NCBI GenBank assembly: GCA_011523505.1
Contig: WTGP01000008.1
Location: 62,001-126,000 of the forward strand
Direction: 5' to 3'
Length of the DNA stretch: 64,000 bases
From: Gammaproteobacteria bacterium
GTDB lineage: Bacteria; Pseudomonadota; Gammaproteobacteria; Steroidobacterales; Foliamicaceae
Part shown: one piece after another, positions 1-64,000 of the stretch
Layout of the letters: every line of letters starts with the position of its first letter
How positions within the stretch are numbered: position 1 is the first letter of the stretch
The notes under the pieces: model-generated
Told to the model about the DNA's origin: nothing
Database searches by the model: none
What the model saw: the letters and a program-made list of their open reading frames with translations, nothing else
Position numbers and translations under genes: made by a program

Positions 1-341
1 ATGCCGGTGGCCAGCGCCAGCCCGGTAAACGCCAGGCCCACAGGCGCCGCGGCCGCGGAGATGGCGTAGGCCAGCTTCATCCGCCAGACGAGTCCAATTG
101 CCGAGCCGATTGCCATCAGCGCATAGAGCTGCATGGCCAGGTAGGCGGCGGGAACGTGGAAGTAGATGATGCGGTAGGCATCGCCCTGCTGGTAGTCCGG
201 CGGCGCAAGCAGCAATCCGCCGAAAGCGCCGACCGCGATGGCCGCAAGGCCGGACCAGAGCATCCAGGGCTCGATACGCCCCGCGATCCGGTAGAAATGG
301 GGCGGCGAAGCCAGCTTGTGCAGCCAGTTGGGAAGTCGCAT
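1..341 (-). CDS. ccmC: Heme exporter protein CcmC (3' part truncated by window edge)
   Basis: Reverse-strand translation MRLPNWLHKLASPPHFYRIAGRIEPWML...DYQQGDAYRIIYFHVPAAYLAMQLYALMAIGSAIGLVWRMKLAYAI is typical CcmC; directly downstream of ccmB/ccmA. Confidence 0.9.
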   Translation of the reverse strand, partial: MRLPNWLHKLASPPHFYRIAGRIEPWMLWSGLAAIAVGAFGGLLLAPPDYQQGDAYRIIYFHVPAAYLAMQLYALMAIGSAIGLVWRMKLAYAISAAAAPVGLAFTGLALATG

Positions 342-484
342 CTTGGGCAGCCGGACGTGATCAGGAGCAGGCGAAGTTCAGCCCTGTATTTTAGCCTGTA
401 GCGTGGGTGGGAGGGCGTCCCGTCCTCCACGTAGGCAGGACGCCTTCGCTCCCGGTGTGGAAGGCGGGACCCCCTCCCCCCAAT

Positions 485-1150
485 TCAGTTTGCCGTCGCG
501 CGGAGCGCAGCGCCCGCGGCCCACGGCAACAGCCCCACGGCCACCAGCAGAAAGGCCCCCAGCATCATCAGAGGCGCTCCTGCCGGCAGTCCGTCCACCG
601 CCAGCTCCGTTCCGCGCACGCCGAACAGCAATACCGGCAATGCCAGCGGCAGGACCAGCAGCGCCAGCAGACCCACGCCTCGGCGCAGCCCCGCGGTCAG
701 CGCGGCGGCCACGGTCGCCAGCAGAATCAGCGCCGGCGTCCCCAGCGCCAGCGTCGCCGGCAGGATCACCAGCGCAGTTCCTTGCATGCCGTAACTTGCG
801 GCAAGCACCGGCGAAAGAAGAACCAGCGGCAGTCCGAAAACGCACCAGTTGGCGCCCGCCTTGGCCAGCGCCAGCCAGGCCGGATCGACCGCGCTCAGGA
901 GCATCAGGTCCAGCGTCCCGTCGTCGCGGTCCGGCTGGAACAACAGCGGCATGGAGAGCAGCATCGAGAGAAAGGCCACCACCCAGATCACGCCGGCGCC
1001 CCATTGCGCAAGCAGCTCCGGCTCCAGTCCCGCGACGATCGAAAAGAGAGACGTGGAGATAAGGAAAAAAGTAATATTTATAATGATATGTATCCACTTC
1101 TTGAAGTAGATCAAGAACTCATGCTGCAGCACGGTCAGCCAGATGCTCAT
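485..1150 (-). CDS. ccmB: Heme exporter protein CcmB
   Basis: Hydrophobic ABC permease MSIWLTVLQHEFLIYFKKW...LEPELLAQWGAGVIWVVAFLSMLLSMPLLFQPDRDDGTLDLMLLS; 4-nt overlap with ccmA. Confidence 0.92.
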   Translation of the reverse strand: MSIWLTVLQHEFLIYFKKWIHIIINITFFLISTSLFSIVAGLEPELLAQWGAGVIWVVAFLSMLLSMPLLFQPDRDDGTLDLMLLSAVDPAWLALAKAGANWCVFGLPLVLLSPVLAASYGMQGTALVILPATLALGTPALILLATVAAALTAGLRRGVGLLALLVLPLALPVLLFGVRGTELAVDGLPAGAPLMMLGAFLLVAVGLLPWAAGAALRATAN

Positions 1151-1761
1151 CTGCTGACCCCAAGAAACAACTGCGCGACCGGCCCCGGGAAATCCCAATC
1201 CAGACGGTGCCCAGCCAGCACCGCACAGCCGCCACCCTCAAGATGCGAACCTAGTTCCTGCTGCAGCCACTCCCTGCCCTGCGCATCCAGGTTGGCGTCC
1301 GGCTCGTCCAGCAACCACAGCGGCGGCCCAGCCCCGATCAGACCTGCCAGCGCCAATCGCCGGCGCTGGCCATACGACAGTTGCGAAGCAGCCCGCTCCT
1401 GCAGACCGCTCAAGCCTGCCTTTTCGAGCAGTTGGTCCTCCCTTCCCGTCGAACCAGCAAGCCTCAGCGTAAAGGCCAGGTTACGGCGCACGCTCAACTC
1501 TCCCTTGACGCCGTCCTTGTGACCCAGCCACCCCATACTGCGCAGGTAGCGCGCCGGGTCGCTTCGAAACCGCACACCGTTCAGCTCGACAGTTCCCGAC
1601 TCCAGCGGCAGCAGGCCGGCCAGGGACCGCAACAGCGAGGTCTTGCCTGAACCGTTCGGTCCCTTCAGCAGCAACAGCGCACCCGGCGCCAGGCTGAAGG
1701 ACAGTTCGTGGAAGAGGCGCCGTTCCCCGCGCCAGAGAGTCAGCCCCTGCGCCGCAAGCAT
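1147..1761 (-). CDS. ccmA: Heme exporter ATP-binding protein CcmA
   Basis: Walker A GPNGSGKTSLLR, signature LSYGQRRRLALAGL, Walker B LWLLDEPDANLD. Confidence 0.93.
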   Translation of the reverse strand: MLAAQGLTLWRGERRLFHELSFSLAPGALLLLKGPNGSGKTSLLRSLAGLLPLESGTVELNGVRFRSDPARYLRSMGWLGHKDGVKGELSVRRNLAFTLRLAGSTGREDQLLEKAGLSGLQERAASQLSYGQRRRLALAGLIGAGPPLWLLDEPDANLDAQGREWLQQELGSHLEGGGCAVLAGHRLDWDFPGPVAQLFLGVSR

Positions 1762-1769
1762 CGTGACTT

Positions 1770-2777
1770 CTAGCCGATTCTCACCAGCAGTTTGCCGAAA
1801 TGCTCGCCCCGGGTGATCGAACCGATGGCCTCCGGGCCTTCCGGCAGGGAATACTCGCGGTCAATTACGGCGGAGATGCCGTGCTTGACCAGGTGTGCGT
1901 TCAACGCCCGGTGGTCGTCGCGGGCGCCCACCGTAATCCCGTGAATGCCGGCGCACTTTCCGATCAGGGCCATGGCGCTCAACTCGGCGCTCACGCCGCC
2001 CAGCGCGCCCAGGACCCCGATCGAGCCGCCAAGTCCGAGGGCCTGCAGCGACTGGCCCAACGTGCCCATGCCGCCGGTCTCCACCACCACGTCCACGCCG
2101 CCCCCGGCGCGCTGGAAGGCTTCCGCTCCCCATTCGGGTGTCTGCTTGTAGTTGATCGTTTCATCCGCGCCCAATTCCCTGGCCCGCTCCAGCTTCTCGT
2201 CGCTTGAAGAGGTGATGACCGCGGTCGCACCGAAGGCCTTTGCGATCTGCAGGGCAAAGATGGAAACCCCGCCGGTGCCCAGCATCAGCACCTTGGAGCC
2301 CGGCCCCACCGGGCCGCCGCAATGCAGCGCGGTCCATGCCGTAACGCCCGCGCAGGCCAGCGACGCCGCCGTTTCCGTGGTCATTTCGTCGGGCACGGCC
2401 AGCAATGCCGATTCCGGAAACACGCCCAATTCGGTGAGCGCCCCCGGCGCCTCGCATCCGGTTGTGCGGGTGCGCACGCCGGGCCGCACCGGCTGTGACT
2501 CCCAGTCCTGCCAGAACACCGTCATGACGCGGTCGCCCGGCTCAAACTCCATGACTTCCGAGCCGACCGACTCCACCACCCCTGCCCCGTCGGACAACGG
2601 AATCAGCGGGTATTCCTTGCCGCCGCCGTAGATGCCGGCGCAGATCATGAAATCCCGGTAGTTGATCGCAGCCGCCTGCATCCGCACACGCACCTCGCCC
2701 GGCCCGGGCTCCGACGCCGCGCCCGAAACGACCTCGAGGTTCTCCAGGCCGGACGCCGTCAACTGCACGCACTGCAT
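1770..2777 (-). CDS. Zinc-type alcohol dehydrogenase / quinone oxidoreductase-like MDR protein
   Basis: MDR fold with nucleotide-binding GTGGVSIFALQIAKAFGA and DGAGVVESVGSEV motifs. Confidence 0.85.
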   Translation of the reverse strand: MQCVQLTASGLENLEVVSGAASEPGPGEVRVRMQAAAINYRDFMICAGIYGGGKEYPLIPLSDGAGVVESVGSEVMEFEPGDRVMTVFWQDWESQPVRPGVRTRTTGCEAPGALTELGVFPESALLAVPDEMTTETAASLACAGVTAWTALHCGGPVGPGSKVLMLGTGGVSIFALQIAKAFGATAVITSSSDEKLERARELGADETINYKQTPEWGAEAFQRAGGGVDVVVETGGMGTLGQSLQALGLGGSIGVLGALGGVSAELSAMALIGKCAGIHGITVGARDDHRALNAHLVKHGISAVIDREYSLPEGPEAIGSITRGEHFGKLLVRIG

Positions 2778-2959
2778 AAGTTTCTCCCTCGGAAAATCCC
2801 AAATGAATCGCTGTCAGAGGGCGGATTGTGCCCTATTCCCCCCAGGAAGGGGTCTCAATCGCCTGGTCACAGCGTATCGTTTCCGCCAATTGCCAAGATC
2901 GCCGATTCTGTATAGCCTTGCAGCATAGGGGATTCATACATTGACCGGGGACCGGGACC

Positions 2960-4084
2960 ATGCAGAAACCGACACTGAAGGACGTTTACCGCCCCACCCA
3001 TGACGAGGCGGCAAGGCACGCATTCGTCGGCGCGTTGAAGGGCTACCTGAACGGTCCGCTGGAAGCGCGCCTTGCAGGTCACTACGAGGGCAACCTCAAA
3101 CCCGCTTACGTCGAGGCACGCGGACGCGAACCGGAGAACCGCACGGAGGGAACCGAGGCGTTTCGCGACGATCACCTCTACCAGCTTTGGGGGAGTTCGG
3201 TGTTTACCTCCCAGGACCTGATGTGGGAGACGGTGGGCGAAACCTGCGATCGGCTGCTTCCGGACTTTGAAGCGCGGCGAGAGGAACTGGCGAACCGGGA
3301 ACTGCACGGCCGTCTCGAAATCGAGGAAGGATTCGTCCCCCCGGATCCCATCCGCCGCGTGGAAATCCACCGCCAGCCGGGTGGCTATTTCGGGCAATCG
3401 GGCGATACCAGCCTGCGCCTGGGCATGGACTACATGGGCACGGGCGAGCTCTATCGAGCCGCCAAGGGCCTGTCGGAAGGCGACGAAGTCGGCGACCCGG
3501 GGATGGGCAAATTCCTCCTCGGCGCTCTCGGACGCCGGTTTCCCGATGCCGATCCCGGTTCCGTGCTCGACATGGGCTGCGGAGTCGGCGTCCACACGGT
3601 TGCCTACAAACAGGCATTCCCGAATGCGGAGGTATGGGGCGTGGACCTGTCCGCGCCTTTCCTCCGCTTTGCCCACGTATGGGCGGAAGACAAGGGCCTG
3701 GCCATCAACTACCGGCAGGCCAATGCCAACGACACCGGCTTCGCCGACGGGCAGTTTGACCTGATCGTGTCGCACATCATGTTTCATGAGACCTGGCACG
3801 ACATCCTTCCCGGAATCATGGAGGAGGCCCATCGCCTGCTGGCACCCGGCGGGATTTTCCTGAACGGGGATACGCCCTATCAACCTGACCGCCTGTCCAT
3901 GACCAAGCAGGTCACCAACCACTGGCAGGTCGTCAATAACGGAGAGCCCTTCTGGACCGGCTATGCCGACACCGATATGCGCCAGGCGCTGATCGACGGC
4001 GGCTTCGACCCGCAGCACGTCTTCGCCGAATACGACCCCCTGGGTTCGGGCGAATACTTCATATTCGGCGGAGTCAAGGCGTGA
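2960..4084 (+). CDS. Class I SAM-dependent methyltransferase with N-terminal 'QPGGY' region (cassette A)
   Basis: SAM motif VLDMGCGVGVHTVAY, NAEVWGVDLS; N-terminal VEIHRQPGGYFG shared with the methyltransferases at 60378 and 62311. Confidence 0.85.
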   Translation: MQKPTLKDVYRPTHDEAARHAFVGALKGYLNGPLEARLAGHYEGNLKPAYVEARGREPENRTEGTEAFRDDHLYQLWGSSVFTSQDLMWETVGETCDRLLPDFEARREELANRELHGRLEIEEGFVPPDPIRRVEIHRQPGGYFGQSGDTSLRLGMDYMGTGELYRAAKGLSEGDEVGDPGMGKFLLGALGRRFPDADPGSVLDMGCGVGVHTVAYKQAFPNAEVWGVDLSAPFLRFAHVWAEDKGLAINYRQANANDTGFADGQFDLIVSHIMFHETWHDILPGIMEEAHRLLAPGGIFLNGDTPYQPDRLSMTKQVTNHWQVVNNGEPFWTGYADTDMRQALIDGGFDPQHVFAEYDPLGSGEYFIFGGVKA

Positions 4085-4365
4085 TGACGGCCGCCGGCGA
4101 CGATGCCGCGCGGCCCCACAAGCTGCCGCGTCCACGCCAGATCCAGGACCTGAACCCCGATCAGCTGGTAGCCGTCATCTGGCGGCTGGCGATGGAAATC
4201 TGCGTGCTGCGCGACCGGCTCGGCACGCACGAGGCCCTGCTTGCCGGACAAAACGTGCTTTCCCGCAACGACATCGAAGCCTATTCGCCCTCGAAGGACG
4301 AAGCGGCCGCCCGTCTGAAGGCCCGCACCGAGCTGATCGAGAACATCATCAACGACCTGAGCTAG
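4081..4365 (+). CDS. Small helical protein, partner of the cassette A methyltransferase
   Basis: 4-nt overlap with the methyltransferase; resembles ORFs 61476-61754 and 61953-62297 (pattern vxxxxxLxxEixxxRxRLxxxExLL ... YxPSxxE). Confidence 0.7.
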   Translation: MMTAAGDDAARPHKLPRPRQIQDLNPDQLVAVIWRLAMEICVLRDRLGTHEALLAGQNVLSRNDIEAYSPSKDEAAARLKARTELIENIINDLS

Positions 4366-4392
4366 CCCCGAAACGGCCACGAGGAGGAAGTC

Positions 4393-5271
4393 ATGTGCGA
4401 TGACCGAACATTCAGGGAATCCCGCGAGTATCTGAACGACAGGAACGAGCTGAGCCGGCGCAGGTTCACCCAGCTTTCCGCCGGGGCCGGGCTCGCAATG
4501 CTGTTGCCGCGGGCTGCCAATGCGCAGGAAGTGACCGAACAGAATGTAGAAGTCACCACGCCCGACGGCGTCGCGGACTGCTATTTCGTGCATCCCGCGT
4601 CCGGACGCCATCCCGGTGTCCTGGTGTGGCCGGACATTCTCGGCCTTCGCCCGGCGTTCAAGCAGATGGGCCGGCGGCTAGCCGAGTCGGGCTACTCGGT
4701 CCTCGTGGTCAATCCCTTCTACCGCTCGGCGCGCGCACCGGTTGTGCCCGAAGGCGCGACCTTCCAGGACGAGTCGGTAAGGGACACGGTCTTCCCGCTC
4801 TATCGCCAGCTCAGTGCCGAAACCCACGTCACCGACGCCCGGGCCTTTGTCGATTTCCTCGACTCGCAGGCAGCCGTGGATCCGGACCGCAGGATGGGCA
4901 CCACCGGTTACTGCATGGGCGGCCCGATGACGATGCGAACCGCCTGGGCGCGCTCCGACCGCATCGGCGCCGGCGCATCGTTCCACGGCGGCGGGCTCGT
5001 TACCGATGGGCCGGACAGCCCGCACCTGCTCGTTGGCGAAATGAACGCGCACTACCTGTTCGCCGTCGCCGAGAACGACGACGACAGCGATCCGGAAGCG
5101 AAGAACGTGCTGCGCAAGACCTTCGCGGCGGCCGGACTTCCCGCCGAGATCGAGGTCTACGAGGGGGCGCTGCACGGCTGGTGCCCGCCGGACTCGTCCG
5201 TCTATAACGAGGCGCAGGCCGAACGGGCCTGGAGCCGGCTGCTCGTCCTGTTCGACACCGCGCTCGCCTGA
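4393..5271 (+). CDS. Dienelactone hydrolase family protein with Tat-like signal
   Basis: SRRRFTQLSAGAGLAMLLPRAANA leader; nucleophile region GTTGYCMGGPMTMR; C-terminal ALHGWCPPDSSVYNEAQAERAW. Confidence 0.85.
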   Translation: MCDDRTFRESREYLNDRNELSRRRFTQLSAGAGLAMLLPRAANAQEVTEQNVEVTTPDGVADCYFVHPASGRHPGVLVWPDILGLRPAFKQMGRRLAESGYSVLVVNPFYRSARAPVVPEGATFQDESVRDTVFPLYRQLSAETHVTDARAFVDFLDSQAAVDPDRRMGTTGYCMGGPMTMRTAWARSDRIGAGASFHGGGLVTDGPDSPHLLVGEMNAHYLFAVAENDDDSDPEAKNVLRKTFAAAGLPAEIEVYEGALHGWCPPDSSVYNEAQAERAWSRLLVLFDTALA

Positions 5272-5282
5272 CGAGCGCCCGG

Positions 5283-6461
5283 CTACAGGTTCGAAACGAA
5301 CCGGGCGATTCGATCCATGCCCTCGTCGATGTGGGGTTGATCGAGCGCGAATGAAATCCTGACGAATCCCTCGCCGGCGGCGCCGAAACTCGTTCCGTCG
5401 ATCAGCGCAACTCCTTCTTCCGCGAGCAGGCGGTCCTGAAAGGTGCGCCCCGACAAGCCCGTTTTCGTGATATTCGGAAAAACGTAAAACGCGCCGCCGG
5501 GCGTCGGGCACGAGAACAGGGAAAGCCCATTCAGGCGGTCGACCAGACGTGTCCGGCGCGACGCGAATTCCGACACCATTGCGGATACGCTGCCCTGCGG
5601 CCCCTCAAGCGCCGCAAGACCGCCCATCTGTGCCGCGTTGTTCACGCAGGAATGGCAGTTGATGGCCAGCCGCGTGACCTTGTCCGCGAGTTGCCGCGGC
5701 CATACCGAGTATCCGAGGCGCCATCCCGTCATCGCGTAGGTCTTGCTCCAGCCGTTCAGCACGATCAGCCGGTCGCGAATCCCGGGGTATTCGAGAAGGC
5801 TCGGAGGGCGGCGTTCGTCAAAGTAGATCCGGTCATAGATCTCGTCGGACAGGATCGCGACCCGGGGATGCTCCATCAGCCCCTCGACCAGGCGGTCCAC
5901 GTCCTGCCTGGCGGTAACGCCTCCGGTTGGATTGGAGGGTGAATTGAGAATGATGAGTCGCGTGCGCTCCGTGACCCGCGACAGCACCGACTCCGGATCG
6001 AGAGAAAAACCGCGCGATTCTTCCAACCGATAGGGCGTCGCCGCGGCTCCGGAAAAATCAATCATCGAGCGATAGATCGGAAACCCGGGGTCCGGATACA
6101 GGATTTCCACCCCGGACTCGCCAAACAGGAGCATCGCAAAGAACATGACGGGTTTGGCGCCGGGCGTGATGAAGACCCGGTCGGGCGCGACGTCGACGCC
6201 GAGCCGCCGGTGCAGATCGGCCGCAACCGCTTCGCGAAGGATGGGCAGACCCGGTGGGTCGGTATAACCGTGACTGCCGTCCCGCAGCGCCTTGCGCGCG
6301 GCCTCGATCGCCGTTTTCGGCGGTTTGGCGTCAGGCTGTCCTATGCCCAGGTTGATGACATCGTGACCCTCCGCCGCCATTTGGTTCGCGCGCATGAGGA
6401 CGTCGAATGCGCTTTCCGTGCCCAGGCGGTTCACGCGCGCGGCGAGCGTCAATTCGTTCAT
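5283..6461 (-). CDS. PLP-dependent aminotransferase, class I/II
   Basis: NSPSNPTGGV, LSDEIYDRIYF, NGWSKTYAMTGWRLGY (PLP lysine). Confidence 0.92.
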   Translation of the reverse strand: MNELTLAARVNRLGTESAFDVLMRANQMAAEGHDVINLGIGQPDAKPPKTAIEAARKALRDGSHGYTDPPGLPILREAVAADLHRRLGVDVAPDRVFITPGAKPVMFFAMLLFGESGVEILYPDPGFPIYRSMIDFSGAAATPYRLEESRGFSLDPESVLSRVTERTRLIILNSPSNPTGGVTARQDVDRLVEGLMEHPRVAILSDEIYDRIYFDERRPPSLLEYPGIRDRLIVLNGWSKTYAMTGWRLGYSVWPRQLADKVTRLAINCHSCVNNAAQMGGLAALEGPQGSVSAMVSEFASRRTRLVDRLNGLSLFSCPTPGGAFYVFPNITKTGLSGRTFQDRLLAEEGVALIDGTSFGAAGEGFVRISFALDQPHIDEGMDRIARFVSNL

Positions 6462-6495
6462 AGCGCCAGCCTCCGCGGTGCGCTGCCAGGAAGCA

Positions 6496-7812
6496 CTACC
6501 AAAGCCCCGGCAGCCACAGGCAAAGGGCCGGCATGGACAGGATGAGCGCGAGGACGACGAGTCCGCTCAGCAGGCATGGGACGACGCCCCGGAATGATTC
6601 CCCCAGCGGGGTATCACGGTCCAGCGAATTGATCACATAGACGTTGAGGCCGATGGGCGGGGTAATCAGGCCGATCTCGACCGTGAAAAGGGCCAGAACG
6701 CCAAACCAGACGGCGATCTGTTCCTCCGTGTAGCCGAAGTCCAGACCGATCAGCAGCGGGAAGAAGACCGGGACCGTCAGCAGGATCATGGCCAGACTGT
6801 CCATCACGCAGCCAAGGAGCAGGTAGGCCAGCAGGATGCCGACCAGGATCAGGACCGGCGACAGTCCGGACCCCGTCAGCGCGTCGGCCAGCTCGGTCGT
6901 GACCTGCGAGAGCGCCAGAAAGCTGTTCAGTATTTGCGCCGATATCAGGATGAGGAAGATCATCGCGGTGGTTTTCGCCGTTTCGAGCAGACACGACGCG
7001 AAAGCCGCCCAACTGAGCCGGCCCGACGCGAGAGCTACCAGGCCGGTGGCCGCGGCGCCGATGGCTGCGCCCTCCGTTGGCGTGAACAGGCCGAAATAGA
7101 TGCCGCCGACTACCGAAAGGAAAATGAGCACTACCGGCCACACCATGCCCAGGCTGCGGATGCGCTGGCGTATCGGCAGCGCCTCAACCACGGGACCGGC
7201 CCCGGGTTTGAACCGCACGTAGGCGGCGATCGCAATCGTGTAGCCCAGCGTCGCGATCAGTCCCGGCACCACTGCAGCCAGAAAAAGCTTGCCGATCGAC
7301 TGCTCGGTGATGACCGCGTAGATCACGAGGATCACCGACGGAGGGATCAGGATCCCGAGCGTTCCGCCGGCCGCCAGGGCGCCGGTAGCCAGGCCGCCGG
7401 AATAGTTGTGGCGCTTCATCTCGGGCAGGGCCACGGAGGCCATCGTTGCGCCGGTGGCGATCGAGGAGCCGCAGACGGAGCCGAAGGCGGCGCTGCCGAC
7501 GATGGTCGACATCGCCAGCCCGCCCCGGTAGTGGCCCGTCCAGGCGCGCGCCGAGTCGAATAGCCGGCGGCCGAGCCCCGCCCGGGTCGCGAACTGGCCC
7601 ATCAGCAGGAACAGCGGCAGGACCGACAGCGTATAACTGGACACGCGCCCGAAAGGAACGGTATTCAGCAGATTGAGGAACGCAGGCCATCCCGCGAGCG
7701 AGGCGAAACCGAAGCCGCCCGTCACGAACATGGCTATCGCGACCGGCATCCTCAGTGCGATAAGCAGCAGGCAGACGCCGAACATCAGGGCGCCGAACTC
7801 GACGCTGCTCAT
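6496..7812 (-). CDS. TRAP transporter large permease (DctM-like)
   Basis: Multi-TM; GSVCGSSIATGATMASVALPEM and LITPPIGLNVYVIN typical of DctM. Confidence 0.93.
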   Translation of the reverse strand: MSSVEFGALMFGVCLLLIALRMPVAIAMFVTGGFGFASLAGWPAFLNLLNTVPFGRVSSYTLSVLPLFLLMGQFATRAGLGRRLFDSARAWTGHYRGGLAMSTIVGSAAFGSVCGSSIATGATMASVALPEMKRHNYSGGLATGALAAGGTLGILIPPSVILVIYAVITEQSIGKLFLAAVVPGLIATLGYTIAIAAYVRFKPGAGPVVEALPIRQRIRSLGMVWPVVLIFLSVVGGIYFGLFTPTEGAAIGAAATGLVALASGRLSWAAFASCLLETAKTTAMIFLILISAQILNSFLALSQVTTELADALTGSGLSPVLILVGILLAYLLLGCVMDSLAMILLTVPVFFPLLIGLDFGYTEEQIAVWFGVLALFTVEIGLITPPIGLNVYVINSLDRDTPLGESFRGVVPCLLSGLVVLALILSMPALCLWLPGLW

Positions 7813-8291
7813 CGTGCCGAAGTCTTCAGGTGGCGAAAGAGCAGCAGAACGCAGACCATCGTCAGCAGTCCCGCACCGAGCAGGGACGAGAAATACGCCC
7901 AGTGGACCGGAATGCCCAGAAACACGGTCGTCTCGCCGTCTTCGAGCTTGTGCATGGCGCCGATGAACAGGCGCCAGGTGATCAGGCCCGCGACGATCGC
8001 GAACGTGATGTTGTGCACGGCGTCCAGCGCCGCCCTGAATCGTGGAGGCAATTTCCCGGTAAACAACTCCACGACGATATTGGCGTTGGTGATGTGGCAG
8101 TACGGAAAAAAGGCGAACACCGCGATCCCGATCGCGAGTTCGGTGATTTCATAGTCGCCCGGAACCGGCGCGTTGAACAGATAGCGCCCGAGCACGCTGA
8201 CCACCGTCATCCCCATCACGCCGACCAGCAGCAGGCCTCCCGCCAGCGCGACGGCGCGCGTCAGCCGCTCCAGGCGGCCGTCAGGGCTCAT
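7809..8291 (-). CDS. TRAP transporter small permease (DctQ-like)
   Basis: Four-TM protein MSPDGRLERLTRAVALAGGLLLVGVMGMTVVSVLGRYLFN; between DctP and DctM genes with short overlaps. Confidence 0.88.
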   Translation of the reverse strand: MSPDGRLERLTRAVALAGGLLLVGVMGMTVVSVLGRYLFNAPVPGDYEITELAIGIAVFAFFPYCHITNANIVVELFTGKLPPRFRAALDAVHNITFAIVAGLITWRLFIGAMHKLEDGETTVFLGIPVHWAYFSSLLGAGLLTMVCVLLLFRHLKTSAR

Positions 8292-9351
8292 TGGCGTATT
8301 TCGCCACCAGGCGCCTGGCGTCCGCGAGCATGGCTTCGCCGTCGTGCCCCATGGCGTCCACTTTTTCCAACCATTCGTCAATCACCGGCCTGGTGGCCGT
8401 TATCCAACGCTCGCGCTCCGATTCCGAGAGCGGAAATATCGCATTGCCGCGTTGCACGGCGGGATTGCGGCCCGTCGCCTCATCGTCCTGCCACAGCCGA
8501 CCCAGCCGTTTGGCGAGCGCCATTCCCGTGGATCCGTCGACCGCGGCCCTGATTTCCTCCGGCAAGCCCAGGTAACGCGCCTTGTTCATCGTCAACACGA
8601 ACGTCACACAAGCCATGGAAGCTTCGATATGGGAACTAGTCACTTCATGGAGACGAAAGGGCCGCATGATCGACCAGGGCACCCACACGCCTCCCACGAC
8701 GCCGCGCGACAGCGCCTCGTAGACATCCGAAATCGGCATCCCTACCGGAACGGCGCCGAGGGCCTCAAGCGTCGCGGCCAGGGCTTGCGAAGGGACTCGA
8801 ATTTTCAGGCCTGCAAGGTCTTCGAGCGTGCTTAGCGGGCGACCGGTCGTATGGATATGGCCGGGAGCGGCGGTATGAAACACCAGGGGATGGGTATCCC
8901 GATATTCGTCCTGCATCCATTTGCCATAGAACTCCATCAAGGCCTGGCTGGTCGCTTCCGCGTCGGTGCATACGAAAGGCAGCTCGAACGCCTCTGTCAG
9001 CGGAAATCGCCCCGGCGAGTAGCCAAGCGAGGTCCAGACCATGTCCACCACGCCGTCGCGAGCCTGCCCGTAAAGGTCGGATGACTTGCCGCCCAGTTGC
9101 ATTGCCGGAAAGACCTGAACGCGCACCCGCCCTTCGGTCCGTTGTTCCAGCTCTTCGGCCCAGGGAACGAGAAACGAACGAACGGCGATGGCCCTGGGGG
9201 AATTGAAGGTGTGCAGCCGCAGCGTGATCGGTTCCGCATCGGCGGCATTCAGAAGCGCGCACAGCATTGCCGCGGCGGCTGAGGCGATCGACCAGCGGCT
9301 GAGCCGGCGTTCGCGACGGAAAACTGTTTGCGGAGCTTGTGCGTTTGCCAT
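8281..9351 (-). CDS. TRAP transporter substrate-binding protein (DctP-like)
   Basis: Signal peptide then ITLRLHTFNSPRAIAVRSFLVPWAEELEQRTEGRVRVQVFPAMQLGGKSSDLYGQARDGVVDMVW. Confidence 0.9.
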   Translation of the reverse strand: MANAQAPQTVFRRERRLSRWSIASAAAAMLCALLNAADAEPITLRLHTFNSPRAIAVRSFLVPWAEELEQRTEGRVRVQVFPAMQLGGKSSDLYGQARDGVVDMVWTSLGYSPGRFPLTEAFELPFVCTDAEATSQALMEFYGKWMQDEYRDTHPLVFHTAAPGHIHTTGRPLSTLEDLAGLKIRVPSQALAATLEALGAVPVGMPISDVYEALSRGVVGGVWVPWSIMRPFRLHEVTSSHIEASMACVTFVLTMNKARYLGLPEEIRAAVDGSTGMALAKRLGRLWQDDEATGRNPAVQRGNAIFPLSESERERWITATRPVIDEWLEKVDAMGHDGEAMLADARRLVAKYANEP

Positions 9352-9483
9352 TGAATGTAACCAGCCAATGCGTGTGCGAAAATGCCTCGGAGAGCAGCGG
9401 GGAGGCCTCGCGAGGCGCCCCGGCGGCCACCATACAGTACCCGATAATTCGCCCGCGCGCTCCCCAGGAACAACAATCAGGAC

Positions 9484-11247
9484 ATGGCCCCCGACCAATC
9501 CGGCACGCGCTCGCTGGACCGACTCCATCCGGACGCGAAGATCCCGTTTCCGCTCAGCACGGGACTTGCATTGCAGATTGCCTGCCTGGTGCTGCCCGGC
9601 GCGGTGATGATCCCTACGGTCGTGTTCCGGGCCGCGGGCCAGTCCGAGGAAGCGCTGCTATGGGCCGTGTTCGCTTCCGTCGCAATCTCCGGCGTCACTG
9701 CGATAGTCCAGGCTCGGCGGATCGGACGGTTCGGCGCAGGTTACATCCTCGCGATCGGAACATCCGGGGCCGCCATCGCGGTCAGCATCGCCGCCCTCGC
9801 GGCAGGCGGTCCGGCATTGCTCGGGACCCTGGTCGTTGTCCTCGCCCTGGTCCAGTTTGCGTTCGCCGCACGCCTCTCGCTGTTCCGGCGCATCCTCACG
9901 CCCACCGTAACGGGGACGGTACTGATGCTCACGCCGGTCACGGTCATGCCAATCATGTTCGACCAACTGAAGAACGTGCCGGCCGGCACGCCGCCGCTGG
10001 GCACGGCGCTCAGCGCGCTGACGACCCTGGTCGTGATCGTCGGCATCGCACTGACGGCAAAAGGCCGGGCACGCCTGTGGGCGGCGATCATCGGAATCGT
10101 CGCGGGCTCGGCCGTCGCGGGCACATTCGGTCTGTATGACCTGGATCGCATCGCCCTGGCTCCGTGGATCGGTATTCCAAGCACCGAATGGACCGCCCCG
10201 GACCTGCGTTTCTCGCCGGACTTCTGGGCGCTGCTTCCCGCGTTCGTGTTCGTCGCCCTGGTCTGCACGATGCAAACGATAGGCGGCGCCGTCGCTATCC
10301 AGCGTGTGTCCTGGGCCGAGAGCCGCGCTATCGATTTCCGGGCGATACAAGGCGCCGTGGCCGCCGACGGGATAGGCAATCTGCTGTCGGGCCTGGCGGG
10401 CACGATGCCGCTCGGCTTCCGGCCTACGGGTGCGTCCATGGTCGAGATCACCGGAGTCAGCTCTCGCCGCATCGGCCTCGCCCTGGGGGCGGCGCTGATC
10501 GTGCTGGCTTTCGTTCCCAAGGCGCTTGCCGTGATCCTGGCAATACCGGGCCCGGTCATCACCGCGTTCGTCGGCGTCACCATGGCAACCATCTTCATCA
10601 TAGGCATGAAGGTGATCATTCAGGATGGAATTGACTTTCGCAAAGGCCTGATTGCCGGCGTCTCGTTCTGGATCGGCGCAGGCTTTCAGAGCGGCGCGAT
10701 ATTCCCCGGGTATTTCTCCGAGTTTGCAGGCGCTCTGCTGAATAATGGGATGCTGACCGGGGGCATCGTGGCGATCGTCATGACCCTGTTTGTCGAACTG
10801 ACGAAGCCGCGCGCACGCCGAATACATCTGAAGTTCGATCCCTCCGCCCTGCATGAGATCCGGGATTTCGTCGGTGTATTCGCATCGCGGAGAGGCTGGA
10901 GTGCTCAGATGAAGGATCGTCTGGATGCCGTCTGCGAAGAAACTTTGCTGACTCTCCAGCAACAGGAAGAATCCGGTGCGGACGACGAGCGACAGCTGAT
11001 CCTCACGGCGCGCAGCGAGGACGGCGGAGCGGTGCTGGAATTCGTTGCCTCCAGGGGCGAAGAAAACATACAGGATCGGATGGCTCTGCTGGGCGAGGCC
11101 AACGCGGCAGCGATGATCGAGCAGGACGTTTCGCTGAGGCTGTTGCGCCACCTTGCCTCCTCGGTCCGCCATCAGCAGTACCACGACACTGAAATCGTGA
11201 CCGTGCGCGTGGAACCACCCGGAGGAAGGACTGCCCGTGGAAAATAA
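9484..11247 (+). CDS. NCS2-type nucleobase (xanthine/uracil) permease with C-terminal RsbW/HATPase-like extension
   Basis: About 12-TM body with VQARRIGRFGAGYILAIGTSGA and IQRVSW...DFRAIQGAVAADGIGNLLSGLAGTMP; soluble C-terminus LHEIRDFVGVFASRRGWSAQMKDRLDAVCEETLLTL...SLRLLRHLASSVRHQQYH. Confidence 0.8.
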   Translation: MAPDQSGTRSLDRLHPDAKIPFPLSTGLALQIACLVLPGAVMIPTVVFRAAGQSEEALLWAVFASVAISGVTAIVQARRIGRFGAGYILAIGTSGAAIAVSIAALAAGGPALLGTLVVVLALVQFAFAARLSLFRRILTPTVTGTVLMLTPVTVMPIMFDQLKNVPAGTPPLGTALSALTTLVVIVGIALTAKGRARLWAAIIGIVAGSAVAGTFGLYDLDRIALAPWIGIPSTEWTAPDLRFSPDFWALLPAFVFVALVCTMQTIGGAVAIQRVSWAESRAIDFRAIQGAVAADGIGNLLSGLAGTMPLGFRPTGASMVEITGVSSRRIGLALGAALIVLAFVPKALAVILAIPGPVITAFVGVTMATIFIIGMKVIIQDGIDFRKGLIAGVSFWIGAGFQSGAIFPGYFSEFAGALLNNGMLTGGIVAIVMTLFVELTKPRARRIHLKFDPSALHEIRDFVGVFASRRGWSAQMKDRLDAVCEETLLTLQQQEESGADDERQLILTARSEDGGAVLEFVASRGEENIQDRMALLGEANAAAMIEQDVSLRLLRHLASSVRHQQYHDTEIVTVRVEPPGGRTARGK

Positions 11248-12991
11248 CGGCATTGATAAAGGGCTGCGCTTTGAAGCGGATGATCGGCCCTCCCTGCCCC
11301 TCACTATCGGGCTGGGATTGCAGAACACGGCGCTGACCCTGGCCGGCGTCGTGCTTACTCCAACAATCCTCATTACAACCGCCGGTGCGAGCGATGCCTA
11401 TCTCAACTGGGCCCTGTTCGCCGCGTTGGCGGTCAGCGGCTTGGCCACGTTCATTCAAGCCATGCGATTTGGCCGCATCGGCGCCGGTTATATCCTGGTA
11501 ATGGGCAGTACCACCGCTTATCTCGCGGTCGGCATCAGCGCCGTGCGCAGCGGAGGTCCCGAGCTGATGGCCACGCTGATCGTCGTGGCTGCCTTTACAC
11601 AGTTCATTCTCGGCTCGAGAATGGCCATGTTACGGCGCGTATTTACGCCTACGGTTGCCGGCACGGTGCTCATGCTGATACCCGTGAGCATCGCGCCGAT
11701 CATTTACGGCAAGCTGATCAATGTGCCGGCGTCCGTTGCCCCCGCCGCCGCACCGGTAACGGCGCTGGTGACGCTCGCCGCCTCCGTTCTCCTGGCGCTG
11801 AGGCTGTCCGGCATCTGGAGGCTCTGGGCCCCAGCCATCGGCCTGGTATCAGGGAGCCTCGCGGGAGCGGCGTTTGGAATCTACGACACAGCGCGCATTG
11901 CGGCCGCGCCCTGGATAGGGCTGCCGGATTTCAGTGCCTATCCGGGGCTTGACCTCAGCTTCGACGCCACTTTCTGGGCGCTGCTTCCGGGGTTCATCCT
12001 GGTCACGCTGGTCGGCGCGTTGGACACGCTGGGCGACGCGATCGCCATCCAACGTGTGTCATGGCGCAAGCCGCGCGCGACCGACTTCCGATCGATCCAG
12101 GGCGCAATCTACGCCGACGGCGTCGGCAACCTCCTGTCCGGATTAGGCGGGACGGTACCGAACACCACTTACGGCAGTTGCATCGCCGTTGTGGAAATCA
12201 CCGGAGTGGCCGCCCGCCGTGTGGGCGTCTGCGTCGGCGTGATTTTTGCTGTGCTGGCGCTCCTGCCGAAAATCGTCGCCGTGGTGGTCGCAATACCCGG
12301 ACCAGTCGTGGGGGCCTACCTGGCCGTAATCATGGCGCTTATTTTCGTTCTTGGCGTGCGAATCGTGATTGCCGACGGATTTGACTACCGCAAGCGCCTG
12401 ATCGTCGGATTCGCCGTCATGGTGGGTGTGTTGTTCCAGTTTGACCTGGTCTATCCGGCTCTTCAGGAAGGAGCATGGGGTGAGATTCTCGGTCAGGGCA
12501 TGACGGTCGGAGGCATCACCGTAATTCTTCTCTCAGGCTTCGTGGATCTGACCCGGTCCAGACCGCGGCGCCTGCGGACCACGCTCTCCATCGCGGCGGT
12601 GCCGGCAATCGATTCGTTCCTGTGCGATTTCGCCCAACGGGCGCGTCTGGATGAAAGGACCGCGTTCCGGCTTCGCGCGGTCGGCGAAGAAGTTCTGCAT
12701 ATCCTGCTCGATGACCGAACGGAGGAAGCCGAACGCGATCTGTTGCTGATTGCCCGGGCGGACGGCATGGCCACGGACCTGGAATTTATCGCCGGCGGCT
12801 CGGAAATCAACCTGGAAGATCAACTCGCGATGCTCAGTGAGGGAGGCGCCGACCTACCCAACGAGTCCGAGGTGCCGCTGCGCCTGCTGCGCCATTACGC
12901 CACTTCGGTCCGGCACCAGCAATATCACGGAACGGACATCGCCACGATCCGCATCGAACCGGAGGGAGCCCCCAGGGGCGAAGCGAGCTAG
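11237..12991 (+). CDS. NCS2-type nucleobase permease with C-terminal RsbW/HATPase-like extension (tandem paralogue)
   Basis: Collinear with the preceding gene; GVGNLLSGLGGTVPNTTYGSCIAVVEITGVAARRVG; same C-terminal extension ending PLRLLRHYATSVRHQQYHGTDIATIRIEP; 11-nt overlap. Confidence 0.8.
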   Translation: MENNGIDKGLRFEADDRPSLPLTIGLGLQNTALTLAGVVLTPTILITTAGASDAYLNWALFAALAVSGLATFIQAMRFGRIGAGYILVMGSTTAYLAVGISAVRSGGPELMATLIVVAAFTQFILGSRMAMLRRVFTPTVAGTVLMLIPVSIAPIIYGKLINVPASVAPAAAPVTALVTLAASVLLALRLSGIWRLWAPAIGLVSGSLAGAAFGIYDTARIAAAPWIGLPDFSAYPGLDLSFDATFWALLPGFILVTLVGALDTLGDAIAIQRVSWRKPRATDFRSIQGAIYADGVGNLLSGLGGTVPNTTYGSCIAVVEITGVAARRVGVCVGVIFAVLALLPKIVAVVVAIPGPVVGAYLAVIMALIFVLGVRIVIADGFDYRKRLIVGFAVMVGVLFQFDLVYPALQEGAWGEILGQGMTVGGITVILLSGFVDLTRSRPRRLRTTLSIAAVPAIDSFLCDFAQRARLDERTAFRLRAVGEEVLHILLDDRTEEAERDLLLIARADGMATDLEFIAGGSEINLEDQLAMLSEGGADLPNESEVPLRLLRHYATSVRHQQYHGTDIATIRIEPEGAPRGEAS

Positions 12992-13695
12992 TTCCTGACG
13001 AAGTGCCCCAGGTAATGGCGGCTTTCCGCTCGCACGCCGCTCGCGCTTACGCAAGCATCGTGAACCAGGCGCTCCGTGCAGCAGACGTACGCAACATTCG
13101 GCCGCTGAAGCATCCGCAAACAGGGGGTCCGCCGCGTGTTCCGGATATACGTGTCGGCCACTTCGCCGGGATGAAGGCCTTCCGCTGACTCCAGGGACTC
13201 CGCCATATCCTCGATGGGCACAGGCACCAGATAGACATACCGGTCGGCCGGGCCCCTGTTCACGACGATCCGGTTGCGGCTTTTCCATCGGGAAGACACT
13301 TCGCGCCCGTCCCACGAGTCGAGGTGCAAGCCCAACCGCAATCCGGATATCCGATCCACCGTGATCGAAGGACGACCCCCATCGTCGACGGACGGGTCGA
13401 GCGCGGCGACCTGCGACAGGCTCATAAACGGCGAGAAATCCAGCGCCCGCTCGGAGTTCAGGTCGCAGGGGAAAATCGCGACAAAATCCAGTTCGTCTTC
13501 GATCGACAGCTCCTCGAGCGACGCGGTGTATTTCTTGACTTCGAGTTCGTCCAGCCTTCGAAAATCGACCGGCAATCTTGCGTCAGGCCGGTAGTCGACG
13601 GCGTCCGGGTAATACTCCTGCGCGCAGACCAGCGATTCGCTGTACGAAACCAGGTCGTACACATCGCCCAGCCTGCGGTCAAGGTAGATTTTCAT
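12988..13695 (-). CDS. Putative Fe(II)/2-oxoglutarate oxygenase-like RiPP tailoring protein
   Basis: GLHLDSWDG...SRNRIVVNRGPADRYVYLVPV (HxD-like) and distal PNVAYVCCTERLVHDACV; directly downstream of the radical SAM gene. Confidence 0.55.
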   Translation of the reverse strand: MKIYLDRRLGDVYDLVSYSESLVCAQEYYPDAVDYRPDARLPVDFRRLDELEVKKYTASLEELSIEDELDFVAIFPCDLNSERALDFSPFMSLSQVAALDPSVDDGGRPSITVDRISGLRLGLHLDSWDGREVSSRWKSRNRIVVNRGPADRYVYLVPVPIEDMAESLESAEGLHPGEVADTYIRNTRRTPCLRMLQRPNVAYVCCTERLVHDACVSASGVRAESRHYLGHFVRN

Positions 13696-13741
13696 GGAGG
13701 ATCTAGAGGCGCCGGCGCGAGATTGCGGCGGACCCGCCGAC

Positions 13742-14917
13742 TCAGATCAGGTCCGCGCCGACCTTTTCCAGCGGTTCGCCGTGCAGGGCCAGGTGCCTCA
13801 CGACGTGGGTGTAGAACTTGTCCAGGCCTTCGCAATAGACCGTGGGGTTGTCGAATCCCTTGCTGCTCCCATACCGGTGAACGGGCTGGCCACTGCCGCA
13901 GACGTCCCGCCAACAGCAATCCGAACAGGCGGATGCAGGCGTCTTCTTGTAGTGTTCGAATTCGTGAAACAGCGTGTCCTGGATGATTTCTCCGATGCTG
14001 GAACTCTTCAGGTCCCTGTAGTCGTATCCGTTCCAGTACTTCGTGGATCGCAGTGTGTCGTCGGGCCCTACTCCGCCATCGGACGACACGGTAATCAGTA
14101 GATGGTCCGGATCATCGTTCCCGTCGCCGAAGAGGAAGTTGCCCTGCCCGTAGATCCGCGCCAGGAAATGATCGATAAACCGAACGCCCACCGACTCCTC
14201 GTCCTTCGCCATCCGGTCGAAAACCTCGATCAGAAAATCGCCATAGGCTTCCGCGTTACCGGAAAAATTGTCGTGATTCAGGTCGGGAAGCAGAAAGTCG
14301 AGCTGGCGCACGTCAAGGTCGCGTCGAAAGTGGTCGTAGATTTCCCCGGCATCGAAATCCTCGCCGATCACGGCCAGCACGGCAGGAGGTTGATTCAGAT
14401 GTTCCTGACACAGGGCCAGACCGCGAACGGTCGCCTGGTAGGACGACCTGCCGTTGTGATCGAGGCGATGGGCGTCGTTGTGCGCCTTTGCTCCGTCCAG
14501 ACTGACACCCACCTGAACGCGATGCCGGTTGAAAGTCTCGATCCAATCGAGATCAACCAGCATTCCATTGGTCTGGATCGTCATCGACAGGTCAACTACG
14601 GGATCCAGATTTGACCTGATCTCACGGCAGATGCGGTCGAGCCGGGCTTTCGGCATCAGAAGCGGTTCGCCGCCATGCAGGTGTATCGCTATTCGTTGAA
14701 GTTCGTACTCCTCGGAAAATTCCTTGAGCCGTTGCACCAGCAGTGCAACGGTGTCATTTGATATGAGCGCCGAGTGCCCCTTGTAGCTGTCGTCTCCCGC
14801 GTTGAAGAAATAGCAATAGTCGCAATTCAGATTACATCGCTCGGTAATCTTCAAAATGACTTCCAGCGTATTCAGCTCGCGGAAGTTCACGGTTCTTCCT
14901 TCAGTAGCCACAGGCAC
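13742..14917 (-). CDS. Radical SAM/SPASM peptide maturase
   Basis: CNLNCDYCYFFN (CX3CX2C), HLHGGEPLL, QTNGMLVD, GVSLDGAKAHNDAHR; C-terminal Cys-rich SPASM-like region ACSDCCWRDVCGSG...YCEGLDKFYTHV. Confidence 0.92.
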   Translation of the reverse strand: MPVATEGRTVNFRELNTLEVILKITERCNLNCDYCYFFNAGDDSYKGHSALISNDTVALLVQRLKEFSEEYELQRIAIHLHGGEPLLMPKARLDRICREIRSNLDPVVDLSMTIQTNGMLVDLDWIETFNRHRVQVGVSLDGAKAHNDAHRLDHNGRSSYQATVRGLALCQEHLNQPPAVLAVIGEDFDAGEIYDHFRRDLDVRQLDFLLPDLNHDNFSGNAEAYGDFLIEVFDRMAKDEESVGVRFIDHFLARIYGQGNFLFGDGNDDPDHLLITVSSDGGVGPDDTLRSTKYWNGYDYRDLKSSSIGEIIQDTLFHEFEHYKKTPASACSDCCWRDVCGSGQPVHRYGSSKGFDNPTVYCEGLDKFYTHVVRHLALHGEPLEKVGADLI

Positions 14918-14930
14918 ACTCGCTGTTACG

Positions 14931-14955
14931 CCCTGAAGCTTTACCAGCTTCAGGG
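14931..14955 (-). promoter_or_regulatory. Perfect 10-bp stem-loop between RiPP precursor and radical SAM gene (attenuator or processing hairpin)
   Basis: ccctgaagct-ttacc-agcttcaggg; not followed by a U-tract on the minus strand. Confidence 0.75.
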
Positions 14956-14992
14956 CCAGGCAACAGGCTCAGAACAGAGGAGTTTCCGCTAC

Positions 14993-15292
14993 TTAAGCAT
15001 CGGGCGCCGGCGGAGCAGAAACGAAATTGCCGCCTGCTACTGCCTGACGTCCCGCCACCACGGCATCGGGCGCGGGCGGAGCGGAGACAAAATTGCCGCC
15101 TGCAGCCGCACGACTTCCAGCCGCCAACGTATCGTCCATGGGCGGCGCGGAAACGAAATTGCCGCCGGCTCCCGAATAGCTCGAGATCTTCGCCCGCAGA
15201 TTCGGACCGATCGCCTTGCCCGCTGCTTCCTTCTGGTCACTGTCGGAGATTCCCAGCTTCTCCCGGAGCTTGCGCACCTTCATGTCTTCCAT
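14993..15292 (-). CDS. Repeat-containing RiPP precursor peptide (99 aa)
   Basis: Leader MEDMKVRKLREKLGISDSDQKEAAGKAIGPNLRAKISSYSG followed by three AGGNFVSAPP units with 22-aa period, immediately upstream of a radical SAM/SPASM gene. Confidence 0.85.
   Translation of the reverse strand: MEDMKVRKLREKLGISDSDQKEAAGKAIGPNLRAKISSYSGAGGNFVSAPPMDDTLAAGSRAAAGGNFVSAPPAPDAVVAGRQAVAGGNFVSAPPAPDA
15009..15167 (-). repeat. Three 66-bp-period units encoding GGNFVSAPP cores
   Basis: Cores ggcggagcrgaracraaattgccgcc at about 15009, 15075 and 15141. Confidence 0.9.
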
Positions 15293-15513
15293 AGTTCCCC
15301 TCGCTTATTTGCCAAAAGTGATTTCATTCTACATCCACCTGATCCTGATCGGGACTGCTTGCGCCCACGACTCCATTCGGATGACTGAAATGTGCTCGCA
15401 ATCTGACCGAATTGACTACCAAACCTGATCTGCTAGGATCAGAAGTCAATCCGCTGACGCAACGTCGGTTCAGGTGTCGGCAGATTACTTAACATAAGTA
15501 GGGGATTATCAAC

Positions 15514-17712
15514 ATGCAATACCGATACCTCTTGTGGTGCCTTATGGGCCTCCTTCCATTAGCCGAGTTTGCCGCAGCGCAAGAAGTGGCGCTCGAAGAA
15601 ATCGTCGTGACGTCGCAGAAGCGGGAAGAGTCATTGCAGTCGGTCCCCATTCCCGTGTCGGCCCTGGGTGTCGAAACACTGGAAGACCGGCAGATCGTCG
15701 AAGCTCAGGACCTTGAGCGCTACGTTCCAAGCCTGAAGATGACCAATAACATAACGCAGCCCACAAACCTCTCAGCCTCCCTGCGCGGTTCCCTGGTCCA
15801 GGATGCATCGCTGGCCGTGGCGGAATCTCCGTTCGGCATTTACGTGGACGACGTTTATATCGGCCGCTTGAACGGCAACAATGTCCGTCTTGCGGACGTG
15901 GAACGGATAGAGGTGCTGCGCGGACCTCAGGGCACGCTTTATGGCCGGAACACCCTGGCCGGAGCCATTCGTTTCATCAGCCGTGATCCGGGAGAACAAT
16001 CCTGGCTGAAAGCATCCGCCGGTTTCGGCAATTACGATCAATATGAAGCTTCGGCCAGCGCCGGCGGTCCTCTTGGGGACGAGTTCGCCGGATCATTCGC
16101 TATCCAATTCAACGGACACAGCGGATACGGAACGAACCTGGCTACGGATTCCAATATCGGCGAAGACAAGAATTGGGCGGGACGGGTCAAATTGCGCTAC
16201 ATGGGCGGCGAGAACTTCGACGCCACGATTAACGTGTCCTACGCCGACAGCAGCAATGACGCGGTCAGAATGGTCGCCGCCACCACCCCCGGTGTGCCGC
16301 GGAATCGACAGCACACGTCCGAGGACCTCGTCCCGACCTTTGGCGGCCTTTACGATGTTTCCATTCCCGACCAGGACTACAGCGGCGGCGGGCGGACGGA
16401 CATCACCAACCAGCCCCGGGGCGATACGGAACAGCTCGTCACTTCTCTCACGATGTCCTATGACTTCGACCGCACGACATTGAAGTCCATCACGGGGTAC
16501 GCCGATACGTCCGATTTCTGGGCCAACGATTTCTCGGGCGCCGGTGCCATTCTCGCTTCCATAGGCACCGACTCCGACCAATTCAGCCAGGAATTACAGC
16601 TGCAAGGCAGCGCTGTTGGCGACAGGCTGAACTACACGGCCGGCGCGTTTTATTTTCAGGAAGACTCCACTCAGGACATCGGCTGGTTTTTCGCGTCCGT
16701 TGGCGGCCCTGTGTCCAGGAGCCATATCGATGTGAGTACGGAGTCGTATGCGTTCTTTGGTCAGGCCGACTACGCCATTACCGACAAGCTCACCTTTACC
16801 GGAGGGATTCGCTGGATCAGCGAAGACAAGGAGTGGGATTTCGACTTTCAGCTCCTGTTTATCCCGCTTCCCGCGGAGTTCATCGAGGAAGCCCTGGAAT
16901 ACGACGCGTGGACGCCGAAGATCGGCCTTGATTACGAGTTTGAAACCTCGGGACCCGTGGACAGCCTCATGCTCTACACGTCGGCCGCCAAGGGATTCAA
17001 GTCAGGCGGCTTCAACGGCATCAATATTTTCAACACGAGCGTCGCCAAATCCAGTTACGGGCCGGAGACCAACTGGACCTACGAAATCGGCGTCAAGACG
17101 GAAATGTTCAATAACCGTTTCCGTTTGAATGCCAACTACTTCGTCAACCGGGGCACCGATATAACACTGAACGCCAACGTTATCGTCGATGGCAATCCGA
17201 CCTTTCCCGTCCAGAACGCCGGAAATGTCACGATCAAGGGGCTTGAACTGGAAAGCACGGCTATTCTGTTCGAAGGCTTTACCGCGTTCGTAACGGGAAC
17301 ATTTCTGGATGGCAGGTTCCGTGAAATTGATCCGACCACCGCTCCGGCAAACTCGTTGGCGAACTATGGCGTGGAAGCGGAGCCCCCTCAGACCGCCGAC
17401 TTCGCGTTTGCCGTCGGCTTTGACTATATCCGTGACATCGACCTGGCCGGCAGGGCGGCGGCGATCAAGCTGGGCGTGGACTATTACCATACCGACGAGT
17501 ACGTCCTCGTTGCGACGCAGGAGTTCCTGATAAGCCCCTATAACCGCATCAATGCCTATGTGGGCCTGGCGTTCGATGAACGATGGGAAGCGCGCCTTGC
17601 CATGCAGAACCTCGAGGACGACCGGAGCTTCATCACCGGTTCACGAGGCCTCGGCGGCTCCATCGCCCTGCCGCCGCGCACCTACAAATTGACGCTGAAC
17701 TACAGCATGTAA
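15514..17712 (+). CDS. TonB-dependent receptor
   Basis: Signal peptide, plug EEIVVTSQKREESLQSVPIPVSAL, VERIEVLRGPQGTLYGRNTLAGAIRFIS, C-terminal YKLTLNYSM. Confidence 0.92.
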   Translation: MQYRYLLWCLMGLLPLAEFAAAQEVALEEIVVTSQKREESLQSVPIPVSALGVETLEDRQIVEAQDLERYVPSLKMTNNITQPTNLSASLRGSLVQDASLAVAESPFGIYVDDVYIGRLNGNNVRLADVERIEVLRGPQGTLYGRNTLAGAIRFISRDPGEQSWLKASAGFGNYDQYEASASAGGPLGDEFAGSFAIQFNGHSGYGTNLATDSNIGEDKNWAGRVKLRYMGGENFDATINVSYADSSNDAVRMVAATTPGVPRNRQHTSEDLVPTFGGLYDVSIPDQDYSGGGRTDITNQPRGDTEQLVTSLTMSYDFDRTTLKSITGYADTSDFWANDFSGAGAILASIGTDSDQFSQELQLQGSAVGDRLNYTAGAFYFQEDSTQDIGWFFASVGGPVSRSHIDVSTESYAFFGQADYAITDKLTFTGGIRWISEDKEWDFDFQLLFIPLPAEFIEEALEYDAWTPKIGLDYEFETSGPVDSLMLYTSAAKGFKSGGFNGINIFNTSVAKSSYGPETNWTYEIGVKTEMFNNRFRLNANYFVNRGTDITLNANVIVDGNPTFPVQNAGNVTIKGLELESTAILFEGFTAFVTGTFLDGRFREIDPTTAPANSLANYGVEAEPPQTADFAFAVGFDYIRDIDLAGRAAAIKLGVDYYHTDEYVLVATQEFLISPYNRINAYVGLAFDERWEARLAMQNLEDDRSFITGSRGLGGSIALPPRTYKLTLNYSM

Positions 17713-17753
17713 GCCGCCGGCCACGTTCGCCGGTGGTTGACTGAAATCGGCGC

Positions 17754-18086
17754 TCAGCCGTCGTCTTCAGTCTCGGGCGCCATGTTTGCCTGAGTCCCTG
17801 CATCCGTGGGCAGCGCAAGGTGGCCCTCTATTCTTGCGACCCGTTCGCGCAGACTCACGAGGTCTCCGCCGATATTGTCGAGACGGACGTTGACTTCCGC
17901 AAAGCGGCTGTTGACCTCCGTGAAGCGTCCATTGACTTCCGCAAAGCCGCTGCGAAGTTCGGCCCTGACATCGGCCATATCGCTACGCTGCTGCGCTTGT
18001 CCCTGAAAAACCGCACCCAGCAGAAGAGCGACCGCAGCGATCGCCGCGGACACCTTTCCGGCGCTGATCCATGCGCTCTTGCTCAT
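17754..18086 (-). CDS. Small membrane-anchored coiled-coil protein
   Basis: N-terminal TM then heptad-type FAEVNGRFTEVNSRFAEVNVRLDNI. Confidence 0.6.
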   Translation of the reverse strand: MSKSAWISAGKVSAAIAAVALLLGAVFQGQAQQRSDMADVRAELRSGFAEVNGRFTEVNSRFAEVNVRLDNIGGDLVSLRERVARIEGHLALPTDAGTQANMAPETEDDG

Positions 18087-18313
18087 TGCACTACCCTAAC
18101 GGCGGACAACACGCTTGACAATATCACAGCCCGGCCACAAGGTCGCGCTGAAATGCTCATCAAAACACCAAGAAAAAACGCATGAGCCGAAACCCGCCGA
18201 GCCTGGGCGAATTGATCCCGGCGAGTATGAGCGTTCGCGCACTGTAACGAGCCTCAACCGATTCCAAAGCGTCCGTTGTCGTTGATCGATAACGCTATGG
18301 AGCGATAACCGGC

Positions 18314-21238
18314 ATGAACGAATTCATAGTGACGCACGTCGAGTCCGGAGAAACGCTTTCCGAGATTGCGGCTCGATATGGCGTCAGCGTGGAGGCGTTA
18401 CAGCGATGGAACAGAATCGAAAACCCTGACCTGGTGCGGGTTGGCCAGAGGATTGTTGTTTACGAGGAAGAGACCGCTGAATCCTTCGCCTCCGAGAACG
18501 CGATGTCCCAGGCAGAGCCTGTTTTCGACGTGGCGCTTGGCTCTTGGGGTGTCTGGGTGGGGGGACTCATCCTTCTGGCACTTCTGCCTCTTGTGCTCCA
18601 TCGGATACGAGGCCGGCGTCGCCGGAAGCTCGCTGCGCAAGCCGCCCAACTTGGTTGGTGGCGCGCGCAACTGGCCGCACAGGCCGAGAAGCTCCATTCT
18701 GTGGATGAGCGCCTCGCTCAACTCCAGGACCCTCCTCGATACGTGGCGCGCAGTATTTTTTCCGTCCTGGAACGCGACGCCCAGGACATTGCGGTCCAGT
18801 TCTCATCGCATTGGCCCGAGCAATTGTCGGATACGGCAGAGATCCGAGCGTTGGCGAGGATACGCGACTTCCTGGGGGACCCTAACGGCCACCGAGTCGC
18901 AGCCAACAACACCTTTGTTACAAACGAACTGGTCCGCTCTCAAGAATTTTTCGACCGGATCGAGGCACATCCGCTTACGGACGAACAACGGAAAGCGGTC
19001 GTCGTCGACGAGGACCATAACCTGGTTGTCGCGGCAGCGGGCAGCGGCAAGACATCGGTGATCGTGGCCAAAGCCGGTTGGCTCTTACGGAACAGGTATC
19101 GGCGCCCATCGGAACTTTTGCTTCTCGCCTTCGCGAAGGATGCCCAGATGGAAATGAAGGAAAGAGTTCGCCATCACCTGGGTGCTCAGGCGACAGCCGA
19201 TCTCACCGTGCGAACCTTTCACAGCCTGGGTATGTCGATCATCGGTGCGTCCGAGGGCAAAAGCCCGTCGCTGGCCAAGGTTGCCGAGGACGATAAGGCG
19301 CTGTACGACTTGCTGAAGCGCATCATCGCCGACCTGCTCGTCAATCCTAAATTCGCGGCGGTCATGTTGAAGTGGTTCCGCGATCACTTTGCGCCTTACG
19401 AGAGCGAACACGAGTTTCAGAATCAGGGCGAGTACTGGAACTATGTCCGAGCGAATGAGTTACGTTCGTTGAAGGGTGAATTGGTCAAGAGCTATGAAGA
19501 GTGCGAGATCGCCAATTTTCTATATCTCAACGGCGTCGCCTACGAATATGAGCACCCCTACGAACACGACACCGCGACGTTGGAGAAGCGACAATATCTG
19601 CCCGACTTCTACCTTCCCGACGCCGGAATCTATATCGAACACTTTGCACTCAATGCGTCGGGGGACACTCCTCCCTTTATCGATCAAGAAAAGTATCTCC
19701 GGTCGATGGGCTGGAAGCGCGAACTCCACGACCAACACAATACCGTCCTGATCGAAACCTTCAGCCACGAAAAATCCGCCGGCACGTTGACTGAGAATCT
19801 GACCGCCAAGCTCGCCGAGCATGGCGTGGACTTCTCTCCGACTCCTCCAGACGATGTATTCGCCATCCTCGAGGAGCAAGGCCGGATCGACCCGTTCACG
19901 CGCCTAGTCGCGACTTTTCTTAACCACTACAAGGGCTCCCAGTTGTCTCCCAGGGAACTGGCCGTGCGGGCCGCGACAGCCCCGGACCGACCGCGTGCCC
20001 AGGCTTTTGTCGAGGTGTTCGGAGCGGTCTTCGAGCGTTACCAGGACTCACTCGCTCAAGTGCGGCAGATCGATTTTCACGACATGATCAACAGAGCGAC
20101 GGAGCACGCGGAAAGCGGACGTTATCGCAGCTCGTTCGATTACATACTCGTTGACGAATTCCAGGATATCTCGCCAGGCCGGGCGCGGCTTCTGAAGTCA
20201 CTGCTGGACCAGTCACCTACCGCGCAACTGTTCGCCGTCGGCGACGACTGGCAGGCCATCTATCGATTTGCCGGCTCAGACATCGCCATCATGCGCGAAA
20301 TGAAGGAACGCTTCGGCGCCACCGAGCGCATCGACCTGGCGACAACTTTCCGGTGTGCGGACCGCATCGCCGAGGTCGCGACCGAATTCGTGCTCCGCAA
20401 CCCGGCACAGATTCGCAAGAACGTGTCCTCCGTGCTTAGTGCGGACGGGCCGTGTGTAAACATCGGTCTACCCGCAGGACAATCCACCGATCTGCTCAGA
20501 GAAACGCTCGGGATGATTGCCGCCGACGCAGCTAAGCGGGGTGAGGCACCCACTGTCCTGTTGCTCGGCCGCTACAGGCACACCAGACCCGAAAACTTGG
20601 ACCAACTTGCGAGGGAATACCCCGAACTAAGCCTTTCCTACAAGACCGTGCACAGCTCCAAGGGGCTTGAGGCCGATTGCGTCGTGATACTCGAAATGTG
20701 CGCCGGCAAGTATGGTTTTCCTACAGAGATCGCCGATGACCCGCTGCTCAATTTGGTCCTTGCCGCGCCGGAGCCGTTTCCGCATTCAGAGGAGCGGCGC
20801 CTGCTTTATGTAGCCATCACCCGCGCCAGGCGGGCGGCCTACCTATTGGCAGACGGCGAATCGCCTTCCACATTCGTAACGGAACTGGTTGACGAAGGGT
20901 ACGACGTCAACGTCTATGGTCGGCCACAGAAGAGCGATGTTGCCTGCCCACAATGCGTTGCCGGACGTCTCGTGCGCCGCAAGAGTAAACAGAACGGGAG
21001 CGTGTTCTATGGCTGCTCACACTATCCATACTGCAGGCACATGCAGACCGCCTGCCCCCATTGCAGGATCGGATTGCCAGTGAGGGCTGACGACATTTTC
21101 CGTTGCCACGCCTGCGACAAGACCGTTGAGCCATGCCCGTCATGCGACGGATGGCTGCGCAATATCACAGGACAATACGGACCGTTTCTCGGTTGCTCAA
21201 ATTACCCGGACTGCCGTTACACGAGAAAATTGGAGTGA
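18314..21238 (+). CDS. LysM-TM-SF1 (UvrD/helicase IV-like) helicase with embedded nuclease-like insert and C-terminal topoisomerase-type zinc ribbons
   Basis: LysM VESGETLSEIAARYGVSVEALQRWNRIENPDLVRVGQRIVVY; TM GVWVGGLILLALLPLVL; Walker A AAAGSGKT; VDEFQDI; insert YLPDFYLPDAGIYIEHF; CPQC...GCSHYPYCRH and CPSC...GCSNYPDCRYT. Confidence 0.85.
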   Translation: MNEFIVTHVESGETLSEIAARYGVSVEALQRWNRIENPDLVRVGQRIVVYEEETAESFASENAMSQAEPVFDVALGSWGVWVGGLILLALLPLVLHRIRGRRRRKLAAQAAQLGWWRAQLAAQAEKLHSVDERLAQLQDPPRYVARSIFSVLERDAQDIAVQFSSHWPEQLSDTAEIRALARIRDFLGDPNGHRVAANNTFVTNELVRSQEFFDRIEAHPLTDEQRKAVVVDEDHNLVVAAAGSGKTSVIVAKAGWLLRNRYRRPSELLLLAFAKDAQMEMKERVRHHLGAQATADLTVRTFHSLGMSIIGASEGKSPSLAKVAEDDKALYDLLKRIIADLLVNPKFAAVMLKWFRDHFAPYESEHEFQNQGEYWNYVRANELRSLKGELVKSYEECEIANFLYLNGVAYEYEHPYEHDTATLEKRQYLPDFYLPDAGIYIEHFALNASGDTPPFIDQEKYLRSMGWKRELHDQHNTVLIETFSHEKSAGTLTENLTAKLAEHGVDFSPTPPDDVFAILEEQGRIDPFTRLVATFLNHYKGSQLSPRELAVRAATAPDRPRAQAFVEVFGAVFERYQDSLAQVRQIDFHDMINRATEHAESGRYRSSFDYILVDEFQDISPGRARLLKSLLDQSPTAQLFAVGDDWQAIYRFAGSDIAIMREMKERFGATERIDLATTFRCADRIAEVATEFVLRNPAQIRKNVSSVLSADGPCVNIGLPAGQSTDLLRETLGMIAADAAKRGEAPTVLLLGRYRHTRPENLDQLAREYPELSLSYKTVHSSKGLEADCVVILEMCAGKYGFPTEIADDPLLNLVLAAPEPFPHSEERRLLYVAITRARRAAYLLADGESPSTFVTELVDEGYDVNVYGRPQKSDVACPQCVAGRLVRRKSKQNGSVFYGCSHYPYCRHMQTACPHCRIGLPVRADDIFRCHACDKTVEPCPSCDGWLRNITGQYGPFLGCSNYPDCRYTRKLE

Positions 21239-21428
21239 TACATGCGCCCCAACGATAGTTCGAATAGTCAAGCGGCGGTACGGCTTGGCAGACGCTTGCA
21301 GCGCGTATATCAGCGCGCTACAGTCTGGCAGCGCCGACGCGCCAGGACCGCGACAATGCCGAACGGAACGCAGACGTAGTACACGCATGACCCCCTCTCG
21401 CGCCGAGTAAGTAGAGCAACGCAATCTG

Positions 21429-24206
21429 ATGCGCCTTTCATGGAATGAAGTCCGGGTCCGCGCGGCCACGTTCGCCGACGAGTGGAGCAATGCGGTTCGC
21501 GAGACGAGCGAAACGCACAGCTTCTACAACGCCTTCTTCCGCGTGTTCGGCGTGGAGCGCCGCTCGGTGGCGCGCTATGAGGAGCACGTAGCGAAGCTCG
21601 ACAACAGTTCCGGCTTCATCGACCTGTTCTGGCCCGGCGTCCTGATCGTCGAGCAGAAGAGCGCCGGCCGCGATCTCGGCAAAGCCTACGGTCAGGCCGG
21701 GGAATACTTCGACGCGCTGAAGGAGCGCGACCGCCCCCGCTACATCCTCGTCAGCGATTTCCAGACCTTCGAATTGCACAATCTGGACGATCGAACAGAG
21801 GTCCGATTCAACCTAAAGGACCTTCCCGCGCACGTGGAGCACTTCGGCTTCATCCTCGGCGTGCAGAAGCGCACCTTCCGCGATCAGGACCCCGCCAACA
21901 TCAAGGCCGCGGAACTGGTTGGGCGACTGCACGATGCGCTCCACGCCGCCAACTACCGGGGCCACGACCTCGAACGCTTCCTGGTGCGCATCGTGTTCTG
22001 CCTGTTCGCCGACGACACCGGCATCTTCGAACCGCGCGATATCTTCCTGGAGTTCATCGAAACCCGCACCAGCGAGGACGGCGCCGACCTGGGACCGTGG
22101 CTGCGGCAATTGTTCGAGGTCCTGAATTCGCCCGAAGAAGAGCGCAGTCCGCTCCTTGACGAGGATTTGGCGCGATTCCCCTATGTCAACGGCGACCTGT
22201 TTCGCGAGCACTTGCGCACTCCGTCCTTCAATGCTTCCATGCGCGAAGCGCTGCTGGACGTCTGCCGCTTCGACTGGTCGAACATTTCACCCGCCATATT
22301 CGGCGCGCTGTTCCAGTCCGTCATGGAGCCGGAACAACGCCGCGCCCAGGGCGCGCATTACACCACCGAAAAGAACATCCTCAAGGTGATCGAACCGCTG
22401 TTCCTGGACGATCTGCGGGCCGAATTCGACCGCCTCAAGTCCCGCAAGGACAGCCGACGACGAACCGACCTTTGGCGTTTTCAGGAAAAACTCGGCCGGA
22501 TGCGCTTCTTCGATCCCGCCTGCGGATGCGGCAACTTCCTCATCATCGCCTACCGCGAACTGCGGCAACTAGAAACCGAAGTCCTCAAGTCAATACATCC
22601 GAATCGGCAATTGGACGCTCTGGCAGAAAAGCTGTCGCTGGTCGATGTGGATCAGTTCTACGGCATCGAACTAGGAGAGTTTCCCGCCCGTATTGCCGAA
22701 ACCGCAATGTGGATGATGGACCACATCATGAACAACCGGCTGAGCTTGGAGTTTGGCCAGACCTACGTGCGTATCCCGCTGGAAAGCTCGCCGCACATCA
22801 TGCACGGCGACGCACTGGAAGTGGATTGGCGAAAAGTCCTTCCGTCCGAAGAGTGCTCGTTCGTGTTCGGCAACCCCCCCTTTGTTGGCGCGAAGTTTCA
22901 GACGGCCGAGCAACGTGCACAGGTGCGCCGAATCGCAGCTCTTGGCAAGGGCGGCGGCACGCTCGACTACGTCACCGCCTGGTTCATCAAGGCAGGCGAT
23001 TACGTGCAGAAAGGCTCCGCCAGGATCGGCTTCGTCGCCACCAACTCCATCACGCAAGGCGAGCAGGTGGCGCAGCTTTGGCCCATCCTGTTCGACCGCT
23101 GCAAGCTGGAAATCGCCTTCGCCCACCGAACCTTTGCCTGGGGATCGGACGCACGCGGCAAAGCACATGTTCATGTCGTCATTCTCGGCCTTGATAAGCG
23201 GGAGGCTGTTCGACCGGAAAAGAGAATGTTCAGTTATCCCGACATCAATGGCGAGCCGGATGAAAGCTACCACACGGCATTGTCGCCGTATCTATTCGAT
23301 GCTGGTGCTTTGTCCGACGCGCACTTGGTGGTTCGGGCAGAAAATGCACCCATCAACGGTAGGCCAAGGCTCAAGACCGGCGTGCAAATGATCGATAACG
23401 GTATATTGACTTTCAAAGAAACCGAGCGAGACGAATTCCTTACTGTCGAACCTGAATCGGCTCCTTTCTTTCGTCGATACATTGGTGGAGACGAGTTCAT
23501 CAACGGTTTTCACCGCTGGATTCTGTATCTCAGAGAGGCAAGCCCAACTAAACTCAACGCCCTGCCGCAAGTTGCGGATAGGATCGCTCAAGTACGTGCC
23601 TACCGTGCGGCAAGCCGACGCCCAAGCACACGGCGAATGGCTGACTTTCCGACTTTGGTTGGGGTGGATGAACGTCTTGATGCCGATTATCTGGTAATTC
23701 CAAATACAAGCTCAGAACGTCGTTCGTATGTTCCAATAGGATGGCTGGATCCGAGTGTCATTGCCAATCAAAAACTACGCATTCTTCCCAACGCAACCCT
23801 TACTGATTTCGCACTACTAACGTCCGCTATGCACATGGCCTGGATGCGTGCTGTAACAGGACGGTTGGAAAGCCGATACATGTACTCGGTTGCGGTGGTC
23901 TACAACACTTTCCCGGTGCCGCCCTCAGGCACGGATTTGTCAAAATTGGGGCCGCTGGCACAAGCCGTACTCGACGCCCGCTCCGCCCATCCGAATTCCA
24001 CACTGGCCGACCTATACGATCCAGACCTTATGCCGCCCAACCTGCGCCGGGCGCATCAGGCGCTCGACCGTGCAGTTGATCGGCTCTATCGCCACTCCGG
24101 CTTCGCGTCCGAGCGCGAGCGCGTCGAGCATCTGTTCACGCGGTATGAAGAGATGCGAACGCCCCTCGCGGCTGAAGTGAAGGCAAAACGACACCGAAAG
24201 CGGTGA
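21429..24206 (+). CDS. Type IIL (MmeI-like) restriction-modification enzyme, single polypeptide
   Basis: N-terminal nuclease-like GFIDLFWPGVLIVEQKSAGRDLGKAYGQA; FDPACGCGNFLIIAYRELR SAM motif; FVFGNPPFVGAK catalytic motif; C-terminal target-recognition region. Confidence 0.85.
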   Translation: MRLSWNEVRVRAATFADEWSNAVRETSETHSFYNAFFRVFGVERRSVARYEEHVAKLDNSSGFIDLFWPGVLIVEQKSAGRDLGKAYGQAGEYFDALKERDRPRYILVSDFQTFELHNLDDRTEVRFNLKDLPAHVEHFGFILGVQKRTFRDQDPANIKAAELVGRLHDALHAANYRGHDLERFLVRIVFCLFADDTGIFEPRDIFLEFIETRTSEDGADLGPWLRQLFEVLNSPEEERSPLLDEDLARFPYVNGDLFREHLRTPSFNASMREALLDVCRFDWSNISPAIFGALFQSVMEPEQRRAQGAHYTTEKNILKVIEPLFLDDLRAEFDRLKSRKDSRRRTDLWRFQEKLGRMRFFDPACGCGNFLIIAYRELRQLETEVLKSIHPNRQLDALAEKLSLVDVDQFYGIELGEFPARIAETAMWMMDHIMNNRLSLEFGQTYVRIPLESSPHIMHGDALEVDWRKVLPSEECSFVFGNPPFVGAKFQTAEQRAQVRRIAALGKGGGTLDYVTAWFIKAGDYVQKGSARIGFVATNSITQGEQVAQLWPILFDRCKLEIAFAHRTFAWGSDARGKAHVHVVILGLDKREAVRPEKRMFSYPDINGEPDESYHTALSPYLFDAGALSDAHLVVRAENAPINGRPRLKTGVQMIDNGILTFKETERDEFLTVEPESAPFFRRYIGGDEFINGFHRWILYLREASPTKLNALPQVADRIAQVRAYRAASRRPSTRRMADFPTLVGVDERLDADYLVIPNTSSERRSYVPIGWLDPSVIANQKLRILPNATLTDFALLTSAMHMAWMRAVTGRLESRYMYSVAVVYNTFPVPPSGTDLSKLGPLAQAVLDARSAHPNSTLADLYDPDLMPPNLRRAHQALDRAVDRLYRHSGFASERERVEHLFTRYEEMRTPLAAEVKAKRHRKR

Positions 24207-24541
24207 TCTTATGGCTTTTAGAACTTGAGCAATCCGTGCGACTTATCCACTTTGGCGAGGAGGATACGACATCAGGGGCAGGATCACCTCAGCAAAAGCA
24301 AAACAACAAGTTTACCTGTAGGAGTTAGCCATCGTATTTTTGCCGCAGACCAATATCGGGAAACTGTCCAGCCGCACAAATACTTGGAGGTGGCAAGATA
24401 CCCCGTTTGAAGCTATTCGCCGTCGTCTCCTAAAGCCTACTGTGCACTTGAAGAACAAATGCTCCACATGCACCCAGCGGTTGGCGTTGCGTGACCCATG
24501 GCCATATCCGTTAACGGAGGCAGAACGGGAGAATACCAATT

Positions 24542-25567
24542 GTGAATGACTCTTTATTCGGCTTGGATACCATGAATGCACCTTGGGGACTCCAGTCGAG
24601 GGTGAAGCTCGCGGCTTTGGCTTGCGATTTCTTCAGTGTCAAGAAAACGGCAGCGAATCATGCCGCCGTTGGAAAGGAACTTCCGGTCAAGAGAAATCCA
24701 GAACCGCTCACGGGGCGTGACTTTCTCAATTATTTGAAAATTAAAAAGTTCTTCCCTAAGCCTCCCAGTGCCTTGCGTGTAGCGGAAATGATTGGGCGTA
24801 TGGCGTCTAGTGGGCTTCTGGTTAGTATCGGGCACAGCGAGCCGTCTATTGCCGGCTTGGGCAACCATTACCTTTATGCACTAACGGTGTGGGAAGCCCG
24901 CCGGGACTTATTCCGATTGGTTCCCGCGCTCGGACCGGAATATCTCTTTGATCTGTGCGCCCCCGGCCTCGTTCATATAACAGGCACGAGCGAGAATGGC
25001 ATCGAAGTCGCGGGAACAGGTCTTGTGATTGGTGCGCGGCATGTGCTTACGTGCCGACATGTTCTCACAGACATGGAGGTTAGTGGGACGCAGAAAATTC
25101 AGGGCCGTGAGTACGTGGTCGAAGAACGATCGCTTTACTTGCATCCCGAAATTGATGTGGCGGTGATACAAGTGAAAGGAGCGCCGTTATCGCCGTTGAA
25201 GGGCGCCATCTTTCAGGCACCCGTGGTGGCGCAGAGCGTATACACGTTGGGCTACCCGAAGCTCCCGGGACTCCGGGATGCGTCTGTGATCATGCAAAAG
25301 GGAGCAGTCACGAACGAACGGGTAACTTCATTGGCGGGAGAAAGGCTGTTTCTATATTCGGCAATATCTAGGCCGGGTAACAGCGGGGGACCAGTAATGT
25401 CACACGACGGGTATGTATTGGGACTCTCGATCATGGATGCGATCGGTGAGTACGATGCGGGGAACGCATTCTCCCCGCACTATGCGGGTATCCCTTCCCA
25501 AGTTGTTGTCGCGGCGGTGCGAGATCTGGATTTGGGCATTGAACTGCCGTTCGAGAAATATGAGTGA
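24542..25567 (+). CDS. Trypsin-like serine protease with N-terminal helical/wHTH-like region
   Basis: GTGLVIGARHVLTCRHVL (His), HPEIDVAVIQ (Asp), SRPGNSGGPVMSHDG (Ser). Confidence 0.75.
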   Translation: MNDSLFGLDTMNAPWGLQSRVKLAALACDFFSVKKTAANHAAVGKELPVKRNPEPLTGRDFLNYLKIKKFFPKPPSALRVAEMIGRMASSGLLVSIGHSEPSIAGLGNHYLYALTVWEARRDLFRLVPALGPEYLFDLCAPGLVHITGTSENGIEVAGTGLVIGARHVLTCRHVLTDMEVSGTQKIQGREYVVEERSLYLHPEIDVAVIQVKGAPLSPLKGAIFQAPVVAQSVYTLGYPKLPGLRDASVIMQKGAVTNERVTSLAGERLFLYSAISRPGNSGGPVMSHDGYVLGLSIMDAIGEYDAGNAFSPHYAGIPSQVVVAAVRDLDLGIELPFEKYE

Positions 25568-25617
25568 TTTCAATCCCGCCCACGCAAAACACAGTGCACT
25601 AATAGAGTTCCAGAGGT

Positions 25618-26097
25618 ATGTCGAGATTGTCGTTTCGCACACTAGCAGCCTTTGGAAAACGAATTGAGTACTGGATAGTCGGACGAATGCTCAAGGAAGA
25701 GCTGGATGTCTACCTGCCCCTCGTGGACGACGATGCGGTGGATGCACTCGTCCGGAGACCGAACGGGACTACTGCACTAGTGCAGATCAAGGCCCGGTCG
25801 CGAGACGTGATCCCAGGCGACGCCGCCCGGTTCTCGGCCATCGACCACCCGGCAGAACGGGCAGATTATTGGTTTATCTTTTATTCTGAGCGCATGGATG
25901 TGATGTGGATCATGACCTCTGGTGAGTTCATCGAGATGAGCAATCGGAACCGAAAAGGCAAGAACGTCGGAAAGCGGAGCATTTGGTTCAACGGGCGCCG
26001 CCGCGACAAGACCACGGGGCGGCGTGGCGAGTACGTAAAGCCACAGTTCAAGAAGTATGTGGCGACTGATTTCCGACGCATTGAGAACGGAATCTGA
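25618..26097 (+). CDS. PD-(D/E)XK nuclease-like protein of a defence-island family
   Basis: GKRIEYWIVGRMLKEELDVYLPLVDDDAVDALVRRPNGTTALVQIKARSRD matches E...D...QxK nuclease layout. Confidence 0.6.
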   Translation: MSRLSFRTLAAFGKRIEYWIVGRMLKEELDVYLPLVDDDAVDALVRRPNGTTALVQIKARSRDVIPGDAARFSAIDHPAERADYWFIFYSERMDVMWIMTSGEFIEMSNRNRKGKNVGKRSIWFNGRRRDKTTGRRGEYVKPQFKKYVATDFRRIENGI

Positions 26098-26826
26098 GCA
26101 TCTCCCCCGACGATCGAGAGCGAATCCGACAGGCAATTCCGGCTACTGCGTTTCTAGGCCGATTAGTGGGAAATATCGGACGGGATCTGACATCTCCTAC
26201 AAGTAGCAGAAGCATGCTAAGGTTGCGTGCGAGCACAGTTCATTACTCTTCTGGTTGGTCCCTTCGCGCACTAGGACTTTCTCTTGCACGTCTTTGTTCG
26301 GTTGGGTTCCCGTAGAGCATTTTCCGTTACGACTGACCGAAATCGCTAAAATCTTTCGATCTATTCACTTAATGAGAGGCCTCAATAGAATGATTCCGCT
26401 CTTATCTGAAGACCTTTTGGTGCGTTCTGACCAAAGAAGTACTGCAGATCACGAGGCTGATCTGCTGCCCGATCCGACCGTACCTTTCGTTGCTGCCTTA
26501 CACGGCAAATGCGACCATGAGGTGATGAGCGAAACAGAGCTCAGACTTACAGCGCTCGCCCAACTTAAAGTCGAAGATGAGGCCAAAGCCTGGACAATGA
26601 ATATCGACGGCAAGAACAACGCGTTCGTGGCCGACGCGCCTATTCAAGAAGCCGCTACAGCTCCCCTGCCCAACGCATAGTTGATGCTCGACTCGCGTTT
26701 CGCCCCCGAAATATAAGAAATTGCACTGCAGCAATTGAAACAGATAGTTCAGCGTGATCTAGCGACTCGAAGTTTCCGTTGGGATTGATCAAGCTTATCG
26801 GATATCAATTTAACAATTAGGACAAT

Positions 26827-28893
26827 ATGGCCGCGCTAGCGAGTGCACAAATGACACCCTATACGATAGACAAGTTCTGGACTCAACGGCTAATAGCATC
26901 CGTTGCCCAGCCAATTAACCAAACAAAGGGCTGGCAGCTCATTCCCGAATCTATTCAGACATTTAAGGAGGCACCCCTTGGCCTGACTGACGAATTTACG
27001 TCTGATTCTACTCCTTGGACAAGTCCTCTGCTTCTAGTATCAGCTCCGGGTGCCGTTGGGAAAACTACCCTTGCTATGGAAATTGCTTACCGAACTGGGA
27101 CTGTGTATGTCAATTTAGCACAGTCAGAACCCGTAGGCGGTCATACGTTATCCGGTGGTCTTGTACGTGCGGGAATCTACGAGAGTTGGGTTGCCGAGAC
27201 CACAACAGTACTAGTAGACGGACTCGATGAAGCCAGACTTCGTGTAACACAGGAGGCGTTTGACTCTTTTCTCCTGGATGTCCTTGATTTATCAGTCAAC
27301 CGAAATCTACCAACCGTATTATTTGGTCGCTCTGGATCCGTACAGGATGCGTGGTTTGCGTTGGCAGAAAGAGGCGTCGAGGTTCCTGTATTGGAAATTG
27401 GTTACTTTGGAGTCGAAGACGCAATTGATTTTGCCTCGGCGAAACTCTGCGCAGACTATCCAGAACGTCTGCACCCGAACACGGATAAACGAGCGATCAC
27501 GCTATTGCTCGAACGAATACGCAATCAAACTGAAAGCGATGGAGACAGATTTGCAGGATACGCCCCTGTCCTTCAGGCTGTTGCCGAACAAGTGGGCAAG
27601 GAGACAAACCCTGCTGCTCTAGTGGCTAGTATCGAAAATGGCGCGCACGAGGTTACTCTTCAGGATGTCGCATCCGCAATCCTAGAACGTGAACGCACCA
27701 AGCTCGAGCCATTGAATTTTGAAGACTCCGACTTATCAACACGCCTATACCTCGCGGACGAGCAACTGTCTCATCTCGCCGCGAAAGTCTACGGTAACCC
27801 TATACCAGATTTACCACACATGTCCCCTATCGATGCGCAGACTTATCAGAATGCGCTCGATACCTGGGTAGCCGATCACCCATTCTTGGATGGCCAAAAC
27901 CGGCCTTCTTCGGCCGTCTTTGACGCAGTTATTGCTACTTGGACACTTCGAAATGCACAGTCGCCGCAAGCCCGGAAAGCTGCCGTAGAACGAGAGCTAG
28001 CAAGGGGCATCGCTGCTAATCCAATTTTGTCTGAAATCTATACACACGAATTGCTTCAAGGTGCTGACAATTTCATCCCTCCCGAACACATCGGGATCAT
28101 TTATTCGTCCCTAAGAGCACGATTATCTTTAGGCGACTCAGCTAGCATGGAAATCGAGCAAACAGACCTAACCGGAGACGACGACGTTCTAACTGCCGAA
28201 GTCGAAATTTTTCAACTCCGGCGAAATGCAGAACGCCCACGAGTCGTAGAACTCAAAACAGATCGAGAAGGCCTAATACGGTTTGGTTCACATATTGAGG
28301 ATGTAGATGTCGTCGGGCCCGAATCATTTGTCGAGATCGGTCACGGCAATGAGGTAACGCTTGTTGCTCCCATTTCAATACAATGCAATGTACTAACAAC
28401 TGAGTCACGGACGCTCATTGTCGAACCTTCACCAACCGGCACAATTTCAACTGTGTATTTGGAAGCAGATGAATTCAGTGGGTACAAAATGACATCAGTG
28501 CCAGTATTGCGTGGTGACGCTAATCTTGCCGCCTCTTGGCCCAATGTACAAACTCATCCTTGGACGAGCTTTGCAGTTGAAAAAACGCACTTGGATGATC
28601 CGCAGACCGAGGAAGCGTTGCGACGATTACGCAAGTTTGTGATTTCGTTTAGGTCACACAGCCGCGGTAGCCTAGCCCGATTCAAAGGAAAGATTGAGCA
28701 TCGACGCATGACGAAAGGACTTGGACAAGCGGTCTTGGAGTTAATGTTGCAAACAGACATACTAAATTACAGCGACTCCATGTACTATCTAAACCCTGAC
28801 ATCTTGGCCACACACACTGGGCTAAGTTATATAGATTTTATGGAATGTCGGTACTCTCCTGAAGCAATAGAATTCGTCAGGCAGGCGATTTAG
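26827..28893 (+). CDS. STAND/P-loop NTPase of unknown function
   Basis: Walker A LVSAPGAVGKTTLAMEIAY; Walker B TTVLVDGLDEAR; long uncharacterised C-terminus; lower GC than flanks. Confidence 0.65.
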   Translation: MAALASAQMTPYTIDKFWTQRLIASVAQPINQTKGWQLIPESIQTFKEAPLGLTDEFTSDSTPWTSPLLLVSAPGAVGKTTLAMEIAYRTGTVYVNLAQSEPVGGHTLSGGLVRAGIYESWVAETTTVLVDGLDEARLRVTQEAFDSFLLDVLDLSVNRNLPTVLFGRSGSVQDAWFALAERGVEVPVLEIGYFGVEDAIDFASAKLCADYPERLHPNTDKRAITLLLERIRNQTESDGDRFAGYAPVLQAVAEQVGKETNPAALVASIENGAHEVTLQDVASAILERERTKLEPLNFEDSDLSTRLYLADEQLSHLAAKVYGNPIPDLPHMSPIDAQTYQNALDTWVADHPFLDGQNRPSSAVFDAVIATWTLRNAQSPQARKAAVERELARGIAANPILSEIYTHELLQGADNFIPPEHIGIIYSSLRARLSLGDSASMEIEQTDLTGDDDVLTAEVEIFQLRRNAERPRVVELKTDREGLIRFGSHIEDVDVVGPESFVEIGHGNEVTLVAPISIQCNVLTTESRTLIVEPSPTGTISTVYLEADEFSGYKMTSVPVLRGDANLAASWPNVQTHPWTSFAVEKTHLDDPQTEEALRRLRKFVISFRSHSRGSLARFKGKIEHRRMTKGLGQAVLELMLQTDILNYSDSMYYLNPDILATHTGLSYIDFMECRYSPEAIEFVRQAI

Positions 28894-29043
28894 CCGGACC
28901 GTAGCGCACAATGCAGATCTTAGAGGCGCAGAAAACACTAACTAAGAGCGGAGTCAGCGATCAATCAGAATGGTAAATACTGATTAAACTCGTGGAAGAT
29001 ATTGGTTCGGTCAGGACAATTTCCACCTTGTTGCAATAACAGA

Positions 29044-29778
29044 CTAATTCACTGCCAGCATCGCGTGAATTAGAGTTATATTAGAGCGTCCATCAAGTCG
29101 TGGGTGGCTACTTTCCCAAGTGTCAAGCAGTGTTGTGTACTGGGACACGGCTAAGATTTCAGTGTTCCTTGAGCGCCCCAAAAGAAATTTATTTATACCT
29201 TGAACGGCTTGTGTTCCGTTGCCATTGACGACGTAGCCAATCATAAAGCCCGTCGCGTGGTTTTCGGCATATTGGCTATTGCTAAATCGATTAATTCCCC
29301 CGATAACGTAGAGACGCGCGAGTGCGGCGTTTCCGTGTGCAACTCGTTTGCATTCAATGATTACATGTGGATCATGTTCTGCAGGTTGACGAAAAAGGGG
29401 AGTTAGATAGAGTGGTATGTCAGTGCGACCATCGGGCACTGTCATGCCAGCAACAGACCTCGATTCTGTTCCTGGAGCCACAATTATTGAATCGCTCCAC
29501 GGAAATCCTTGCTGCTCCAAGGCGACCCGCATTGCATCCCTAAGGCATTCCGTTATAACAATTTCATCTGCGTCTGGCTTAACCTCAACACGAAGCAACG
29601 CAATCCGCCAACCCGCTTTGATCGTTTGTAGTATGGCTACTTGTATCTCGTCCTTTAGGTTGATAAAGCGACGTGCAACAACCGTGGTTTGGCCAAGCGG
29701 CAACTTCAAGGCTTCACCATAGAAAAGCTTTCCGAAACAACGGCGTCGACATCTTCCAATGCGGCGGCCTTCATCCAA
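29044..29778 (-). CDS. Putative PD-(D/E)XK restriction nuclease partner of adjacent methylase
   Basis: VPDGRTDIPLYLTPLFRQPAEHDPHVIIECKRV (D...ECK); overlaps the 3' end of the upstream methylase gene; start codon uncertain. Confidence 0.6.
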   Translation of the reverse strand: MDEGRRIGRCRRRCFGKLFYGEALKLPLGQTTVVARRFINLKDEIQVAILQTIKAGWRIALLRVEVKPDADEIVITECLRDAMRVALEQQGFPWSDSIIVAPGTESRSVAGMTVPDGRTDIPLYLTPLFRQPAEHDPHVIIECKRVAHGNAALARLYVIGGINRFSNSQYAENHATGFMIGYVVNGNGTQAVQGINKFLLGRSRNTEILAVSQYTTLLDTWESSHPRLDGRSNITLIHAMLAVN

Positions 29779-32681
29779 TTTTTTCTTGCCGCTGGTTTGA
29801 TGATGATTACTTCGTTTTCGCCATGCACGCGCAACTCGCGTTCCCCAATTAACGCAGAGTTGAGTTTTACTCTTAGCCTCTGTTCAATTTGGCTTAGTAC
29901 GAATGCAAGGTTGCCTTCGGGTGTGACACGACTGAACGTGGGAGTTCTTCTACCTCTCTGGATTACAAAGCGGACCACACGAATAGGCGAAAGCAGCGAG
30001 AAATCAAGAATATCAGCATCCACGTGACGTCTGTTTGTAGCTTGCAGCCAGATATCGAGACCAGCCACAAACGTTTCCGCGTAAGCATTGACATCTTCAA
30101 TACTTGCCGGCTTGATCGAAGAATCACGATTCCTTACCCAATTCCAACCCGCCCGAGAGAATCCGTCACGAACTACGACTTTCTCAAATTCATTCAGGCC
30201 GTAAAGGCTAAAAACGGCATTGTCTAGCCTCCGTAGTTCACCTTCGGTCGGTCCTGCCTTACTAAATCTCTTCTGTAGTGAATTGATTTCCTTGCCGGCT
30301 TCGGTTTCAAATGCCTTACTTGGATTAGGGATTGGAAGCATACCGGTATCTTTGACAAATAACCGCCGTTTCCAGACTCCGAACTCCGACGCGGTCATTA
30401 GGAAAAACCAACCCGCTAGGGCTGATCCTAAAACACCACAAATTAATCTTGCACTATCAAGCTGTTCCTGCGGAAGCGACACTCCAAAGAATGCGTCCGT
30501 AAAGACTAGGTCCCGCTCACTAACCGCCGTGATTGGACGTGCCCCACCTTTCATGAATTCCTTTATGAGCAGAAGAGGCGCCTTATAAATTTCGCGCGAA
30601 CGTGGCCACTGCGCTTTATCCTCAGTAAAGCGGGGAAGATCTTCAGGCAGGTGGAACGTGCTTAGATCGCTAGCTTGCAGAAAATCCAAGTCTTGAAGAA
30701 AACGTGTGTCGTTGGTTCTCTTTTCTGGCTTGCCAAGTATGAGACCGTCCCGCCACTCCGAGCCCATTTCGGATAGCCAGTCTGAGAGCAGCATAAATCG
30801 ATTACGGAGCCGCGAAACCAGTAGCATGTCTCGCCCCTTGCCGTTTGCTGCTACCTTTAGTAACGAGGGATCAGTACTCCATTCCTTTCTGGAAAGGACC
30901 TTGACATCCCCAGGAGAAATCTCGAACGTGTGAGATTTTTCTGCCGACAGCGACCAAGGCACATTTACAAGCGTTAGGTGATTCGGGTCCTGTGAGCGGT
31001 GTCCAGCCAAGAGCAATATAGCCGGCATTTTGGCCGTTGGAAAAAGCCACTTTGTCATTTGGGTCACGTTTACTAAAGTAACCGGTGGCAGTTTTTCTGT
31101 TACGTATTGAACTGTTTCAGAACTAGAACGACTTGAAGAAAAAAATGGCATGGCGCTCAGCACAATGCCGTATTTTGTGCTCGAGTCGCCAAAATCGGTC
31201 GTGCGAAGCAAAAAATCTAGTGCTTCCCCACGCGGTTGCCTATATTGTTCGGCTGGCAGACGCCGCCGTCTATCTGCAGTTCCTTCACGGCCCCGGAATG
31301 TCCATGGAGGATTGCCCACAATGACATCAAAGGTTCGTGTCTTACCGTCTTGGCTCAGTAAACTTGATCCTTCGGGCTTCGTTTCGATGTCGCGAGCATC
31401 TCCTATAAGAAGTGTTCGTCCAATCAGCCGCTCGAATCGTAGAGCCTCGGGAGGTCTAGGATCAGGATCTAGTTCAAGCGCCGCCAAATACAAACTAAAG
31501 GCTGCAACTCGCACTGCGGCCTCGCTTATGTCGACTCCAAAGACTTGCTTGTACAGCGTAGATCGAATCAGTTCACGACTCGCCCTTGTTGTTGTTTTAC
31601 GCTCAACAAGCCGCCGGAATGCCTCCACGAGAAATATCCCTGACCCACAAGTCAAGTCGAGCACCGTTTCGTTTCCATGCGCAGAACTCATGACTTCGTC
31701 CAAGATCAAGGAAACCACTGGAAGCCGCGTGTAGTGGACGCTGCGGGAACTCCTCTCGACTTCTTTAGCTAACTCAGCGGCACTCTTGGACGTCGAGTCA
31801 TTTGCAGAATGCGCAAACTGTTCGTAGATCAGGCTGATGATCTCAATCGGAATGATGTCAAACTGATATGGGAAAAATGAGGTTTGTCCGGTCTCTGGAT
31901 CGACTGCGTCAAGAAAATCAGCTATGCGCCCGAGGTGGTCAGAATCGATTGGACCGCTAATTGCGGAAGCGGTAAAAATATCGCCGCCGAAAACCCTGGC
32001 TAACCAGTCAAAGAGGCGCTCTGAAGCACTTTCCGTTCGAAGTGCTTGCGGCAAGTTCGGCACACCGCACTCGATCTCTAGACGATTCGAATCAACTATC
32101 TCACGGTCGACAAGGTATTGAGCAAACATAGAGCGCCCAATTAACGCCTGAGCCAATTCGCGAGATAGGCCACCCTTTAGTAGGTCTCGCTCCAAAGCGG
32201 CCAAATCAGAAAGCAGTTGCGCGTCTACACTTGTATCTCGGCTAACTGGCGTTGACCTCGACCAGAATTGGCCGGTTTCCATCGCGAGTCGGCCTGCCAA
32301 TTCATCCAATTCAATAAGTTGCTGGTCGACCGCCTCAAAGCTCCTGAGCAAGTGCTCGTCGGCGTCTTCCGCGGCCACCGGGCGTCCGTAACCATTGAAC
32401 AAGTCGATCCGCGGAGGTGAAATTACCCATAGCAAAGGTGCAAAACCTTCATTCCATATCTCACGACGCCAAGCACTAATCGTGGCATCGTTAGGACGCG
32501 AATCGCAGTACTTGAAATAAACAGTTGTAGCTGTGGAACCCTGCCAAGATGCATCAGGACTAAAGCAACGTCCCCGCCGGATGCGTTGCGCGTCTATTCC
32601 AAGCCGAACACCCGGACTGGGGCTTCCCGCATAGAGGTAGCCCGTCGCTTCTAGCACGTACTCCAGCGGACCCATACTCAT
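29706..32681 (-). CDS. Eco57I-like N-6 adenine DNA methylase (type IIG-like)
   Basis: LDLTCGSGIFLVEAFRRL SAM motif, FDVIVGNPPWTFRG catalytic motif, N-terminal TVYFKYCDSRPNDATISAWRREIWNEGFAPLLWVI. Confidence 0.82.
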   Translation of the reverse strand: MSMGPLEYVLEATGYLYAGSPSPGVRLGIDAQRIRRGRCFSPDASWQGSTATTVYFKYCDSRPNDATISAWRREIWNEGFAPLLWVISPPRIDLFNGYGRPVAAEDADEHLLRSFEAVDQQLIELDELAGRLAMETGQFWSRSTPVSRDTSVDAQLLSDLAALERDLLKGGLSRELAQALIGRSMFAQYLVDREIVDSNRLEIECGVPNLPQALRTESASERLFDWLARVFGGDIFTASAISGPIDSDHLGRIADFLDAVDPETGQTSFFPYQFDIIPIEIISLIYEQFAHSANDSTSKSAAELAKEVERSSRSVHYTRLPVVSLILDEVMSSAHGNETVLDLTCGSGIFLVEAFRRLVERKTTTRASRELIRSTLYKQVFGVDISEAAVRVAAFSLYLAALELDPDPRPPEALRFERLIGRTLLIGDARDIETKPEGSSLLSQDGKTRTFDVIVGNPPWTFRGREGTADRRRRLPAEQYRQPRGEALDFLLRTTDFGDSSTKYGIVLSAMPFFSSSRSSSETVQYVTEKLPPVTLVNVTQMTKWLFPTAKMPAILLLAGHRSQDPNHLTLVNVPWSLSAEKSHTFEISPGDVKVLSRKEWSTDPSLLKVAANGKGRDMLLVSRLRNRFMLLSDWLSEMGSEWRDGLILGKPEKRTNDTRFLQDLDFLQASDLSTFHLPEDLPRFTEDKAQWPRSREIYKAPLLLIKEFMKGGARPITAVSERDLVFTDAFFGVSLPQEQLDSARLICGVLGSALAGWFFLMTASEFGVWKRRLFVKDTGMLPIPNPSKAFETEAGKEINSLQKRFSKAGPTEGELRRLDNAVFSLYGLNEFEKVVVRDGFSRAGWNWVRNRDSSIKPASIEDVNAYAETFVAGLDIWLQATNRRHVDADILDFSLLSPIRVVRFVIQRGRRTPTFSRVTPEGNLAFVLSQIEQRLRVKLNSALIGERELRVHGENEVIIIKPAARKNWMKAAALEDVDAVVSESFSMVKP

Positions 32682-33192
32682 ATTCTCTTGTGTTGCAAGC
32701 CTGACTTCTCCGAATTTGATGCTTCCAAGCTATGCCTTTCGAACGGCAATGCCGTAAACCATCCCGAGGTTTGGTCAATCAGAACCTAAGAGACACGATC
32801 ATACCAAGCGATCTATTAAGCCCATTCGGCAGAATTGCTGCGCTAAGCGAAAAATGATGCATTGGCACAACCTTCGCTGCGCCGACGGTCAGATTTTGGC
32901 TACAGGTCTGAACAAGGCGGCAGCACTGGTCTAACATTCGTAATCGGAGTTGCGCACCTTTAACGCGACCGAGCGGGCTATCGTTTCCAAAGACTGCGGC
33001 GCGCTTCGATATCGATTCTGCGGCTTCCGAAATTGCGGGCACCACCCTGCACTGTCTCTCTGCAAACGTATCACCGCTACGACGCGCTAGTCATCGATCT
33101 TTTTTTGGCCACACTTCACGCTTCCGTGATCGTGACCATAGGGCAGTTGCCCAATGACAGATCTCGCTGTCACCTTAAGCCAAGTTGGCCGG

Positions 33193-33509
33193 TGCCCGGG
33201 GCCGGACTCGAACCGGCACGGGGTTTCCCCCGGGGGATTTTCTTACCCGCTACGGCTTTCGCCGCGGGAGGCGCGTCGCAACGCGCTCCCTTTGGGGTCT
33301 GGACTTTCCCTCTGCCGTATCGCCGTTCCGCGACGTAGGCCGGAGCCGTCAAGTCTCTACACTTTCCCCGTAATACCGGGGCTTAGCTCGGGATTGCCAC
33401 CACCTTGCGTGCTGAGGTTTCCCCGAATTTGACTCCTGGTGCATCGGGCGGTTTCCCGACCGGCGCTCAATATCAAGTCCCCTGCGTATACCCATTTCGC
33501 CACCCGGGC
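33193..33509 (-). tRNA. tRNA-Leu(UAA) interrupted by an intron
   Basis: Exon 1 GCCCGGGTGGCGAAATGGGTATACGCAGGGGACTT (33509-33475); exon 2 AAAATCCCCCGGGGGAAACCCCGTGCCGGTTCGAGTCCGGCCCCGGGCA (33241-33193); acceptor, D, anticodon, long variable and T stems all pair; spliced loop CTTAAAA. Confidence 0.92.
33242..33474 (-). ncRNA. Group I intron (IC3-like) in tRNA-Leu anticodon loop, 233 nt
   Basis: 5' splice site after U, 3' terminal G; TTCGGGGAAACCT, GGCAATCCCGAGCTAAGCC and GTGTAGAGACTTGACGG match the core elements remembered from cyanobacterial tRNA-Leu group I introns. Confidence 0.92.
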
Positions 33510-33537
33510 ACAGGCGGCGAAGTTTAGCAAAGTCCCG

Positions 33538-34902
33538 TCAGCCGGCGGGCAGAACGTCGCGCAGCAGCCCCCAGAGCACGATCAGGATCAGGATGGGCGC
33601 GAGCCACAGGAGGGCGCGCCAGATCGTGAGAAGCGAACCGCTCAGGGCCGTTTCCGCGCGTGCGGAGCCCAGCGACCAGAAATAGCCCAGGAACACGGCC
33701 AGCAGCAGGGCGTTGACCGGGAGCAGCAGGTTGGCGACCAGGAAATCGACGAGCTGGAAAAGGCCCATCTCGCTGAAAATGCCGCCCAGCGGCTTCACGT
33801 CGGCCCATACGTTGAAAGAGAGTACGAAGACCATGCCGACCGCCCAGGTCAGGCATCCCATTAGCAGCGTTGCCAGCGGACGCGAGAGGAACGTGTCCCG
33901 CGACAGCCAGGCCACGGCCGGCTCGATCATGCCGAATCCGGTCGTGATCGCGGCCAGGCTCAGCATCACGAAGAACAGGGTCCCCAGGAGCACGCCGCCG
34001 GGCATGCCCGCGAACGCGACCGGCAGAGTCTCGAAGATCAGCCCGGGACCGCTGTTGGCTTCCAGCCCCATGGCGAAAACGATGGGGAAGATCGCCATTC
34101 CAGCGAGCAGCGCCACCAGCGAGTCGGCGCCGGCAATGATCGCGCCGGCCCGGGGCAGCGACACGCGCTGTGGCACATAGGCCCCGTACGTGATGAGCAT
34201 GCCCACGCCGATGGCCAGCGAAAAGAGCGCCTGTCCGAGCGCCATCAGCACGCCATCGAGCGTAAGCGCGGAGAAGTCGGCGCTGAACAGGAACGCCATT
34301 CCTCGGCCGAAGTCGCCCGCGATCGCGGCCCAGCCCACCAGCACCAGCAGCAGCGCGAACAGGCCCGGCATCATCAACTTGCTGGCCCGTTCCAGGCCCT
34401 TTCGGACCCCGCCGGCGATGACCGCCACCACGATGGCGATGAACAACCCGTGCCAGAACATGAGACGCCAGGGGTCGCTCAACAACTCTCCGAACAACGC
34501 CTGTGAGCCCTCGGCGCTGATGCCCCGGAACGTGCCCTGCGCCGCCAGCAGCGTGTAGTTCAGTGACCAGCCGGCGACGATGCTGTAGTAGGTGATGCCC
34601 ACCAGCGGAACGAGGATCGACAACCAGCCGATAAGCACCCAGGCGCCGCTTCGCCCTTCGCGCGAGGCCACTTCGCGCATGGTGTGGACGGCGTTTCGCC
34701 CGCCGCGCCGGCCCAGCGCCAGTTCGCCGACAACCAGCGGCAGGCCAAGCAGCAGCACCCAGCCGACGTACACCAGAACGAACGCGCTTCCGCCGTTGCT
34801 GCCGGCGATATAGGGGAAGCGCCACAGGTTGCCTAGACCGACCGCCGCCCCGACCGACGCCAGGATAAAGCCCCGCGTGGACGACCAGGTTTCCGTCTTC
34901 AT
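33538..34902 (-). CDS. Sodium-dependent neurotransmitter-symporter (NSS/SNF) family transporter
   Basis: TRGFILASVGAAVGLGNLWRFPYIAGSNGGSAFVLVYVG signature. Confidence 0.93.
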   Translation of the reverse strand: MKTETWSSTRGFILASVGAAVGLGNLWRFPYIAGSNGGSAFVLVYVGWVLLLGLPLVVGELALGRRGGRNAVHTMREVASREGRSGAWVLIGWLSILVPLVGITYYSIVAGWSLNYTLLAAQGTFRGISAEGSQALFGELLSDPWRLMFWHGLFIAIVVAVIAGGVRKGLERASKLMMPGLFALLLVLVGWAAIAGDFGRGMAFLFSADFSALTLDGVLMALGQALFSLAIGVGMLITYGAYVPQRVSLPRAGAIIAGADSLVALLAGMAIFPIVFAMGLEANSGPGLIFETLPVAFAGMPGGVLLGTLFFVMLSLAAITTGFGMIEPAVAWLSRDTFLSRPLATLLMGCLTWAVGMVFVLSFNVWADVKPLGGIFSEMGLFQLVDFLVANLLLPVNALLLAVFLGYFWSLGSARAETALSGSLLTIWRALLWLAPILILIVLWGLLRDVLPAG

Positions 34903-34911
34903 GGCGAAAAA

Positions 34912-34944
34912 ATACCACTCCCCCTGCCGCAGGGGGAGTGGTAT
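34912..34944 (-). terminator. 15-bp perfect stem-loop followed by T-run (terminator of upstream TonB receptor gene and/or leader hairpin)
   Basis: ataccactccccctg-ccg-cagggggagtggtat; minus-strand 3' side continues TTTTTTCGCCATG. Confidence 0.8.
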
Positions 34945-34988
34945 GAGTCTCCCCTCCTCACAAAAAGGGGATCAAGTCAAGGCTGCGC

Positions 34989-37433
34989 CTAGCCGCCGAA
35001 CGCCTGCGTTACCGCAAGACCGACGGTGCGCGGACGGCTCGTGATCTTGTTGGTGGGCTGACCGCCGCCGGTCCCGATCGAGATGTCCGGCTGCTCGTCG
35101 GCAATGTTCTCGAGGAACAGTTGCAGGTCCAGCCCGCGCTCCTGGTTGCTGAAGCCCAGACGGGCGTTGAACAACTGGAAGGAGTCCTTGAAGCGGTTGT
35201 TTCCGGCGGTGGGCCGCAGTTGCGTCCAGGAACTGCCCTTGTGACTGCCTTCCACGCGCACAAAGGCGTCCCAGCCGGCGATGGGCGGCTGGAAGTTGTA
35301 TTGCGCCATGAAACTTGCGGTCATTTCCGGAATCTCCGGAATCTTGTCGCCGGCCTTGCCTGGTGCGACCACCGAGTCCGACACCTGGTCCTCGGACAGC
35401 TCACGCTTGCCGAGGAAGGTCAGCGCGGCCGTGAGGTCCACGCTGCCGAAGCGTCCGATCAACTCGGTCTCGACGCCGTTCACTTCGGCCTCGCCGGCGT
35501 TACCGATGAAACCGAACGCGCCGGTCGGATCCTGTCCGGCCACCTGCAGGTTTTCCCAGGTCATGAAGAACGCCGCATTGTTCCACTGCACGGCGCCGCC
35601 CATCCATTGCGACTTCACGCCGATCTCGTAGCTGGTGACCTTGTCCGCCTCGAACAGGGGCGGCACGCCGGCCTCCGCCGATGCGGGATTGTTGATGATG
35701 CCGGGGTTGTTGGTGCCGCCCAGGCGATAGCCCTCGGAACGGGTCCCGTAAACCGTCAGCTCCTCGTTCGGCTGCCAGCGCAGCACGACCCGGGTGGTAA
35801 TTTCGTCGTCATCGATCTCAAGCTCATCGGTGCGCCCGTCCGGCGGATTGGGCGCGAAGGCCGCGAAATTGAAGACCGTGTCGCCGATCTCGAACTGCTC
35901 CACCTGGAACCAGCGTATGCCCACGCCCAGTTCCCACTGGTCGTTGAACTGATAGCTGGCGTCCGCGAACACCGCGCTTTCGGTGATGTCCTTGTCGGCG
36001 AAGCGGGCGAACACACAGGGGTGGCAGCCGGGAATGCCCGCGCCCGGCTCGCTGGTCGGCGGGAAGGTGTAGGGAGTGCCGGGATCGTAGGTCAACCCGT
36101 CCGAGTTGATGACCGGCACGAAGCTCTGGAAAACGGAGTTCCGCTCGCGCGAGAACACGCCCCCCACCCATTGCAGCGCGCTCTCGCCGGCCGACGTCAG
36201 GCGCACTTCGAACGCATTCTGTTCAAGACTCTGGCGCTGGTCGGTGAGCGCGTAGATCAGGTCGGCCCGCTCGGTGAAGAAGTTGTACGCCGGAGAGCTG
36301 GCGCCTTCGTACAGGAACGTGATGATCCAGGTGGAGTCGAATTTGAACTCGAAGTCCCGCTCATAGCGCGAGGCGGTGGCCGTCAGCGTCGCGAATCCGA
36401 GGTCCAGGTCGCCGGTGACGCTGAAGATGTTCTGCTCGTCCGGCTTGAAGGTCTGGGCGTAATCGCCGACCAGGAACTCGCCCGTGTGGAAATGCGTGAA
36501 ACCCGACACACTGTCCTTGTCGCCGTTGTCGCTTACGCCGCGCTCGTCGTAGGTGTCATACGGGTGATAGCGGTTGTCCCCCGCCAGGTAACGGTCCTGC
36601 CACCAGTACTGGGCGTTGATTTCAAGAACATCGCTGGGCCGCCAGAGGAAGTTGGCCCGGAACCCGCGTGTATCGACGTAGTTGAAGTCCTGGAGATTCA
36701 GACAAGCCAGTTCAACGCCCGGATCGCGCGGGTCCTCCGCGGGGTTGACCGGACGGCAACGATTGTTCTCCAGCCAGCCGGCGTCCTCCACGTTGTAGGC
36801 CACCAGGCGCATTCCGATCGTGTCGGACAGCGGCAGATTGACCACGCCGTGGCCGCTCCAGTTGTAGTCGTTGGAGTGCGAGGTCTGTCCCAACTGCCCG
36901 CCCAGCGTCGCGCTGAACGCTTCCAGGTCCGGCTTGGCGGTGATGAAACGCATGGTTCCGCTCTGGGAATTGGCGCCGAAGGTCGTTCCCTGTGGTCCGC
37001 GAAGCGCCTCGATGCGCTCCATGTCGAACAGTTTCAGGTCGGTCGTTTGCGAGCCGCTGTTTGAAGTCGAACTCTGAATACCGGGCAGCGGCACTTCGTC
37101 GTAATAGACGGCGACCTGTTGCTGGCCGGCGGACTGGATTCCGCGCATGACGTAGCGGCGCTGTCCGGGGCCGGTGTCAAGGAAAGTCAGACCCGGCACC
37201 TGGTAGGCGAAGTCCTCGAAATCGAGGACCTGCATGTCCTCCAGGGTTTCCTGGGTAAACGCGGTAACGGTCACAGGCACGTCCTGAAGGCGCTCCGCGC
37301 CGAACTTCCGGGCGGTAACCACGATCTCCTCGATCGCTCCATCGGAATCCTGCGCGTAACCGGGGACGCCAATCAACATTACAGCCGCGGCTCCCATCAA
37401 AGTAAAACGAAGCCTCATGGCGAAGTCCTCCAA
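34989..37433 (-). CDS. TonB-dependent receptor
   Basis: Signal peptide, EEIVVTARKFGAERLQDVPVTVTAFTQETLEDM, MERIEALRGPQGTTFGANSQSGTMRFITAKPD. Confidence 0.92.
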   Translation of the reverse strand: MEDFAMRLRFTLMGAAAVMLIGVPGYAQDSDGAIEEIVVTARKFGAERLQDVPVTVTAFTQETLEDMQVLDFEDFAYQVPGLTFLDTGPGQRRYVMRGIQSAGQQQVAVYYDEVPLPGIQSSTSNSGSQTTDLKLFDMERIEALRGPQGTTFGANSQSGTMRFITAKPDLEAFSATLGGQLGQTSHSNDYNWSGHGVVNLPLSDTIGMRLVAYNVEDAGWLENNRCRPVNPAEDPRDPGVELACLNLQDFNYVDTRGFRANFLWRPSDVLEINAQYWWQDRYLAGDNRYHPYDTYDERGVSDNGDKDSVSGFTHFHTGEFLVGDYAQTFKPDEQNIFSVTGDLDLGFATLTATASRYERDFEFKFDSTWIITFLYEGASSPAYNFFTERADLIYALTDQRQSLEQNAFEVRLTSAGESALQWVGGVFSRERNSVFQSFVPVINSDGLTYDPGTPYTFPPTSEPGAGIPGCHPCVFARFADKDITESAVFADASYQFNDQWELGVGIRWFQVEQFEIGDTVFNFAAFAPNPPDGRTDELEIDDDEITTRVVLRWQPNEELTVYGTRSEGYRLGGTNNPGIINNPASAEAGVPPLFEADKVTSYEIGVKSQWMGGAVQWNNAAFFMTWENLQVAGQDPTGAFGFIGNAGEAEVNGVETELIGRFGSVDLTAALTFLGKRELSEDQVSDSVVAPGKAGDKIPEIPEMTASFMAQYNFQPPIAGWDAFVRVEGSHKGSSWTQLRPTAGNNRFKDSFQLFNARLGFSNQERGLDLQLFLENIADEQPDISIGTGGGQPTNKITSRPRTVGLAVTQAFGG

Positions 37434-37557
37434 AAGCTGAGTTTCGATTCTAGCACGCGGGCAGAAAGCCGAAATTCAGGAAAATCCAAGAAGTTGCGAA
37501 GACTTTTCCTGCTGTCCGGGCGAACCCCGGGAAGGCTGCTACACTGATCGAATTGTC

Positions 37558-38934
37558 TTGAGGAGGATCATCATGGCCTGCATTTCACGCCTCCTGTTCG
37601 CCGCGTGCTTTCTGTCGATTGCCGTCCCCGGATCCGCAGCGGACTACAACCGCGCCCCGGACTACCGGCCGTTTCCCGGCTACACGCTGATCCAGGCCGG
37701 AACGCTGCTGGCCGTGCCCGGCGAGGAGTCGGTCGCCGGCCAGACGGTGGTCGTGCGCAACGGCCGGGTGGTCGCGATCGAGGACGGCTGGATCGAGCAA
37801 TGGTCCGGCGGCGACGAGGCGCCGGCCAGGGTTCTCGATCTGCGCGACCGCTTTGTGATGCCCGGCTTCATCGACCTGCACGTGCACCTGCTGTCGCAGT
37901 CGGGCGGCGACCGCAAGGGCCAGTTCGTCGAGCGGGCCGACTCGTACTTCGCACTGCAGGGCTCGCAGTTCGCGCGCTGGACGCTGGAAGCCGGGTTTAC
38001 GACCGTGCGCGACCTCGGCGCCCGCGGCGAAGCGATCTTCGCGTTGCGGGACGGCGTGCGCGACGGGCTTGTTCCCGGCCCGCGCATTCTTGCGGCCGGC
38101 CAGGCCATCACACCCAGCGGCGGCCACGGCGACATCCACGGATATCGCATCGAAATTCTGCGTGCCCTGCCTGCGCTCGGGACCTGCGACGGCCCGGACG
38201 ACTGCCGCAGGGCCGTGCGCCAGATGGTGAAGCGGGGCGCCGACGTGATCAAGGTCACGGCGACCGGCGGCGTGCTGAGCGAGACCGCGACAGGCACCGG
38301 CCAGCAGTTCACGCAGGAAGAACTCGATGCCATTGCCGAGACGGCGCATGCGCTGGGACGCAAGGTCACCGCGCATGCGCACGCCAAGGAAGGCATAGAA
38401 GCGGCCCTGCGCGCGGGCTTCGATTCCATCGAACACGCCATGTGGGCCGACGAGGGAACCATGGAGCTCTTCCTTGAGACTGACGCCTGGATGGTGCCGA
38501 CGGTCTACCCCATAACGGCGGTAGGCGACACGCCGGAGAAAATGAGGGCCGGCCCCTTCGGCAATCTGCCCCCGCCGATCATGGAGAAACTCCTTCAGCT
38601 GGGTCGTCAGCCCAAGGACATGGTGGCCCTGGCCCACAGCATGGGCGTGAAGATCGCGCTGGGCACCGATTCGGCCGTCTCGCCGCATGGCGAGAACGCC
38701 AACGAGTTCATCGAATACGTCAACGCAGGGATGACGCCGATGCAGGCCCTGATGTCGGGCACGGTCCACGCCGCCGAAGCCACCGGCATCTCCGAACTGA
38801 CGGGCTCCCTCGAGCCCGGCAAGGCCGCCGACCTGGTGGCGCTTGCGGGCAACCCGCTGGACGACATCAGCGCGGTGCTGGACGTGCGCCTCGTGATGCG
38901 CGACGGCATCGTATTCAAACACCTGGAGGACTAG
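37558..38934 (+). CDS. Secreted amidohydrolase family protein
   Basis: Signal peptide; VMPGFIDLHVHLLSQ metal motif, VTAHAHAKEGIEAALRAGFDSIEHA, ALGTDSAV. Confidence 0.9.
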   Translation: MRRIIMACISRLLFAACFLSIAVPGSAADYNRAPDYRPFPGYTLIQAGTLLAVPGEESVAGQTVVVRNGRVVAIEDGWIEQWSGGDEAPARVLDLRDRFVMPGFIDLHVHLLSQSGGDRKGQFVERADSYFALQGSQFARWTLEAGFTTVRDLGARGEAIFALRDGVRDGLVPGPRILAAGQAITPSGGHGDIHGYRIEILRALPALGTCDGPDDCRRAVRQMVKRGADVIKVTATGGVLSETATGTGQQFTQEELDAIAETAHALGRKVTAHAHAKEGIEAALRAGFDSIEHAMWADEGTMELFLETDAWMVPTVYPITAVGDTPEKMRAGPFGNLPPPIMEKLLQLGRQPKDMVALAHSMGVKIALGTDSAVSPHGENANEFIEYVNAGMTPMQALMSGTVHAAEATGISELTGSLEPGKAADLVALAGNPLDDISAVLDVRLVMRDGIVFKHLED

Positions 38935-38936
38935 AC

Positions 38937-40289
38937 ATGACTCCGATTCGCTCCCACCTGTTCGCCGGGCTGCTTTTTGCATTCACGGCTACATCGACCG
39001 CCGGCGCACAGGACCTGCTGGTCGAGAACGTTTCTCTGCTAGACGGCACGGGCGGCCCCGCCGTTGCCGGAATGTGGGTGGCCGTAGAGGACGGGCGCAT
39101 CACCGCCGTGGACAACGCGCCGCTCGAAGCGCCGGACGGCGCCGTTGTGCTGAATGGCGAAGGCCGCTACCTGATGCCCGGCATGGTGGACATGCACATC
39201 CACCTGCGAGGCGGCGTGCGCACACCGCCCGAAGGATTGCAGGAACCGCCCTCCCCCAACTTCGAAGAAGGCATTCAGGCACTGCATGGCTATCTGTACA
39301 GCGGCTTCACCATGCTGTACGACGCCGGCAACGACCCCGACTTCATCCTGAAGCTGCGGGAACAGGAGCGCGCCGGAGAGATCGAAAGCCCGCGCATATT
39401 CGCCACCGGCGGGATCGTGACCTATCCGGGCAGCCACGGAAGCTCCGCAGGCGCCACGCTGGTGGATGACTGGCCGGAGGCCAAGCCCTTGCTGGACGCG
39501 CACATCGCGCGCGAACCGGACGTGCTCAAGCTCACCTACGAGGAGCGCGGCTGGGGCTCGCGTCCCACCATTCCGCGCCTGCCGGTCGAATTGATGCAGA
39601 CCATCGTGGAGTACTACAACGAGCGCGGCATCCGCACCACCGTACACACGTCCAGCGAACTGCGCGCCCGCCAGGCCATTTTCGCCGGCGTGGACACGCT
39701 GGCGCACCCGATCATCCAGGGCCCGGTTACCGAGCAATTCGCCCGCCTGATGGCCGCCAAGGGCGTTCCCATGGTCACCACGCTCACGATCGGCGAGAAC
39801 TACGCACGGCTGGTCGAGCAGCCCGAGTACCTGGACCAGCCGCTCTACCAGGCCGCGATCGACCCGGACGAAATCGAGACGCTCAGGACCGAGACCCGCG
39901 CGGAATACGAGGCGCGTCCCTGGACCTGGTGGATGAAGGTGATGACCGAAATCGCCAAGGAAAACGTGCGGATGGTCCACGCCGCGGGCGGAGTCCTGGT
40001 GGCCGGATCGGACCAGAGCTCAGGGCCTGCGGGACACCGCGAACTGGAACTGCTGCAGGACGCGGGTATCGCGGCTGTCGACATCATCCCCATCGCAACG
40101 CTGAACGGCGCGATTTTCCTCGGCATGCAACACAAGTTCGGATCGATCGAACCGGGCAAGTACGCGGACATGGTGCTGCTTGACGCCAATCCGGCCGAGG
40201 ACATCAACAATGCCAAGGCCATCGTGGAGGTCATCAAGGGCGGCCGCGTAATCGACCGCTCCGCCCTGAGCCTGCCCGTCAACCGCTGA
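38937..40289 (+). CDS. Secreted amidohydrolase family protein
   Basis: Signal peptide; YLMPGMVDMHIHLRGG, TTVHTSSELRARQAIFAGVDTLAHP; GSIEPGKYADMVLLDANP. Confidence 0.9.
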   Translation: MTPIRSHLFAGLLFAFTATSTAGAQDLLVENVSLLDGTGGPAVAGMWVAVEDGRITAVDNAPLEAPDGAVVLNGEGRYLMPGMVDMHIHLRGGVRTPPEGLQEPPSPNFEEGIQALHGYLYSGFTMLYDAGNDPDFILKLREQERAGEIESPRIFATGGIVTYPGSHGSSAGATLVDDWPEAKPLLDAHIAREPDVLKLTYEERGWGSRPTIPRLPVELMQTIVEYYNERGIRTTVHTSSELRARQAIFAGVDTLAHPIIQGPVTEQFARLMAAKGVPMVTTLTIGENYARLVEQPEYLDQPLYQAAIDPDEIETLRTETRAEYEARPWTWWMKVMTEIAKENVRMVHAAGGVLVAGSDQSSGPAGHRELELLQDAGIAAVDIIPIATLNGAIFLGMQHKFGSIEPGKYADMVLLDANPAEDINNAKAIVEVIKGGRVIDRSALSLPVNR

Positions 40290-40350
40290 CCCTCCGGGAG
40301 CGAGGGCGTCCCGCTCTCAGGGAAGACTGGAAGCCTACCCTGGCCGGGAG

Positions 40351-41880
40351 CTAAAAGGCGCGCTGTATTCGCTGCCGGTAACGCGCCTCGATGAAGTCGA
40401 GCCGCTCGCGGGCGACGCCCCGGCGAACTTCGTCCTCAATGCCGAAAACGAGCCAGCGGTCGTCTTCCTGACGGTATTCCGGCCATTGCAGGCGGCCGCC
40501 CCCGTTCGGATTGCCGTTGCGCGCAAAGTCGAGCCAATAGCCGAACAGGCGTCCCGCCAGCGCCTGCTGCCCGGCATCGGGCAGGTCCGCCCCGGAAAAG
40601 AGCAGCCTGCGGTCGTAACCGTGCGGCGCGCCCGGCGAGTCGTTCGGGGGCCCCGCGACGGGCACATCCAGGTAGTAGATCCATGCCCGGGAGTTCCTGC
40701 GCGCCATTCCCTTGGCGAGCGCCCGGGCGGCAAGCAGATAACGGTTGTCCCCGAACAGGCGCTTGATGCCGACAGCCGGAGACTTGTCGAAGTCTTCCCG
40801 GTAAAGCGCCCGCACAGCGGGAAAGTCGGCGCCCCAGATGCGTTCGTACGCTTCCGTCGATATCCCCGAAACCGGCATGATGATGCCTTCGTAACTGGTC
40901 CCGCCGGTCATGACGGGAACATCGTGCTGTTGGCCGGCCAGAAAAAGGATGCCGGGTTCTTCACGCAGCGTGACGCCATCGACCAGCGGCAGGTGAAAAC
41001 CCTCTACCGCTCTCATCAGCGCCATGGCGTCCAGGGCCCGCAACTCTTCAGCCGTTGCCGCGTCGGGAGAAACGCGTTCGATCAGTTCCAGGGCCAGCGA
41101 CTCCGCGCTTTGCGCGGGATTCAGGTCCATGCCCAGCGGGCCGGGCGTGGAAGCGCCGGCGGTACGCGGAAGGGCCCAGGTGCCGTAACCGCTCTGCGCG
41201 ATGGCGCCGTGGAAAAGCCCTTGCGCCGCTTCGTTCGCCAGCAGCATGCTCACCGCCATCCCGCCCGCGGACACGCCGAAGACGGTTACCCTGCCCGGAT
41301 CGCCGCCAAAGGCGGATATGTTGTCCCGCACCCATTCCAGCGCCATGACCATGTCCAGCAGGCCGAAGTTGGCTACCGGGCCCTCCAGCGCGGGATGCGC
41401 GAAGAAACCGAGCGGTCCCAGCCGGTAGTTGATTGAAACGAAGACGACGCCGCTCGCCGCGAACAATCCGCCCGGCACATCGCTGGAACCCGCAACGAAG
41501 CCGCCGCCATGAATCCAGACCATGACGGGACGTGCGCCGCCGTCCACGGCGGGCGTCCAGACATTGAGCGTCAGGCAGTCTTCGTCCATCAACCTCGTGG
41601 GCCGGACCTGGGGACAGGACGGGCCGAAATCGAGCGCCTGGCGTACGCCTGCGTGCTTCGGCGCGGCCTGCGGCGGCAGCCAGCGCCTATGTCCGGTCGG
41701 CGCCATGCCGTAGGGAATGCCGCGAAAGACAAGCGCGCCGTTCTCGACGGTCCCTTCAAACGCGCCTTGCGGCGTTGCAACTACGCTTTCTGCAGGCTGC
41801 GCACCAGCCTCAAGCACCCAAAGAAGGAATGCGCCAAGCAGTAGGCGGGCGCTAACTTTGCGGCTATCCGGAACCTGCAT
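40351..41880 (-). CDS. Type B carboxylesterase / para-nitrobenzyl esterase family
   Basis: MVWIHGGGFVAGSSDVPGG oxyanion hole; VTVFGVSAGGMAVSML nucleophile; start placed at MQVPDS before the signal peptide. Confidence 0.88.
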   Translation of the reverse strand: MQVPDSRKVSARLLLGAFLLWVLEAGAQPAESVVATPQGAFEGTVENGALVFRGIPYGMAPTGHRRWLPPQAAPKHAGVRQALDFGPSCPQVRPTRLMDEDCLTLNVWTPAVDGGARPVMVWIHGGGFVAGSSDVPGGLFAASGVVFVSINYRLGPLGFFAHPALEGPVANFGLLDMVMALEWVRDNISAFGGDPGRVTVFGVSAGGMAVSMLLANEAAQGLFHGAIAQSGYGTWALPRTAGASTPGPLGMDLNPAQSAESLALELIERVSPDAATAEELRALDAMALMRAVEGFHLPLVDGVTLREEPGILFLAGQQHDVPVMTGGTSYEGIIMPVSGISTEAYERIWGADFPAVRALYREDFDKSPAVGIKRLFGDNRYLLAARALAKGMARRNSRAWIYYLDVPVAGPPNDSPGAPHGYDRRLLFSGADLPDAGQQALAGRLFGYWLDFARNGNPNGGGRLQWPEYRQEDDRWLVFGIEDEVRRGVARERLDFIEARYRQRIQRAF

Positions 41881-41906
41881 TCTCGGGCGGGACCGAAAGT
41901 GCCGCT

Positions 41907-43082
41907 CTATCTTCGGCGCGCGGCGAAGAAGGCGTGCATGCGATTCATCGCCTCTTCCAGACGCTCGTAGGGCTCGGCGCCGAAACACACGCGCAGGTGC
42001 CCCGCCCCCGCCCGCCCATAGAACGATCCCTCTTCCACGCACACGCTGGTCTCCTTGAGCAAGGCCCGCGCCAGGGCGGCGTCGTCCCAGCCGGTCCCGG
42101 AAATGTCCGGAAAGGCGTAGATGCTGCCTTCCGGCGCCGGACAGCGCACGCCCGGCATCTCGTTCATGCGTTCCACCACGAGGTCGCGGCGGCGACAGTC
42201 CTCGCGCACCATTTCCTCGACTGCCTCCTGGGGGCCGGACACGGCCGCGCGTCCGCCCTCCTGGATGAACACGTTCACGTGGGCGATGTCGTTCTTCGAG
42301 ATCTTCAGCATGGCGTCGATGAACCGCCCGGGCGCCACGGCATAGCCCATTCGCCAGCCGTCCATCGCATACGCCTTGGTGAAGGCGAAGTGGGTAATGG
42401 TCCGCTCCCACATGCCGGGCAGCGAAGCGATGCTGATGTGCCGGGCGCCGTCGAAGACGATCTGTTCATAGACCTCGTCGGACATCACCAGAAGGTCGTG
42501 TTCGATCGCGATGTCCGCCAGTTCCTGCAGTTCTTCGCGGGTATAAACGCGTCCCGTGGGGTTGGCCGGGTTGACCAGGATGATCATGCGGGTGCGGGGG
42601 TTCAGTCGTTCGCGGATCGCCGCCCCGTCGAGCGCAAAATTCCGCGAACGGTCGAGGGGCGCCGTCACCACCACGCCTCCAGCCAGCTCGATCTTGTTGA
42701 TGTGCTGCGGATAATACGGAGAAAGCAGCATGACCTCGTCGCCCGGGTCCAGCGCGGCCATGCAGCTGATATAGGCCCCGTGCGTCAGGCCGCTGGTCAC
42801 CAGGATTTCGTTGGGAGCCGCCTCAATGCCGTTCCGGGCGGCCAGCTTCTCCGCCAGCGCCCGGCGAAACGGCTCGTTGCCCAGGAAGTCCCCGTAATGC
42901 ACCATGCCGGAGTCCAGGGCCGCCTTGCAGGCCTCCTTGATATGCGCCGGCGTGTCGAAACTGGGCATGCCCACTTCCAGGTGGATCACGTCGATCCCCC
43001 GCGCCATGAGCGGCAGGGCCTCTTCATACATGCCGAAGCTCTTCTCCGAGCTCTGCACGATCCGGTCTGCGGGCCATTTCAT
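41907..43082 (-). CDS. PLP-dependent aminotransferase, class I/II
   Basis: LVNPANPTGRVYT, MSDEVYEQIVF, FAFTKAYAMDGWRMGY. Confidence 0.92.
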   Translation of the reverse strand: MKWPADRIVQSSEKSFGMYEEALPLMARGIDVIHLEVGMPSFDTPAHIKEACKAALDSGMVHYGDFLGNEPFRRALAEKLAARNGIEAAPNEILVTSGLTHGAYISCMAALDPGDEVMLLSPYYPQHINKIELAGGVVVTAPLDRSRNFALDGAAIRERLNPRTRMIILVNPANPTGRVYTREELQELADIAIEHDLLVMSDEVYEQIVFDGARHISIASLPGMWERTITHFAFTKAYAMDGWRMGYAVAPGRFIDAMLKISKNDIAHVNVFIQEGGRAAVSGPQEAVEEMVREDCRRRDLVVERMNEMPGVRCPAPEGSIYAFPDISGTGWDDAALARALLKETSVCVEEGSFYGRAGAGHLRVCFGAEPYERLEEAMNRMHAFFAARRR

Positions 43083-43098
43083 ACGAGATATTGTCGCA

Positions 43099-44709
43099 TC
43101 AGCGGTCCCGGAACACCGAGGCCGGCCGCTCGACGAACGGCTCGCGCCAGCCGGGGAAGCGGTCGCGGAATATGTGGTTTTGCCCATAGTGCGTGTCGAG
43201 CAGGATCGCCTTGGCCGAGCCTCCGCGCCACAGGTCGTACTCCGGCGACGAATATTGCGCGAAGAAGTCGGTAAGCCGTGCGTCCAGCTTGGCGACCACG
43301 TCCGAGTGCGCCGGATCGTCGATGAGATTGCGCTTTTCTCCGGGATCGACGACCAGGTCAAACAGCGTGTGAGGCTCGCCGGTATCGAACCTCTTCATGT
43401 ATTTCCAGCGCCCCGAGCGAACGACGCGGACCGTAACGAACTCGAAAAACGCCGTGCTGTCCCATTCCGGATCCGCGCCTTGCAGCATCGGGGCAAAGCT
43501 GCGCCCTCCGGAGTTGCGGATCTCGAGCTCCTCAAGGCCCACGAAATCGAGCAGTGTCGGAAACACGTCCACCTGGTTGATGAATTCCTCGCGCACCGCC
43601 CCCCCGGGCACCCGTCCGGGCTGCGAGAACATCAGCGGCACCTCCATGTTGACCTCATGCACCGTGAACGGAAAGCTCCAGGAGGTATTGCCCCAGAGCC
43701 CGCCGTGTCCGAACCGCGAGCCCTGGTCGGACGTGTAGATGACCAGCGTGTTGTCGCGCAGCCCCTGTTCCTCCAGCGCTTCCATCAGCCGCCCTACCCC
43801 GTCGTCCACCATCGTCGTTTCGGCAGCCGTATTGATCATCGCCACGGGGTTATTTATCGCGTTGATCGCTCTCCAGGCGGTGGTGCCTTCTCGAACCATT
43901 TCGCCGGTCGGGCTCCTGCCCCGCGCCCAGGCTTCCAGGTAGGGATGGATGGGCTCGTGCGGCATCGCCGGCGGGTTCTTGCGATAGCGCTCCGCGTGCC
44001 GGTTGCGCGGCGGGAACAGCACCGTAGGGGGCAGCATGTACGGCCCGTTGTACGACAGGTACAGGAAGAAAGGCTCCCCGGCGCCCGGCCGCTGCCCGAT
44101 GAACTCGATCGCCTTGTCCGTCCAGAAGTCCGTGAGGTGCTTTTCAACGCGGTAATGCCGGCCGTTGTCGATGACTTCCTGGTCGTAAAAAGTCGTGGTG
44201 TGGCCCGACGGGAAAGTCACCCACCACGAGAACCCCAGTTGCGGACGCTCGTGCCGCCCCAGGTGGTACTTGCCCACCAGTCCCGTGAAATAGCCGGCGT
44301 CGGCCAGCGTCTGCGGCAGGTTGCGGAACTCCTCGATCGCCGACCAGCCTTCCAGCTCCGGCTGCGGAGGCAAGGCCACGTGTATGCCCGTCTGCGAGGG
44401 CATCAGGCCGGTCAGCAGGGCGGCGCGCGTCGGCGAACAAACGCCGCTGGCCGCGAAGGCGTGGCGGAACAGCACCCCCGAGCGGGCCAGCGCGTCGATA
44501 TGGGGCGTTGCGATCTCGCTGTTGCCGTAAGCGCCCAGCAGACGCGCGGGCTGGTTGTCCGCAACGATCAGAATGACGTTCGGGCGCTGTGCAGCGGAAG
44601 ATTCCTGCGCGGTCGCGCCCGGACACATTGCGGCAACGAGAAGTGCGAGGCCGGCCAGTGATCCGGCGGCTTTGATGGCGGTCGTCATGCGACCGCAGAA
44701 TACCCGCAA
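43099..44709 (-). CDS. Sulfatase family hydrolase (formylglycine type)
   Basis: NVILIVADNQPARLLGAYGN; ASGVCSPTRAALLTGLMPSQTG (CxPxR motif). Confidence 0.9.
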   Translation of the reverse strand: MRVFCGRMTTAIKAAGSLAGLALLVAAMCPGATAQESSAAQRPNVILIVADNQPARLLGAYGNSEIATPHIDALARSGVLFRHAFAASGVCSPTRAALLTGLMPSQTGIHVALPPQPELEGWSAIEEFRNLPQTLADAGYFTGLVGKYHLGRHERPQLGFSWWVTFPSGHTTTFYDQEVIDNGRHYRVEKHLTDFWTDKAIEFIGQRPGAGEPFFLYLSYNGPYMLPPTVLFPPRNRHAERYRKNPPAMPHEPIHPYLEAWARGRSPTGEMVREGTTAWRAINAINNPVAMINTAAETTMVDDGVGRLMEALEEQGLRDNTLVIYTSDQGSRFGHGGLWGNTSWSFPFTVHEVNMEVPLMFSQPGRVPGGAVREEFINQVDVFPTLLDFVGLEELEIRNSGGRSFAPMLQGADPEWDSTAFFEFVTVRVVRSGRWKYMKRFDTGEPHTLFDLVVDPGEKRNLIDDPAHSDVVAKLDARLTDFFAQYSSPEYDLWRGGSAKAILLDTHYGQNHIFRDRFPGWREPFVERPASVFRDR

Positions 44710-44787
44710 GCAATCGCCCGGTGCAAAAAGGGGGCGCTAGAATTATCGGGTCCGTCGCAATCGGCCGGCACAGCAGGGACCACCGCC

Positions 44788-45858
44788 ATGAGCAGCACAA
44801 CCCAAAAGCCCGTAATCGCGAAGTACAAGCCGTATTACGCCGAGCTGAAGAAAGACAAGCGATATTTCTGGTGCGCCTGCGGGCGGTCGAAGAACCAGCC
44901 GTACTGCGACGGCTCGCACAAGGGCACCGGCTTCGCGCCGATTCCCTACAAGGCGCTCAAGGAAGGCGAAGAGGTGCTGTTCTGCGGCTGCAAGCACACG
45001 GGGGAAGCCCCCTTCTGCGACGGCAGCCATAACAACCTGCTGGAAGAGTACGAGACCGAAGACCCCCTAAGTCCGGAGAACCGCGCGATACCCCAGGCCG
45101 CCCGGGCCGCACCCGGTCGCGTGGTTCTTGATGGCGGCTGCCAGGTCGCGCGGGTGGAACAACTGCCCGACGAGGGCGCCGGCGTCATCGAGGTCCGCAA
45201 ACTGATCGGCGCGGAGGACGGAGCGCGCCATCAGTCGCAGTTTCACCTTTCGCTCAGACCCGGCTATACGCAGGCCATGGAATTCCCGGGCTGCCAGGTG
45301 CTGCTATTCGTGAAGGACGATTCGGGCGTTCTCTCCATCGGCAACCGGGATTTTGCGCTGACGCCCCGCACCGGCGCATTCGTGCGCCCCGGAGAGGCAT
45401 TCGCCCTGAGCGCTCCACCCGACCGGCCGCTCAAGGTGTATGCCAGCACCTTCCCGCAGTTCGAGGGCCCCCGGTGGCTTCGGGAACTGCCGGACCGCTT
45501 CGACGCGGACTACCCGGACCGCACCATCGCCATGGATAGGGCCAACGCGACCCCCATGGCCGACCGCTTCTTTCAGGTGCTAATCGACAAGCGCCAGGGA
45601 TTCGATAACGGCGCGCAGTTCATCGGTGAAATCCCCAAATCCAAGGCGGTGGGCCACCGTCATCTGTATGAAGAAACGCTGATCGTGGTTTCCGGAGACG
45701 GGTGCATGTGGACCGATTCCGTGAAGACTCCGGTCGCGGCGGGCGACGTGATTTTTCTGCCGCCAAAGCAGCGCCATTCGCTGGAATGCACCAGCGAGGA
45801 CGGAATGCTGGTGGCCGGGGTGATCTTCCCCGGCGACAATCCCGCGATCAACTACTAG
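44788..45858 (+). CDS. Double CDGSH iron-sulfur domain fused to cupin-like C-terminus
   Basis: [16 protein letters not shown] and [17 protein letters not shown]-terminal [16 protein letters not shown]...[16 protein letters not shown]. Confidence 0.85.
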
Positions 45859-45870
45859 AAATAGCTGAAT

Positions 45871-46734
45871 TCAGCCTGTCGGCTTCACGAAAAGAAGCGT
45901 GAAGCGGTCGCTTTCGCCGATCGCCAGACTCCTGATCCGCTGCGCCTCGTCCACTTCGGGCCAGCCTTCCAGCGCCAGGTAACGAAGCGTGGGCGGCAGG
46001 CGCCAGACGCGCTTTTCGTAGTCCTTGTCGTCCATCGGATTGTTGTTGATGTCGCTGGTCGCGACCAGTTGCCAGCCGGCCTCTTCGGCAAGCTTGATGG
46101 TATAGCCCTCGTTGACGTAACCGGACTCGGCCCTGGGGTCCTGCCGGATCAATGGATTTCCGCGGTGTTCCACGATCCCCAGATGGCCGCCGGGCTTCGC
46201 CGATACGTACATCATTTCCAGCATGTCGTGGATGCTGCCGCTGGTCATCCAGTTATGGATGTTCCTGAAGGTCAACACCAGGTCGGCCGAACCCGGCTCG
46301 ATGGGCCGGAAATTGTCCCCGCTGATGCTCACGACCTCGGCGTCGCCGTACAGTTCCCTGTCGGCGTCGATCAGTTCCTCGAGTGCGTTGTAAGCTCCCT
46401 TCGCCCACTCGCTGGTGTCGGGGGCCCACATCGTCGCAAAGTACTTGCCCGAATCGGCGACGACGGGCGCGATGATCTCCGTATACCAACCCCCCGTAGC
46501 GTTGATTTCCAGCACGGTCATGTCTTCCCTGAGCCCAAAGAAAGTCAGCGTTTCGTAGGGGTTGCGATAGGCGTCCCTGGCTCTTTTTTCCGCCGATCGA
46601 TGCTCTCCGGTGATGGCGGCGCGCAGGCGCGCGTCGGTGGAGTCACCGCCATGGCTGTCTGCGAGTGCAGCGGGTCCGGACAGTGCCGTAGCAAGCGCCA
46701 GGACAAGCAACTGGTTTTGTCGTATGAGCTTCAT
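45871..46734 (-). CDS. Secreted class I methyltransferase-like protein
   Basis: Signal peptide MKLIRQNQLLVLALATALSGPAALA; EDMTVLEINATGGWYTEIIAP; LTFRNIHNWM. Confidence 0.8.
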   Translation of the reverse strand: MKLIRQNQLLVLALATALSGPAALADSHGGDSTDARLRAAITGEHRSAEKRARDAYRNPYETLTFFGLREDMTVLEINATGGWYTEIIAPVVADSGKYFATMWAPDTSEWAKGAYNALEELIDADRELYGDAEVVSISGDNFRPIEPGSADLVLTFRNIHNWMTSGSIHDMLEMMYVSAKPGGHLGIVEHRGNPLIRQDPRAESGYVNEGYTIKLAEEAGWQLVATSDINNNPMDDKDYEKRVWRLPPTLRYLALEGWPEVDEAQRIRSLAIGESDRFTLLFVKPTG

Positions 46735-46765
46735 TTGCGGTTCCTTCGTGAATCCGAACGCCATC

Positions 46766-46839
46766 TGGAGGCCAGGGCCGGAATTGAACCGGCGTCCACG
46801 GATTTGCAGTCCGCTGCATCGCCACTCTGCCACCTGGCC
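46766..46839 (-). tRNA. tRNA-Cys(GCA)
   Basis: GGCCAGGTGGCAGAGTGGCGATGCAGCGGACTGCAAATCCGTGGACGCCGGTTCAATTCCGGCCCTGGCCTCCA; CCA encoded. Confidence 0.96.
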
Positions 46840-46888
46840 CGGCTGTTCGGCAGGCCGCGCCCCGCCGCGTTGATTCCTGCCGGAAAAA

Positions 46889-46963
46889 TGGAGCGGGAAA
46901 CGGGACTTGAACCCGCGACCCCAACCTTGGCAAGGTTGTGCTCTACCACTGAGCTATTCCCGC
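46889..46963 (-). tRNA. tRNA-Gly(GCC)
   Basis: GCGGGAATAGCTCAGTGGTAGAGCACAACCTTGCCAAGGTTGGGGTCGCGGGTTCAAGTCCCGTTTCCCGCTCCA; CCA encoded. Confidence 0.96.
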
Positions 46964-47075
46964 TCGAAGCGGCGCTGAGTCTAGCAGTAACGCCGCTCTC
47001 GATTCAATAGACACACCCCTGGGTGGGTGGTCATACCGACCTCCGCGAAGGCGGGACGCCGTGGGGGACATGCAG

Positions 47076-47690
47076 TCACTCCCGAGCCTTGATTTCCTTC
47101 TGCAGCATCCCGATCAGCATGGTCTGATAGTAGTCGTCCGTAGCCTCGGCCGCGGCGGCAAGAAACTCCAGCATTTCCGCCGGATCAATCAGGCCTTCGC
47201 ACCCGTCGAAACCGCCGTCCAGTGCATAGTGGGCAAACCCGACCTGCGCGGCAAGGCGCCCATACTCCGCCGAGCGCCGGATCAGGCGGCCGGCCCTGCA
47301 AGCGTCCCCCCCGGTATCGGGGTAGTCAAGATATTGCATGTAGCCGCTCACGAACAGCGCCTGGGGATACTCCGCGGCCACGGCGACCTCCATGTGCGGC
47401 CATCCCTTTCCGGTCTGCCCGCTGTAGGTATAGACGCGGGCAAGCTGATAACGCAGCCTGGGGTTGTCCGGGTCCTCGGCCACCGCCGCCTCGCAGGCCG
47501 CGATGGCGCTGGGAAAGTTCATTTCCCCCTGCGACACGCCCGGCGCCACCTTGTTGGGATCCAACGGGTGCGCGGTCGCCAGGTCGCACGGCGTAACGTC
47601 CTGCGAATACGGCGATGCATCCCATTCAAGCGTTTCCGCGGAAATCCCGCCAAACGCCAGCAGTCCGCAAACGGCAATCAGTTTCTTCAT
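47076..47690 (-). CDS. Secreted TPR/Sel1-like protein (paralogue 1)
   Basis: Signal peptide; AETLEWDASPYSQDVTPCDLATAHP...NPRLRYQLARVYTYSGQTGKGWPHMEVAVAAEYPQALFVSGY. Confidence 0.7.
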   Translation of the reverse strand: MKKLIAVCGLLAFGGISAETLEWDASPYSQDVTPCDLATAHPLDPNKVAPGVSQGEMNFPSAIAACEAAVAEDPDNPRLRYQLARVYTYSGQTGKGWPHMEVAVAAEYPQALFVSGYMQYLDYPDTGGDACRAGRLIRRSAEYGRLAAQVGFAHYALDGGFDGCEGLIDPAEMLEFLAAAAEATDDYYQTMLIGMLQKEIKARE

Positions 47691-48313
47691 TCGTTCTCTC
47701 CCTCAAGTGCCGCGACCTCTTTCTTGAGCATAGCGATCAGCATGCTCTCGTAGAAGCCATTGTTCGATTCCTCCGCCGCGTCGAGGAACACCAAGAGTTC
47801 CTCAGGGTCGATGGTCACTTCGCAGCCTTCGAAAGCGCCGTCCAGGGCGTAGCGCGTGAATCCGACCTGCCCCGCAAGCCGGCCGTATTGCGCGGAACGC
47901 CGAAACAGGCTGCCCGCCCGGCATACGTCCTTCCTGGCCTTGTTGATTCCCAGAAAATGCAGGTAGCCGTTCACGAACAGCGCCTGCGGGTAGTCCGCCG
48001 CTATGGCCGCTTCGCGATGCGGATAGGCCTTCTCGCCCTGCCCGCTGTACCCGTACACCCGCGCCAGCTGATATCTGAGCCGCGGATTGCCGGGATCGGC
48101 CGCCACCGCCGCCTCGCAGGCCGCCATGGCGCTGGCGAAGTCCATGTCCTGCTGCGACACGCCCGGCGCCACCGAATACGGATCGTCGCCGTGCGAAGCC
48201 TCGATATCGCACGGCGTAACTTCCTGGGAGTAGGTCGAGGTGTCCCACTCAAGGGTTTCGGCCGAAGCTCCCGCGGCAAGGAACAGTCCGCTGGCTAGCC
48301 AGATTACTCTCAT
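47687..48313 (-). CDS. Secreted TPR/Sel1-like protein (paralogue 2)
   Basis: AETLEWDTSTYSQEVTPCDIEASHG...NPRLRYQLARVYGYSGQGEKAYPHREAAIAADYPQALFVNGY; collinear with the neighbour. Confidence 0.7.
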   Translation of the reverse strand: MRVIWLASGLFLAAGASAETLEWDTSTYSQEVTPCDIEASHGDDPYSVAPGVSQQDMDFASAMAACEAAVAADPGNPRLRYQLARVYGYSGQGEKAYPHREAAIAADYPQALFVNGYLHFLGINKARKDVCRAGSLFRRSAQYGRLAGQVGFTRYALDGAFEGCEVTIDPEELLVFLDAAEESNNGFYESMLIAMLKKEVAALEGENE

Positions 48314-48344
48314 ATTTCCTCCTTCGGTTGGGTGAGACAGGACA

Positions 48345-49754
48345 CTAGTGAACGGGCATGAGCCGGCCGCGCGCGATGACGCGGTCGATCGTCCTGGTAT
48401 TGCGAATGTCGGTGAGCGGATTGGCGTCCAGCAGCACCAGGTCGGCGCGCATTCCCGGGGCGATCGCGCCCATTTCATCCTCGAGCGAGAAGAACTTCGC
48501 CGGCTGCACCGTGGCGGCGCCCAAGGCGTCAAGCGGGCTCAGCCCGGCGGCGACCAGCACTTCCAGCTCGTTGTGCAGGCTGTATCCGGGAATGGCCAGC
48601 GCGATCGGCGTGTCCGTGCCCGCGCCGACCGGCACCCCGGCTTCGTGCATGCGGGCGATCATGTCCAGCGTGTATTGCGCGACGGTGAGATCGCGCTGCG
48701 CCGGGTCGCGACTGACCCACGGCGAGGGACCGTTCCATTCCTCCCGCACCGCCTGCGGCATTCCGGCCAAGGCCTCCGGCCAGTCGTCCCTCTGGAATGG
48801 GGGAAACATGGAAAGCGCATTCAGGCGCGCGGTGGGGACCTGAATGGTGTTTCGCAGCGTCCCCAGAACTTCCGAACATTGCTCTTCATCGAAGGCGGCG
48901 ATCGCTTCCCGGCGCTGCAGGCTGTGCAGGAACGTGCGCAGCTTCATGCCGGAGTTTTCCTCGCCCGCCGACAGTTGCCGCCGGCGCGTTTCCAGCAGCT
49001 CGCCGGAGTTTGCGGCGCAGTCCAGCTCGACATTTCGCAGGTGCTCCATCGAGTTCACATGCGGACCGGCCGTGGAGGCGCGCATGGAAAGCGGGACGTG
49101 GGCGGCGATCGGCAGGCCGTGCGTCCCCGCCGCCTCGACCAGCGCCGCAAACACTTCGGGGCTGACCATCTCGTAGATCTTGACGAAGTCCACGCCCTGC
49201 GACTTGAGTTCCGCTACCCTGGACCTGGCGGTTCCGGCCTCCGGGTTCGGAACGCCGATTTCCGGCGCGTCGATACCGTCGTAAACCACGGTGGCGCCGT
49301 CAAGCAGCGGTCCGCTGAAGAACACCCGCGGCGCAACCGCGCCTTGAGCGCGCATGCGCTCCACCACAGGCGCCATCTTCTCCATCAAGCCGCCGGTATC
49401 GCGCACGCTGGTAATTCCGTAACGGATGAACATCTCCGGCATCGTGGCCGTGAACCGCTCGTCGAAGGTCAGGTGCACGTGCATGTCCCACAATCCCGGT
49501 ATCAGGAACCTGCCGGTTCCGTCGATCACTTCGTGGGCGCCGCTCAAATCAATCGATTCCGAAGCGCCGACGGCAACAATCCGGTCGCCGTCGATGAGCA
49601 CCGTCTGCCCCGGCCGCTCACCGGACACGGCGTCGATCACGGTCACGTTGCGGATCGCAATCCCGGATTGAGGACCCTCGGGAGCGGGCTCGCAGGCCCC
49701 GGCGGCCAGCAGGACCGGCACGAAGCCGGCAACGAGCCTGGCTCGCGCATTCAT
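48345..49754 (-). CDS. Amidohydrolase lipoprotein
   Basis: Lipobox-like LLAAGACEPAP; RFLIPGLWDMHVHLTF; GAGTDTPIALAIPGYSLHNELEVLVAAGLSPLDAL. Confidence 0.88.
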   Translation of the reverse strand: MNARARLVAGFVPVLLAAGACEPAPEGPQSGIAIRNVTVIDAVSGERPGQTVLIDGDRIVAVGASESIDLSGAHEVIDGTGRFLIPGLWDMHVHLTFDERFTATMPEMFIRYGITSVRDTGGLMEKMAPVVERMRAQGAVAPRVFFSGPLLDGATVVYDGIDAPEIGVPNPEAGTARSRVAELKSQGVDFVKIYEMVSPEVFAALVEAAGTHGLPIAAHVPLSMRASTAGPHVNSMEHLRNVELDCAANSGELLETRRRQLSAGEENSGMKLRTFLHSLQRREAIAAFDEEQCSEVLGTLRNTIQVPTARLNALSMFPPFQRDDWPEALAGMPQAVREEWNGPSPWVSRDPAQRDLTVAQYTLDMIARMHEAGVPVGAGTDTPIALAIPGYSLHNELEVLVAAGLSPLDALGAATVQPAKFFSLEDEMGAIAPGMRADLVLLDANPLTDIRNTRTIDRVIARGRLMPVH

Positions 49755-50311
49755 GAGGCGGAGGTGCTGCGCATGGCCGTCCTGGCCCGAAACATGTACA
49801 GGGCGCCCGTGAGCAGGGTCAGCGCCGCCGAAAGGAGCAGCAGGACGTATCCGAATTCGTACATCGGCAGGAACCACAGCGGTTTTTCGTACAGCATGCA
49901 GGCAAGCGCAACCATCTGCCCGATGGACTTGTACTTGGCCAGGCGGATTACGTTCACCCGGCCCCGCTGACCGAGCGCCGCCATCCATTCCCGCAGCGCC
50001 GAGACGGCCACCTCCCGGCCGATGATCACGATCGCCACCAGCGCCAGCACCATCCCCGGGTTGGCCTGAACCAGCAGCAGCAGCGCCGCGATGACCAGCA
50101 GCTTGTCCGCCACGGGGTCCAGGAAAGCCCCGAAACGCGATCCCTGGTCGAAGCGCCTCGCCACCCAGCCGTCCGCCCAATCGGTGAGCGCGGCCGCGCC
50201 GAACACCAGACCGGCAACCGGGTGCGCCCAGGGATAGGGAAGGAAGTAAAGGGCCACGATGCTGGGCATCGCGGCGACCCGGAACCACGTCAAGATGATC
50301 GCGAGGTTCAT
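49751..50311 (-). CDS. pgsA: CDP-diacylglycerol--glycerol-3-phosphate 3-phosphatidyltransferase
   Basis: DWADGWVARRFDQGSRFGAFLDPVADKLL (CDP-alcohol phosphotransferase motif); downstream of uvrC. Confidence 0.93.
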   Translation of the reverse strand: MNLAIILTWFRVAAMPSIVALYFLPYPWAHPVAGLVFGAAALTDWADGWVARRFDQGSRFGAFLDPVADKLLVIAALLLLVQANPGMVLALVAIVIIGREVAVSALREWMAALGQRGRVNVIRLAKYKSIGQMVALACMLYEKPLWFLPMYEFGYVLLLLSAALTLLTGALYMFRARTAMRSTSAS

Positions 50312-50352
50312 GCCGCCACTATAGCCAATTCGTCCCCGCACTGGCTCATGGA

Positions 50353-52179
50353 TCAGTGCAGCGCGCCGTAGATTCTCTGCGCGAGTTCCGGGCCGATGCC
50401 GGGCAGCTTGCGCAGGTCCTCCACGGGGGCGGCCTCGACGCCGCGCAATCCGCCGAAGTGGCGCAGGAGTTGGCGGCGGCGCTTGGGTCCGAGCCCCGGC
50501 ACTTCCTCCAGCACCGACGACTTGCGAGCGCCGTGCCGCCGCCGGCGGTGGCCTTCCAGAGCGAAGCGGTGCGCTTCGTCGCGAATTCGCGCAATCAGTT
50601 TCAGCGCCGCGGAGCCCGACCCCGGAATCAGCGGCCGGGCGAGATCCGGCATGTAGATGCGCTCGCGACCCTCGCGGCGCCCGAAGCCTTTGGCTACGGC
50701 GGCCACCGGCATGCTTGACAGCCCCAGCGCTTCCAGCTCGGCGCGCGCCGCGTTCAGCTGGCCGCGGCCGCCATCGATCAGCAGCAACTCCGGCAGAGTC
50801 GATTCTTCCCGGACCAGCCGGCCGTAGCGCCGGCGCACGGCCTCGGCAATGGCGCCGTAGTCGTCGCCGCTTTCGGCGCAGCGGATATTGAACCGCCGGT
50901 ACTCGGAACGGCTGGCGCCCTCGGGCGAGAAGACCACGCAGGAGGCAACCGGCGACTCGCCGCCGGTATGGCTGATATCGAAGCACTCGATACGTTCGGG
51001 CGGGCGCATCAGTTGCAGTTCCCTCGCCAGCGCCTTCAACTGGGAAGCGAGGCCCCGCGCGCCCGCGGCCTGCTGCTGCGCTCCGGCCTCCGCGTTCCTG
51101 CGCGCCAGCTCGACCCAGCGCCGGCGCCAGCCACGGACGTTCCAGCGCACCGCCACGCGATGGCCGCTCTGCATGCCCAGCGCGCTCTCCAGCAGGTCGC
51201 GCCGGCTGACCGCTCCGCCGGTAATGACTTCCCACGGCGCGCCGCGCTCGAAGTAATGCTGCGAAATGAAGGCGCCCAGGACTTCGTCGGATTCCACTCC
51301 GGGCACGATCCGCGGAAAGAAGAGCCGGCTGCCGGTCAGCGTGCCGCGCCGGATCCACAACACCGCCACGCAGAAGACGCCGCCGCTCTCGGCCACCGTG
51401 ACGACGTCCAGGTCGCGCGCCGCGCCGCCCGCCACCGACTGGCTGGCCTGAATCCGCTGAAGCGCGGCCACCCGGTCGCGCAGCAGCGCCGCGCGTTCGT
51501 AATCCAGTTCCTCCGCGGCCCGCTCCATGCGCCCCAGCAGGTCCTCCAGCACCGCTTCGTTCTTTCCTTCCAGGAACAACAGCGCCTGGCTTGCGTCGGC
51601 GGCATACTCGTCTTCGCTGACCAGGCCCACGCAGGGCGCCGTGCAGCGGTCCAGCTGGTACTGCAGGCAGGGCCGCTCGCGGTAACGGAAATAGGAGTCC
51701 TCGCACAGCCGTATCCGGAACAGCTTCTGCGCCTGGCCCAGCGCGCTGCGCACCGCCGCGGCGTTGGAATAAGGGCCCAGGTAACGGCCCTTGCCGCGCC
51801 GCGCGCCGCGATGGAAGGCAAATCGCGGGAAAGGATCGCGGGTGGTGGCGTAGATGTAGGGATAGCTCTTGTCGTCGCGCAGATAGATATTGAACCGCGG
51901 CTTGTGGCGCTTGATCAGGTTGCATTCCAGCAGCAGCGCTTCCTGCTCCGTCCCGGTAACGGTCACTTCCACCCGCCGGGTTCGGTTCATGAGCTTCTGG
52001 ATGCGCGGCTGATGGCTGCGCGAACCGAAATACGACGCCACCCGGCGCCTCAGGTTCTTGGCCTTGCCCACGTACAGGATGGCGCCCCTGCCGTCCAGCA
52101 TCCGGTAGACGCCGCAGCTTCGGGTCAGGCTCTCGAGGAATTTCCCCGGATTGAAGTCTTCTGTCTTATCGGCGCCCAT
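50353..52179 (-). CDS. uvrC: Excinuclease ABC subunit C
   Basis: GVYRMLDGRGAILYVGKAKNLRRRVASYF GIY-YIG; UvrC homology FDISHTGGESPVASCVVF; HhH LEEVPGLGPKRRRQLLRHFGG. Confidence 0.95.
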   Translation of the reverse strand: MGADKTEDFNPGKFLESLTRSCGVYRMLDGRGAILYVGKAKNLRRRVASYFGSRSHQPRIQKLMNRTRRVEVTVTGTEQEALLLECNLIKRHKPRFNIYLRDDKSYPYIYATTRDPFPRFAFHRGARRGKGRYLGPYSNAAAVRSALGQAQKLFRIRLCEDSYFRYRERPCLQYQLDRCTAPCVGLVSEDEYAADASQALLFLEGKNEAVLEDLLGRMERAAEELDYERAALLRDRVAALQRIQASQSVAGGAARDLDVVTVAESGGVFCVAVLWIRRGTLTGSRLFFPRIVPGVESDEVLGAFISQHYFERGAPWEVITGGAVSRRDLLESALGMQSGHRVAVRWNVRGWRRRWVELARRNAEAGAQQQAAGARGLASQLKALARELQLMRPPERIECFDISHTGGESPVASCVVFSPEGASRSEYRRFNIRCAESGDDYGAIAEAVRRRYGRLVREESTLPELLLIDGGRGQLNAARAELEALGLSSMPVAAVAKGFGRREGRERIYMPDLARPLIPGSGSAALKLIARIRDEAHRFALEGHRRRRHGARKSSVLEEVPGLGPKRRRQLLRHFGGLRGVEAAPVEDLRKLPGIGPELAQRIYGALH

Positions 52180-52209
52180 CGGCGCCGATATTAGTGTGCT
52201 GTCCGGCAA

Positions 52210-53574
52210 CTAGGCGGCCGCCTGTTGCGTGATCAGCATGGCCAGTTCCATCGCCTGCTCGTAATTCAGGCGCGGATCGACCTGGGTGCGGTAGCTCCTG
52301 TCGAGACCGGCCTCGTCCAGCCCCCGCGCGCCGCCAATACACTCGGTGACGTTCTCTCCGGTCAGTTCCAGGTGCACGCCGCCGAGGACCGTGCCGGCGC
52401 TCGAATGCAGTTCGAAAGCCTGCTTCAGCTCGGCTTCGATATTCTCGAGCCGGCGCGTCTTGCGGCCGTTGGATGCCGTTTCGGTATTGCCGTGCATGGG
52501 GTCGCACATCCACAGGACCAGCGCGCCGGCGCGCTGCACCGCATCGATCAGGGGCGGCAGCACCTCGCCGACCCTGCCCGCGCCCATGCGGTGGATCAGT
52601 GTGATGCGCCCCGGCTGGTTGTCCGGGTTCAGGATCCGGAGCAGGTCCAGCAGCCACTCGGGCGTCATGCCCGGGCCGATCTTGATCCCCATGGGATTGG
52701 CCACCCCGCGGAAGAACTCCACGTGCCCGCCGTCGGGTTGCGCCGTGCGCATGCCGATCCAGGGGAAATGGGCGGTCAGGTCGTACCAAAGCCCGCGGTG
52801 ATCCAGGAATCGGGTCTGGGACTGCTCGTAGTGCAGCAGCAGGCCCTCGTGCGACGTATAGAAATCGGTGCGGCGAAGGCGGCTCAGGTCGCGTCCGGTA
52901 GAGTGCTCGATGAAATCCAGAGAGCGCGTAATCCGGTCCACGATCACTTCGTAAGCCTGGGATTGGGGAGAATGATTGACCCAGTCCAGGTCCCAGTTCT
53001 CCGGGTGATGCAGGTCGGCGAACCCGCCGTCCACCAGCGAACGGATGAAGTTGAGCGTCAGTGCGGCGCGCTCGTAGCCGCGCAGCAGCAGCCTGGGGTC
53101 CGGTTCCCGGTCGCCGGTGGTGAACGACTCCCGGTTGACCAGGTCGCCGCGGAAGCTCGGCAGCGAAACCTGCTCGCGCGATTCCAGCGCCGCCGAGCGC
53201 GGCTTTGCGTATTGCCCGGCCATGCGCCCGATGCGCACGATCGGCTTGCGCAGCCCGTAGCTCAGCACCAGGCTCATCTGCAGCAGCACCTTGAGCCGAC
53301 TCACGATGATGTCGGAAGTGCATTCCTCGAAGGTCTCGGCGCAGTCGCCGCCCTGCAGCACGAAGCTCTCGCCCCGCTGCGCCTCCGCGATGGACTCGCG
53401 CAGCGACTCCACCTCCCAGCTGGTCACGATGGGCGGCAGCGCGGACAGCTCCTTCAGCGCCGCGTTCAGCGCCTCGGTGTTGCGGTACTCCGGCTGCTGC
53501 TGGGTTTCCCGGCCGAGCCAGCCGTCCGGGCTCCACTCGTCCGTCGCCTGTTTGTCGGTCAGCGCGAAAGCCAT
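52210..53574 (-). CDS. Class II 3-deoxy-7-phosphoheptulonate synthase
   Basis: FVLQGGDCAETFEECTSDIIVSRLKVLLQMSLVLSYGLRKPIVRIGRMAGQYAKPRS; HVEFFRGVANPMGIKIGPGM. Confidence 0.95.
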   Translation of the reverse strand: MAFALTDKQATDEWSPDGWLGRETQQQPEYRNTEALNAALKELSALPPIVTSWEVESLRESIAEAQRGESFVLQGGDCAETFEECTSDIIVSRLKVLLQMSLVLSYGLRKPIVRIGRMAGQYAKPRSAALESREQVSLPSFRGDLVNRESFTTGDREPDPRLLLRGYERAALTLNFIRSLVDGGFADLHHPENWDLDWVNHSPQSQAYEVIVDRITRSLDFIEHSTGRDLSRLRRTDFYTSHEGLLLHYEQSQTRFLDHRGLWYDLTAHFPWIGMRTAQPDGGHVEFFRGVANPMGIKIGPGMTPEWLLDLLRILNPDNQPGRITLIHRMGAGRVGEVLPPLIDAVQRAGALVLWMCDPMHGNTETASNGRKTRRLENIEAELKQAFELHSSAGTVLGGVHLELTGENVTECIGGARGLDEAGLDRSYRTQVDPRLNYEQAMELAMLITQQAAA

Positions 53575-53576
53575 GG

Positions 53577-54467
53577 TCAGTCTCCGTCCAGGCCCTCAAG
53601 GATCGCCCGGGTGAATCCCTCGCCGTCGATGAATCCGCTGCTCCAGCGCTCGTCGAGGTCCGCCAGTGGATTGGCGGCAACGATCTCTTCGGCCGTCCTG
53701 CCTTCATCCAGCAGGGCCTGCACGCGGCTCCGGGACTCGACCAGCATGTCGTGGAATTCCCGGATCTCGGCGCGATTGGAAAGATGGCCGTGTCCCGGCA
53801 TGATTTTCGTCTCGTCGTCGGCCCAGTCCAGCACCTGCCGGGCGCCGTCGATCAGGCCGTCGATGTGCCCGCCGTGCTGGCCGTCGATAAACGGATAGCC
53901 AAGCGTGATGTAAACGTCGCCGGTGTGCACCGCGTTGGCGTTCTCGAAATACAGGATCACGTCGCCGCTCGTGTGCGCGTTGGGCACGTGCCGGGCGTGG
54001 ACGGTATCGCCGTTGATATGAAACGTCATGTTGTCGTAAAAGGTGATGATCGGCAGGGCCACCTCCGGCGCCGGCGGCAGATTCATGCCGAACCTCACGA
54101 GCGTCTGCGGCTCGCTCATCAGCGCCCGCACGTTGTCGTGGGCGAAGATCTGCGCCCCGTTGCTGCCGAAATACTCGTTGCCCCCGACGTGATCGAAGTG
54201 CCAGTGCGTGTTGAACAGCATGTCCACCGTCCCGCCGGTCAGCTCGTCCACGGCGGCGGCTATTTTCGGCGACAGCTCGGCGAACTGGTCGTCGATCATG
54301 AACACGCCGTCCTCGCCCGCGAACAGGCCGATGTTGCCCCCGGCTCCGACCAGCATGTACAAACCGTCGGCAACCGGGACCGGTTCGATCTTCACGTTTT
54401 CCATGTCCTGCTGCGCGCCCGCGGACAGAGCGACGAGCACGCCCGCGATGGTCAGTAAACGCTTCAT
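53577..54467 (-). CDS. Secreted MBL-fold metallo-hydrolase
   Basis: NTHWHFDHVGGNEYF (HxHxDH-like), IMPGHGHLSNRAEI. Confidence 0.9.
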   Translation of the reverse strand: MKRLLTIAGVLVALSAGAQQDMENVKIEPVPVADGLYMLVGAGGNIGLFAGEDGVFMIDDQFAELSPKIAAAVDELTGGTVDMLFNTHWHFDHVGGNEYFGSNGAQIFAHDNVRALMSEPQTLVRFGMNLPPAPEVALPIITFYDNMTFHINGDTVHARHVPNAHTSGDVILYFENANAVHTGDVYITLGYPFIDGQHGGHIDGLIDGARQVLDWADDETKIMPGHGHLSNRAEIREFHDMLVESRSRVQALLDEGRTAEEIVAANPLADLDERWSSGFIDGEGFTRAILEGLDGD

Positions 54468-54550
54468 TTTCCCGCCTCCGTGGCGTATTGCTGGACGAAC
54501 CTAGCATTCTAACGGCGAAGACCCTTGCGTGCTATGATGCTACGCCCTTT

Positions 54551-56140
54551 ATGTACGCGCCTTTCAAAGCCCGAACTCTCCTGTTTCCGTCGGTCCTGCT
54601 GGTCCTGGCGGGCCTGCTCATGTGGCGGTCGGGACCGGCCCAGGACGAGGCGGAAGAAGCGGCGGAAAACGCCGCCGAGGGCATCGCCCTGGTAATGACC
54701 ATCGACGACGCCATCGGCGTGGCGACCGCCGAGTTCTTCACCGACAGCATCGAAACCGCCGAGGACCGCAACGCCGGAATCCTGGTGCTTGAGTTGAACA
54801 CGCCGGGCGGCCTGATGACCTCGATGGAAGACATGACCGACGCGATCCTGGCGTCCGAAGTGCCGGTAGCCGTTTATGTAACGCCGGACGGGGCAAAGGC
54901 GGCCAGCGCCGGAACGTTCATCCTGTACGCCAGCCACGTCGCCGCCATGTCCCGAACAACGACGCTGGGCGCGGCGACGCCGGTGAGCATGGGTCAGGCA
55001 GGAGTACCGCCGGCCCCGATCAGGCTTCTTATGTTTGACGAATCCGCGTCATCTTCGGAGGATGAAACATCGTCCGGCAACAACGGAGACGGCGACGAAA
55101 GCAACGGCGATTCCGATTCCGACGGGGGCGAACCCGAAGGCGCCGACGAAGCCGTCGAGGATGCGGAAGAGTCGCCGGGCAAGACCGCCGAAGAACTGGA
55201 CGCCGAGGCGATGAACCGCAAGGTCGTCAACGACGCCGTGGCGAAGATCCGGTCGTTTGCCGACCGGAGGGGCCGCAACGCGGATTGGGCGGAATCGGCG
55301 GTGCGCGAAGGCGCGACGCTGGTCGCCACGGAAGCGGTTGAATTGAACGTGGTGGACTTTATTGCGTCGGACGTTGCGGACCTTCTGGAAAAAGCCCACG
55401 GCAAGGAAGTGGACGTCGACGGCGAGGAAGTGGTCCTGCAGACCGCGGGCCTGGAGATCGAACGCCTGGAGCCCGGCTGGCGCACGCAGCTGCTCGCGAT
55501 AATCACCAACCCCGCGGTGGCCTACGGCTTGCTGCTGATCGGGCTTTACGGCCTGCTGCTGGAAGGATACAACCCGGGCGTGCTTGTGCCGGGCATCGTG
55601 GGCGTCATTTGCCTGTTGATAGCGGCTTACGCCTTGAACCTTCTGCCTGTGAATTACGCCGGGCTGCTGCTTATGGCTCTGGGGGTGGGCCTGATCATCG
55701 CGGAGGCGGTAACGCCAAGCTTTGGAATCCTCGGAATGGGAGGCGTCGTGGCATTCTTTGTAGGCTCGATAATTCTGTTTGATACCGGCATCCCCGGCTT
55801 CGAGGTGCCGATACGCCTGATCGGAGGCGTGGGTCTTGCAGCCGGATTGCTGATGTTGGGCCTCGTGGTCGTACTGGCACGAAGCCGGCAACGGCCTGTG
55901 GTCAGTGGCCGCGAGAGTCTGGTCGGTCACCGGGCCGTAGCGCTGGAGGACTTCCAGGACGCAGGCCCGGTCCTGGTCCAGGGGGAGCGCTGGCACGCGA
56001 CCAGTCGCTCGGCGGTCACCAAGGGACAGGAACTTTTCGTGCACTCCGTGGAAGAGGGTCTGAGGCTTCAAATAGGCCAGTCTCCGCCTGAACAAACTGC
56101 GCGCCCAAACTTGTTCTCATTGTTGAAGAAAATGAGCTAA
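54551..56140 (+). CDS. NfeD family protein with ClpP-like protease domain
   Basis: [53 protein letters not shown]; four-TM NfeD core and C-terminal OB-like domain. Confidence 0.88.
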
Positions 56141-56150
56141 GGAGTTAATA

Positions 56151-56903
56151 ATGCTAACTTATCTTATTGCAGGAATCATCATACTCGTTCTCATCATCGC
56201 ATCGGTGCGGATCCTTTCGGAGTACGAGCGCGGCGTGATTTTCCTGCTCGGCCGGTTCTGGAAGGTGAAGGGGCCGGGACTGATCATCGTGATCCCACTG
56301 GTCCAGCGGATGGTCCGGGTGGACCTCCGCGTCATCGTCATGGACGTGCCCACCCAGGACGTGATCTCGCGCGACAACGTATCGGTGAAAGTCAATGCGG
56401 TGGTTTATTTCCGTATCGTGGATCCCGAGCGGGCCATCATCCAGGTGGCCAACGTTTTCGAGGCCACCAGCCAGCTGGCGCAGACAACCCTGCGCTCGGT
56501 GCTCGGCCAACATGAACTGGACGAAATGCTGTCCGAACGCGACAAGCTCAATCAGGACATCCAGGTGATCCTCGATCAACACACCGACGCATGGGGCATC
56601 AAGGTTTCGAATGTGGAGATCAAGCACGTCGACCTGGACGAGAGCATGATCCGCGCGATCGCCGCCCAGGCCGAGGCCGAGCGGGCCCGGCGCGCCAAGG
56701 TCATTCACGCCGAAGGCGAGAGTCAGGCTGCCGGACAATTGTCGGAAGCCGCGTCCAAACTGGCCGAACAGGGACAAGCCTTGCAGTTGCGTTACCTGCA
56801 AACGCTTACCGAGGTGGCGAATGAGGGCACTTCCACCATCGTGTTCCCGTTGCCGATAGACCTCATCGAGCCTCTGCTGAAGATGGCCGGCAAGAAATCA
56901 TGA
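56151..56903 (+). CDS. Stomatin/slipin-like SPFH protein
   Basis: [70 protein letters not shown]. Confidence 0.94.
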
Positions 56904-58330
56904 GCCGGGAATACGACATCATCGTGGTCGGCGCCGGCTCGGCCGGCATACCGGCGGCCATTTTCGCGGCCCAGGGCGGCGCGCGGGTGCTGCAGATTGA
57001 TGCCGACAGCCGGGTCGGCGGCACCTTGTACTGGTCATCGGGCCAGATCAGCGCCGCGGGCACGCGCCAACAGGCCGCGCTGGGCATCGAGGACAGCGCC
57101 GAGGAACACTACCAGGACGCCCAGCGCATCGCCTACGGCGGCATCGATCCGGTCCTCGGGCGGCTCGCGACAGGCGGCGCCGCGGAAACCCTGCACTGGC
57201 TCATGGACCTGGGGCTTGAGCTGGCGCCGGAAACGCCCGTTGCGGGGATGGTGCACGAGCCCTATACGACGCGCCGTTACGTCTGGGGCCGCGAACAGGC
57301 CATTTCGATTCTCAAGGTGATCGAGCCCGTGCATCGTGAAATGGTGGCGTCGGGGGCGATCGATTTGCGGCTGCAGACCCGCATGACCGGCCTGCTCACT
57401 TCCTCTTCCGGGGCCGTGATCGGAGTCAGGGCCGAATCCAACGGCCAAGAACTCGAGTTCCGGGCGCCGAACGTGGCGCTGACCACCGGCGGTTACGCCG
57501 CCAATCCCGAGCTCTGGAACGAGGTCACGCCCTACCCCCTGCACTCCCACTGCAACCCGTTTTCGCGCGGCGAAGGGATCATAGCGGCCCGAGAGATCGG
57601 CGCCAAAATTGATCGCACCGACCAGTTTCTTGCCACCTTCGCGGGCTTCCTGCAGGATCCGGACGATCCCCTGAGCGCCTGGTTCTTCCAGCTGGCGCCG
57701 GCCTACCGGGCGCCATGGGAAATCTACGTGGACGGCCAGGGCAAGCGGTTCCTGCGCGAAGACCACCCGAGCATTCACTACAGCGAGACCTCGCTGTTGA
57801 AGCAGCCCGGCATGCGCATGGTCATCGTGTTCGACGAAGGCATACGCCAGAACGCAACGCCGATGTCCGTTCTCGACAAGCAGGGCCGCGACCTGCGCCC
57901 CGAATTCAATACCCACCCGGCGTTCCAGAAGGCCGCCTCCATTGAGGAACTGGCCGGCCGGTTCGATATTCCGCCGGAAAACCTCGTGGCGACGGTCAAG
58001 CGTTACAACGAAGCCGTCGACAATCACGAGGACCCCGAGTTCAATCGGCTGTACATGCCGCGCCGCATCGACCGCGCGCCGTATTACGGGATCGAAGCGG
58101 TGGGCGTAACCGTGATCAGTCCCGGCGGCGTCAATGTCAACGGCGACCTGCAGGTCGTGGACGAGTCCGACAAGCCGATCGGCGGCCTTTATGCCGCCGG
58201 CGAAATACTCGGCTTCACGCGCCTTTCGGGCGCCGCCTTCGTTGGCGGCATGTCGCTGATGCCGGCCATGACCTTCGGCCGCATGATCGGCGAACAGACC
58301 GCCGCCCAACTGCAGGCCCGCGCCGCGTAA
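56900..58330 (+). CDS. FAD-dependent oxidoreductase (fumarate reductase flavoprotein-like)
   Basis: [39 protein letters not shown]-terminal [39 protein letters not shown]. Confidence 0.88.
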
Positions 58331-58338
58331 CGGCGGTA

Positions 58339-60363
58339 TCAGTAGCCGATATGCTGTTTGATCGGGTCCTGGGGCGGTAGGAACTGGATCGCTTCCTGCT
58401 CCCTGGCCGCCTGCGCTGAAGCCGGCGCGGCGCAGTTGCCCGTCTCGATGAAGCGCAAGGCGGCGGCTATACGCCCCTCCTCCGCCGTTCCGAGCTGACT
58501 TTCACGGTCATCGGGAACCTCGCACTCGACAGCCAGACCGTCGTAGTAATCCTCGAAGCCGTCTGCGTTGACGGTTGCGAAAGAAACAGGCCACATGATT
58601 CCCAGACCGGACCGACGGTTGCCCGGATCCTCCAGGCAAAAGTCGAATCCGTATTGACCCACCGGCTTGCCGTATGTTCGCTCTCCGATCAATGTCACGT
58701 TCTCGTGCGGCTGAAGCGCGGTAGCGACCAGTTCGCTGGCGGATGCCGAGCTTCGACTCGTTATAAACACGACGTTTTCAAGATCCCTTAGCGCTGATTC
58801 GTTCTCGCACCTGGCGACCAGTTCCTGCGAACCATACACTTCGCAGCCGAAATAAGCGGTCCGGTTCCAGCCCTGTCTCTCCAGTAAGTCATTGTGAATT
58901 CGTCTTGACAGGACGGTCTGGCGGCCGCCTTCAAAGAGTTCGGGACCCCCGATCAATGTAGCCAGACCGTAAGCGATCGGAACGCTGCCTCCACCGTTGT
59001 AGCGCAAATCCACGATCAGGTGCCGGACGCCTTGCCGGTTGAACTTGGCAAACTCCTCAAGCAGCCGCTCGTTGGCGTCGCCGAAAAACGTCCGGAAATG
59101 AACGTACCCGACTTTGCCCGCGTCGGTATCGAATACGGTGGCGTGTTCAGCCGGCACCGTCGGAATCGAAACCAGGTCTTTGGCGACGTCCAGGGTTGAC
59201 CGGTCACCGTTCACTTTTTCCAGCTCGAAGGTCACTTCGTGCCCTTTCTCGTTGGGGCCGAACTCGGCGCCGATCTCAGCGAAGCTCAAGCCGTCGATCG
59301 CCTTGCCGTTGAGCGAGAGAATCTTGTCGCCACGCTGGAAGCCGGCCTTCCCCGCCGGAGAATCCTGGTACACATCAAGGATCTCAAGGTGCACCGGGTC
59401 CATGTTCTGATCGACGATATAAATGACTCGAAAGCCGAACACGTAGGCCTCTCCGGCAAATATCATGTCCGACCGGATTTTGGTCAGCCAGTAACTGAAG
59501 CCCCGGTCATGGGTCTCCGGTTTCCAGCGAAGTTCGTCCAGCATGGCGTCGAGGGTATTGTGCTCTTCCAGCACAAGGTCTCCGTACTTGGCTGCCTGCT
59601 CGCTCTCGTCATTGAAGTAATAGACATCCTCCATGAGCTCGAAAATTTCCTTCCGAGCTGCCGGATAGGTACAGGCGCTGGCGCCATACCAATCCTGACT
59701 CAGGGCGAGGGACTGCGGTGAATTTGATGCAGCGGACGCCGTCACCGTGACTTCCAGTTCCCTGTCCGCGCCGCCATTCAGACCATACCGAACCACGATT
59801 TCTCCGGAGTCCGTGCCGGATTCGCCGCTATCGATATAGGCCCAGTCCAGGTCTTCCGGGAGGCTTGCGGTCCAATCCATCGTGCCGTATCCCGTATTGC
59901 TGACCTGCACAGTCACACTGCCGCCGTCCCCCTCTAGATCGGTACTGCTCACGGACAGATCAAGGACCGGAGGCGCCTCAGCCTGGCTGATCGTCACGGT
60001 GCGCGAGGCGGACCCGCTCGCCGAGATGGTCAGGTCAAACTCTCTTGCGGCGCCGTCATTTGCATCCACCTCGATTTGAACGGTCCCGGCATTGGTACCG
60101 CTGGAGCCGCTTGAAATGCGCGCCCAATCGATGCTGGAGGGAATCGATGCCGTCCAGTTCAACGACCCGCCCCCGCTGTTGGACACGCCTACCGAAACGT
60201 TCTCGCCGCCCGCTTCCGCGTCGATGCTGGTTACGGAAACACTGAGACTGGGAGGCGGACCGTCATCTCCGGAGCCGCCGCAGGCCGCCAGAAAAATGCC
60301 CGCCGCAATCGAAACGAAGGAAATTCTTAATGAAAACCCGTATGGATCTTTGAGTATGCGCAT
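58339..60363 (-). CDS. S41 family peptidase lipoprotein with two N-terminal BACON-like repeats
   Basis: Lipobox GIFLAACGGSGDD; two ~90-aa VSVSNSGGGSLNWTASIPSSIDW / VQVSNTGYGTMDWTASLPEDLDW units; PDZ and SRSSASASELVATALQPHENV. Confidence 0.82.
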   Translation of the reverse strand: MRILKDPYGFSLRISFVSIAAGIFLAACGGSGDDGPPPSLSVSVTSIDAEAGGENVSVGVSNSGGGSLNWTASIPSSIDWARISSGSSGTNAGTVQIEVDANDGAAREFDLTISASGSASRTVTISQAEAPPVLDLSVSSTDLEGDGGSVTVQVSNTGYGTMDWTASLPEDLDWAYIDSGESGTDSGEIVVRYGLNGGADRELEVTVTASAASNSPQSLALSQDWYGASACTYPAARKEIFELMEDVYYFNDESEQAAKYGDLVLEEHNTLDAMLDELRWKPETHDRGFSYWLTKIRSDMIFAGEAYVFGFRVIYIVDQNMDPVHLEILDVYQDSPAGKAGFQRGDKILSLNGKAIDGLSFAEIGAEFGPNEKGHEVTFELEKVNGDRSTLDVAKDLVSIPTVPAEHATVFDTDAGKVGYVHFRTFFGDANERLLEEFAKFNRQGVRHLIVDLRYNGGGSVPIAYGLATLIGGPELFEGGRQTVLSRRIHNDLLERQGWNRTAYFGCEVYGSQELVARCENESALRDLENVVFITSRSSASASELVATALQPHENVTLIGERTYGKPVGQYGFDFCLEDPGNRRSGLGIMWPVSFATVNADGFEDYYDGLAVECEVPDDRESQLGTAEEGRIAAALRFIETGNCAAPASAQAAREQEAIQFLPPQDPIKQHIGY

Positions 60364-60377
60364 TGTCGGGCCGGGGC

Positions 60378-61457
60378 CTATTCCGGCTTGTGGCAGTGCC
60401 AGGTCTTGACCACCAGGAACTGGCGCGGACCGGGCGTGATCTCGAAACCGGCGGACTTCAGCAGGCCGTCGAAATCGCTCTCCATCAGGTCGATCGACCA
60501 GGGCTCGCCGTTGTCGCGGTGGTCCATTTCGAACATGTAGCGCGATTCCGGCGTCATCGGATCGCCGACCGGGAAATCGTAGATGTTGAACACGCCGCCG
60601 GGACGCAGGATCCGGTAAATCTCGTGCACCACCTTCGCGGTGGCGCTGAACGGAATCTCGTGAAACAGGATGTAGCTGTTGATGACGTCGAAATGGCCTT
60701 CGTCGAAACCGGTGGACTCTCCCCTGGCCTGCCTGAAGCGCACGGGCAGGTTCATGCCCTTGGCGCGCTTGTGCGCGTATCGCAGCAGCGGTTCGGACGG
60801 GTCCAGGCCCCACACCTCGGCATCGGGATAGCGCTGCTTGAGCGCGGTGGCGCACTGGCCGATGCCCGTCGCCATGTCGAGCGCGCGCTCCACGCCGCCG
60901 CTCAGCGGCTCCTGGCCGCAGGCGACCAGGCCGTTGTGGATCATGTCGCCGGCGTTGAAGCCCATATAGAACGCGTTGGTCCCATGGTGATAGACCTCGC
61001 CCGCCAGTGCGTCGCCGACATAGCCGCCCGGTTGAAGGTGAAAGTCGAACTTGATGTAGTCCGGCATCTCGAGGTCCGGGGCCAGCTCCAGCAGGGAATC
61101 GTCCGATTCCGCCTGCAACTCCCGCTCCATCCGTTCGCGGTCGCCGTCAACGGCGCTGAAGGCGGAGTCCCAGGTCATTTCCTGGAGGCTGCGCAGCATC
61201 CGGTTTCGAATCTGCGTGTCGGGGATGCGGTCCATGACCCGGCAAATCGCCTCCACGTCGTCCACCTGGATGCCCGCCTCCTTCAGGGCCGCGCTTCCCG
61301 CCGCGCGCGACTTGGCGCTGACGCCCCCGGCGGTGATCATCGTGCGCAAACTCAAGGCGAAGCCGAGGCGTTGCTCGGCGTCCAGGGATGGAAGGCGGTT
61401 CAGGCCGCCCAGTTGTCCTCGATCCATTTCTCTCTCCGTTAGTATGCTGTCCCGCAA
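60378..61457 (-). CDS. Class I methyltransferase with 'QPGGY' region (cassette B)
   Basis: LAPDLEMPDYIKFDFHLQPGGYVGDALAGEVYHHGTNAFYMG; RALDMATGIGQCATALKQRYPDAEVWGLDPSEPLLRYAH. Confidence 0.87.
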   Translation of the reverse strand: MRDSILTEREMDRGQLGGLNRLPSLDAEQRLGFALSLRTMITAGGVSAKSRAAGSAALKEAGIQVDDVEAICRVMDRIPDTQIRNRMLRSLQEMTWDSAFSAVDGDRERMERELQAESDDSLLELAPDLEMPDYIKFDFHLQPGGYVGDALAGEVYHHGTNAFYMGFNAGDMIHNGLVACGQEPLSGGVERALDMATGIGQCATALKQRYPDAEVWGLDPSEPLLRYAHKRAKGMNLPVRFRQARGESTGFDEGHFDVINSYILFHEIPFSATAKVVHEIYRILRPGGVFNIYDFPVGDPMTPESRYMFEMDHRDNGEPWSIDLMESDFDGLLKSAGFEITPGPRQFLVVKTWHCHKPE

Positions 61458-61475
61458 CCAGGGCGTGTCAGCGCC

Positions 61476-61754
61476 CTAGGGTTCCGGCGGGGCCTCCTGC
61501 ACTTCCCCGCCCCGGGCGAATCCGGCATATACCCGCCGGACGAAGGCGTCCCGCCGCGCGGCCTCGGCCTCGATTTCTTCGGCGGACGGCATGTAAAGCT
61601 CCACGGCGTCATCGGGCAAGGCGCCAGCATCGGCCAGCACCTTCTCCAGCAGCTCCAGGCGGCGCCTCGTGGTCCACAATTCGCTGCCGAGCTGCATTAC
61701 GGTTTCAACCAGGTGGTCCAGCACCGGATGGTCGAAATATTGCGGATCGTTCAT
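61476..61754 (-). CDS. Small helical protein, partner of the cassette B methyltransferase
   Basis: LDHLVETVMQLGSELWTTRRRLELLEKVLADAGALPDDAVELYMPSAEEIEAEAARRDAFVRRVYAGF; resembles 61953-62297. Confidence 0.75.
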   Translation of the reverse strand: MNDPQYFDHPVLDHLVETVMQLGSELWTTRRRLELLEKVLADAGALPDDAVELYMPSAEEIEAEAARRDAFVRRVYAGFARGGEVQEAPPEP

Positions 61755-61952
61755 TGGCGCCTCGCAGCACTGATTCCTGCAGTCCGTGGGACGTTCATTC
61801 TACCGCCCCGAGCCGATCCAGCGCCCATGGCAAGCGCCAGGACGACTACCCTCGCAGCGCCCGAATGAAGTAATTCGCGACGTTTCATGATCGCCGTCAA
61901 CTGCGTTGTCCGGCGGGCATGATAATCTAGGACTGCAAAGGGAGAAAAAAAC

Positions 61953-62297
61953 ATGAGCGAAAAAGTCGAGAAAGGGCGCAGCAAGGCAGCGCCCTTCATT
62001 CCGGCGGACACGGACGCCGCCATATTCCTGGGGAACCCGCACATCGACAATCTGATGTCGGTCGTGATCGCGCTGGGAGCGGAGATCTGGGCCGACCGCC
62101 AGCGCATCAAGGTCATCGAACGGCTGATGGAAACCGAAGGCATGGCAACGGCTGAAATGGTCGAGTCCTACGTGCCGACCGACGCCGAGAAAGATGCGTG
62201 GGAAGCGGAACGTATGGAAATGGTCGAGCGGGTCTACAGCGTCCTGTCGCGCGACACGTCGAACGCACGTCCGTTCGGCGAAGAACGCCAGTTCTAG
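61953..62297 (+). CDS. Small helical protein, partner of the cassette C methyltransferase
   Basis: IDNLMSVVIALGAEIWADRQRIKVIERLMETEGMATAEMVESYVPTDAEKDAWEAERMEMVERVYSVL. Confidence 0.75.
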   Translation: MSEKVEKGRSKAAPFIPADTDAAIFLGNPHIDNLMSVVIALGAEIWADRQRIKVIERLMETEGMATAEMVESYVPTDAEKDAWEAERMEMVERVYSVLSRDTSNARPFGEERQF

Positions 62298-62310
62298 GAG
62301 GTAGCGAAAA

Positions 62311-63558
62311 ATGATCAACAGACGATCCGTAATGGGTTTGTTCGCCGGTGCAGCATCTTTGGTGGCGGCGCCATTCGCGAGCCGTGCCGCGCAACAACGC
62401 ACCGCGCCGCCGGCGATGGGATTTTTCGAAACTCGCGACGATCTGCCGCCCCCGCCCAAGACGACCGGGAACGTACCGGGCACTCTGGCGCCGCGGGGCC
62501 GCAACGGGCGCATGGAGCGCCTCCCGGAAATCGACCTGGAAAGCCGGATGGACTTCCTGATGTCGGTACGCACCTTCGCCAATCAGACATTGAGCCAGGC
62601 TGCCGGCCGGCGCGCGGAGGACATTCTGGCCAGCAAGGGCATTGCTCCAGACACGGAACTGCCTATGCAGGAAGCCATCGCGCTGCTGCAGGACGATCCC
62701 GTGGTAAGCGCCAGGACCCGGACCTGGATGTCGGTGCAGCAGCTTTCATGGAACAACATGAAGGCCGAGTGCGAAAACAACGCGGACACCTACTTGAGCG
62801 AGATGGAAGCGGTCGACAACCGCGGTCCCGGGACCCTGGAACTGAACCCCGACCTGGAGATGCCCGATTACACCCGCCACGAGATCCACATCCAGCCGGG
62901 CGGCTACGTGGGCAACGACTTCGCCGGGCACATGTACGACTACGGCACCAACGGCTTCTATACCGGGCGCAACGACCAGGATGCGTTGCACATGACGGCG
63001 GCCTTCGGGCTGCCGATACCGGCGGACGGCAAGGTCCGGCGCATTCTGGACGTCGGCACCGGCATCGGCCAGCTAGCCATGGCGCTGAAGGAACGATTCC
63101 CGGACGCGGAGGTGTGGGGCATCGACGTCGGCGGGCCGATGGTGCGGTACGGCCATCTGCGCGCGGTGGAACGGGGGCTGGACGTCAATTTCGCCCAGCG
63201 CCTGGCGGAAGATACGCGCTTCCCCGACAACCACTTCGACCTGGTGACCAGCTACATCATGCTCCATGAAGTCTCGCCCCAGGGCACGAAGGACATCGTC
63301 AACGAGGCCTTCCGCATCACGCGCCCGGGAGGAATCTTCTATCCCATCGACTTCAACCTCAAGAACCCGTTTCCGCGCACGGCATACGGCCAGTACCGGC
63401 GCTGGTGGGACCACCGCTGGAACAACGAGGTGTGGACGATCAAGTACCGCAGCAACGGGCTGCAGGACCTCGTCCGCGCCGCCGGGTTCGATCTCAACGA
63501 GGAGGGGCCGGTCGCCCTGCCGCGGTTCGGCGTGATGAACGCCACCAAGCCCGCATAA
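62311..63558 (+). CDS. Class I methyltransferase with 'QPGGY' region and Tat-like signal (cassette C)
   Basis: MINRRSVMGLFAGAASLVAAPFASRAAQ leader; LNPDLEMPDYTRHEIHIQPGGYVGNDFAG; RRILDVGTGIGQLAMALKERFPDAEVWGIDVGG. Confidence 0.85.
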   Translation: MINRRSVMGLFAGAASLVAAPFASRAAQQRTAPPAMGFFETRDDLPPPPKTTGNVPGTLAPRGRNGRMERLPEIDLESRMDFLMSVRTFANQTLSQAAGRRAEDILASKGIAPDTELPMQEAIALLQDDPVVSARTRTWMSVQQLSWNNMKAECENNADTYLSEMEAVDNRGPGTLELNPDLEMPDYTRHEIHIQPGGYVGNDFAGHMYDYGTNGFYTGRNDQDALHMTAAFGLPIPADGKVRRILDVGTGIGQLAMALKERFPDAEVWGIDVGGPMVRYGHLRAVERGLDVNFAQRLAEDTRFPDNHFDLVTSYIMLHEVSPQGTKDIVNEAFRITRPGGIFYPIDFNLKNPFPRTAYGQYRRWWDHRWNNEVWTIKYRSNGLQDLVRAAGFDLNEEGPVALPRFGVMNATKPA

Positions 63559-63562
63559 CGGC

Positions 63563-64000
63563 GTGCGCGACAGGCACGGGAAGCTCACCCGCCGGCAGAC
63601 GCTCGCGGGGGCTGGCGCCGCGCTCGTCGCTTCCGCGGCGGGGTCCGGGGCGAAGGCCCAGGCCGGGGAAGAATCCAGGACATTCATCCTCGTGCACGGC
63701 ACCTGGCTGGGCGGCTGGAGCTGGAAGTACGTGCGCCGCATTCTGGAGCGGGCCGGCCACGACGTTTATGCACCCTCGCTGACCGGCTGCGGCGACCGCG
63801 CCCACATGACCAGCCCGGACGTGGGTCTCGACACCCATATCCAGGACATCGTCAACATCATCGACTACGAGAGCATCGACGACGTCATTCTCGTGGGACA
63901 TTCCTTCGCCGGCATGGTCATCACGGGCGTGGCGGACGCAAGGCGCGACCGCATACGCCGCATCGTCTTCTTCGATGCGTTGGTCCCGTCGGGCGACCGC
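63563..64000 (+). CDS. Alpha/beta hydrolase with Tat-like signal (truncated at window end; GTG start)
   Basis: LTRRQTLAGAGAALVASAAG leader; TFILVHGTWLGGWSWKYVRRILERAGHDVYAPSLTGCGDR; VILVGHSFAGMVI. Confidence 0.85.
   Translation, partial: MRDRHGKLTRRQTLAGAGAALVASAAGSGAKAQAGEESRTFILVHGTWLGGWSWKYVRRILERAGHDVYAPSLTGCGDRAHMTSPDVGLDTHIQDIVNIIDYESIDDVILVGHSFAGMVITGVADARRDRIRRIVFFDALVPSGDR

Follow-up and report, generated by a model that had tools for sequence, protein, structure and literature searches.

The 64,000-nucleotide stretch of DNA analysed here, referred to as the window, carries a well-supported RiPP system, which from its sequence is a three-gene cassette of the triceptide kind with a radical SAM (rSAM) enzyme of an unnamed clade and a 2-oxoglutarate (2OG) oxygenase that likewise has no name. 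It is proposed, with a probability of about 0.7, that the cassette is self-contained and that Phe-Ser cyclophanes would be formed in its precursor, followed by oxidation by the 2OG oxygenase. The three genes were found on the minus strand where the initial annotation had placed them, and the features are as follows:

14993..15292, minus strand: precursor peptide gene, 99 aa, with a leader of ~42 aa followed by three cores
15140..15166, minus strand: core 1, GGNFVSAPP, residues 43-51, proposed Phe46-Ser48 cross-link
15074..15100, minus strand: core 2, GGNFVSAPP, residues 65-73, proposed Phe68-Ser70 cross-link
15008..15034, minus strand: core 3, GGNFVSAPP, residues 87-95, proposed Phe90-Ser92 cross-link
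13742..14917, minus strand: radical SAM/SPASM peptide maturase, 391 aa
12988..13695, minus strand: probable Fe(II)/2-oxoglutarate oxygenase, 235 aa, with invariant residues in homologues and a profile match to MicC

The 99-aa product has the three GGNFVSAPP units first described for it, starting at residues 43, 65 and 87, with a repeat period of 22 aa and a last unit shortened to 13 aa. The linkers (MDDTLAAGSRAAA and APDAVVAGRQAVA) are variable in sequence, as had been noted, but each is 13 aa long, one residue longer than quoted. The precursor ATG is preceded by a Shine-Dalgarno-like GAGGGGAA, and the leader is conserved among homologues (MEDxKxxxLREKLGIS...NLxxKIS). The three core copies of the window have 3-4 synonymous differences and no amino-acid difference, which, together with the retention of the gene in twelve other loci, excludes a chance origin of this open reading frame.

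The same cassette is present in twelve further loci, mostly from gammaproteobacterial MAGs and with differing flanks; the record of one of them (L004) is labelled Alphaproteobacteria. A scan of genome contigs with the window rSAM gave ten loci (L003-L012), having rSAM proteins 67-95% identical to it, and also a more remote, XyeB-like one from Trinickia (L013, 33% identity). Two additional loci (L026 and L027) come from genomes of the genus of the window, and in a search of 397 genomes of its order the rSAM was found in five of the nine sampled genomes of that genus, the window counted. The order precursor, rSAM, oxygenase is kept in 13/13 cassettes, and both the repeats and the linkage to the rSAM gene, on which the initial annotation had made its reading depend, hold in the precursor homologues of all 12 relatives. 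The sample codes of the related MAGs (COS, RHO, SB, CO) may be those of sponge metagenomes.

The number of cores differs among the loci, with two in L011 and L027, three in the window, L003, L005, L006, L007, L008, L010 and L026, and four in L009 and L012. In L004, an assembly gap (3812-3912) lies inside the repeat array, with one core before it and three after it, giving at least 4 copies, and the array ends with the variant APS. The linkers range from 1-2 residues (L006, L007) to 13 (window). As linker length and copy number vary and the core does not, it is the core that is kept according to this comparison, and not the spacing. The 36 complete cores are encoded by 28 distinct 27-mers, and they vary at just two positions, where the V after the Phe can be I and the A preceding the prolines can be S, with G-G-N-F-x-S-x-P-P invariant. 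This scarcity of amino-acid variants among so many DNA versions (pS 0.64, pN 0.011) indicates strong selection on the peptide. When the window is compared with L026, the three cores show 7 synonymous and 0 nonsynonymous changes, and the spacers 8 synonymous and 8 nonsynonymous changes. No paper mentioning GGNFVSAPP was found in the library of papers searched.

The rSAM protein has the CNLNCDYCYF segment read at first, with the CxxxCxxC cysteines at C28, C32 and C35, and matches Pfam Radical_SAM (E 2e-14). Its start may be the GTG at 14890, which has AAGGAAG upstream, instead of the GTG at 14917. The SPASM-like C-terminus (C331, C334, C340 and C362) was also confirmed, though the Pfam SPASM score is 15.2 bits vs a threshold of 21.5. 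The protein matches three cyclophane maturase models of the FxsB/XyeB/GrrM type with E 1e-77 to 6e-85, and it does not reach the NCBIfam cut-offs for YhhB (NF041707; 285 bits, cut-off 445), XyeB (TIGR04496; 281 bits, cut-off 450) or FxsB (TIGR04269; 262 bits, cut-off 370). Among solved proteins ChlB is its nearest relative (E 4e-62, residues 21-378), and the XyeB encoded on a Xenorhabdus plasmid is 34% identical. The 13 rSAM proteins of the cassettes group as one clade in a maximum-likelihood tree (support 100/100) and, together with Xye-like sequences, are split from Yhh and Fxs (100/99), with long branches leaving the exact sister of the cassette clade uncertain. By these comparisons, the enzyme clearly belongs to the superfamily that forms three-residue cyclophanes (triceptides), outside every named family, and its proposed reading as a cyclophane-forming rSAM of the FxsB/XyeB type is supported by the superfamily-level model scores and the ChlB match.

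According to a review, triceptide enzymes link an aromatic residue i to the C-beta of residue i+2, and a bond between Phe C4 and Ser C-beta is reported for MscB (PMC11002830). All 36 complete cores carry F-[VI]-S, the only aromatic-x-x element of the core. On this rule, the MscB precedent and the uniqueness of the motif, F-V-S is the best candidate for the cross-link site. The cassette shares the rSAM/SPASM superfamily and an aromatic-x-x core with the known triceptide systems (XncB/XyeB, OscB/GrrM, MscB/FxsB), and differs from them in its own rSAM clade, in the multi-core F-x-S set in a GGN...APP frame and in a separate 2OG oxygenase that is not YhhC. In comparison with FxsB/FxsA, F-x-S is internal and repeated here, vs the C-terminal FxSxx.

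The rSAM enzyme could instead modify the core in another way, such as an Asn, Val or Pro cross-link, an ether or C-N link, or epimerisation, leaving Phe and Ser unjoined. Because F and S share their invariance across the 36 complete cores with GG, N and the prolines, they are not marked out by conservation as such, and relatives such as DynA and DarE make different links. As the enzyme falls below all curated cut-offs and forms a clade of its own, it may carry out a different reaction, on Phe, Asn, Val or Pro. However, three-residue cyclophanes at aromatic-x-x motifs are what its best homologues (ChlB, XyeB, YhhB and FxsB) make, and F-x-S with a variable x agrees with that rule; modification of another kind is considered rather improbable.

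Searches of the 235-aa protein against Pfam and NCBIfam gave no match at a threshold as loose as E 10, and HExxH is absent from its sequence. The HxD...H spacing noticed in it corresponds to residues that are invariant among 11 homologues (H124-x-D126 and H212), as is R226. A profile built from these 11 proteins gave one solved match, MicC (PDB 9vkm, E 1.5e-5; next match E 1.4), an alpha-ketoglutarate oxygenase in which H-I-D stands opposite H124-x-D126 and H-D opposite H212-D. MicC is the sole solved sequence relative, and the match spans just 127 residues. With respect to a double-stranded beta-helix fold, AlphaFold gave a poor model (pLDDT 53) from a shallow alignment. In a Foldseek search with this low-confidence model, the matches listed were weak (E 0.03-0.24) and nearly all JmjC-type oxygenases, with one alkylsulfatase dioxygenase. 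The MicC match and the invariant HxD...H iron triad support the 2OG-oxygenase-like reading first given to the protein, which is very probably a 2OG oxygenase. This family is rare, as no further genome with it was detected among 369 sampled from the class.

In the mechanism proposed here, the conserved leader of the 99-aa precursor would be bound by the radical SAM/SPASM enzyme, which would abstract a hydrogen at the Ser C-beta and, within each GGN-F-V-S-APP core, bond Phe(i) with Ser(i+2). A precursor would then carry as many as three three-residue cyclophanes, each formed with a loss of 2 Da. The 2OG/Fe(II) oxygenase would then hydroxylate or otherwise oxidise a residue in each ring-closed core, with Asn, Val or Pro as the likeliest targets, and the linkers would be cut by shared proteases, releasing short cyclophane peptides. 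The reaction, its site, the order of the steps, the release and the biological role of the cassette product are inferred. Of the solved rSAM structures, the nearest, ChlB (PDB 9gm3), resembles the proposed route in forming several cyclophanes per precursor with subsequent hydroxylation; its alpha-KG HExxH domain is fused to the rSAM, whereas the window oxygenase is a separate ORF with HxD...H. The title of the ChlB paper, as it appears in the reference list of PMC12636437, describes a multiple cyclophane synthase. A more elaborate and doubtful version is that the cassette represents a new triceptide-like family in which the distinct rSAM clade would close several Phe-Val-Ser cyclophanes per precursor and the new, MicC-related oxygenase family would go beyond hydroxylation, for example by adding a second cross-link, through the invariant Asn or Pro, that makes each core bicyclic.

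Neither a protease gene nor an exporter gene accompanies the cassette in the loci compared. Two transporters with a C39 peptidase and its catalytic Cys are encoded elsewhere in the genome; because they are unlinked to the cassette and the residues before GG depart from the usual double-glycine pattern, C39 processing at each GG is unlikely. In L003 only, two prolyl oligopeptidase (S9) genes (20-4600) end 44 bases before the precursor gene, a possible processing link that is not conserved. A separate locus, L022, encodes a XyeB-like maturase together with a C39 peptidase-ABC transporter; its candidate precursor ends in FGGLGLFCKACWGQCEPN. The lack of a linked protease or exporter, and the free variation of copy number and linkers, would also agree with the repeat protein being a short unmatured scaffold or binding protein, with both enzymes acting elsewhere; yet this is very unlikely given the leader-core layout, the concentration of selection on the core and the constant linkage with an rSAM of the peptide-maturase type in 13 loci with different flanks.

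The cassette resembles YhhABC in its order of precursor, rSAM and 2OG oxygenase and in its occurrence in the same bacterial order, and differs in the precursor and oxygenase families, in the sub-cut-off rSAM and in the lack of Tyr/His in the core. At E 10, no cassette protein matches the YhhA precursor model (NF041705), and none matches the YhhC oxygenase model (NF041706). Two genomes of the order of the window have true YhhABC triceptide clusters (L023, L024), and these served as controls: both precursors match the YhhA model at 48 bits, the rSAM of L023 reaches 489 bits with the YhhB model (cut-off 445), and the oxygenases score 218 and 228 bits with the YhhC model. As the window proteins fail models that clusters of the same order pass, filing the cassette under Yhh would be wrong, and the Yhh label suggested in the initial annotation is not supported. 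That the cassette is simply a YhhABC cluster is thus extremely improbable, for although YhhB is the top rSAM model and the gene order is shared, the tree sets the rSAM on the Xye side (100/99) and the oxygenases are not alignable (hhalign probability 0.6%, with a shallow profile).

The cassette offers a compact and easily expressed three-gene system for testing whether F-x-S cyclophanes can be put repeatedly into one precursor, with a proteobacterial rSAM from outside the named families as the enzyme tested, and it identifies an oxygenase family that Pfam and NCBIfam lack. By its sequence conservation, the cassette is real and under selection, with an unusually regular multi-core precursor, and nature already supplies a series of precursors, with 2, 3 and 4 copies and linkers of 1 to 13 residues, in which to study how a leader directs modification at repeated sites.

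A TonB receptor gene (15514-17712, plus strand) is divergent to the precursor gene. It was rejected as a member of the cassette, since it adjoins it in only three loci and, with its downstream genes, is present without it, in the same position, in one related genome (G052), where homology stops at window position 15428. With the receptor in place there, it looks resident, and the cassette gained or lost beside it. NCS2 permeases, a Rieske dioxygenase, a YCII protein, SHMT and an S9 peptidase were also rejected, as they vary between loci. Near the cassette in relatives are a YCII protein and a Rieske dioxygenase pair, the latter lying between the two NCS2 permeases. In the window, the last 4 bases of a convergent NCS2 permease gene are shared with the oxygenase gene. 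This permease belongs to a tandem of purine-type NCS2 permeases (9484-11247 and 11237-12991, plus strand), ~47% identical, each with an additional C-terminal region of ~180 aa that has no Pfam match and by eye appears like an anti-sigma-type ATPase. At 18314-21238 (plus strand), a 974-aa protein combines an N-terminal LysM, a UvrD-type helicase and two topoisomerase zinc ribbons with an apparent membrane segment, an odd mix for a cytoplasmic helicase.
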